A model generated the notes under the pieces. That model saw only the letters and a program-made list of their open reading frames with translations. It searched no databases and had not been told where the DNA came from. 29,776 nt of DNA from IMG/VR virus record IMGVR_UViG_3300045110_000337, positions 1 to 29,776 of that record; one strand, written 5' to 3'. Positions within the stretch are counted from its first letter, which is position 1; every line of letters starts with the position of its first letter. The translations under genes and the position numbers were made by a program. Positions 1 to 29,776 of this stretch are shown here, one piece after another. The DNA is from a virus.

Positions 1-50
1 TCCTCCTCGTCGCGCTCGATGACGTAGTAGGTCACGGTGCTGATGATCAT
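1..50 (-). CDS. Hypothetical protein, N-terminal fragment cut by window edge
   Basis: Only the first 16 codons are in the window (MIISTVTYYVIERDEE), and the gene continues past base 1. The ATG overlaps the TGA of the preceding gene in an ATGA arrangement, the standard coupling in this cluster, which supports the start. Nothing can be said about function from this fragment. Confidence 0.6.
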   Translation of the reverse strand, partial: MIISTVTYYVIERDEE

Positions 51-253
51 GCTGTTGCCTCCTGTGGTTGTGTGCGTGCGTTGCGGGCGCGGTGCGCCTG
101 TCGTTGCTCGGGGTTGCGTGCCATGTAGTCACGACGTGCATCACGCCATGCGAGCTTGCACGCATCGCAGCGGCAACCGTGGTTGCTGTAGCCGCCGGCC
201 GTGCCGCACCACGGGCCTGGGCCACGTGTGTGGTGGTCAGTCTTCGCCGGCAT
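47..253 (-). CDS. Small cysteine-rich phage protein (GYxNHGCRCxxC type)
   Basis: A 68-residue basic protein. It carries the motif CGTAGGYSNHGCRCDAC followed by an Arg/Ala-rich helix. I recognise this pattern (GTxxGYxxHxCRCxxC, then a basic helix) from short proteins common in actinobacteria and their phages; the spaced Cys and His suggest a zinc site, possibly for nucleic acid binding. No enzymatic role is evident. The ATG overlaps the end of the preceding gene by 17 bases and no other start in this frame fits better. It is translationally coupled to the partial gene downstream. Confidence 0.6.
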   Translation of the reverse strand: MPAKTDHHTRGPGPWCGTAGGYSNHGCRCDACKLAWRDARRDYMARNPEQRQAHRARNARTQPQEATA

Positions 254-935
254 CGTCATCACCATCCACAGTGAGGAAGACGCTGCCGTCCTCCCACTCG
301 AACGAGCCACCCTCGGTGTGCTCGTTCATCGTCTCGATGAGCTTGGTGGTCGCCTCGTCCATCGACTCGCGATGGTTGCCGGCCATGCCGTCGTCGTTCT
401 CCTCGGACTCGGATGCACGGGCGCGCCAGACGCGAGGGTCGATGTCGTCGTGCAGCTCGATGTTGTAGGCGGCGGCGAACTCGGCGAGGTGGTCCTCGGC
501 GTACTGGCCGTGGATGTCACCATCGACGATGATGCCTGGGTCGAGCTTGATGCCGTTGAACGTGATGTTGGTGGGTGTGGTCATGTTGGCCTCCGGTGGT
601 AGTAGGGGATGCAGAGCTGCGTACATGCGAGCGCACTCGTTGGTCAGTGCCTCGATGTCCTGTGACGCCACGAGCTGACACGAGAGCGTGCAGCCGGGCG
701 CTGTGTTGTTGATCCAGTGCAGACCGATGTGTGGGCCACGTGGCACGAGGATGAGACCAAGGTTCGAGATCTCGGCGAGCTTGTTCATCATCAGTGCCAA
801 CGAGATCTGCCACTCGTGGCGTTCGATGTCGACGATCATCAGCTCGTTCGTGACGATGCCCCGAGCTGTCTCGACGACGAACTCGGGGTCACCATGGGGC
901 AGCTCGTGGCGCTCGGGCGCCACGTCGTCACTCAC
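237..935 (-). CDS. Hypothetical two-part acidic protein with possible internal start at 584
   Basis: A 232-residue frame opening at a GTG in a GTGA overlap with the preceding gene. The first about 117 residues form one region (VSDDVAPERHELPHGD onward, with two Cys near its middle). The second begins at Met118 (MTTPTNITFNGIKLDPG) and ends in an acidic tail (VDGDDDAGED). The internal ATG at 584-582 has a strong Shine-Dalgarno (GGAGG, 5 bases upstream) and starts ATGACCACA, like other gene starts here, so a separate 115-residue product (237-584) may also be made or be the main one. No stop separates the two parts. I recognise no family. Confidence 0.6.
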   Translation of the reverse strand: MSDDVAPERHELPHGDPEFVVETARGIVTNELMIVDIERHEWQISLALMMNKLAEISNLGLILVPRGPHIGLHWINNTAPGCTLSCQLVASQDIEALTNECARMYAALHPLLPPEANMTTPTNITFNGIKLDPGIIVDGDIHGQYAEDHLAEFAAAYNIELHDDIDPRVWRARASESEENDDGMAGNHRESMDEATTKLIETMNEHTEGGSFEWEDGSVFLTVDGDDDAGED

Positions 936-1255
936 GTCGCCCACGGGTTCTCGTGCGTGCGGAAGTACTCGACAGCCGCTGTGGCGCCGGCCTCGGTGCC
1001 GATGTACACGGCGACCTTGCTCGACTTGCGCCGTGGGTTCTTCGACTTGACCGTGCGATGGAGATCATCGATGCAGCCGCGGCGCACCATGGTGCTGAAC
1101 AGCGGGCCGATCGTGTTCTGTGTCGAGTTGCCCGTCGTGTTGCCGTCGACAGCCACGAGCTTGCCGAACTGCGTCACCTCGTCCGAGCTGAACGGCTCAC
1201 GAGTGAGGATGCACTCGTACATCATCCAGTCGATCTTCGGGTTGCGTGTGGTCAT
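932..1255 (-). CDS. Hypothetical protein, 107 aa
   Basis: Starts ATGACCACA (MTTRNPKIDWMMYECIL) in an ATGA overlap with the upstream gene and ends in a GTGA overlap with the next. The central part looks like a small winged-helix: a segment reading GPLFSTMVRRGCIDDL resembles a helix followed by a turn, and a Lys/Arg-rich stretch (KSKNPRRKSSKVAVYIG) could be a wing. That reading is weak and I assign no family. It belongs to the tightly coupled run of small genes from 4022 down to 1. Confidence 0.6.
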   Translation of the reverse strand: MTTRNPKIDWMMYECILTREPFSSDEVTQFGKLVAVDGNTTGNSTQNTIGPLFSTMVRRGCIDDLHRTVKSKNPRRKSSKVAVYIGTEAGATAAVEYFRTHENPWAT

Positions 1256-1701
1256 GCGTCCTCCTCGGCACGATGCGGCCAGCACTCGTCGCAGAAGATG
1301 CGGCCAGTGCCAGCCTCGGGATCACACAGATCGACATCGGTCCACGTGCGCCCACAACGGACACAGGTGATGACCTGATCGTCCTCGGCGACCATCTGTG
1401 CCAGCCGGCGCAGCTCGGGCACTGTAGGCCGTTGTGACCTGAGCGCCTGTTCTAGACGTCCCTCACGGCCCTGTGCGTGCGCCTGAGCGCCTGTGAGCAC
1501 TGAGAGTGGTTCAACGTCGTTGCGTGTCTCTACGGGCACCACAGGGGCCACTGGCGGCACGATGCCGGCACTGGCCGTGTTGACGTCGTGGCATTCGAGG
1601 AGCACGAGCTGTCGGTTGGCATCGATGCCGGCGATGGTCCACACGGCATCACCGTGCTCCTCGCGGATGCGTGTGCCGATGGTCATGCGTGCGGTGATCA
1701 T
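1252..1701 (-). CDS. Hypothetical protein with C-terminal zinc-ribbon motif
   Basis: A 149-residue protein. The N-terminal half has a short beta-rich segment (GDAVWTIAGIDANRQLVLLE) and then a Pro/Val-rich linker. The C-terminal part carries two cysteine pairs, ITCVRCGRTW and FCDECW, about 20 residues apart, a pattern expected of a zinc ribbon. The ATG overlaps the preceding TGA (TGATG). The combination suggests a nucleic acid or protein binding accessory protein, but I cannot name a family. Confidence 0.65.
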   Translation of the reverse strand: MITARMTIGTRIREEHGDAVWTIAGIDANRQLVLLECHDVNTASAGIVPPVAPVVPVETRNDVEPLSVLTGAQAHAQGREGRLEQALRSQRPTVPELRRLAQMVAEDDQVITCVRCGRTWTDVDLCDPEAGTGRIFCDECWPHRAEEDA

Positions 1702-2018
1702 GCGATGACTTCCTTCCATGTTCTGTCGTTGATGATGTCGGTGGCGTCGAGCTGCACGAGCTTGAACCCGAACGAGGCAACGGACACTGCCGTCTCACCG
1801 ATGACGATGACGTCGCCGACGCTCATGCTCGGGCAGAGCTGGCCGTCGGGGCGATCGTCGCGGTTGTGGAGCATGAACAGCACCTCGGCTGTCTCCATCA
1901 ACAGCTCGGGCGTCACGACGAACGGCAGCTCACTCGTCCACCCACGTACGAGCCGGTCGCCCGGCTCGTACGCACGCATGAAGTGGCTGTCGATGTTGGT
2001 GTAGTTGGTGTAGCTCAC
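1698..2018 (-). CDS. Hypothetical phage protein, 106 aa (SVGDVI motif)
   Basis: Begins at a GTG in a GTGA overlap (VSYTNYTNIDSHFM). The middle contains DRPDGQLCPSMSVGDVIVIG, which I recognise loosely as a block seen in small actinophage proteins of unknown function (a ...RP....SLSVGDVV pattern). No membrane segment, signal peptide or catalytic motif is visible. Function is unknown. Confidence 0.6.
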   Translation of the reverse strand: MSYTNYTNIDSHFMRAYEPGDRLVRGWTSELPFVVTPELLMETAEVLFMLHNRDDRPDGQLCPSMSVGDVIVIGETAVSVASFGFKLVQLDATDIINDRTWKEVIA

Positions 2019-2347
2019 GACATCAACTCCGTAATCAGCGTGCCCGCCTGGTGCGTGGCCGCGGCCCAGGTGAACGCCTCGCCCTCGCCCAGCAGCTCGT
2101 ACTGCTCGGTGATCCCCCGCCACACCTTCCAGGCCACGCCTGTGGGTTGAGGTTCGAGAGTGATACGCAGCTTGCTCGGCACCACCATCTCGGGGAAGAC
2201 GAAGTGGCCGTTGGCGCTCGCCTGGGCGAGGTCACGTCCCTTCCAGTTCGTGCCGCGCCACCCGCAGGTGGCGCAGCGTCCGTAGTACACGTCCTCGCCG
2301 CGCACGACCTCGTGCAACGTCTCGACGCGGTGTGTGCGATCGCTCAC
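2015..2347 (-). CDS. Hypothetical protein with CATCGW zinc motif
   Basis: A 110-residue protein starting at a GTG in a GTGA overlap. The motif GRCATCGWRGTNW near residue 25 is a CxxC knuckle of the type found in small zinc-binding phage proteins, though only one Cys pair is present; a nearby His could complete the site. The rest is predicted alpha/beta with no recognisable family. Its Met start is set by coupling to the preceding stop. Confidence 0.6.
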   Translation of the reverse strand: MSDRTHRVETLHEVVRGEDVYYGRCATCGWRGTNWKGRDLAQASANGHFVFPEMVVPSKLRITLEPQPTGVAWKVWRGITEQYELLGEGEAFTWAAATHQAGTLITELMS

Positions 2348-2781
2348 AGCGTCACCGCCTTGCCGGCCTCGGTGAGCACCCACTCCTGGGTGACGTACGG
2401 CTTGCGTGCGCCGAGCGGGTCGATGGTCTTCTCGTGCACCTCGACCAGTCCACGCTTCACGAGCGTGTCGAGGATCCGTACGGTGCCAAGGTGGCCGGTC
2501 CACACCCAACCACAGCCGGCGAAGTAGTTGCCGTGGCGGCGCAGTGCGGCGAGCACCGAACGCTGGTTGTCGCCGAGCGGACGGTTGACGGGGCGCACCT
2601 CGGGCGTCTGTACGGACTGGCCGTAGCAGCGCTGTGCGACCTCCTTGAAGATCTCGTAGACCTGCTCGGAGAGGTCGCGCTGGCCACAGGCATCGAGGGC
2701 GCTGATCGCCTTCTTCAAGTGGCCGTTGATCGTGCTGACCTCAGGCTCGGTCAGGCGGGTGAGTGTGGTGGTGGTGGTCAC
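2344..2781 (-). CDS. Hypothetical protein with winged-helix-like segment
   Basis: A 145-residue protein starting GTGACCACCACC (MTTTTTLTR). Unlike the leaderless group it has a clear Shine-Dalgarno, AAGGA six bases upstream, in the 26-base gap after the previous gene. The C-terminal half (NQRSVLAALRRHGNYF, then ILDTLVKRGLVEVHEK) reads like a winged helix-turn-helix: a helix, then a recognition-like helix and a turn into a hairpin. DNA binding is plausible but not shown. There is no cofactor or catalytic motif. Confidence 0.6.
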   Translation of the reverse strand: MTTTTTLTRLTEPEVSTINGHLKKAISALDACGQRDLSEQVYEIFKEVAQRCYGQSVQTPEVRPVNRPLGDNQRSVLAALRRHGNYFAGCGWVWTGHLGTVRILDTLVKRGLVEVHEKTIDPLGARKPYVTQEWVLTEAGKAVTL

Positions 2782-2807
2782 GGTGGTTCCTTGGTGGTGG
2801 TGGTTGG

Positions 2808-3158
2808 TCAGATGGTGAAGGGGATGTCGAGGTGGGCGGCGAGCGCCTTGCGACCGCGACGGTCGTTGCGCACGTCGAGCAGCGCACGGGTCAGTGCGGG
2901 GATCGAGGTGCACGTCTTCGAGCCGAACGGGCGATGGTCGCCGAAGCGGAGAACGGCGTTGAGGAGCTTCGGGCCGTGGGTGCGCAGCTCCAACGAGTCG
3001 TAGCCGTGGACGGGCCGTGTGCCATGCAGCCGGCGCAGGACGGTGAGGTGGTAGGCGACTCCGTACGAGTACTCGTTGGTGACGTCCAACTCCTGAGTGA
3101 TCTCGAAGCGGGCGGCGAGCGCGAGCGCCAGCGCCTGCTCAGCCTTGGTGGCGCTCAT
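2808..3158 (-). CDS. Hypothetical protein, 116 aa
   Basis: Starts MSATKAEQALALALAARFEI in an ATGA overlap with the upstream gene. The first 20 residues are likely helical and rich in Ala and Leu but interrupted by charges, so not a membrane segment. The rest is Arg-rich with no recognised domain. It is the last gene before a 26-base gap with an SD-driven start for the next gene. Confidence 0.6.
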   Translation of the reverse strand: MSATKAEQALALALAARFEITQELDVTNEYSYGVAYHLTVLRRLHGTRPVHGYDSLELRTHGPKLLNAVLRFGDHRPFGSKTCTSIPALTRALLDVRNDRRGRKALAAHLDIPFTI

Positions 3159-3520
3159 GAACGCACCGCCAGTGCGGCGAGGACGTGACCCTGGATGGCG
3201 ATGGCGCCCGAGCTGTAGGCGTTGCGGCCCTTGCGGCCGTTGCGGCGAGCTGCGCCCTCGGCGATCGCACGCACACGGCGCAGATCCTGTGCGATCTGGC
3301 CGGGCGTGCCGACGAACGTGATCGAGCTGCCGGTCCACACCGTGGCGGTCTCGTACTGGTCACCGTGGTAGCCGAGACCGTGGCTGAGCTTGGTGACTTT
3401 GAGCGTGATGACACCGTGGCCGGCGCAGTCGGGGCAGGCGATCTCGGCGCCGCCCTGGTCGATCAGGTGCGTGTCGTAGCAGGTGTCGCAGGCGGGCGTC
3501 CACGTGTCGGTGGTGCTCAC
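3155..3520 (-). CDS. Zinc-ribbon protein resembling a DnaJ-type cysteine repeat
   Basis: A 121-residue protein with two cysteine pairs, PACDTCYDTHLI and IACPDCAGHG, separated by about 15 residues. The second (CPDCAGHG) closely resembles the CxxCxGxG repeats of DnaJ-like zinc centres, although only one such repeat is present. The remaining sequence is basic (AARRNGRKGRNAY). A small zinc-stabilised accessory protein is the safest description. The start is a GTG in a GTGA overlap. Confidence 0.65.
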   Translation of the reverse strand: MSTTDTWTPACDTCYDTHLIDQGGAEIACPDCAGHGVITLKVTKLSHGLGYHGDQYETATVWTGSSITFVGTPGQIAQDLRRVRAIAEGAARRNGRKGRNAYSSGAIAIQGHVLAALAVRS

Positions 3521-3762
3521 GGCCGAACCCCCTCGACCCAGCCGGCGGGCAGCTTGCCGTTGTGCTTGTCGGCGAACCGCTCGGCGCGGGCGGCGCACTG
3601 CTCGGCAACCTCGCGCTCGGCGTGCTGGTGCGTGCAGTGGAAGTACTCGGACTCCCAGGCGCCGTCGCCCACGGGGCGGGACACGAGGATCGAGGCGTGG
3701 CAGTAGGTGATGACGTGCGTGTTGACGCCGCTGCGCACGTAGAGGTTGGCGGCGGTGCTCAT
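3517..3762 (-). CDS. Hypothetical protein, 81 aa
   Basis: A short protein (MSTAANLYVRSGVNTHVITY onward) with beta-rich character in the first half and a helical, charged second half (HAEREVAEQCAARAERF). Two Cys and several His residues are scattered without a clean CxxC pair. The ATG overlaps the preceding TGA. No family recognised. Confidence 0.6.
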   Translation of the reverse strand: MSTAANLYVRSGVNTHVITYCHASILVSRPVGDGAWESEYFHCTHQHAEREVAEQCAARAERFADKHNGKLPAGWVEGVRP

Positions 3763-4022
3763 GCCGTCACCTCGATGGCGCCCGTGCGGCGGTCGAAGTG
3801 GAGGACGTCGGCGCCCTCGCCCTTGCCCTTGCCGTTGAACACCGACCAGAGGCCGTAGTAGGCGGAGCGCTCGTCGGTCGTCCAACCGGCGCACGGGTTG
3901 GCGGCGAGCGTGGCCTCGAACAGTGCGACCTGCTCGGGCGTGGCGACGGCGCGGAACTCGGCGTCGAGCACGGCGCCGCCGGGGAACTGAGCCTTGCGGC
4001 CCTTGAACGTGGTGTTGGTCAT
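3759..4022 (-). CDS. Hypothetical protein, 87 aa, first gene after promoter A
   Basis: Starts ATGACCAACACC (MTNTTFKGRKAQFPGG) only 7 bases after the -10 hexamer of promoter copy A, so it is probably translated from a leaderless mRNA; there is no Shine-Dalgarno. It heads the operon that continues to base 1. The protein has no Cys pair and no recognised domain; a Gly/Lys segment (NGKGKGEGADV) lies near the C-terminus. Confidence 0.65.
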   Translation of the reverse strand: MTNTTFKGRKAQFPGGAVLDAEFRAVATPEQVALFEATLAANPCAGWTTDERSAYYGLWSVFNGKGKGEGADVLHFDRRTGAIEVTA

Positions 4023-4071
4023 GGGACCGATGATAGCAGCGGGTGAGGGGAGATCCACAACATCGTTGCAG
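4023..4071 (-). promoter_or_regulatory. Promoter copy A (leaderless-type element)
   Basis: Minus strand: TATCAT (4035-4030) lies 7 bases before the ATG at 4022 and is preceded by CTGC. A -35-like TTGTGG lies 19 bases upstream. The CTGCAACGATGTTG box (4071-4058) sits about one helical turn further upstream than in the other copies. The element overlaps the right arm of a 9-bp inverted repeat. Confidence 0.6.
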
Positions 4072-4079
4072 ATCTCCCC
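4047..4079 (-). terminator. Hairpin after gene 4091-4789, overlapping promoter A
   Basis: GGGGAGATC (4047-4055) and GATCTCCCC (4071-4079) form a perfect 9-bp inverted repeat around a 15-base loop. It follows the stop codon at 4091 by 11 bases on the minus strand but has no U-tract, so it could equally be an operator for promoter A. Confidence 0.45.
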
Positions 4080-4090
4080 GTTCGAGCTGG

Positions 4091-4789
4091 TCACGCCTGC
4101 ACCCGAGCTGCCCGGCGAGCGGCGAGCGCAGCGTCCTTCGCAGCCTTCGCAGCCGCACGCTTGACAGCCTTCGCACGAGACTCGGCGAGCGCCTTCCAGA
4201 ACGCCTCCTCGCCCTCGTTGAGGAGCACGGCGGTGACGGCCGGCGACAGGCGCTGCTCGTCGGTCCACGCAACCGGCGCGTCGGGCCAGCAGACCGAGCA
4301 CAGGGACGGGCCGAGAGCCTCCACGAGCGCCTCGTGCGAGCGACCCGAGCAGCTCGGCAACAGAGCGAACGTCGTGTCGCTGCGGCCCTTGTTGCACGTG
4401 TGGCAGCGGGTCGAGCTGTGCACGAGGCCGGCCGAGCTGGTCACGAGGAAGTAGCGCTGCCAGCCGGTGTAGTTGGCCTCGTGGAGGTTGAGTGCCTGAG
4501 CGGCGGCGAGGTGGGCGTCGATCGCCTCGGTGAGCTTCTCCCGGTAGTTGACGAACGTGCGGGTCTCCCACGGCTGGGCGGCAGCCTCGGCGGCGTCGAA
4601 GTCAGCGATGACCTCGGTCCACGTGCGCACGTCGTTGCGGCTGTAGTTGCGGGTGCGGGGGGCGCTGATCGAGCGCCACCAGCCACGCACGGTGGCGAGG
4701 CGAGCCTCGGCGGTGTACAGGGCGCCCCACAGGGCGAGCATCTGCTCGTCGTGGGCCTGCTCGGGGGTGGTGATGATGTTGGTGGTCAC
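4091..4789 (-). CDS. Zinc-finger phage protein with basic C-terminal tail
   Basis: A 232-residue protein starting GTGACCACCAAC (MTTNIITTPEQAHDEQ), 6 bases after the -10 of promoter copy B. An N-terminal helical region is followed by a zinc-binding centre: RCHTCNKGRSDT then, about 40 residues on, LCSVCWPD. The last about 40 residues are an Ala/Lys/Arg-rich helix (ESRAKAVKRAAAKAAK), typical of nonspecific nucleic acid binding. I have seen this layout in actinophage proteins of unknown role. It is transcribed alone, since a hairpin and promoter A follow. Confidence 0.7.
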   Translation of the reverse strand: MTTNIITTPEQAHDEQMLALWGALYTAEARLATVRGWWRSISAPRTRNYSRNDVRTWTEVIADFDAAEAAAQPWETRTFVNYREKLTEAIDAHLAAAQALNLHEANYTGWQRYFLVTSSAGLVHSSTRCHTCNKGRSDTTFALLPSCSGRSHEALVEALGPSLCSVCWPDAPVAWTDEQRLSPAVTAVLLNEGEEAFWKALAESRAKAVKRAAAKAAKDAALAARRAARVQA

Positions 4790-4826
4790 GCCGCCATGAT
4801 AGCAGCGATCATTCAACGTCGTGCAG
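4790..4826 (-). promoter_or_regulatory. Promoter copy B (leaderless-type element)
   Basis: Minus strand: CTGCACGACGTTGAA (4826-4812), then CTGC and TATCAT (4801-4796), then 6 bases to the GTG at 4789. CTGCAC and TATCAT are 19 bp apart. The box overlaps the stop codon of the MerR-type gene. Confidence 0.65.
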
Positions 4827-5238
4827 CATCTACCAGGATTCGTTCGTGCATCTCGCTGTCGAGCTGATCGAGGATCCCGCCGAGCGGGAGCACGTTGAGC
4901 ATCGAGCGCTGGGAGCGCACGAGGTCGACCAGCTCGTCCTGCGAGCACAGGCGCACGTCGCGGCCCGACATCACGAGCGTGAGGTTGCGCACGTCGAGAT
5001 CCTGATGACGCTGCAGCACGAGCATCGCCGTGCGCACTGCCGACAGTGCGATGTTCGCATCGAGCATCGCCTTGACGATGCACAGGTCGATCAGGTCGCG
5101 GTGGCTGTAGCTCCGACGTGAGCCGCTGCCGTGCGCCTCTGCTGCGCTCGGACTGATCAGTTCGGTGCGGTCCCAATAGTCGAGCTGGCGATAGCTGATG
5201 CCAGCAATGCGGGCAGCCTCCGTAGCCGTGTAGCTCAT
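4813..5238 (-). CDS. MerR-type HTH transcriptional regulator
   Basis: A 141-residue protein. Residues 1-45 match the MerR DNA-binding domain: a first helix pair TATEAARIAGISYRQLDYWD, then RRSYSHRDLIDL, the typical wing and second helix pair. The rest (to AARR) is a helical region with a Cys at LCSQDEL, fitting a short dimerisation or sensing domain. In MerR-family activators the protein binds between -35 and -10 elements spaced 19-20 bp and twists the DNA. The promoters in this cluster have that spacing and the gene itself has a related upstream element (copy H), so it is a candidate regulator of the regulon. That link is inference. Confidence 0.75.
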   Translation of the reverse strand: MSYTATEAARIAGISYRQLDYWDRTELISPSAAEAHGSGSRRSYSHRDLIDLCIVKAMLDANIALSAVRTAMLVLQRHQDLDVRNLTLVMSGRDVRLCSQDELVDLVRSQRSMLNVLPLGGILDQLDSEMHERILVDAARR

Positions 5239-5267
5239 GCACGGGATGGTATCACGAGACGTTCAAC
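5239..5267 (-). promoter_or_regulatory. Promoter copy H (divergent leaderless-type element)
   Basis: Minus strand: GTTGAA (5267-5262), 10 bases, TACCAT (5251-5246), then 7 bases to the ATG at 5238. It keeps the GTTGAA box and start spacing but not the upstream TTGCAC. It is the copy in front of the MerR-type gene. Confidence 0.5.
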
Positions 5268-5278
5268 GGAAAGCCGCA

Positions 5279-5815
5279 TCATCGGCCCATCTCAGGGTCG
5301 AATCCACGCCTGTCGTCGACCCTGTGATTGCCCTCAGTCAGCTCTCGACGACGCACCGGCTTGTGTGTGTTGGTGACCACGATGAGTCGCGACGGTGTCT
5401 GTGTCGTGGCCGGTGTGGGTACCGGCGGTGTTGTGCGTTCGACGCGCACCGTCCTCTCGACGCGCTGCGTCACTGGTGCTGGTGCCGGTTGCGGCGCCGG
5501 CACGAACGCCGGCTGGGCCGGCGCAGCCAGTCGAGCTGCCTTCTCGGCACGCACGTTCTGCACGCCATCGATGACGATGCCAACGATCAGACCGACGAAG
5601 ACCACGGCCCACACGTACGACCACACGGTCCACGGTGAGCGGTGATTCTCGGAGGCGTGGTAGTCGAGCGTGAACGCCCACAGCACGGCCGTGACGGCCA
5701 TCCCGATCAGGTAGATCCTGACTCGGGGTGGCACGACACAGAGGATGCCGACGGCGGCGGCGCCAACCACGAGGTGGTTGACGTCGCGCTTGAACTCGCC
5801 GTACCCGTCGCTCAC
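5279..5815 (-). CDS. Membrane protein with three predicted TM helices
   Basis: A 178-residue protein starting at a GTG in a GTGA overlap. Three hydrophobic segments are visible: about residues 13-30 (HLVVGAAAVGILCVVPP), 33-50 (RIYLIGMAVTAVLWAFTL) and 64-85 (WSYVWAVVFVGLIVGIVI). They are followed by an Ala/Pro-rich linker (APAQPAFVPAPQPAPAPV) and a basic tail. It should sit in the host inner membrane with the long tail in the cytoplasm or outside depending on topology. No lysis or holin signature beyond the helices is visible, and the tail is long for a holin. Confidence 0.65.
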   Translation of the reverse strand: MSDGYGEFKRDVNHLVVGAAAVGILCVVPPRVRIYLIGMAVTAVLWAFTLDYHASENHRSPWTVWSYVWAVVFVGLIVGIVIDGVQNVRAEKAARLAAPAQPAFVPAPQPAPAPVTQRVERTVRVERTTPPVPTPATTQTPSRLIVVTNTHKPVRRRELTEGNHRVDDRRGFDPEMGR

Positions 5816-6195
5816 TTCCTGGCGACCGTGGTCACCAGGAACGGAGCGCTCACCTTCTCCCCGATGACGGCATCGATCTCGTCGGTGCTGCGACCGAGCT
5901 GCACGAGCGCCCGGTAGCCGGCGACATCGAACACGGTCTTGGTGAGGCTCTTGAAGTTGGTGCGGCTGGCCACGTCGCGCAGCGTGTCGACGTCGGCGAT
6001 GAGGTCGACGCGCTGAGTCACGGTCACCTTGCCGCCCTCGCGGACGATCTCGGTGCCGACCGGCGCGAGCGCCAGCAGGTCAGTCTGCAGGAGCTTCAAC
6101 GCCTTCTCGGCGATGGCCAGCTCGGCCTTACGGGCGAGGATCTCGTCGGCGAGATTCTCGATGGTGGTGGACTTGGTGGTCTTCACGGTGTTCAT
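5812..6195 (-). CDS. Hypothetical protein, 127 aa, with N-terminal coiled coil
   Basis: MNTVKTTKSTTIENLADEIL starts a helical stretch (residues 10-45) rich in Leu, Ala and Glu with heptad-like spacing, probably a coiled coil. The rest (VGTEIVREGGKVTVTQRVDL onward) is alpha/beta and ends SAPFLVTTVARK. I recognise no family. The start chosen is the ATG at 6195; a GTG at 6222 would add nine residues and cannot be excluded because neither has a strong Shine-Dalgarno. Confidence 0.6.
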   Translation of the reverse strand: MNTVKTTKSTTIENLADEILARKAELAIAEKALKLLQTDLLALAPVGTEIVREGGKVTVTQRVDLIADVDTLRDVASRTNFKSLTKTVFDVAGYRALVQLGRSTDEIDAVIGEKVSAPFLVTTVARK

Positions 6196-6236
6196 TCTTT
6201 CAGTGTCGTTGATGGGTGTCACAGAGTTGTTGCGGA

Positions 6237-6599
6237 TCAGCCGCGGGACTCAGCGGCGAGTCGTGCTCGCAGCTCAGCCTTGATGCGGCGGGCGGTGTCG
6301 CCCTTCCACGTGCGGGAGTTGCCGATGAACCGGAGCACGATCTCGTCGGCGCGGTCGGCGCCGTAGTAGGTCGTGCGGAGCAGCTCGTCGGTGCTGTCGA
6401 GTGTGAGCATCGCCCGCAGGTAGGGCACGGCGCCGAACCACACCGGGCGCCAGTCGGCGGCGATCTCGGCAGCGATGACGGAGAGAGGCCGCGGTGCGAC
6501 CTTCTCCACGCCACCGATGCCCTCATGGCACTTGCCGGCCTTGACCAGTGAGGGGTGCACCGAATCGCACTCGGTGCACTGGTAGAGGACGGTGCTCAC
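6237..6599 (-). CDS. Hypothetical protein with N-terminal cysteine cluster
   Basis: A 120-residue protein beginning at a GTG in a GTGA overlap. The first 25 residues hold YQCTECDSVHPSLVKAGKCH: a CxxC pair with a further Cys and His, enough for one zinc ion. The remainder is helical and basic (GNSRTWKGDTARRIKAELRA). Likely a small zinc-binding phage protein; function unknown. Confidence 0.6.
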   Translation of the reverse strand: MSTVLYQCTECDSVHPSLVKAGKCHEGIGGVEKVAPRPLSVIAAEIAADWRPVWFGAVPYLRAMLTLDSTDELLRTTYYGADRADEIVLRFIGNSRTWKGDTARRIKAELRARLAAESRG

Positions 6600-7309
6600 T
6601 TGACCAGCTCCACGGTGTGGATCACGAGGCCGTACTTGTCGGCGCCGTAGCGGTTGCCGTACGTGTCGGTCTGGTACTCGGAGCGAGTGACCCAGCCGAT
6701 GAACTTCGCCGTGTTGGGGCCGGAGTCGTAGTTGAGCACGCTCTCGACCCAGCCGTCGTAGTGCTCGCGCTCACCGATGCCGTCGGCCTGAGTCGACAGC
6801 AGTGTGGCGAGGTGCGTGCCGTTGTCGCCGACGCTGTAGGTGAACTCGAACTGAGCGCCCGGTTCGAGGTTCTGCACGTTGCGCAGGATGGTCTCGTAGT
6901 CGAGCACGACGTCGGCCTGGTAGTTGGTGATCCGGCCGAAGGCGTTGGTCGCCTTCCAGATCGCCGTGCAGAGCCGGCGAGCGACGGTCGGGCTGTCGGT
7001 CCAGCCGCCGGCTGCGTTGGCGTCCTCGAACAGTGGGGCTGGCTTGATGGTGGTCACGGTGGTGGTCTCCTCGGTGGTGGGTGTGGGTGTGGGGATCTGG
7101 ACGGGGAGGGCGCGGCCGGGGCACGCACGGCGGTGGGCGCCGATGCCCAACCCGCTGCCCCAAATGCGCTTGCCGCACGCCGTGCAGGCGAGCCTGTACT
7201 GCGAGGTGTGGCGCTTGTGCTTCGCACGCCACTCGGCGTTCTCCTCGTGGGTGGCGGTGACGTAGCGGAACCCGTCGGGCGCCTGGGACTGAGTGCGGAT
7301 GCCGGCCAT
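6596..7309 (-). CDS. Zinc-knuckle protein joined to a beta-rich domain; possible internal start at 7057
   Basis: A 237-residue frame starting at the ATG in a TGATG overlap. Residues 1-75 carry a finger: ACTACGKRIWGSGLGIGAHR then AC (CxxC, HxxxC). A Thr/Pro-rich linker (IPTPTPTTEETTTVTTIKP) leads to a second domain containing FEFTYSVGDNGTHLATLL and ending in VIHTVELVK. The internal GTG at 7057 has GAGGAG 9 bases upstream and starts GTGACCACC, like true starts in this cluster, so the C-terminal 153 residues may also be made alone. It resembles a gene fusion; the C-terminal domain is unrecognised. Confidence 0.65.
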   Translation of the reverse strand: MAGIRTQSQAPDGFRYVTATHEENAEWRAKHKRHTSQYRLACTACGKRIWGSGLGIGAHRRACPGRALPVQIPTPTPTTEETTTVTTIKPAPLFEDANAAGGWTDSPTVARRLCTAIWKATNAFGRITNYQADVVLDYETILRNVQNLEPGAQFEFTYSVGDNGTHLATLLSTQADGIGEREHYDGWVESVLNYDSGPNTAKFIGWVTRSEYQTDTYGNRYGADKYGLVIHTVELVK

Positions 7310-7527
7310 CACTTCACCGTCTTCGTGAAGTTGACGATCGTGCCGATCCATGACTCGGGCGTGCCGTGCTGAGCGACGGGGGCGGTCGAGTCGACCTTGC
7401 GCGCCTGCAGCCACGACTCGGCGGCGTAGCGGTGCTTGAAGACGACGACGACGTGGCCGTTGCGGTACCCGAGCCATTCCTGGCCCGTCTTCACGGTGTA
7501 GGTCTTGATGATGATGAGGTTGGTCAC
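7309..7527 (-). CDS. Hypothetical small protein, 72 aa
   Basis: Starts GTGACCAACCTC (MTNLIIIKTYTVKTGQEWLG), 7 bases after the -10 of promoter copy C, with no Shine-Dalgarno. An ATG inside the -10 hexamer at 7539 would give four more residues but would place the start within the promoter itself. The protein is beta-rich and basic with no recognised domain. Its TGA overlaps the next ATG. Confidence 0.65.
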   Translation of the reverse strand: MTNLIIIKTYTVKTGQEWLGYRNGHVVVVFKHRYAAESWLQARKVDSTAPVAQHGTPESWIGTIVNFTKTVK

Positions 7528-7565
7528 GGTGTGGAGCATAGCAGCAGATGTTGAACGTCGTGCAA
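7528..7565 (-). promoter_or_regulatory. Promoter copy C (leaderless-type element)
   Basis: Minus strand: TTGCACGACGTTCAA (7565-7551), CTGC, TATGCT (7540-7535), then 7 bases to the GTG at 7527. TTGCAC and TATGCT are 19 bp apart. In this copy the box lies in a perfect inverted repeat, TGTTG-N9-CAACA. Confidence 0.65.
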
Positions 7566-7569
7566 CAAC

Positions 7570-8085
7570 TCAGAGAGCGATCGGGCCGGATGTCGAGCTG
7601 GTGCTCGGGGCGAACAACGGCCGACCGACCTGAGCGTCGAACAGCTCGGCCGGCCACACGGGCGTGGTGCGTGCGAGCGGCAGGATCTCGACCGACAGCT
7701 TCGAGCTGGTGAAGCCGGCCACGAGCGCCTCGGCCCACTCGTTGCCGTAGGCGAGGCGCACGAGCCACACGTAGCGGGCGCGCCACTCGGGGCCGTGGCC
7801 ATCGGCGGTGACGAGGTGAGCCATCTCGTGTGGCACTGCGAAGCGCCACGAGCCGGCGACCTTGTAGGAGATCCGGCGGAACGCCTGGGCGTAGTCGCAC
7901 GGGCCGGTGTTGTAGGTGATCTCGATCGACCGGGTGCCGTAGATGAGCTGCCACTCGGGCGTGGCCTCCAACTCCCTGGTCTGTGTGACCAGGGAGCCGA
8001 ACCCAGCCTGCTCGCCGAGCAGCGTGTGGAAGAACGCATGCTGCTCGGCGCCATAGCTGGCGCTCTTGGAGTAGTCCCGGCTCAT
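7570..8085 (-). CDS. SprT-like zinc metalloprotease
   Basis: A 171-residue protein with the zincin motif PHEMAHLV (His86, Glu87, His90) and HGPEW (His97) seven residues later, the third zinc ligand. This spacing is that of SprT-like proteins, in which Glu is the catalytic base. Length and layout fit a phage version of a small metallopeptidase-like protein often found beside DUF2786 genes, as here. It starts at the ATG overlapping the stop of the DUF2786 gene. The substrate is unknown, and activity is inferred only from the intact ligands. Confidence 0.75.
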   Translation of the reverse strand: MSRDYSKSASYGAEQHAFFHTLLGEQAGFGSLVTQTRELEATPEWQLIYGTRSIEITYNTGPCDYAQAFRRISYKVAGSWRFAVPHEMAHLVTADGHGPEWRARYVWLVRLAYGNEWAEALVAGFTSSKLSVEILPLARTTPVWPAELFDAQVGRPLFAPSTSSTSGPIAL

Positions 8086-8849
8086 CGCGACAGCGCCCTC
8101 GTGCCCGAGCCGACGCGGTTGCGGCCACCGCTGAGATCGGCGTTGCGAGCGGCGATGGCGCCGTTGGCCCGACCGTTCGAGCTGCGCCCGGTGGAGTGTC
8201 CGACGGTGCGCAGCCGCTTCGTCTTCATGAACGACTCGACCTGACGCCTGCGCTCGACGAGCACCAGCTCGGCTCCGACCACACGCTGCTCGGCAGCCTC
8301 GGTGGTGCTGCCGGCGGCGGCGTGCACCACGGCCTCATCACGTGCGAGCCTGGTGCTCTCGGTGAGGCGCTTGCCGATCTCCTGGGTGTAGCCGGCGACG
8401 AACGAGCGCCGGTAGTCCTTCGTGACTGCGATCGAGCGCGACTTGAACTGTGCCGCCTGCGCCACGGCGTCGGAGAGCAGGAAGTTGGCGAGGCGCTTGA
8501 CCCGCTCGAAGTCCGAGCGGAACCCGCTGATGCGCACGTTGTACGTCATCCCCGAGCTGCGCCACCAGACGCGGCAGTCGTACGCACGAGCGACCTCGGC
8601 GATCAGGCTGGCGTGCAGCAGGCCGTAGGCGCCTGTGAGCTGTCCGTACTCGTGGTCGGTCAGCTCGTCGGTCTCGTCGAGATCGAGCATCGCCGACTCG
8701 ATGCGGTGCTGAGCCATCAGCGCGAGAGCCTTCGCCTCGGCGACAGCCTTCTCGGCCGGCGGTGTGTTCGGGTGGTTGGCCCGGATCCAGATCTTGCGGA
8801 TCTTCGAGAGCAGGATGTCCAGCTCGAAGTTGGTGGTGGTGTTGGTCAT
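8082..8849 (-). CDS. DUF2786-domain protein
   Basis: A 255-residue protein starting ATGACCAACACC (MTNTTTNFELDILLSKIRKI), 7 bases after the -10 of promoter copy D. Residues about 8-50 (ILLSKIRKIW, then KAVAEAKALALMAQHRIE) match the helical repeat of DUF2786: a KIRKL helix followed by A.AKAL.LM..H.I. The middle has more helical sequence and a C-terminal basic tail rich in Arg, Gly and Asn. DUF2786 proteins are of unknown function and often sit by a SprT-like gene, as here. The pair is probably one functional unit. Confidence 0.75.
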   Translation of the reverse strand: MTNTTTNFELDILLSKIRKIWIRANHPNTPPAEKAVAEAKALALMAQHRIESAMLDLDETDELTDHEYGQLTGAYGLLHASLIAEVARAYDCRVWWRSSGMTYNVRISGFRSDFERVKRLANFLLSDAVAQAAQFKSRSIAVTKDYRRSFVAGYTQEIGKRLTESTRLARDEAVVHAAAGSTTEAAEQRVVGAELVLVERRRQVESFMKTKRLRTVGHSTGRSSNGRANGAIAARNADLSGGRNRVGSGTRALSR

Positions 8850-8890
8850 GCGCCCGAGTATAGCAGGTCGTGAAACGTCGTTGAGCAACC
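8850..8890 (-). promoter_or_regulatory. Promoter copy D (leaderless-type element)
   Basis: Minus strand: TTGCTC, then ACGACGTTTCA, then CTGC, TATACT (8862-8857) and 7 bases to the ATG at 8849. The -35-like TTGCTC is 20 bp from TATACT, and the GTT box lies two bases closer than in copies B, C, E and F. Confidence 0.6.
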
Positions 8891-8985
8891 AGTCACGACT
8901 CTTCGTTGAATATCTCTCGATTCGTGTGCACTGCGCCGGCACGAGCTGGCCCTTGTGGCGCCTGGGCCAACGCCCACAACGAGAG

Positions 8986-9021
8986 CGGCCCTGTTGCGCC
9001 AGGATCGACGCAACAGGGCCG
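8986..9021 (-). terminator. Strong hairpin terminator, 13-bp stem
   Basis: CGGCCCTGTTGCG (8986-8998) and CGCAACAGGGCCG (9009-9021) form a perfect 13-bp stem with a 10-base loop. It lies in the 240-base gap after the minus-strand run ending at 9103 and before promoter D, where a terminator would be expected. The U-tract is weak on either strand. The rest of the gap (8891-9102) shows no gene. Confidence 0.7.
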
Positions 9022-9102
9022 GGTGGTGTGATCGGTGCTCAGAGGCGCTTGCGTCGCTCTACGGGCCACACAGGCACCAATGGTGGCACGTCGTTGAATG
9101 TC

Positions 9103-9168
9103 TCAGCGTTTGCAGACCGAGACGAAGGCGACGATGACGATCGTCATGCAGATGACTCCGAGCGCCAC
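9103..9168 (-). CDS. Candidate 21-aa single-TM peptide
   Basis: The GTG at 9168-9166 overlaps the TAG of the preceding gene by one base (TAGTG), and the frame reads MALGVICMTIVIVAFVSVCKR before TGA. The core is an uninterrupted hydrophobic stretch followed by Lys-Arg, as in a small inner-membrane protein. It is short and could be chance, but the overlap matches the coupling style of the cluster. Confidence 0.4.
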   Translation of the reverse strand: MALGVICMTIVIVAFVSVCKR

Positions 9169-9464
9169 TACGCCCACCCGTGGTCGATCAAGTACTTGTC
9201 GACGAGCCGGAGCTGTCGCTGCGCTTTCGCCAGGTCCGCTTTCAGCTTGGTGATGTTGTCGTCGAGACGGCCGGCGAGCGCCTGCACCGCATCCTCCTCG
9301 GTTCGATGGATCGAGTCGGGCAACACGTGCTGGTTGAAGCTGCCGTCCTTCACGACGACGCGCTTGGCCGTCTCGATGCCGTCTAGTTCCTCGACGGTCA
9401 GCATGTCTTCGCGTTGGGTCCACCGCGGGAAGTAGGCACGCCACACCTTGACGGCGGTGCCCAT
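9168..9464 (-). CDS. Hypothetical protein, 98 aa, with coiled-coil C-terminus
   Basis: MGTAVKVWRAYFPRWTQRED starts in a TGATG overlap. The C-terminal half (LAGRLDDNITKLKADLAKAQ and onward) has hydrophobic residues at heptad positions and is likely an amphipathic coiled coil. No family is recognised, and dimerisation is the only inference offered. Confidence 0.6.
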   Translation of the reverse strand: MGTAVKVWRAYFPRWTQREDMLTVEELDGIETAKRVVVKDGSFNQHVLPDSIHRTEEDAVQALAGRLDDNITKLKADLAKAQRQLRLVDKYLIDHGWA

Positions 9465-9730
9465 CACTCCTCCCCGTAGTCGAGGAACGCATCGAGATGC
9501 AGCTCCTCGATGATCGATCCGGCCGTCTTCGTGATGCCGTTCGGCATCTCGATCTCGACGTCCCACTCCTCGTCGTTGCCCAGCTCGATCGCACGCAGTG
9601 CAGTCGGGATGAACACCGCGTTGATCGGCGGGTAGTGGTTGCTCGACAGGTGCCACGAGAGCGCCTGTCGTAGTCCGAGCTGACCGTCGTTGACGGCGCC
9701 GGCCATGCCTTGTGCTCCGAGCGCACCCAT
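9464..9730 (-). CDS. Hypothetical acidic protein, 88 aa
   Basis: Starts at the ATG at 9730 in a TGATG overlap; a GTG one codon earlier (9733) would also couple to the preceding stop. The first 35 residues are Gly/Ala-rich (MGALGAQGMAGAVNDGQLG) and the C-terminus is acidic (IIEELHLDAFLDYGEE). No recognised domain. Confidence 0.55.
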   Translation of the reverse strand: MGALGAQGMAGAVNDGQLGLRQALSWHLSSNHYPPINAVFIPTALRAIELGNDEEWDVEIEMPNGITKTAGSIIEELHLDAFLDYGEE

Positions 9731-9909
9731 CACTCACCACCGCTCGTGACGTTCTCGTCGGCGAGGTCGTAGACCCGGAAGGTCTTGCGACCGTCACGTG
9801 ACCCGCCGACCTCCACGGCCTTCGGATCGACCTGGCCGTAGTTGACTCGCGCCCAATGCTCGGCGTGGGCGGTGTTGTCGCCCACGATCTCGGTGTACGG
9901 ACCCTTCAT
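9730..9909 (-). CDS. Hypothetical small protein, 59 aa
   Basis: MKGPYTEIVGDNTAHAEHWA starts in an ATGA overlap with the preceding gene. The pattern of a short beta segment, helix and beta segment (KTFRVYDLADE) suggests a compact alpha/beta domain. No family recognised. Confidence 0.55.
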   Translation of the reverse strand: MKGPYTEIVGDNTAHAEHWARVNYGQVDPKAVEVGGSRDGRKTFRVYDLADENVTSGGE

Positions 9910-10064
9910 GACTTCTCCTCCTCGTACCCGTCGAACCAACGGGCGCCGTGTGTGTCGTCGCGCCGGCAGTGTGCCTGCGCCTGCTCCAACGTCAGACCGC
10001 GGACGATGGTCTCACGGTCCTTGTTGGCGTCTTGGTAGAACCGGATGATGCTGTACGTGCTCAT
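9906..10064 (-). CDS. Small actinophage protein (RFYQDANK / GLTLEQAQAHC type)
   Basis: A 52-residue protein. MSTYSIIRFYQDANKDRETI followed by GLTLEQAQAHCRR and WFDGYEE matches a pattern I know from short actinobacteriophage proteins: a strand, then GLTLEEAQAHC, then WFDGYEE. Function is unknown. It starts at the ATG in an ATGA overlap. Confidence 0.65.
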   Translation of the reverse strand: MSTYSIIRFYQDANKDRETIVRGLTLEQAQAHCRRDDTHGARWFDGYEEEKS

Positions 10065-10249
10065 GACGTGATGCCTCCCGCCGCCTTGATGAACCGGTCC
10101 TTGTTGAACTTCGGGTTGTCCTCTTCCATCAGGTTGGCGAGGCAACCTGTGACGTAGTCGAGGGTGCAGGCGCCAACCGGCTCGCTCCCCCACAGGGAGC
10201 GGCCGGCTTTGAGCGCACGAGCGACCAGCTCGTAGTCGCGGCGCGTCAT
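10061..10249 (-). CDS. Hypothetical small protein, 62 aa
   Basis: MTRRDYELVARALKAGRSLW, then CTLDYVTGCLANLMEEDNPK and a C-terminal Lys/Arg-rich helix. It looks like an all-helical small protein; two Cys are eight residues apart and unlikely to bind zinc alone. The ATG overlaps the preceding TGA. Confidence 0.6.
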   Translation of the reverse strand: MTRRDYELVARALKAGRSLWGSEPVGACTLDYVTGCLANLMEEDNPKFNKDRFIKAAGGITS

Positions 10250-10575
10250 GACAACGACGCCTTGTGGTCACCGAAGTCGACGTTCTTGTAGCACGAGGCG
10301 TAGTAGGCGACCTCGCCCAGCTCGTCGCAGTACACGTTCTCCTGCACGCCCTTGACGAACACCTTGTCGCCCCGCTTCATCTCACGGGTCACGGTGTAGG
10401 TGTCGTCGGCGCGCAGGCTGATGCGCACCCGGTAACCCTGGCCAACCGGCAGCAGGACATCGACGTAGTGCTCGCCCTGCACGAGCGTGCGCAGCCAGCG
10501 CCCGCCACTGATGGCGAGGATGTTGGCGCCGACCTGGCGCACGGTCACCTGCGGGTCGATCTCGCGCTGGCTCAT
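10246..10575 (-). CDS. Hypothetical beta-rich protein, 109 aa
   Basis: MSQREIDPQVTVRQVG starts in an ATGA overlap. Repeated short strands (GRWLRTLVQGEHYVDVLL, then VGQGYRVRISLRADDTYTV) suggest a beta-barrel or beta-sandwich. One Cys pair (YCDELG ... ASCYK) is too far apart to be a knuckle. No family recognised. Confidence 0.6.
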   Translation of the reverse strand: MSQREIDPQVTVRQVGANILAISGGRWLRTLVQGEHYVDVLLPVGQGYRVRISLRADDTYTVTREMKRGDKVFVKGVQENVYCDELGEVAYYASCYKNVDFGDHKASLS

Positions 10576-11039
10576 GACTGCGCTCCCCGCACGATCGCGA
10601 GGTGCGTCGCCCGGATGCCCGGGAACAGCTCGGTGTCGACCTTCGTGGTCTCGGCGAAGTTGGCGGCGGTGCCGGCGCAGTCGTCGCAGGCGACCTCGCC
10701 CGTGACGGTGTCCTCGAACACCGGCAGCCACTCGATGGACTGGTCGTCGGCCTCGTTCAGCGTGAACGTGACGTAGCCGACCGGGTTGCCGCACCAGTCG
10801 CACTTGGCAGCGTCGACCGTGTACTGGTTGTTGGCGTCGTTGGCGTGCAGCTCGACGAACGTGACGTCGCCGTTGGCGAGGCGCCATTCCTTCTCCCACG
10901 ACCACGGCGTCTCCAAGACGTCGAGGATGTTGTCCTTGAAGAAGTTCCAGCCGCGGTTGGTGCGCAGCCACTCGGAGAGCTTGTGCAGGTTCTCGTGGCT
11001 GTCGAACCACGGTGTGTCGAAGTCGGAGCGGAGGCTCAT
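10572..11039 (-). CDS. Hypothetical zinc-binding protein, 155 aa
   Basis: MSLRSDFDTPWFDSHENLHK starts at an ATG preceded by AAGGA eight bases upstream and overlapping the stop of the reading frame above (ATGA). The centre holds KCDWCGNPVGYV and, about 35 residues on, ACDDCAGT, two CxxC pairs forming a probable zinc ribbon. It is the first SD-translated gene after promoter copy E. Function unknown. Confidence 0.65.
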   Translation of the reverse strand: MSLRSDFDTPWFDSHENLHKLSEWLRTNRGWNFFKDNILDVLETPWSWEKEWRLANGDVTFVELHANDANNQYTVDAAKCDWCGNPVGYVTFTLNEADDQSIEWLPVFEDTVTGEVACDDCAGTAANFAETTKVDTELFPGIRATHLAIVRGAQS

Positions 11040-11254
11040 GATGCTGTTCCTTTGGTAGTGGTGGTGGTCACGGTGCCGAGTGTAGCAGCGTCATTCAACG
11101 ACGTTGCAGGACTCAGCATTCCGGCGAGGAGCCGCAGCTTGTCTGCGGCTCGCTCGTCAGAGGTTGCGCCTTGCCGGAGCTGGTAGGCAGTCCGTTCCAG
11201 CTCGGCGGCGATCGGGTTGATGAACGCTGCGCGCTCGGCGTAGTTGCCGTTCAC
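11036..11254 (-). CDS. Hypothetical 72-aa protein whose 3' end holds promoter E
   Basis: Begins at a GTG in a GTGA overlap with the SNF2 stop (VNGNYAERAAFINP) and runs to a TGA that overlaps the next ATG. Promoter copy E lies inside its last quarter. A second, in-frame GTG at 11071, 7 bases after that promoter's -10, would give an 11-residue peptide (MTTTTTKGTAS) ending at the same stop. So the 3' end doubles as a promoter plus a possible leaderless leader peptide for the downstream zinc protein. The body of the protein is helical and unrecognised. Confidence 0.55.
   Translation of the reverse strand: MNGNYAERAAFINPIAAELERTAYQLRQGATSDERAADKLRLLAGMLSPATSLNDAATLGTVTTTTTKGTAS
11072..11109 (-). 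promoter_or_regulatory. Promoter copy E (leaderless-type element)
   Basis: Minus strand: CTGCAACGTCGTTGAA (11109-11094), CTGC, TACACT (11084-11079), then 7 bases to a GTGACCACC at 11071. CTGCAA and TACACT are 19 bp apart. It lies within the coding sequence of the 72-residue frame. Confidence 0.6.
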
Positions 11255-12840
11255 GACTGCGCCCAATCGAGCAGTGCGTTGGTCACGCTGTCGTCGTCGA
11301 TCAGCGTGCCGGCCTGACCGTCGAGCAGCTCGCCGACGACGATGGCCTTCTTGTTGAGGATGCCCACGAGCGCCTCGTCGATCGTGCTCTCACCGTTCGC
11401 AGCCACGAGAGCGTGCGAGATGACCAGCTCGGTCTGACCGATGCGATCGGCCCGTGCCTCGCACTGTGTGTAGTCGGTGGGCGTCCACGGGAACTCGGCG
11501 AACACGACCTGATTGGCGGCGGTGAGCGTGTGACCCGTGCCGCCGGCCACGATGTTGAGCACGATGACCTTGTCGTCGCCGGCCTGGAAGCGAGCCTTCG
11601 CGATCTCGACATCGGCGACCTTGTCTCCGCCCATGATCGTGCGAGCGTTGAAGTGCTCGGCGATCGCCTTGACGACGTCGGTGTGCCAGGCGAAGACGAT
11701 GACCTGCTCGCCCTGGTCGACGAGGTTCTGCACGAACGAGATGACGGCGGGGATCTTCGCCAGGCCGGCGAGGCGGCGGAGCGCCCCGAGCTGCACCAGC
11801 GCCTCGGCCCGCAGGCTGCGCTCGGTCTTGTCCTCGGCGATGCGCTCGGCGTCCTCGATCGAGAACCCGTCGTCGATGGCGACCTCCTCGTGGTGGTCGA
11901 GCAGCCACGAGCGCAGGCGGTCCCGAGCTTCCTTGTACTCGATGGCGTAGCGGCCGGTCAGCTCGCAGGCGGTGGTCTGGCGAGCGACACCCTTCGGCGC
12001 CCGGTCACCCATCTGCTCGCGGACCTGATCGAACGTCAGGCGGCAGTAGCACGAGTCGAGCAGGCGGGCGTGCAGGCCGGTGAGGTTGCGAGCCTCGCGC
12101 TCCCAGCGGCCGACCTTCGGGTAGTAGTTGGCGAGGAAGTCGAGCACGCCGCCGAACAGGCCGTCGAGCACGCCCAGGATCTCTAGCTGCGGGATGGCCT
12201 CGTCGGGCGTGTTCTTGATGAACGTGCCCGAGAGCAGCAGCACGAGGGCGTCGGTGGGGAGCCACTTCGCGATCTGCTTGACAGCCTTCGTGCGCTGAGC
12301 GTCCTTCGACTTGAAGTTCTGCGACTCGTCGATCACGAGGGCGGTGAAGCCGGCGGCGACGAGCTTGCGCTCCCAATGCTTGACGACGCTGTGACCGATG
12401 ATCACGACGTCGGTGTCGGGCACCTCGCCGGGCGTCTGTCCGCTCACGACGGCGGTGGAGATCTGAGGGGCGAACTGCTTGAACTCGCGGACCCAATTGA
12501 GCGTGAGGCTCGGGGGAGCGATGACCAGTGCCTTGATGGCGCCCTTGTCACGCAGCTCGATGGCCAGGGCGGTGATCGCCTGGATCGTCTTGCCGAGACC
12601 CATGCCGTGTCCGATGACGCAGCGGCGGGCGAGCGTGGCGTAGCACACGCCGGCCCGCTGGTAGGGGAACAGCTCCACGCCGGGGGCGAGCAGGCCGGTC
12701 GTATCCAGCTCGGCATCGATCGCCTTCGCGAGGGCCGTGAGGCCGGTGATGACCTCGTGGGTCTCACCCTGCAGGTGGGGGAGCACGAGGTCGGCGAACT
12801 CGCCGAGCGCCGTGCGGTAGTCGGTGGTGGTGGTGGTCAC
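11251..12840 (-). CDS. SNF2-family DEAD/DEAH-like helicase
   Basis: A 529-residue protein starting GTGACCACCACC (MTTTTTDYRT), 7 bases after the -10 of promoter copy F. An ATG inside that -10 hexamer at 12852 is less likely. The motifs are in order: Walker A GHGMGLGKT (77-85), Ia VIAPPSLTLNW, motif II DESQ (171-174), motif III LLLSGT (about 201-206), and the second RecA-like lobe with VFAWHTDV, NIVAGGTGHTLT and motif VI QCEARADRIGQ (459-469). This is the SMARCAL1/SNF2 type of DNA translocase, in which ATP hydrolysis drives movement on duplex DNA. Motif II reads DESQ rather than the common DEAH or DEGH. No extra nuclease or chromodomain is visible. Confidence 0.9.
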   Translation of the reverse strand: MTTTTTDYRTALGEFADLVLPHLQGETHEVITGLTALAKAIDAELDTTGLLAPGVELFPYQRAGVCYATLARRCVIGHGMGLGKTIQAITALAIELRDKGAIKALVIAPPSLTLNWVREFKQFAPQISTAVVSGQTPGEVPDTDVVIIGHSVVKHWERKLVAAGFTALVIDESQNFKSKDAQRTKAVKQIAKWLPTDALVLLLSGTFIKNTPDEAIPQLEILGVLDGLFGGVLDFLANYYPKVGRWEREARNLTGLHARLLDSCYCRLTFDQVREQMGDRAPKGVARQTTACELTGRYAIEYKEARDRLRSWLLDHHEEVAIDDGFSIEDAERIAEDKTERSLRAEALVQLGALRRLAGLAKIPAVISFVQNLVDQGEQVIVFAWHTDVVKAIAEHFNARTIMGGDKVADVEIAKARFQAGDDKVIVLNIVAGGTGHTLTAANQVVFAEFPWTPTDYTQCEARADRIGQTELVISHALVAANGESTIDEALVGILNKKAIVVGELLDGQAGTLIDDDSVTNALLDWAQS

Positions 12841-12878
12841 AGGCGTGAGCATAGCAGCAGTCTTTCAACGTCGTGCAA
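12841..12878 (-). promoter_or_regulatory. Promoter copy F (leaderless-type element)
   Basis: Minus strand: TTGCACGACGTTGAA (12878-12864), CTGC, TATGCT (12853-12848), then 7 bases to the GTG at 12840. TTGCAC and TATGCT are 19 bp apart. This is the closest to the consensus. Confidence 0.7.
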
Positions 12879-12882
12879 CATC

Positions 12883-13089
12883 TCAGCGGACATTCTTCGC
12901 ACGCCAGGCGGCGTCGGCAGCCGCACGAGCTGCACGACGCTCAACCTCGCGACGGTGCTCGGCAACACGCCGGTCGGCGATCGCCCGGTAGCGCTCGGCG
13001 CCGCGGTAGTTGCCGGCGCGCTCCGCCTTCGCGGCGAGCCGGTAGTACGCCGACGCCTGGCGCAGTGCGAGGGGGCGTTGCCCGCTCAT
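12883..13089 (-). CDS. Small basic helical protein, 68 aa
   Basis: MSGQRPLALRQASAYYRLAA starts at the ATG in an ATGA overlap. The sequence is mostly one or two long helices rich in Arg, Ala and Glu (EHRREVERRAARAAADAAW). It is likely a nucleic acid binding or helical-bundle protein. No family recognised. Confidence 0.55.
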   Translation of the reverse strand: MSGQRPLALRQASAYYRLAAKAERAGNYRGAERYRAIADRRVAEHRREVERRAARAAADAAWRAKNVR

Positions 13090-13892
13090 GCGGACAACAC
13101 CTCCCCCTGCAACAGCGCCTCGGCGATGAGGCGCTTGACCTCCGCCTTCTCCTCGGCGGAGACGACGTAGCCGATCTTGTTGCGGCAGGTCGGGCCGAAC
13201 CCGGTGACCTTCGAGGTGACCTGGGTCAGATCCTCGCCGCAGCGCCCGCACACGTGCAGCTCACGAGCGAAGAGCTGCATCGACTCGGTGGTGCCGAGAG
13301 CGTGGATCGTGGCGACTGCCTTGCGCACCCACTCGTTCGAGACCACGAACTCGTTGCCTCCGCCGGCCACGAGGCGCACGATCCGCTGGCCAGCCTTGTC
13401 GGGGTTGTAGAACCCCTTGTTGGTGGCGATCGTGATGTAGGTGACGTCGGTGTTGCCGCTCGACGACGGGATGGCGTAGTTGCCGTCTTCCAGCTCGCCG
13501 ACGATCTCGGACAGCTCGTGCTTGCGAGGCTCGACCTCGCCGGTCTTGCACTCACCATCGAGGTGCTCGCAGCCCCAGCCGGTGGCGCGGCTACCGGTGA
13601 GGTAGCCAGCGCCCTTGCCGACCTCGTGCCCGCACTTGATGCACTTGCCGGGGTAGGCGTTGCTGCGGCGGCTCGGGTCGCGGTTGGTGACCGGCGCGGC
13701 CGGGTCGACCTTCGGCGGGTCGACCGGGATGGTGAGCAGGCGATCGATGAGCTGGCTGGCGCCCTTGCCGGTGATCCGCTTCGACTCGATGACGAGCATG
13801 AAGGCGTCCACCCCCTCGGGCACGTGGGACGTGCGCTCTTCGAGGAGGCGGCGGAGGAAGCTGAACTGCTTGCCGGAGGCGACGGTGCTCAC
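13086..13892 (-). CDS. Zinc protein with DUF6011-like C-terminus
   Basis: A 268-residue protein starting at a GTG in a GTGA overlap (VSTVASGKQFSFLRRLL). A first zinc centre follows the middle linker: CIKCGHEVGKG ... CEHLDGEC. The C-terminal part carries CGRCGEDLT, then GFGPTCRNK, which matches DUF6011 (CxxCGRxLT ... GIGPxC). The N-terminal region (ERTSHVPEGVDAFMLVI) is unrecognised. DUF6011 proteins are small zinc-binding proteins of unknown role, common in phages. It precedes the helicase gene in the same direction, though copy F separates their transcription. Confidence 0.7.
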   Translation of the reverse strand: MSTVASGKQFSFLRRLLEERTSHVPEGVDAFMLVIESKRITGKGASQLIDRLLTIPVDPPKVDPAAPVTNRDPSRRSNAYPGKCIKCGHEVGKGAGYLTGSRATGWGCEHLDGECKTGEVEPRKHELSEIVGELEDGNYAIPSSSGNTDVTYITIATNKGFYNPDKAGQRIVRLVAGGGNEFVVSNEWVRKAVATIHALGTTESMQLFARELHVCGRCGEDLTQVTSKVTGFGPTCRNKIGYVVSAEEKAEVKRLIAEALLQGEVLSA

Positions 13893-14101
13893 GCCGGCAC
13901 CTCGACTCCGGCAACGGCGCACCACACCCGCACGAGGTGCAGCAGGCGCTCGGCGGAGATCCCGAACGGCCCGGACTCGTACTCGACGGCGTCGAGCAGA
14001 TCCTGGCCACCCTCGTCGCAGTCGCTGAGCACTGCGAGGATGGCGTCTTCGTGGCGGTCGATCGCTCGCCCGCCGATGTTGTCGTTGGTGGTGGTGGTCA
14101 C
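13889..14101 (-). CDS. Hypothetical protein, 70 aa, behind promoter G
   Basis: Starts GTGACCACCACC (MTTTTNDNIGGRAIDRHEDA), 7 bases after the -10 of promoter copy G, with no Shine-Dalgarno. The rest is helical and acidic (LAVLSDCDEGGQDLLDAVEY). It opens the minus-strand unit that continues through the DUF6011-like protein. No family recognised. Confidence 0.65.
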   Translation of the reverse strand: MTTTTNDNIGGRAIDRHEDAILAVLSDCDEGGQDLLDAVEYESGPFGISAERLLHLVRVWCAVAGVEVPA

Positions 14102-14141
14102 GCCGGCAATGATAGCAGGGTTGTTCAACGACGTGTCGCAA
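14102..14141 (-). promoter_or_regulatory. Promoter copy G (leaderless-type element)
   Basis: Minus strand: ACACGTCGTTGAA, CTGC, TATCAT (14114-14109), then 7 bases to the GTG at 14101. The GTTGAA box is one base closer to the -10 than in copies B, C, E and F. The divergent plus-strand gene starts 80 bases further on. Confidence 0.6.
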
Positions 14142-14221
14142 CTCGTGCTGATTTCTCGGGAGATCTTCGGCCGATGTGTCATGTCTCCGAGCGTAGGTAG
14201 AGGGTGTGACAGAGTAGGGGA

Positions 14222-14440
14222 GTGGCAGCTACCGACCACATCGCCGTGCGCCAGTTCCGCATGCCCGGCGTGTCGAGCAGCTCGCGCCGGCACGGCACCT
14301 ACTCCCTGTCGATCTACGGCAAGCCGTCGGTGTCACGGTTCGGTGTGCGCGGGCAGCAGGGCATCGCCACCAACCCGGGCGTGCCTGACTTCCGCTCCTC
14401 GCACGTCGCGGCCGAGCGCCGGCCGCGCCGTCGGGGCTAG
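14222..14440 (+). CDS. Plus-strand hypothetical protein, 72 aa
   Basis: GTG start (MAATDHIAVRQFRMPG), read away from the minus-strand operon beginning at 14101. Third codon positions are nearly all G or C, which supports a real gene, although the only SD-like purines (AGAGGG) are about 14 bases upstream and poorly spaced. The protein is basic, with a Ser/Arg-rich middle (GVSSSSRRHGTYSLSIYG) and an Arg-rich end. No family recognised. A hairpin follows its stop directly. Confidence 0.55.
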   Translation: MAATDHIAVRQFRMPGVSSSSRRHGTYSLSIYGKPSVSRFGVRGQQGIATNPGVPDFRSSHVAAERRPRRRG

Positions 14441-14455
14441 CTCCGCCGAGCGGAG
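14441..14455 (+). terminator. Short hairpin after the plus-strand gene
   Basis: CTCCGC, a CGA loop, GCGGAG: a 6-bp GC stem starting at the base after the stop codon at 14440. There is no U-tract, so terminator activity is uncertain. Confidence 0.4.
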
Positions 14456-14470
14456 TGCCGGGTGCTCCAC

Positions 14471-14523
14471 CCGCCGGAGGGGGGTGTGGCACGCCGGAGC
14501 AGGTCGCTCCTCGCCCCCGGCGG
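14471..14523. other. Structured GC-rich nested hairpin
   Basis: CCGCCGG (14471-14477) pairs with CCGGCGG (14517-14523), with a bulge and three more G-C pairs, around an inner hairpin GGAGC (14496-14500) / GCTCC (14506-14510). It lies in the 14441-14731 stretch, which lacks a convincing gene but holds several hairpins and one copy of the bipartite repeat. Confidence 0.45.
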
Positions 14524-14545
14524 AGAGGGGTTGGGCGTCGCCGCT

Positions 14546-14589
14546 CCGACGTACCCAAGGGGGGTCACTCCAAATCGGTGATTTGAAAC
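14546..14589. repeat. Bipartite repeat, copy 1 (G-run with TCGGTGATTTGAAAC)
   Basis: CCGACGTACCC (14546-14556), then GGGGGG (14559-14564), 10 bases, TCGGTGATTTGAAAC (14575-14589). Within it CAAATC-GGT-GATTTG is a perfect 6-bp dyad. The same modules recur at 15523-15565 with identical G-run spacing. Regulatory, replication or packaging roles are possible; none is shown. Confidence 0.7.
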
Positions 14590-14621
14590 GGCCCCTCTGG
14601 CACGAGCGTATCCCAGGCTCT

Positions 14622-14693
14622 ATGCTCACGAACGACGCTGCCATCGAATCATGGGGTGCTCAACATTGTCTCCGAGAGCGGGGCCGTCCGTAA
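14622..14693 (+). CDS. Possible 23-aa leader peptide ORF
   Basis: ATG at 14622, MLTNDAAIESWGAQHC and onward, stop TAA at 14691-14693. The stop lies exactly in the GTAA loop of the hairpin 14678-14705. There is no convincing Shine-Dalgarno and length alone is not significant, so this is listed only because of that coincidence. Confidence 0.2.
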   Translation: MLTNDAAIESWGAQHCLRERGRP

Positions 14694-14705
14694 GGGCGGT
14701 CCTGC
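14678..14705 (+). other. 12-bp hairpin with GUAA tetraloop
   Basis: GCGGGGCCGTCC (14678-14689), loop GTAA (14690-14693), GGGCGGTCCTGC (14694-14705): 12 consecutive pairs including three G-U pairs, capped by a GNRA-type tetraloop. G-U pairs favour folding of the plus-strand RNA. There is no U-tract after it, so it is more like a structured RNA or attenuator element than a classical terminator. Confidence 0.55.
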
Positions 14706-14731
14706 TTCGCGTCTGAGCTACGTTTCGATCG

Positions 14732-14950
14732 ATGCGACTGGTGCGTTGTTGCGACAGCTACGACGGTCGGTGGTGTCGTATCTGCGGCGCATGCCAGTGT
14801 CGGTTCCGCGCCGGCCGTAAGCACGGCTGGTCACCGAAAGGCGCCAACGACGAGTGTCCAATGCATGCCGGCGCGCACGGTCGTCTCGTGAGACTGCGCA
14901 GAGTTGAGCGCCCCCCGTCGTTGGAGGTGCCGGGGGGCGCTCGAACCTAA
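14732..14950 (+). CDS. Plus-strand cysteine-rich hypothetical protein, 72 aa
   Basis: MRLVRCCDSYDGRWCRICGA, then CQCRF and ECPMHAG: six or seven Cys in the first 50 residues, fitting one or two zinc sites. No clear Shine-Dalgarno. Its last 14 codons overlap the bidirectional hairpin 14906-14942, and its stop overlaps the convergent gene by four bases. Third-position G/C bias is weaker than in neighbouring genes. It may be real, but the overlap with a terminator is a warning. Confidence 0.4.
   Translation: MRLVRCCDSYDGRWCRICGACQCRFRAGRKHGWSPKGANDECPMHAGAHGRLVRLRRVERPPSLEVPGGART
14906..14942. terminator. Bidirectional hairpin terminator
   Basis: GAGCGCCCCCC (14906-14916) and GGGGGGCGCTC (14932-14942) form an 11-bp perfect stem with a 15-base loop, five bases after the stop of the minus-strand gene ending at 14947. 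It should end the minus-strand transcript through 15468 and could also stop plus-strand reading. No strong U-tract. Confidence 0.7.
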
Positions 14951-15468
14951 CCGACGATCGAAGAGCGGTTCTTGCCCGATGCCTCGGCGGCGAGAACTCG
15001 CTGTTCATCCTCGGGGTGCGCATCGAGGTAGTCCTGCACCTCGGAAACGGTGTGGTCGCCGGGATCGAACTCGCCCTCTTCGGCAGCTTCCCCGTCGTCC
15101 TCTTCCCCGGTCTTGATGCCGAGATTCTGAGCGGCGATCTCCTTGGTGGCGAACTGCTCGGCCGTCGGCGGCTCGGGCCATGCCGTGCCCGACTCGGCTG
15201 CTGCGCTCATGGCGTTGCCGGTGGCGTTGTCGAGCGCCTCGTTGTCCTCGGGTCCGGGGCCGGGTTCGACATCGACGTCGGTGCCCGGCGTCGGGACGGT
15301 GGGATCGTTCGCCGCCGGCCCCATCACGGCCCGGTTGTAGGCAGCGGTGGCGTGGACCTCGTCGAGCGACTCGGCCTCGGACGTGTCGACCGGGTCGGGA
15401 GCGTTCTCGTAGTCCTGCTCACGCAGCTCGGGGCTGGTCGTGTGGGCGGGTGCCTCGGTATCGGACAT
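14947..15468 (-). CDS. Acidic hypothetical protein, 173 aa
   Basis: ATG start with AAGGAG upstream at good spacing, in a 120-base gap after the previous gene. A low-complexity acidic region rich in Asp, Glu, Pro and Thr (TPGTDVDVEPGPGPEDNEAL) fills the first 130 residues. The end (TVSEVQDYLDAHPEDEQ, then VLAAEASGKNRSSI) is a small helical domain I have seen at the C-terminus of other phage proteins, sometimes structural or scaffold-like. Here it is the last gene of the unit. Confidence 0.65.
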   Translation of the reverse strand: MSDTEAPAHTTSPELREQDYENAPDPVDTSEAESLDEVHATAAYNRAVMGPAANDPTVPTPGTDVDVEPGPGPEDNEALDNATGNAMSAAAESGTAWPEPPTAEQFATKEIAAQNLGIKTGEEDDGEAAEEGEFDPGDHTVSEVQDYLDAHPEDEQRVLAAEASGKNRSSIVG

Positions 15469-15522
15469 GTCGTCTCCTTGTGCTCAGGCTCTGTCCCGAG
15501 CGTAGTTGGCCCCTATTCCGCA

Positions 15523-15565
15523 GGGGGGGTGTCGCCGTTTCGGTGATTTGAAACCGACGTACCCC
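15523..15565. repeat. Bipartite repeat, copy 2 (G-run with TCGGTGATTTGAAAC)
   Basis: GGGGGGG (15523-15529), 10 bases, TCGGTGATTTGAAAC (15540-15554), directly followed by CCGACGTACCC (15554-15564). The G-run to 15-mer spacing equals that in copy 1. Here the dyad is GTTTC-N8-GAAAC. It lies between a stop at 15589 and a start at 15468. The minus-strand TACGCT near 15501 may be a -10 for the downstream gene. Confidence 0.7.
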
Positions 15566-15588
15566 GTTGACGCACCAGTCAGCCGGCG

Positions 15589-16887
15589 TTACTTGCTATC
15601 GACCGTGTCGGCTTCCCACGCCTCGGCAAGCACGGTGTCGCTCGGGACGGGATGCGGGAGCGCCTGAGCACCCTTGCTCATCGCTCCGCCGAAGATCTGC
15701 GAGAGGATGCCGGCGCCGCCGGCCGACTCGGTGGTCGTGATCGACAGCGTGGCGCGCTGCTCGTTCTGTCGAGCTTGCGACTCGGCCTGTGAGAAGAACC
15801 GGTCCATCTCCCGACCGAGGTGCGGATCCAGCTCGCCACCTGCAGCTTCCTCGGCGTGGCGCATGAACAGGATCCGCTGCCACTGGATCTCGTGCACGAG
15901 CTGTTGGGCGTCGCGCATCTGTCGGTTGGTGCGGATCTCGACCGGGATGGCGTACGCACAGGCGGCGTCGGTCTCGTAGCCGGGGCACGAGTGGCTGATG
16001 AAGCAGCCGTTGCACTGTCGCAGAGCGTTGATCGAGGTGCGCGCCACGTTGCCGTGCTCGGTCTCCTCGAAGTGCCCGAGCACGGGAAGCAGCACACGCT
16101 CACGTGGGCGCGCTTGCGGCCTCGCGATAGCAACACCGTTGGTCGATTCCGTCGGTGTTGCGTCAGAGTCGGGAAGAGGAGAGATAGCAAGGATCCGTTC
16201 GTACTGCTGCCACGAGAGCAGTGAGATGCGCACCATCTCGTCGACATCGCCGGCCTTCAACAGCTCGGCGTCGCCACCCATGTTGTTGATCTGGCCGACG
16301 TAGTTGTCGACGCTGGCGCTACGTGCGGTGCGTGGGAACTTGCGCACCTTCTTGCCGTCCCACACCTGGAACTCACGATGCTTCTGCGTGGCGATCCAAC
16401 CTGCGACGATGGCGTCGGTGAGACAGGGGAGCGCGAGCGCATCGACCTTGCTGGTGGCGCAGTAGAGATGGACGCTCGGGTTGCGGCCGATGAAGGCGTT
16501 GAGCGGGATCTGGTTGCGCTTCTCCAACAGGTCAGCCTCATCGATGCAGACGGCGTTGTGCTCGACCATCGCTTCGAGTGCGGCATCGACGTCGACACCA
16601 TCCCACAGCGGGATCGCCGTGCCCGGGAAGCGACCGCTGTACTCCATGCCTATTGCGAGCGACGTCTCATCGCCATGCGCCCGCATGATCTCCGCCGCCT
16701 TGTCGACGTCCACGGTCTGTGAGGCGTAGAACAGCGTCACGAACGGCAGTAGGTCGTCCTGAGCTACCGAGCTGTGGCCACCGCTGTTGAGCACCGGCCC
16801 CAGGTTGAACCCGACTCTGCGTACTTCGAGCTTGGCGAACCGCTTGCGGTGAGCACCGACCTCGGCACCGGAGAAGTACAGCCTCAC
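15589..16887 (-). CDS. Unrecognised 432-aa phage protein with C-terminal Cys centre
   Basis: Starts at a GTG in a GTGA overlap (VRLYFSGAEVGAHRKRFAKL). The first about 250 residues alternate strands and helices (VTLFYASQTVDVD, HNAVCIDEADLL, SVHLYCATSKVD) in a way suggesting a TIM-barrel-like or other alpha/beta fold, with KHREFQVWDGKKVRKFP as a distinctive block. The C-terminal region has CNGCFISHSC, then CAYAIPVEIRTNRQMRD and WQRILFMRHAEEAAGG, a block I recognise from uncharacterised actinophage proteins. The four Cys suggest zinc. I cannot assign a function; a link to tRNA/DNA-guanine transglycosylase-like enzymes crossed my mind but I have no supporting motif. Confidence 0.65.
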   Translation of the reverse strand: MRLYFSGAEVGAHRKRFAKLEVRRVGFNLGPVLNSGGHSSVAQDDLLPFVTLFYASQTVDVDKAAEIMRAHGDETSLAIGMEYSGRFPGTAIPLWDGVDVDAALEAMVEHNAVCIDEADLLEKRNQIPLNAFIGRNPSVHLYCATSKVDALALPCLTDAIVAGWIATQKHREFQVWDGKKVRKFPRTARSASVDNYVGQINNMGGDAELLKAGDVDEMVRISLLSWQQYERILAISPLPDSDATPTESTNGVAIARPQARPRERVLLPVLGHFEETEHGNVARTSINALRQCNGCFISHSCPGYETDAACAYAIPVEIRTNRQMRDAQQLVHEIQWQRILFMRHAEEAAGGELDPHLGREMDRFFSQAESQARQNEQRATLSITTTESAGGAGILSQIFGGAMSKGAQALPHPVPSDTVLAEAWEADTVDSK

Positions 16888-17060
16888 TCGGCCGGCGCTC
16901 CCTCGGACCACAGGCGCACGATCGGGATGCAGGGGTCTTGTCCGTCCTCGAACGCCTGCTTCTCCTCGGCGGTCATCGTGGCGCCATCGTGGGTGTCACA
17001 GACCGGCGGAGCGCAGAACCCCGACGAGACACCGATCTCGATCCACTCAGACAGCTCCAT
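16884..17060 (-). CDS. Small Cys-containing protein, 58 aa (CDTHDG motif)
   Basis: ATG start with an SD-like AAGGTGGT upstream, overlapping the preceding gene by 14 bases. MELSEWIEIGVSSGFCAPPV is followed by CDTHDGATMTAEEK and a C-terminal DPCIPIVRLW. The arrangement C..C.THDG, acidic stretch, DPC.P resembles short actinophage proteins of unknown function. It might bind a metal through three Cys and one His. Confidence 0.6.
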   Translation of the reverse strand: MELSEWIEIGVSSGFCAPPVCDTHDGATMTAEEKQAFEDGQDPCIPIVRLWSEGAPAE

Positions 17061-17502
17061 GCTCACCACCTTGTTCGGCGACGACACGCTCCCATGTCGT
17101 TCGTTGATCAGTCTCCCACTTGGCTGCTGAGTTGGGTGGTAGGTAGCGCAGGCTCGGCACTCCGAGGTCGGCCATGTGGTTGCAGTCGATGAACCGACCA
17201 CCGATGAACAGCACGATCTTGGCCTGCTGCAAAGCGACGTTCTTGATCAGTCGCTCCATGCGTTGGCGGGCGTCATGACCTTCGAGATGGAGGACGTAGG
17301 AGTACTTCAAGTCGAAGTTGCGCAGCCACCGATCGACCAGGCCGGCGTTGGGCGAATCGCACGTGACCACTAACTGCTCGGCCGAGCCTTCGGCGAGGTT
17401 GTGATACCAACGCAGAGCGTGGCCGTCAGGCTCGCAATTGGGAACATCGTGGGTGGAGTCACAGAACAGTGCATCAGCGTGGATGACGATGACTGCTGCC
17501 AT
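17047..17502 (-). CDS. HAD-like fold protein, probably degenerate
   Basis: A 151-residue protein. HAD phosphohydrolase landmarks appear in order: VIVIHADAL in place of the motif I DxDxT, LVVTCDSPN near motif II, a Lys in KNVALQQAKIVLF, and GGRFIDCNHMADLGV resembling the motif IV block. The nucleophile Asp is replaced by His (H-A-D instead of D-x-D), so the usual phosphoaspartate chemistry is unlikely. I read it as a repurposed HAD fold, at moderate confidence; it overlaps its upstream neighbour by TGATG. Confidence 0.55.
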   Translation of the reverse strand: MAAVIVIHADALFCDSTHDVPNCEPDGHALRWYHNLAEGSAEQLVVTCDSPNAGLVDRWLRNFDLKYSYVLHLEGHDARQRMERLIKNVALQQAKIVLFIGGRFIDCNHMADLGVPSLRYLPPNSAAKWETDQRTTWERVVAEQGGEHGAV

Positions 17503-18035
17503 CAGTTGTAGCCGCGCCGTGCGATCGACACGTTCACCTCATACGGGCAGTACGAGCACAGGTAGCCCTGGCGGGTGTTGAAGCGTTGGCCCTCGACCTT
17601 GATGCGCTTGCCGAGCCACTTGGAGTCGTCGTGGTAGTCGATGCACTTCTTGTCCGGGTACTCAGGGCGCTTGTGCTTGACGAAGCACTTCTGCGCATCG
17701 TCGACCAGCTCGTCCTTCAAGGCGAAGACCTCGACACCGACCTTGGCCAGCTCAGCGCGCACCTGCTCGACCTCGTTGGCGACGGTGACCCCTACACCGT
17801 CGAGCCGGCCACCAGTCACCTCGATCTCACGGCCCTCGAACGGGAACACACGGCCACCGGGGTGGGCGTTGCGGGTGGTCCCCGGCTCGACAGTCGTGTC
17901 GAGACCGTGCCCATGGCGCTCCACCCAGTTGTCGAGCAGGTGGTCGCTGACCGGATCACCGTCCTCGTTGAAGCCACCGTCGTAGTCGTCGAGCTTGCTC
18001 AGGGTCTTGCACGAGTAGCAGAAGGCGAGCCGCAT
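17502..18035 (-). CDS. Zinc-binding phage protein, 177 aa
   Basis: MRLAFCYSCKTLSKLDDYDG opens with a CxxC, then a middle acidic and Gly-rich region, and the end holds KCFVKHKRPEYPDKKC and YLCSYCPYEVN. The six Cys fit one zinc site at each end or one composite site. The distinctive C-terminal CSYCPYEV recalls small actinophage proteins. A possible TACGCT -10 lies 6 bases before the ATG, with GCTGAACG just upstream, a degenerate cousin of the promoter family. Function unknown. Confidence 0.65.
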   Translation of the reverse strand: MRLAFCYSCKTLSKLDDYDGGFNEDGDPVSDHLLDNWVERHGHGLDTTVEPGTTRNAHPGGRVFPFEGREIEVTGGRLDGVGVTVANEVEQVRAELAKVGVEVFALKDELVDDAQKCFVKHKRPEYPDKKCIDYHDDSKWLGKRIKVEGQRFNTRQGYLCSYCPYEVNVSIARRGYN

Positions 18036-18061
18036 CTACTCAGCGTAGACGTTCAGCGACG

Positions 18062-18265
18062 CTACGGGATCTCCCCGGTCAGCCGGCGGTCCTTCTCACG
18101 ATCGTGGGCGTCAGGATCCTCGTTCATGGCCACGCCCTCGAAGTTGGGCTTGACCTTGTTCCACTTCGGGTCGGACGGCCCGACGAACGCATGATGCGCC
18201 ATCGAACGGGCGAGCGCCTCGAACTCCGGCCCCGAGTAGCGAGGAAGTCGGCCGCGGATCGTCAC
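18062..18265 (-). CDS. Hypothetical small protein, 67 aa
   Basis: GTG start in a GTGA overlap (VTIRGRLPRYSGPEFEALA). A helical middle (FEALARSMAHHAFVG) is followed by a polar, charged end (DAHDREKDRRLTGEIP). No family recognised. Confidence 0.55.
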   Translation of the reverse strand: MTIRGRLPRYSGPEFEALARSMAHHAFVGPSDPKWNKVKPNFEGVAMNEDPDAHDREKDRRLTGEIP

Positions 18266-18534
18266 AGCGGATCGATGACTTCGTGCTTGCCGACGCGGAT
18301 GGGGGCAAGAGCGTTGACGGCGCTCGGCAGTGCGCTACGGATCCGATCGAGATCGCCGTAGGTCGTACCGAGGTTGCCGTACCACACGTCCTGGTCGAGG
18401 CACTCGGCGCGAGCCATCGTCTCTTCCATCTCGGCGCCGGTCGCGTTGGGGCGCAGGAAGCGCAGCCGGCCCTCGACGGCCCCGATGCGCATGTCGTCGT
18501 TCATCGACCGGTTGCTGTTGATGGCCATGACCAA
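18262..18534 (-). CDS. Hypothetical protein, 90 aa
   Basis: Two starts compete: an ATG at 18528 and a TTG at 18534, which is six bases after GGGAG and so better spaced. Either gives a mostly helical protein (MAINSNRSMNDDMRIG onward) ending KHEVIDPL. No recognised domain. It follows a short gap with a weak GTGCT/AGCAC dyad. Confidence 0.5.
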   Translation of the reverse strand: MVMAINSNRSMNDDMRIGAVEGRLRFLRPNATGAEMEETMARAECLDQDVWYGNLGTTYGDLDRIRSALPSAVNALAPIRVGKHEVIDPL

Positions 18535-18563
18535 ACGCTACTCCCGGGGTGCTACAGCACGGG

Positions 18564-18926
18564 TCACAGCCAGCGGTCCTTCATCTTGGTCGACTGTTCA
18601 TCGTCCCCCGCCGCCCTGACGTAACCGTGGAGCTTGTCGACCCTGAACCCTGTCTTGGAACTCTTGAACAGTCCCCCGCCCTTCGTCGTCTTGGCATCGG
18701 GGGAACTCACCTCGTACACGGGCACGAACAGCGGTAGCTGCGTCCCAAACGGCCCCCTGTTGGCTTTGGCGATCCCGAAGAGAGCAGCATCGTTCCGGTC
18801 ATTGGAGGCGTAGGCCACCGGCTTGTCGCCGTGCGTCGGGTTCACGGTGTCGCCCTCGGCGAACCAGTGCGGACTCCCGTGGTAGAGCTTCTTCATCTGC
18901 TCGCCGAGGTGGTCGGTGGCGCTCAC
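18564..18926 (-). CDS. Candidate ADP-ribosyltransferase-like protein
   Basis: A 120-residue protein from a GTG in a GTGA overlap. After a short lead, LYHGSPHWF, then PVAYASNDRNDAALFG and VPVYEVSS supply His, Tyr and Glu in the order and spacing of the H-Y-E triad of ADP-ribosyltransferases such as the Arr rifampicin-modifying type and diphtheria-toxin-like enzymes. A Gly-rich stretch (TTKGGGLFKSSKTGF) follows. It is close in size to the small Arr-type enzymes. The call rests on motif resemblance only; other beta-rich folds could produce similar spacing. Confidence 0.5.
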   Translation of the reverse strand: MSATDHLGEQMKKLYHGSPHWFAEGDTVNPTHGDKPVAYASNDRNDAALFGIAKANRGPFGTQLPLFVPVYEVSSPDAKTTKGGGLFKSSKTGFRVDKLHGYVRAAGDDEQSTKMKDRWL

Positions 18927-19288
18927 AGCTCGTACTTGCCGCCGACGAGAGCATTGCGTTGGAACCCTCCATCGTTCCCCCCGAGGCCGTTGGGGGATGA
19001 CGGCGGCGGGGGGACGATGCGTGGGCCGGAAGTCCACGAACGGTAGGTCGGCGCCCAACGATCTGTCTGCAGCACATCGGTGATCGTCAACGGCATGCGG
19101 TCGTACCCGTACTTCGGCGGCATCAGTTGCTGCGGCACCGGAGGGGCGCGCTGCAGGATGATGTCGGCCGGCGTGGTAGCGGCGGTGAGCACCTCGTCGG
19201 TGGCGTACTCGCTCTGTAGCTGGAACGGGTTCGGGTACTGCGAGCGCTGTAGAGAGGCGTTGGCTCCCGGGGAGAACGAGGTCGGCAT
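18923..19288 (-). CDS. Hypothetical protein, 121 aa
   Basis: MPTSFSPGANASLQRSQYPN starts at the ATG in a TGATG overlap. The sequence is low in charge and rich in Pro and Gly (RIVPPPPSSPNGLGGNDGG) with a middle block of short strands. It could be structural or a linker protein. No family recognised. Confidence 0.5.
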   Translation of the reverse strand: MPTSFSPGANASLQRSQYPNPFQLQSEYATDEVLTAATTPADIILQRAPPVPQQLMPPKYGYDRMPLTITDVLQTDRWAPTYRSWTSGPRIVPPPPSSPNGLGGNDGGFQRNALVGGKYEL

Positions 19289-20160
19289 CAGGTGTACCCC
19301 GGCCGCTGGATCAGCACGTCCTTCTTCGTCGGGTGCGGCATGTACTTGGCCTCGTGCGTGTTCGTCCAGTGCTCGACCGGCATCAGCCGATCGGGGTCGA
19401 TCTCGCCGAGCACGGCGATGCGGTGCTGTCCGCCGGCCACCATCGGCTTGCGCTCGCCACTGAGCGGGTTGGGGCTAACGCCGAGCGGGATCGTCGGCAC
19501 CTCGCCACCAGTCTGCAGGTGCTCGACCAACGACTTCTCGTAGTCCAACGGCTTGTCGATGTGACGCTGGATCTGCTCGGGCGTGGCGAGAGCGTTGGCC
19601 TTGTACAACCGGATGCGATGCGCCTTCTCGTCCTCGGGGGACATGGCCCCTTCCTGAGCCTTGCGCTGCCACATCTCGTTGTTGGTCTCGATCGGCGGCG
19701 GCTTGCGCTCGAAGGTGCGCTCGAAGTAGCGCATCCCCGTCGCTGGTTCACGCATGGGCGTGTTGAGCCGATGGTCGGTCGTCATCTGGCGCATCGTCGA
19801 CTCGCCAGCCCGCGGGTCGTCCTCACCGGGTGGCTGCACCTTGCCGTGCACGAAGTAGTCGGTGCCCTTGTACATCCGGTCGCCCTCGGCCGGTGCGTAC
19901 TGCTGCTGGATCTCACGGGCCGACATCAGCATCTGCAGTTGGCGCTCGTGCGGGTGCCGGCGGTAGTCGCCGACCTCGGGGCGGATGCTCTGTGTCTCGC
20001 TGTAGTGCTTCGAGACCCGCACGTCGCGGAACGTGAGCGTGCGTGGGTAGCCGACGTCGCCCTTCGGCTCCATCGGCTTGTGGACGTCGGCCCACTCGGT
20101 CATCTTGGCCGGCCCCTCGGGCGGATCGAACAATTGAAACTGCTCTCCGAGATCTGGCAT
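19288..20160 (-). CDS. ParB/Srx-like domain protein
   Basis: A 290-residue protein starting MPDLGEQFQLFDPPEGPAK in a TGATG overlap. The C-terminal 70 residues contain GGEVPTIPLGVSPN, then VAGGQHRIAVLGEIDPDRL and PVEHW: the ParB/sulfiredoxin-like pattern in which GxHR/GQHR is the nucleotide-binding motif. The N-terminal 200 residues are charged with several Tyr-rich stretches and no known domain. Phage ParB-like proteins may act as nucleases, in partition or as regulators. Which applies here is not visible. Confidence 0.6.
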   Translation of the reverse strand: MPDLGEQFQLFDPPEGPAKMTEWADVHKPMEPKGDVGYPRTLTFRDVRVSKHYSETQSIRPEVGDYRRHPHERQLQMLMSAREIQQQYAPAEGDRMYKGTDYFVHGKVQPPGEDDPRAGESTMRQMTTDHRLNTPMREPATGMRYFERTFERKPPPIETNNEMWQRKAQEGAMSPEDEKAHRIRLYKANALATPEQIQRHIDKPLDYEKSLVEHLQTGGEVPTIPLGVSPNPLSGERKPMVAGGQHRIAVLGEIDPDRLMPVEHWTNTHEAKYMPHPTKKDVLIQRPGYT

Positions 20161-20681
20161 CACGGCGACCAGTTCGGCAGCATCCGCCGCAGCGTCGCCT
20201 GGCGCTCGGGGTCGGGTTGCACGGGCGTGCCGGTGTCGGGGCGACCGGTCATGTGGTTGTAGTCGCGAGTGTTCGGGTTGCCGCGGTTGGTGAGCTGCAA
20301 CGGCAGGATGGCGTAGGCAGCCGAGACGAAGCGCAGTCCGGTCGTCGCCTCGTTGTCGATGGCGCTCATGAGGTTGAACTCCTCGGGCCAGAGGTAGTCG
20401 CTCATGTCGAGCCTGGTGTCCTTGTGCACGCCGCGGTCGTAGGGGCGCTGGTTGCGCCACACGGCGTTGCGCAGCTTGTCACCGCGCCGTCCCCCGACAG
20501 TCCCCAAGTAACCGTCGGGGTACGACGCCTCCGGCGTCTGTCGCCAGTTGGATCGCGCAGCGTCGAGTGCATCGCGGAACGACGGGTTCGGCCCCGGCCC
20601 GTAGGCGCCGAGACCGAGCGACACTTCCTGCATCGAGAACCAGTTGTTGATGGTCTGCTGAGCTGTGTGGGGACCAGGCAT
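20160..20681 (-). CDS. Hypothetical protein, 173 aa
   Basis: ATG at 20681 in a TGATG overlap (a GTG one codon earlier is possible). MPGPHTAQQTINNWFSMQEV leads to a Gly-rich stretch (LGLGAYGPGPNPSFRD) and, at the end, a Pro/Asn-rich tail (TGTPVQPDPERQ). The composition, Gly/Asn/Pro with few Lys, is common in structural or virion-associated phage proteins, but I have no specific family. Confidence 0.5.
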   Translation of the reverse strand: MPGPHTAQQTINNWFSMQEVSLGLGAYGPGPNPSFRDALDAARSNWRQTPEASYPDGYLGTVGGRRGDKLRNAVWRNQRPYDRGVHKDTRLDMSDYLWPEEFNLMSAIDNEATTGLRFVSAAYAILPLQLTNRGNPNTRDYNHMTGRPDTGTPVQPDPERQATLRRMLPNWSP

Positions 20682-21028
20682 CACTCAGTCGTCGGCTTCC
20701 AGAGTGGGTTGCGGACCTGCTGGCGCTGGAACTCCTCGGACTCGACCTCGATGCCCTGGTCGTGCCAGAACTCCGACTGCCTGTCTTGGCCCTCGTCGAG
20801 AATGTCGCCGCGCTCGATCGACGGGTTGCCGACACCGACCTGATACGGCGCTCCCATGCCCACGGGGCGGATGTTGCCCATCCCGCTGCTCAGTGCACCG
20901 GGCCGGCGACGCATCTCGTCGATGGAACGGCGCGAGCGCCAGTAACCCTGTGAGGCGGTGTCCGTACCGAGTGAGACCCGCGCCGGGTCAGCGCTTTGGG
21001 CGTAGTAGTCCATGCGTGAGCGGATCAT
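20681..21028 (-). CDS. Hypothetical protein, 115 aa
   Basis: MIRSRMDYYAQSADPARVSL starts after a purine run (GGGGG, about 6 bases upstream). Middle Gly- and Met-rich block (GALSSGMGNIRPVGMGAPY). The end is Glu/Gln-rich. No recognisable domain; possibly virion-associated by composition. Confidence 0.5.
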   Translation of the reverse strand: MIRSRMDYYAQSADPARVSLGTDTASQGYWRSRRSIDEMRRRPGALSSGMGNIRPVGMGAPYQVGVGNPSIERGDILDEGQDRQSEFWHDQGIEVESEEFQRQQVRNPLWKPTTE

Positions 21029-21037
21029 CGCTACCCC

Positions 21038-21325
21038 CTACGGATACGGGCCGTCGAGACCCTCGGAGATACGCAGGTTGGTGATGTTGGTGTTGACCGT
21101 GCCGGCGTTGGTTGCCAGGTAGGTCGTCTGCGCCTCCTGCGTGAGCACGGCGTGGATGCCGGGGTCGTCGGAGAGGATGTCCTGCGCCGCCGCCTGGGCG
21201 AGCGTCAGCGTGGCGTAGTGGGTCGAGATCACGTTCCCCGAGGCGTCGGGATAGCTGTTGACCCAGCCGTTGCCGTCGAGCTGATGCTGTTGCGAGTCAA
21301 AGCCTGTCGTGACAGCCGAAGCCAT
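21038..21325 (-). CDS. Hypothetical protein, 95 aa
   Basis: MASAVTTGFDSQQHQLDGNG, then a Thr/Ala-rich middle (THYATLTLAQAAAQDIL) and a C-terminal NAGTVNTNITNLRISEG. Composition resembles phage structural proteins, and it opens the run ending at 18062. A TAGCCT lies 6 bases before the ATG, a possible leaderless -10, with a seven-G run just upstream on the plus strand. Function unknown. Confidence 0.5.
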   Translation of the reverse strand: MASAVTTGFDSQQHQLDGNGWVNSYPDASGNVISTHYATLTLAQAAAQDILSDDPGIHAVLTQEAQTTYLATNAGTVNTNITNLRISEGLDGPYP

Positions 21326-21334
21326 GAAGCCAGG

Positions 21335-21733
21335 CTAGTCCGGGGGGGTATTGGGGCGGAGCTTCACCGTTCGCTTGGGCGGTGGCGGGTAGAGCCGTTC
21401 GATCAGGTCGAGCCACAGACGCGCCGGCATCACGGCGTACCAGTCGTCCACGTCGGCGCTGCGTGCCTTCTTGATGATCGCCACGCCGGTCTCGGCATGG
21501 CTGTTGGCGATCTCGGCGATGGTCTCGTTGACGTGCGAGCTGATGTGTGTGATCGCACCCTGCCCACCCTTCACCTCGATGCACACCGGGTACCCGTCGC
21601 CCATGTGCACGTCGCCGACGTCGAGCGCACCCTCCTGGCGGAGCTTCTTGGCGTAGCGGTAGCCGCGGCGGATCAGCCAGCGTTGCACCTTGGTCTCGGC
21701 GTCGGTGCCGGCGCGCCGCGGCTTGTTAGTCAC
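21335..21733 (-). CDS. PD-(D/E)XK nuclease, resolvase-like
   Basis: A 132-residue protein from a GTG that overlaps the preceding gene by 8 bases (VTNKPRRAGTDAETKVQRWL). The nuclease signature is E..., then GALDVGDVH, then a strand ending VCIEVKGG: conserved Glu, Asp and E-x-K as in PD-(D/E)XK Holliday-junction resolvase-like and VRR-type nucleases. The rest is helix plus basic C-terminus (PPPPKRTVKLRP). It probably cuts branched DNA in replication or recombination, with metal dependence. Confidence 0.65.
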   Translation of the reverse strand: MTNKPRRAGTDAETKVQRWLIRRGYRYAKKLRQEGALDVGDVHMGDGYPVCIEVKGGQGAITHISSHVNETIAEIANSHAETGVAIIKKARSADVDDWYAVMPARLWLDLIERLYPPPPKRTVKLRPNTPPD

Positions 21734-21956
21734 CCGGCATGTCGTCCGGTGTGCTCGGGCGTATGTCCTCACCATCGATCGCAACGATCCCCGACGGGGA
21801 GATGAACGACGTTGCGTTGACGATGGCAGTGAGGTTGTTGGTAGCTATGTCGTGTTGTACTGGATCAGCCTGCATGCAAGGGAAGCAGACGTCCTGACCA
21901 TGCTCACCGTACGGTCTGGTCTCCTTCTCCTCGTTGCAGACGTAGCAACGCTTCAC
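21726..21956 (-). CDS. Small zinc-binding protein, 76 aa
   Basis: MKRCYVCNEEKETRPYGEHG, then CFPCMQADPV: two CxxC pairs within the first 30 residues, a compact zinc ribbon. The remainder is neutral and low-complexity. The ATG overlaps the preceding TGA. Probably a zinc accessory protein. Confidence 0.65.
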   Translation of the reverse strand: MKRCYVCNEEKETRPYGEHGQDVCFPCMQADPVQHDIATNNLTAIVNATSFISPSGIVAIDGEDIRPSTPDDMPGD

Positions 21957-22402
21957 GGGCCGTAGCGCCTCCCCCCCGACTCGGCGATCGTCGTGCGTCG
22001 TGTCAGCTCCCGTGAGAGCGCCTTGGCGTTGCGATCGCAGTTACCAAACTTTGCTTCAAGCAGCTTGCGCACGTTCTTGAACGTTCGCAACCGCAACCGT
22101 AGTTCGTGCATCCCGTCGGAGATCTCCGCCGAGGCCCGGTCGCGGTAGAGGCTGTCGCCGAGAGCGATGTGCTCGCTCTTCAACTCCAACATCTTGTCTT
22201 CGTACTCTTCCTCGACGAGGTTGGCCTTCACTGCTTCGACGGCGAGGAAGTCGGCCCACGAGACGAAGGTGTTGAACAACTCCATCAACTCGTCGTCGGG
22301 CATGTCGCCGACGATCACCGGCATGTCGGGGATCGGGATGTTGGGTTGGCGCGGGTCGGCGTAGCCGTCGAGCGTGCGTGGTTGGTTTCTGATGAGTCTC
22401 AT
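21953..22402 (-). CDS. Hypothetical helical protein, 149 aa
   Basis: ATG at 22402 overlapping the Cas4-like gene stop. MRLIRNQPRTLDGYADPRQP opens, followed by long charged helices (ELKSEHIALGDSLYRDRAS). The C-terminal half is likely a coiled coil and ends basic. Next to a Cas4-like exonuclease and zinc protein, it may be part of a recombination unit, but no domain is recognised. Confidence 0.6.
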   Translation of the reverse strand: MRLIRNQPRTLDGYADPRQPNIPIPDMPVIVGDMPDDELMELFNTFVSWADFLAVEAVKANLVEEEYEDKMLELKSEHIALGDSLYRDRASAEISDGMHELRLRLRTFKNVRKLLEAKFGNCDRNAKALSRELTRRTTIAESGGRRYGP

Positions 22403-23235
22403 GTCCAGCACACCTCCCGGTACGGACAGACGGCGCAGTGCTTGTTGGTGGGGCCGTCAGCCCACTCCGGCCGGCGCACCGATCGCTGCTTGTCGATCGC
22501 CTCGACCACCTGCCGGGCGCCGACGAGGATGTGCTCGATCGCCTCGGGCTGGTAGCCGATCGTGAACGCCTTGACGTCCTGGTTGCCCTTGAACTCGTAG
22601 ATGAAGATGATGTCGGCGACGTCGACCCCATCGGTGCGCAGGATGTGCAGGTACAGCGTCGCCTGTCTGATGTGCACGGGGAACGGTGCGCGGATCGACG
22701 ACCACAGTTGGTTCAGATCGATGCGCTTCTCCCGGTATGGCAGGTACAGCTTGGGCGCTTCCAGCTCGATCGTGCGCAGGTACATCGACTTGATCTCGAT
22801 GAGCCGCTTGCGCTCCTCGAACACCACCAGCCCGTCGGCGCGGCCACGCACCATCAGGGACTCGTCCTCCAACGGCACCTCGTCGTAGATCAGGTGCGGA
22901 CTGAGGCAGAACTGACACTGCTTCGGCGACTGGTCCCACCAGATGTGCCCGCAGGCCATGCACTTCCACATCCCGATGAGGATCCCCATGTCACCGAGCC
23001 AGCGCTGGTACTTGGCGTGGATCTCGTGGCCCTCGGTGAACACGTTGGCCATGCGGTGGCCGACGTCGTCGACCGGCAGTGCCGGCGTGCCGAGGATCTC
23101 GTACCACGACGAGCGCGGGCACCAGTTGGGCTTGCACGCCGACGACGGGTGGATGTACCCGTAGATGCGTGCCTCGTTGCGCTGGCTGATCTCGCCGACG
23201 ACGTGACGCTGCAGGGCACCGATCAGCGGGTGCAC
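22399..23235 (-). CDS. Cas4-like PD-(D/E)XK exonuclease
   Basis: A 278-residue protein. Conserved blocks: an early Cys (YIHPSSACKPNWC), a middle zinc ribbon (CMACGHIWW ... CQFC), the catalytic core VRGRADGLVVFEE then RLIEIKS (Asp and E-x-K), and the C-terminal CAVCPYREVC. The first and last cysteines are the iron-sulfur ligands expected of Cas4-type nucleases. The central ribbon is an addition. The start is uncertain: GTG at 23235 is used because earlier in-frame starts (23358, 23370) lie inside the WhiB gene, whose C-terminal motif occupies that DNA. Expected role: resection of DNA ends in recombination. Confidence 0.8.
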   Translation of the reverse strand: MHPLIGALQRHVVGEISQRNEARIYGYIHPSSACKPNWCPRSSWYEILGTPALPVDDVGHRMANVFTEGHEIHAKYQRWLGDMGILIGMWKCMACGHIWWDQSPKQCQFCLSPHLIYDEVPLEDESLMVRGRADGLVVFEERKRLIEIKSMYLRTIELEAPKLYLPYREKRIDLNQLWSSIRAPFPVHIRQATLYLHILRTDGVDVADIIFIYEFKGNQDVKAFTIGYQPEAIEHILVGARQVVEAIDKQRSVRRPEWADGPTNKHCAVCPYREVCWT

Positions 23236-23252
23236 CTTGCGGTAGCTGTCAG

Positions 23253-23681
23253 CTACCCAATTCGATTTCTTGGACGGAACGAGACGACGGCGACCGCCAG
23301 TAGCCGGTTTCCCTGGCGCAGGGCGAGCCGGCGTTCGCGCTTGCTCATCCCGCCCCACACCCCCTCCCATATCTCGTTGACGATCGCGTACGAGGCGCAC
23401 ATGCCTCTCACCTGGCATGGTGGCGAACCGTCCGTCCCGTTGCAGATGCTCTTGGCGATGGCGGTACGGCGCCGCGCCTCACGCACTGATTGGTCGTCGG
23501 GAACGAAGTACTCCGTCGTTGCAGAGTCCTTGAAGCACTTGCCGTAGGCCATCCACCAGTCGGTCTTGGCCTGGTCGAGTGGGTCCGAGAAGAAGTACGC
23601 CCACGACGACAGATCGACGTGGCCGCGGCGCGGGGGAGCCTCACTCGTCTCCTCCGAGACGGGCGTAGAAGTCACCTTCAT
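23253..23681 (-). CDS. WhiB-family transcriptional regulator
   Basis: A 142-residue protein with the WhiB iron-sulfur region: Cys49, then Cys80, Cys89 and Cys95, then the turn motif GVWGGMSKRERR (107-118). In most WhiB proteins the second and third Cys form a CxxC pair; here they are separated by eight residues (CNGTDGSPPC). This spacing is unusual and may alter the cluster. WhiB proteins bind the sigma factor and steer transcription in actinobacteria. Phage versions can repress host WhiB-dependent genes. The ATG at 23681 overlaps the nuclease gene by 41 bases and lacks a Shine-Dalgarno, so the exact start is less sure. Confidence 0.85.
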   Translation of the reverse strand: MKVTSTPVSEETSEAPPRRGHVDLSSWAYFFSDPLDQAKTDWWMAYGKCFKDSATTEYFVPDDQSVREARRRTAIAKSICNGTDGSPPCQVRGMCASYAIVNEIWEGVWGGMSKRERRLALRQGNRLLAVAVVSFRPRNRIG

Positions 23682-23940
23682 GGAGGACTACGTAGCTCCG
23701 GCCGGCGAGATCGAACTGCAGCACGGGAACACGTCCCTCGACAGTAGCGTGCTGTCGCAACGATTCCAGGTCTGCAGCTTTGAGGGTGATGCCCTTGGTA
23801 CCGCGGGTGAGCTTGTTCTCGATCAGCAGGTGCTCGTTGCGCACGTCGTTCTTGCGGCTGTGCCCGTTGCCCGAGCCGGGTGAACGTGACCCTCGGTAAC
23901 GCTTGGCCGTGCGTGCTTCCTGGCGCTCCCAATCCTTCAC
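23641..23940 (-). CDS. Small PD-(D/E)XK nuclease, Holliday-junction-resolvase-like
   Basis: A 99-residue protein starting at a GTG in a GTGA overlap with recA. KRYRGSRSPGSGNGHSRKND is followed by VRNEHLLIENKLT: the Asp and E-x-K of the PD-(D/E)XK core, in the arrangement known from phage Holliday-junction resolvases (SGSG...D..., then strand-E-N/C-K). It is short for that family but complete in the catalytic part. Located directly after recA, it likely processes recombination intermediates. Confidence 0.7.
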   Translation of the reverse strand: MKDWERQEARTAKRYRGSRSPGSGNGHSRKNDVRNEHLLIENKLTRGTKGITLKAADLESLRQHATVEGRVPVLQFDLAGRSYVVLHEGDFYARLGGDE

Positions 23941-24983
23941 TTGCGTACCAACCTGACCTTGGCCGGCGCCGGGTTGACGAGGTGCATCACGGCGCCGCGC
24001 AGCTCGGCCTGCAGGTCGAGATCTTCACGCACGGCGGCGAGCACCTTGTCCTTGCCGCGCCAGCGGTGCTCACCGAACACGTAGTAACCGCCACCGCCGA
24101 CACCGAGCAGGTCGTAGTAGAGCGCCGTCGCCACGACATCCTCGGCGTGGTCGAACGATCCCTTCTCGAAGCCAGGTACGGCGTCGAAGTAGAAGTTGAC
24201 CTCGGCGGCGCGATTCACGGGCGCCACCTTGTTCTTCAACGTGCGCAGTCGGAAACGGCCACCGACCGAGCGTGTGCCCTCCTTGATCCACTCGGTGCGT
24301 GTCATCTCGACACGCACGAAGAAGGCGAAGTTCTTGCCCTTGCCGCCCGGTGAGATGCGAGGGTCGCCCATCCCACCGACTCGGTCGCGCCACTGGTTGA
24401 TGGCGAGGCCGGTGCACGGTCGGTCGACCTTGGTGTAGCTCCGGCGCATCGCCGCTGTCGCCTTGCGCACGAAGAACTTGTTGTTGATCAGTGCCGAGCG
24501 CCCGATCGACAGCTCGTTGAACTCGCGGTCATCCTCGGTGGTCGGGATCAGCGCCGGCAACGAGTCGATGATCACGAGGTCGACCATGCGGTTCTCCATG
24601 AACCGGATGGCGATGTCGTACGCCTGCTCCATGTTGTTACCGGGCACGAACTGCACACGTTCGAGATCCATGCCGAGCTGCTGGCACCACTCGAAGTTGA
24701 CGGCCTCGCCTGCGATCCACAGCGTGGAGTGCTTGGGGTTGGAGCGCTGGCCGGCGATCACCGTCGACTGTGCGAGCATCGTCTTGCCGTGGCTCTCGTT
24801 GCCGATCACCTCGGACCACGAGCCGATGGGCCAGCCACCACCGAGCGCAGCGTCGTAGCTCAGCACGCCCGTGGACATGCGCTGGATGGTGCGCCCGATC
24901 ATCTGGCTGCCGAGCACAACCACGTCGTCGCCGTAGACCTTGGCGATGTCGCGCATCACCTCCGCCGCTGACTTGATCGGCAT
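23937..24983 (-). CDS. recA: RecA recombinase
   Basis: A 348-residue protein with the RecA core: Walker A GNESHGKT (61-68), the catalytic Glu of GEAVNFEW (Glu93), Walker B DLVIIDS (135-141), NQW (196-198) of the switch region, and the loop 2 block SPGGKGKNFAFFV (211-223). Residue spacing follows bacterial RecA closely and length is near the usual 350. It should form filaments on single-stranded DNA and catalyse strand exchange. It overlaps a zinc-ribbon gene upstream (TGATG) and a resolvase-like gene downstream. No inteins or frameshifts are visible. Confidence 0.9.
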   Translation of the reverse strand: MPIKSAAEVMRDIAKVYGDDVVVLGSQMIGRTIQRMSTGVLSYDAALGGGWPIGSWSEVIGNESHGKTMLAQSTVIAGQRSNPKHSTLWIAGEAVNFEWCQQLGMDLERVQFVPGNNMEQAYDIAIRFMENRMVDLVIIDSLPALIPTTEDDREFNELSIGRSALINNKFFVRKATAAMRRSYTKVDRPCTGLAINQWRDRVGGMGDPRISPGGKGKNFAFFVRVEMTRTEWIKEGTRSVGGRFRLRTLKNKVAPVNRAAEVNFYFDAVPGFEKGSFDHAEDVVATALYYDLLGVGGGGYYVFGEHRWRGKDKVLAAVREDLDLQAELRGAVMHLVNPAPAKVRLVRK

Positions 24984-25411
24984 CAGATGACGCGCATCGG
25001 AACGCCGGAGTCAGTCGCCTGCTGGCCGAGCTGCTCGAAGTGTCCGTTGTACCCGCAGTAGTGGCAGCGCTCCATCGGGTGGCAGCTCACGCCGTCGCGG
25101 TTCATGATCTTCGGGGCGTTGAGTCCCGTGTACATCTGCAGCGGCCCGCCGCACTTCGGACACGTGGCGGTGCCGGTCTTCTCTTCCATCGTGCCGCGCC
25201 AGGCATCCTTCAAGGCGAGGAACTGAGCGATGTCGTCGATGCGCACGCTGCTCGGGTCGAAGGGCACTGGCTGTCCCTGCGGCTGGTACTGCACGTACTG
25301 CTGCGGCACCTGTTGTGGTGGCGCCACGCCCTGCTGTGGTGGCCATGGTTGGCCGGGTTGGTAGCGCGCCACCACGGGCGCCCCGAGACGGTCGGCGAAC
25401 CAGTTACCCAT
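24983..25411 (-). CDS. Zinc-ribbon protein with Pro/Gln-rich N-terminus
   Basis: A 142-residue protein starting at the ATG that overlaps the preceding stop by eight bases. The first 55 residues are rich in Pro and Gln (QPGQPWPPQQGVAPPQQVPQ), a flexible arm. A helix (DDIAQFLALKDAWRG) leads to a C-terminal zinc ribbon: TCPKCGGPL and CHYCGYNG, about 30 residues apart. Directly before recA, it may help load or anchor recombination proteins, but no family is recognised. Confidence 0.65.
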   Translation of the reverse strand: MGNWFADRLGAPVVARYQPGQPWPPQQGVAPPQQVPQQYVQYQPQGQPVPFDPSSVRIDDIAQFLALKDAWRGTMEEKTGTATCPKCGGPLQMYTGLNAPKIMNRDGVSCHPMERCHYCGYNGHFEQLGQQATDSGVPMRVI

Positions 25412-25772
25412 CGAAATCCTCCAACCTCATCGCCAGGTAGAACTTGACCAACACTTCTTGCAGGGTCATCACGGCGTAGCTCATGCCACAGTCGGGACAG
25501 ACACGCTCGACGTCGTCACCCAGCTCCCCGTTGATGTCGAGGTAGCACCCCCAATCGGTGCTGCCGATCACGTCGGTGACCCACCGGGCGCGCTCGATCA
25601 CATGCTCGATCACCCTGTCGGGCACCGAGTCGAGGGCGATCTGAGTGGCGTCGAACTGTGCGGTGTCGACGTCGGCCGACGCCGCCGGCATCCCCGACAT
25701 GGCACACACGTGCTGTCCGATCGGATGGAACGTGCGGTAGAGGAAGGTCCGCTTGGCCGTGGCGGTGCTCAT
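25404..25772 (-). CDS. Hypothetical protein with CPDC motif, 122 aa
   Basis: MSTATAKRTFLYRTFHPIGQ starts in an ATGA overlap with the polymerase stop. Most is helical and acidic. The motif RVCPDCGMSYAV near the C-terminus is a single CxxC; an earlier Cys (DWGCYLD) and His residues could complete a zinc site. No recognised family. Confidence 0.6.
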   Translation of the reverse strand: MSTATAKRTFLYRTFHPIGQHVCAMSGMPAASADVDTAQFDATQIALDSVPDRVIEHVIERARWVTDVIGSTDWGCYLDINGELGDDVERVCPDCGMSYAVMTLQEVLVKFYLAMRLEDFDG

Positions 25773-27898
25773 CCCTTGGCCCAGCGATCGCCGATCGTGC
25801 CCGTGGCAACGAGTGGCACCCAGCCCTGCAGCGGAGGCTCGCCGGTACGCGGGTTGATGACGTTCTCCATCAGGGTGGTCAGCATCTTCATCCCTTCCTC
25901 GGCGTGCTCCTGTGGGCAGACGGCCACGATCTCATCGTGCACGTTGAGGACGGGAGTCAGGGGGAACCCGGTGAGTGCCAGGTGCCGGCGGATGTCCACC
26001 ATGGCAAGTTTGAGCGTGTCTGCTGCTGAGCCTTGAATAATAGCATTGATGGCCTGGCGCTCTGCCCCGTTGAGGATGGAGCGGCGCCGCTTGTACTCCT
26101 CCTTGTCGTTGGTGGCGCGAGGGTTGACGGTGACCAGCTCCTCGATCCGACGGCGCCGGCCGAGCATCGTCTCGACGTACGGGTAGACGAGGTACTCGAC
26201 CCTGCCGGTGGGGTCACGGCGACGCTGGCACCGACCACGGGCGAGCGCCAGCTCTCGGTTCTTCCACGGCATGATCCGCTTGAACCTCTTGAAGTACGTG
26301 TCGATGATCTGCTGGCACCGCTCGACCGGGGCGCCCGTCTGCTGGTGCAGGCGCCACGCACCACCGCCGTAGCCGATGAGGAAGTTGGGTGTCTTGCCGG
26401 CGACGGTGCGCTGTTCCTTGGTGACCTTCGTCGGGTCGATGCCGAGGATCAGTGCGGCGGTGGCGGTGTGGATGTCGTCGTCACCGAGGAACAGGTCGCG
26501 CATGGTCTCGTCCTCGGCGTACGTGCAGATGAACCGCAGCTCGATCTGGTCGTAGTCCGCAGAGATCATCACCTCGCCGCGGTCGGGGATGAACATGCCA
26601 CGGATGTCGGACTCCCGTGGGATGTTCTGGATGTTGGGTGCGTAACACGACAGGCGCCCGGTCACCGTCTGGTGTTGGTTGAAGCTCGGGTAGAGGTAGC
26701 CGTCGTGGAGCTTGGTACTCAGCCCCACGAAGTACGTGCCGATCAGCTTGGCCTCGGCTGCGTAGTCGAGCATCAACTGCGCTGCCTCGCCGGCCGGCCC
26801 CTCCTCTTCCTTGACGAGCGCGAGCGCCTTGGCGTCGACACTGATGGCGTTGGTCTTCTTGGTGCGGGTGATCGTCTGCGCACCGAGGTGGTCGTAGAGC
26901 AGCGACGCCTTCTGTGCTGTGGCGTTGGGGTTGAAGTCGACCGGCGCCCCGTAGTCAGTGATCAGTTGGTCGCGGATCAACGTGGCCTTGGCCTCGGCCT
27001 CGCTGCGCAGCCGAGCCATCACCTCGGTGTCGATCTTGACGCCGTGGATCTCCTGCTGGCGCAGCGACTGCGCCACCTCCATCTCGAACTCGAACAGCTC
27101 CCAATACACAGGGTTGCGGCGCAGCTTGCGCTCGGCCTCGACCCACAGCAGCCACGTGAACCGTGCGTCCTGCTCGGCGTACCGCGTCGCCTGGGCGAAG
27201 CTGATGTTGTCCATCCCGACCTTGCCGAGCTTGTCGTAGCGGTGGTCGAGCTTCTCCTTGACGAAGTTCTCCAAGTCCCAGCCCTTGAAGGCGTTCTCGT
27301 CGAGGATGTGCAGCGCCACCTGTAGTTCACCCCACGGCCCGGGGACCAACTCGCCGTAGTACTTGACCAACGAGCGGATGTCGAAGCGGAGGTTCTGGTT
27401 GATCTTGCGGCGGTCGCTGAACATCAGCGGCTGCAGGATCTCGCAGGCGTCCATGATGTCGAGCTGCGGTGGTGGCGGGCCGAACTCCGCCGGCATGGCG
27501 CGAGGCACGTGCGCCTTCGATTCCTTGCCGGTACTGGTGTACCGCTTCGGGTGTCCTTCGGGGTACGCCTCGGTGACGGGGATGCTGCGTGTCCCTGCCG
27601 GCACGAGCAGCTCACCGTTCGGGTGGCCACACGCAACCGCATCGCTGCGGCCGAGCGTGGCCAACCCGAACCACACAACGTTGTTGAGCCGTTCGTCGGT
27701 GGCGCGCAGGTCGTACTCGGCGAGCCATGCCTTGTCGTCGACCGTGCGGTCGGCGGGGGACAAGTCACGCAGCCATCGAGCACGTGCCTTGTCGGCGTCG
27801 GTCGGTCGGTACACCGTCTCCAAGTCGAAGACGAATGCGTCGCGCCGTTGGTACTCCCGTACTAGCTCACGTAACTCGGAGGGTGTGGTGACGAGCAC
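25769..27898 (-). CDS. polA: Family A DNA polymerase (DNA polymerase I type)
   Basis: A 709-residue protein with an N-terminal 3'-5' exonuclease domain: exo I FVFDLET (Asp25, Glu27), exo II RFDIRSLV, exo III YAEQDARF. The polymerase domain has motif A ISADYDQIELR, the O-helix RTVAGKTPNFLIGYG with the Lys and Phe of family A enzymes, and motif C NVHDEI (His654, Asp655, Glu656). No 5'-3' exonuclease domain is present, as usual for phage versions. Phe at the O-helix position, rather than Tyr, predicts discrimination against dideoxynucleotides. The start is a GTG two bases after the SSB stop. It should be the replicative polymerase. Confidence 0.93.
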   Translation of the reverse strand: MLVTTPSELRELVREYQRRDAFVFDLETVYRPTDADKARARWLRDLSPADRTVDDKAWLAEYDLRATDERLNNVVWFGLATLGRSDAVACGHPNGELLVPAGTRSIPVTEAYPEGHPKRYTSTGKESKAHVPRAMPAEFGPPPPQLDIMDACEILQPLMFSDRRKINQNLRFDIRSLVKYYGELVPGPWGELQVALHILDENAFKGWDLENFVKEKLDHRYDKLGKVGMDNISFAQATRYAEQDARFTWLLWVEAERKLRRNPVYWELFEFEMEVAQSLRQQEIHGVKIDTEVMARLRSEAEAKATLIRDQLITDYGAPVDFNPNATAQKASLLYDHLGAQTITRTKKTNAISVDAKALALVKEEEGPAGEAAQLMLDYAAEAKLIGTYFVGLSTKLHDGYLYPSFNQHQTVTGRLSCYAPNIQNIPRESDIRGMFIPDRGEVMISADYDQIELRFICTYAEDETMRDLFLGDDDIHTATAALILGIDPTKVTKEQRTVAGKTPNFLIGYGGGAWRLHQQTGAPVERCQQIIDTYFKRFKRIMPWKNRELALARGRCQRRRDPTGRVEYLVYPYVETMLGRRRRIEELVTVNPRATNDKEEYKRRRSILNGAERQAINAIIQGSAADTLKLAMVDIRRHLALTGFPLTPVLNVHDEIVAVCPQEHAEEGMKMLTTLMENVINPRTGEPPLQGWVPLVATGTIGDRWAKG

Positions 27899-27900
27899 GG

Positions 27901-28710
27901 CTATTCATCTTCACCCTCGCCGGCCGCGATCTCCCGTGCCACCTTGCGCATCTCTGCCTTGGAGGAGAACTCCTTGCTGGCGAACTCGGGGGTGAATCGC
28001 GACAGCGCCTCCAACTCCTCCTCGCTCGGCACGTAGTACTTCGGGTAGTCCTCGGCGATGTCCGACGGCGTGCGCACGTAGTCGAACGTGTACTCGGTGT
28101 CGAAGCCGGCGCCGACGCGGCGGAAGTAATAGAACTTGCGGTCGAGCGGGCCGTGCTTGGAGTCGTTGTGGGCGATGAGCTTCTTCAACGTCTTCGGGCT
28201 GACGTTCAACGACATCACGATCGGATCTTCCTCGGAGAGCACAGCGACGTTGAACCGCGACTCCTTCTGGTAGTCCATCGAGTAGGCGCAGAACGGGCAG
28301 CCGTTCTTGGTGTTGTCCTTCTCGTTGGGGTCACCGATGCACGGGTAGGCGCGCTTGCCCTTGCGCTGCAACCAGTGGATCCGCAGCGATGCGTACGGCT
28401 TGTCTTCGAGGAAGCGAATCACCTCCTCGTCACCATCCTTCAACTTCAACTGGTTGGCGAACTCGGATGACGTGGCGACACGTTGGGCCTCGCCCCAGCC
28501 ACCGGTGACGTGCGGCTTGGCGCCCGGCTCGTCGTCGTCGTCATCGTCGGCGACGGCGCGGCGCGCACGTGGCGCTGTGACGATGCCGGTGTCGTCATCG
28601 TCGTCGTCGTCGTAGCGAGGGCGTGGCGCCGCAGCCTTCTTGGCCGGCGCCGCCTTCTTGGCAGCAGTCTTCTTGGCCGGGACTGCTCCCGGCCTCACGA
28701 ACGTGACCAT
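27901..28710 (-). CDS. ssDNA-binding protein with long charged N-terminal tail
   Basis: A 269-residue protein with GGAG nine bases before the ATG. Residues about 1-75 are a low-complexity tail: Lys/Ala repeats (KKTAAKKAAPAKKAA), then two runs of Asp (seven and six) encoded by repeated GAC/GAT codons. The core follows, including a metal-site-like segment YPCIGDP ... GCPFC and a beta-rich region (KFYYFRRVGAGFDTEY), and the C-terminus is acidic (GEGEDE), as in SSBs that recruit partners. Position before the polymerase and this tail support an SSB role of the gp32-like type. The tail is unusually long. Confidence 0.7.
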   Translation of the reverse strand: MVTFVRPGAVPAKKTAAKKAAPAKKAAAPRPRYDDDDDDDTGIVTAPRARRAVADDDDDDEPGAKPHVTGGWGEAQRVATSSEFANQLKLKDGDEEVIRFLEDKPYASLRIHWLQRKGKRAYPCIGDPNEKDNTKNGCPFCAYSMDYQKESRFNVAVLSEEDPIVMSLNVSPKTLKKLIAHNDSKHGPLDRKFYYFRRVGAGFDTEYTFDYVRTPSDIAEDYPKYYVPSEEELEALSRFTPEFASKEFSSKAEMRKVAREIAAGEGEDE

Positions 28711-28744
28711 TGGATGTTGCTCCCCATTGTCTAGGTGGGTGGAC

Positions 28745-29206
28745 TCACAACGACTTCCAGACCGACCACACGAGGCGTGTGAACTCGGACCAGTTGCCGG
28801 TGCGACTGTCGGCAGGATCATAGACCTTCGCAACCTTGGCGGCGGCGATGGCTGCCTCGATCTGTTCACGGCTGTACAGGCGCCGGCCCTTGGCGACGCG
28901 GCCGGCGAGGTTGGCCGTCGGCGGTGCCTCCTCCCGGTAGGAGGCCGGGGGGAACCAACGCTTCTGTTCCCACGACCTGATCGTCACCGGGTTGCGGTTG
29001 AGAGCCTCGGCGAGCGCACCGATGGTGAAGAACTCGAACGTGCCGGGGCGGTCCTTGCGTCCGCGCATCACCGGGTTGCGATCCCACGGGCGCCGCTCCA
29101 CCGCAGGGGGGGTCTTCGGTTCGCGCCACTTTGAAACCTGCTCCATCGACGTGAGGGCGGCGCCGCCGAAGACCTTGTCGAGCACGGGGTTGCTCGGCTT
29201 GGTCAT
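28745..29206 (-). CDS. MerR/excisionase-like HTH protein
   Basis: A 153-residue protein whose centre reads TIGALAEALNRNPVTIRSW, then RWFPPASYR and GRRLYSREQIEAA: a MerR-type helix-turn-helix with a wing. The N-terminal 60 residues are basic and Pro-rich, and a C-terminal helix ends in WKSL. It could regulate the replication genes or act as a directionality factor. The ATG overlaps the preceding TGA. A third, looser copy of the G-run plus TTTGAAAC element (29106-29137) lies inside its coding sequence. Confidence 0.75.
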   Translation of the reverse strand: MTKPSNPVLDKVFGGAALTSMEQVSKWREPKTPPAVERRPWDRNPVMRGRKDRPGTFEFFTIGALAEALNRNPVTIRSWEQKRWFPPASYREEAPPTANLAGRVAKGRRLYSREQIEAAIAAAKVAKVYDPADSRTGNWSEFTRLVWSVWKSL

Positions 29207-29346
29207 GACTGGCACTCGGGACACGTCACGTCGGTGTGCCACGCCGTGGTACGGACACGATCGTTGCGCCCGGTCACTCCGCACTTGGTGATGACGTTGC
29301 CGCTCTTGGTCTCGCGCAGCAGGTGCACGACGTCACGCCCGGGCAT
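29203..29346 (-). CDS. Small protein with CPEC motif, 47 aa
   Basis: MPGRDVVHLLRETKSGNVIT, KCGVTGRNDR and a C-terminal VTCPECQS. One CxxC plus a further Cys and His could bind zinc. The ATG overlaps the preceding gene by 14 bases and the TGA overlaps the next ATG. Too short for family assignment. Confidence 0.55.
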   Translation of the reverse strand: MPGRDVVHLLRETKSGNVITKCGVTGRNDRVRTTAWHTDVTCPECQS

Positions 29347-29599
29347 CCTTCACCTCTTCCTCGAACGCTGCGACGAGCCGGTCGAACGACGGCGCCTTGA
29401 TGTCCTTGGCGTCTTCCCCTTTGATCACGAGGTAGAGCTGATCGACGATCGCCTGCAGCATCTCGACGACGTCCTCGATCTGTAGCTCGGGGACGCGGAT
29501 GACGATGTGGCGCGACGGGTTCTCGTGGTCGGTGACACCGATCTCGATCTCCCGACCGAAGTCGACCTGGCGGACGGAGGTCTCGAAGCGACCGGCCAT
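29333..29599 (-). CDS. Hypothetical protein, 88 aa
   Basis: MAGRFETSVRQVDFGREIEI starts one base after the upstream stop (TGATG). A strand-rich first half (HIVIRVPELQIED) is followed by a helix (VVEMLQAIVDQLYLVI) and an acidic end. No recognised family. Confidence 0.6.
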   Translation of the reverse strand: MAGRFETSVRQVDFGREIEIGVTDHENPSRHIVIRVPELQIEDVVEMLQAIVDQLYLVIKGEDAKDIKAPSFDRLVAAFEEEVKDARA

Positions 29600-29776
29600 C
29601 ACTCCCCCTTCACGATGAACGAGAACTTCTCGTGGGTGACATTGAACTCGTCGACCACCGACTGCGGCACCTTCTGCTCGTAGAGCACCTTGAAGAAGTC
29701 GTCCTCCGAGAACTCTTCGATGGTCACCTCGTGGATCACCTCGTCGCGCAGGTCGTGCTTGACCAACCACTCCTCG
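29599..29776 (-). CDS. Hypothetical protein, C-terminal 58 residues only
   Basis: The gene starts beyond base 29776. The visible end (EEWLVKHDLRDEVIHEVTIE onward, to KFSFIVKGE) is acidic with alternating strands and helices. Its TGA overlaps the next ATG. No family can be assigned from this fragment. Confidence 0.55.
   Translation of the reverse strand, partial: EEWLVKHDLRDEVIHEVTIEEFSEDDFFKVLYEQKVPQSVVDEFNVTHEKFSFIVKGE

Follow-up and report, generated by a model that had tools for sequence, protein, structure and literature searches.

Regulators of the MerR family usually bind symmetric sites (dyads) between the −35 and −10 boxes of a promoter, and autoregulatory systems commonly place a site for the regulator inside the regulator's own gene. 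In Cluster A mycobacteriophages such as L5 and TipsytheTRex, operators and stoperators are asymmetric, share one orientation and occur at promoters and elsewhere, and the Cluster A repressor that reads them is monomeric and carries two DNA-binding domains (PMC9283540). Cluster K mycobacteriophages carry the SAS/ESAS, a conserved repeat near gene starts whose letters vary between subclusters (PMC3203893).

The Cluster A operators and stoperators are the nearest known kind to the phage element described here, which is likewise asymmetric, in one orientation and present at promoters and elsewhere, and a two-domain repressor is what its bipartite form would want. However, the stoperators are 13 bp long and number more than 20 per genome, whereas the present element spans 28 bp with three sites in 111 kb, has another sequence and has one of its sites within a coding gene. 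The stoperator consensus, GATAGGTGTCAAG, gave seven matches, all with three mismatches, where 4.5 were expected, and is not enriched. In a test of orientation all three sites lay on the strand of most genes, though site 1 adjoins a plus-strand promoter. The three-site element is Cluster A stoperator-like in outline, but not a member of that group. It resembles the Cluster K SAS in being a repeated, conserved element near gene starts with group-specific letters, however the SAS (GGGATAGGAGCCC) occurs in 11–19 copies tied to translation starts, whereas the present element has another sequence and three copies, with sites 1 and 2 placed upstream of promoters. The likeness to MerR-family systems (CueR, CarA, BldC) lies in the candidate regulator, which has a MerR-type helix-turn-helix (HTH); compared with the dyad operators of that family, the element is asymmetric, is located further upstream, beyond the −10 spacer, and shows no dyad common to its copies.

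The phage and its relatives

The window, i.e. the whole stretch of DNA analysed here (29,776 nucleotides), is a 29.8-kb viral contig of 65.5% GC whose minus strand holds nearly all genes, and the phage is a soil phage of actinobacterial type. Upstream of site 2 it encodes a homologue of DpdA-like tRNA-guanine transglycosylases (15589–16911, minus strand), a similarity which suggests that the phage may carry 7-deazaguanine-modified DNA. Relatives were recruited via this protein, giving five contigs with 78–90% protein identity, one of which is a nearly complete genome of 111 kb. In the element region two of the contigs, L075 and L077, represent a single phage; five distinct phages, including the window, were compared. 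Two further contigs, L151 and L152, were paired with L074 and L075, respectively, as single phages, based on a common sample and fitting contig ends. The nearest named phages by protein are the Streptomyces phages GiJojo, LuckySocke, Alone3 and BRock, with genomes of 112–116 kb and ~25–30% identity.

A DNA search of a phage collection gave no match, and no relative was found among the bacterial genomes searched. Among viral contigs the bare 15-mer of the element (see below) had 71 matches, about the chance level, with one from a relative, and a looser site-2 pattern had 44, the full element occurring in known relatives only. Adding the −10 box to the pattern brought up six extra contigs without context, most of them AT-rich, and no new relative was accepted from these. 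In L095, a distant relative whose DpdA-like protein is 36% identical, gene A and a homologue of gene B were detected and the element was not found. An Rfam search returned nothing relevant.

Sequence of the element at sites 1 and 2

The initial annotation described two copies of an element consisting of a G-run and a 15-mer at exact spacing. The 15-mer TCGGTGATTTGAAAC is exact at 14575–14589 and 15540–15554, the G-runs lie at 14559–14564 and 15523–15529, and the T, N4, CC and N3 between them are as described in both copies. With up to three mismatches allowed, these two are the only matches to the 15-mer in the window, where 0.34 would be expected by chance. Read on the minus strand, the element is GTTTCAAATCACCGATTTGGAGTGACCCCCC at site 1 (14589–14559) and GTTTCAAATCACCGAAACGGCGACACCCCCCC at site 2 (15554–15523). 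Its core in the window is TTTCAAAT-N15-ACCCC at both site 1 (14561–14588) and site 2 (15526–15553), each on the minus strand and at the same position in five phages. Across these phages the core reads TTTCNAAT-N15-ACCCC on the minus strand, with identical spacing in 10 of 10 copies, and the ten copies align without gaps as TTTC, N, AAT, 15 variable bases and ACCCC. In the 111-kb relative the 8-mer TTTCNAAT is found at sites 1 and 2 only, and the full pattern has no exact match beyond them, site 3 differing by one mismatch.

An 11-mer, CCGACGTACCC, had been reported to flank both copies, and it is indeed exact at 14546–14556 and 15554–15564. It falls outside the shared element however, as 17 of 100 shuffles gave an equal number of matches and the copy-1 version varies among the relatives (minus-strand variants GGGTGCGTCGG, GGTGCGCCGG and GGCGTGTCGG).

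In one relative, L076, the likeness of sites 1 and 2 extends past the core, which suggests duplication. It is nonetheless extremely improbable that the copies are chance repeats or an old functionless duplication, given that five phages conserve both positions, the core letters being invariant, and that site 3 (below) is under nucleotide-level selection.

Separately, ~40–45 nt directly 3′ of site 1 (14512–14557) are missing in the window and L074 and kept in L075, L076 and L078. In L076 this stretch is similar to the DNA that follows site 2, but has an altered −10 box.

The dyad previously noted in each copy exists locally, but the registers differ and the copies have no common structure. A shared RNA hairpin had been our first idea, as each copy folds, and the alignment ruled against it. 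More broadly, the minus-strand transcript could be read by an RNA-binding protein, an antitermination complex or a small RNA: the three sites are oriented like most transcription, site 3 lies within an mRNA, single copies are able to form stable hairpins and the in-step change of base N described below is also compatible with RNA–RNA pairing. We regard an RNA element as unlikely, however, as RNAalifold on the alignment returned no shared pair, two explicit hairpins scored at most slightly better than alignments with shuffled columns, the dyads are out of register, as noted, and the conserved promoter and leader at site 1 are on the opposite strand.

Predicted promoters and converging transcription units

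Two transcription units converge between sites 1 and 2. The minus-strand unit consists of gene A (14947–15468), which encodes an acidic protein with 62–75% identity in the relatives and would be transcribed from a putative promoter at site 2. The predicted −10 box, TACGCT (15499–15504, minus strand), lies in an invariant AACTACG.TCG; the box sequence AACTACGCTCG is invariant and lies 26 nt after the ACCCC start of site 2 (25 nt in L078, with one base changed). It is followed by a ribosome-binding site, AAGGAG (15474–15479, minus strand), within an invariant CAAGGAG, and then by the start codon.

On the plus strand, a predicted promoter with the −10 box TATGCT (14621–14626) lies 31–32 nt from site 1, and precedes a conserved 16-bp leader hairpin (14673–14709) whose G–U pairs assign it to the plus-strand RNA. 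The conserved gene B (14732–14950, plus strand) encodes a small Cys-rich protein, has substitutions mostly at codon position 3 and converges on gene A. At the meeting point of the two genes is an 11-bp GC hairpin (14906–14942); the terminator thought to be bracketed by the two copies is present as this terminator-like hairpin, but lacks a T-run. The two copies had also been thought to bracket the only plus-strand region; gene B does lie between them, but a second small conserved plus-strand gene (14222–14440), with 57 of 72 residues in common with L074, lies outside. As a side observation, the leader hairpin with its flanking bases is nearly invariant in the five phages (GGTGCTCANCATTGTCTCCGAGAGC), its conservation exceeding that of the element itself, and has no match in Rfam.

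No standard −35/−10 promoter was found in 14100–15900, where the −10 boxes have no standard −35 hexamer, hence both promoters may depend on a factor bound upstream. The orientation of the site is opposite at the two promoters, with the ACCCC end proximal at site 2 and the TTTC end proximal at site 1, an arrangement that a repressor or looping protein fits more easily than a contact activator.

A different set of promoters was observed in front of left-half genes on the minus strand. At least seven have GTTGCACGACGTTGAA upstream and a TGCTAYNCT −10 box that is immediately followed by an (A/G)TGACC start, with positions in the window at 4017–4846, 7522–7585, 8844–8907, 11066–11129, 12835–12898 and 14096–14159. 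The mRNA from these GTTGCACGACGTTGAA promoters is leaderless.

A third site within a MerR-like gene

The count of two copies in the window was incomplete, as a third lies at 29109–29136 (minus strand). This site 3, TTTCAAAG-N15-ACCCC, falls ~70 bp inside the coding region of a gene of MerR HTH type (28745–29206, minus strand; PF13411), and is found in the same place in three further phages. The window (29136, minus strand) and the 111-kb relative (6436) have one-mismatch matches at equivalent positions, both in the coding gene, and the homologues in L152 and L151 have none and two mismatches, respectively. A profile trained on sites 1 and 2 alone, then applied to site 3 in the four phages, gave scores of 16.9, 19.4, 24.5 and 34.1 bits, compared with a maximum of 10.6 bits in ten random Markov genomes of 222 kb (2.2 Mb). 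Real DNA elsewhere reached at most 9.5 bits, leaving aside site 1 read in reverse and site 3 read one base out of register.

The MerR-like reading frame is real, since the window and L151 have 116 of 146 residues in common and codon position 3 is where substitutions are most frequent. As a synonymous control, the site 3 peptide was randomly recoded with the phage's own codon usage, and the probability of reaching the site 3 score was 0.0026 in the window, 0.0008 in L151, <0.0002 in L152 and 0.0002 in the 111-kb relative. These values, obtained within coding DNA, show that site 3 is kept by selection at the DNA level, in addition to selection on the protein. Rare codons are used at the site, namely GTT (6% of valine codons) and AAA (<2% of lysine codons).

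In L074 (6489–6917), L075 (10201–10659) and L076 (10236–10670), a ParB-like gene C adjoins site 1 and precedes gene B. It is missing in the window and in L078, by loss or gain among phages that are alike in other respects. The weak ParB-like matches of gene C and its place beside site 1 raise a reading of the element as a partition, replication or packaging site, e.g., a parS-like site of gene C, but this is highly improbable. The window and L078 keep the sites without gene C, the spacing to the promoters is near-fixed, and ParA (AAA_31), tyrosine integrase and resolvase were not found in the 111-kb relative, a record which may be incomplete. Candidate parS half-sites (GTTTC/GAAAC) were seen in window copy 2 only, with no ParA, and were rejected. 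The origin-iteron, packaging and recombination roles originally proposed are likewise unsupported, with three unclustered sites in 111 kb, one of them in a coding gene, and no integrase or ParA matches.

In-step change of a single base

In the window, the base N between TTTC and AAT reads A at each of the three sites. The phage from sample 3300006237 also has A, that from sample 3300021082 has G and the 111-kb relative has C, with L078 the lone disagreement (C and G). N agreed within a phage in 12 of 13 comparisons (permutation P = 0.0025, rising to 0.014 when the two closest phages are counted as one); for two phages, site 3 comes from another contig of a common sample, where we infer that it belongs to the same phage. 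A base uniform within each phage and variable between phages points to one phage-encoded factor reading all three sites, and would not fit a shared host factor.

The element itself could serve as a promoter recognised by a non-standard sigma factor or polymerase, a reading we consider quite improbable. The offset from TTTC.AAT to ACCCC is 23 nt from start to start in all 14 copies of the three sites, equal to a −35/−10 pair with a 17-nt spacer, and the orientation is consistent. However, a Sigma70_r4 protein was not found in the 111-kb relative, a host sigma factor would leave both the difference at N between phages and the agreement within them unexplained, and a conventional −10 box already lies downstream of site 2. 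To our knowledge, ACCCC resembles no known −10 box.

From the range of roles first suggested, that of an operator is supported by the conservation of the sites at promoters, the near-fixed distance to them, the exact bipartite spacing, the third site and the base changing in step. Further copies and conservation in related phages, on which the initial annotation had let its case depend, were both found.

A candidate regulator and proposed operator set

We consider it on balance probable that the element is an asymmetric, bipartite predicted binding site, three per genome, for one phage regulator, most likely the MerR-like protein. The site within its own gene, a common layout in autoregulation, makes this protein the leading candidate factor, and if a phage protein binds there is perhaps an even chance that it is this one, a guess from location. 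Its match to PF13411 (E = 1.5e-4) is just over the cut-off. The AlphaFold model is modest (mean pLDDT 57.6), and its top PDB matches are the MerR regulators CueR, CarA and CadR, with E values of 0.2 or worse, none of them significant. Residue changes in the protein go along with phylogeny no less than with base N, and the opposite orientation at the two promoters and the asymmetry of the site also count against this reading.

Under the proposed scheme, one phage-encoded, sequence-specific regulator would bind TTTCNAAT-N15-ACCCC (minus strand) at the gene A promoter (site 2), upstream of the plus-strand promoter (site 1) and within the MerR-type gene (site 3). The MerR-like protein would thereby bind its own gene, with feedback by roadblock, and may switch both converging units together. 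From the DNA we infer that a protein binds, that the factor is the MerR-like protein and that binding represses or activates transcription.

More tentatively, these sites may possibly amount to a minimal regulon of three sites, in a phage that has no known lysogeny gene. Its regulator would read a 28-bp asymmetric bipartite site, with one copy encoded by synonymous codons in the gene for the regulator, and base N would change in step at all three sites as the specificity of the regulator drifts. If true, this would provide a candidate protein and a small, complete set of sites whose natural variants have A, G or C at N, in which a joint change in specificity of a phage regulator and its operators would be directly testable. 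It would also be a case of an operator held in coding sequence by synonymous codons, of a kind missed by gene-finding and promoter scans.
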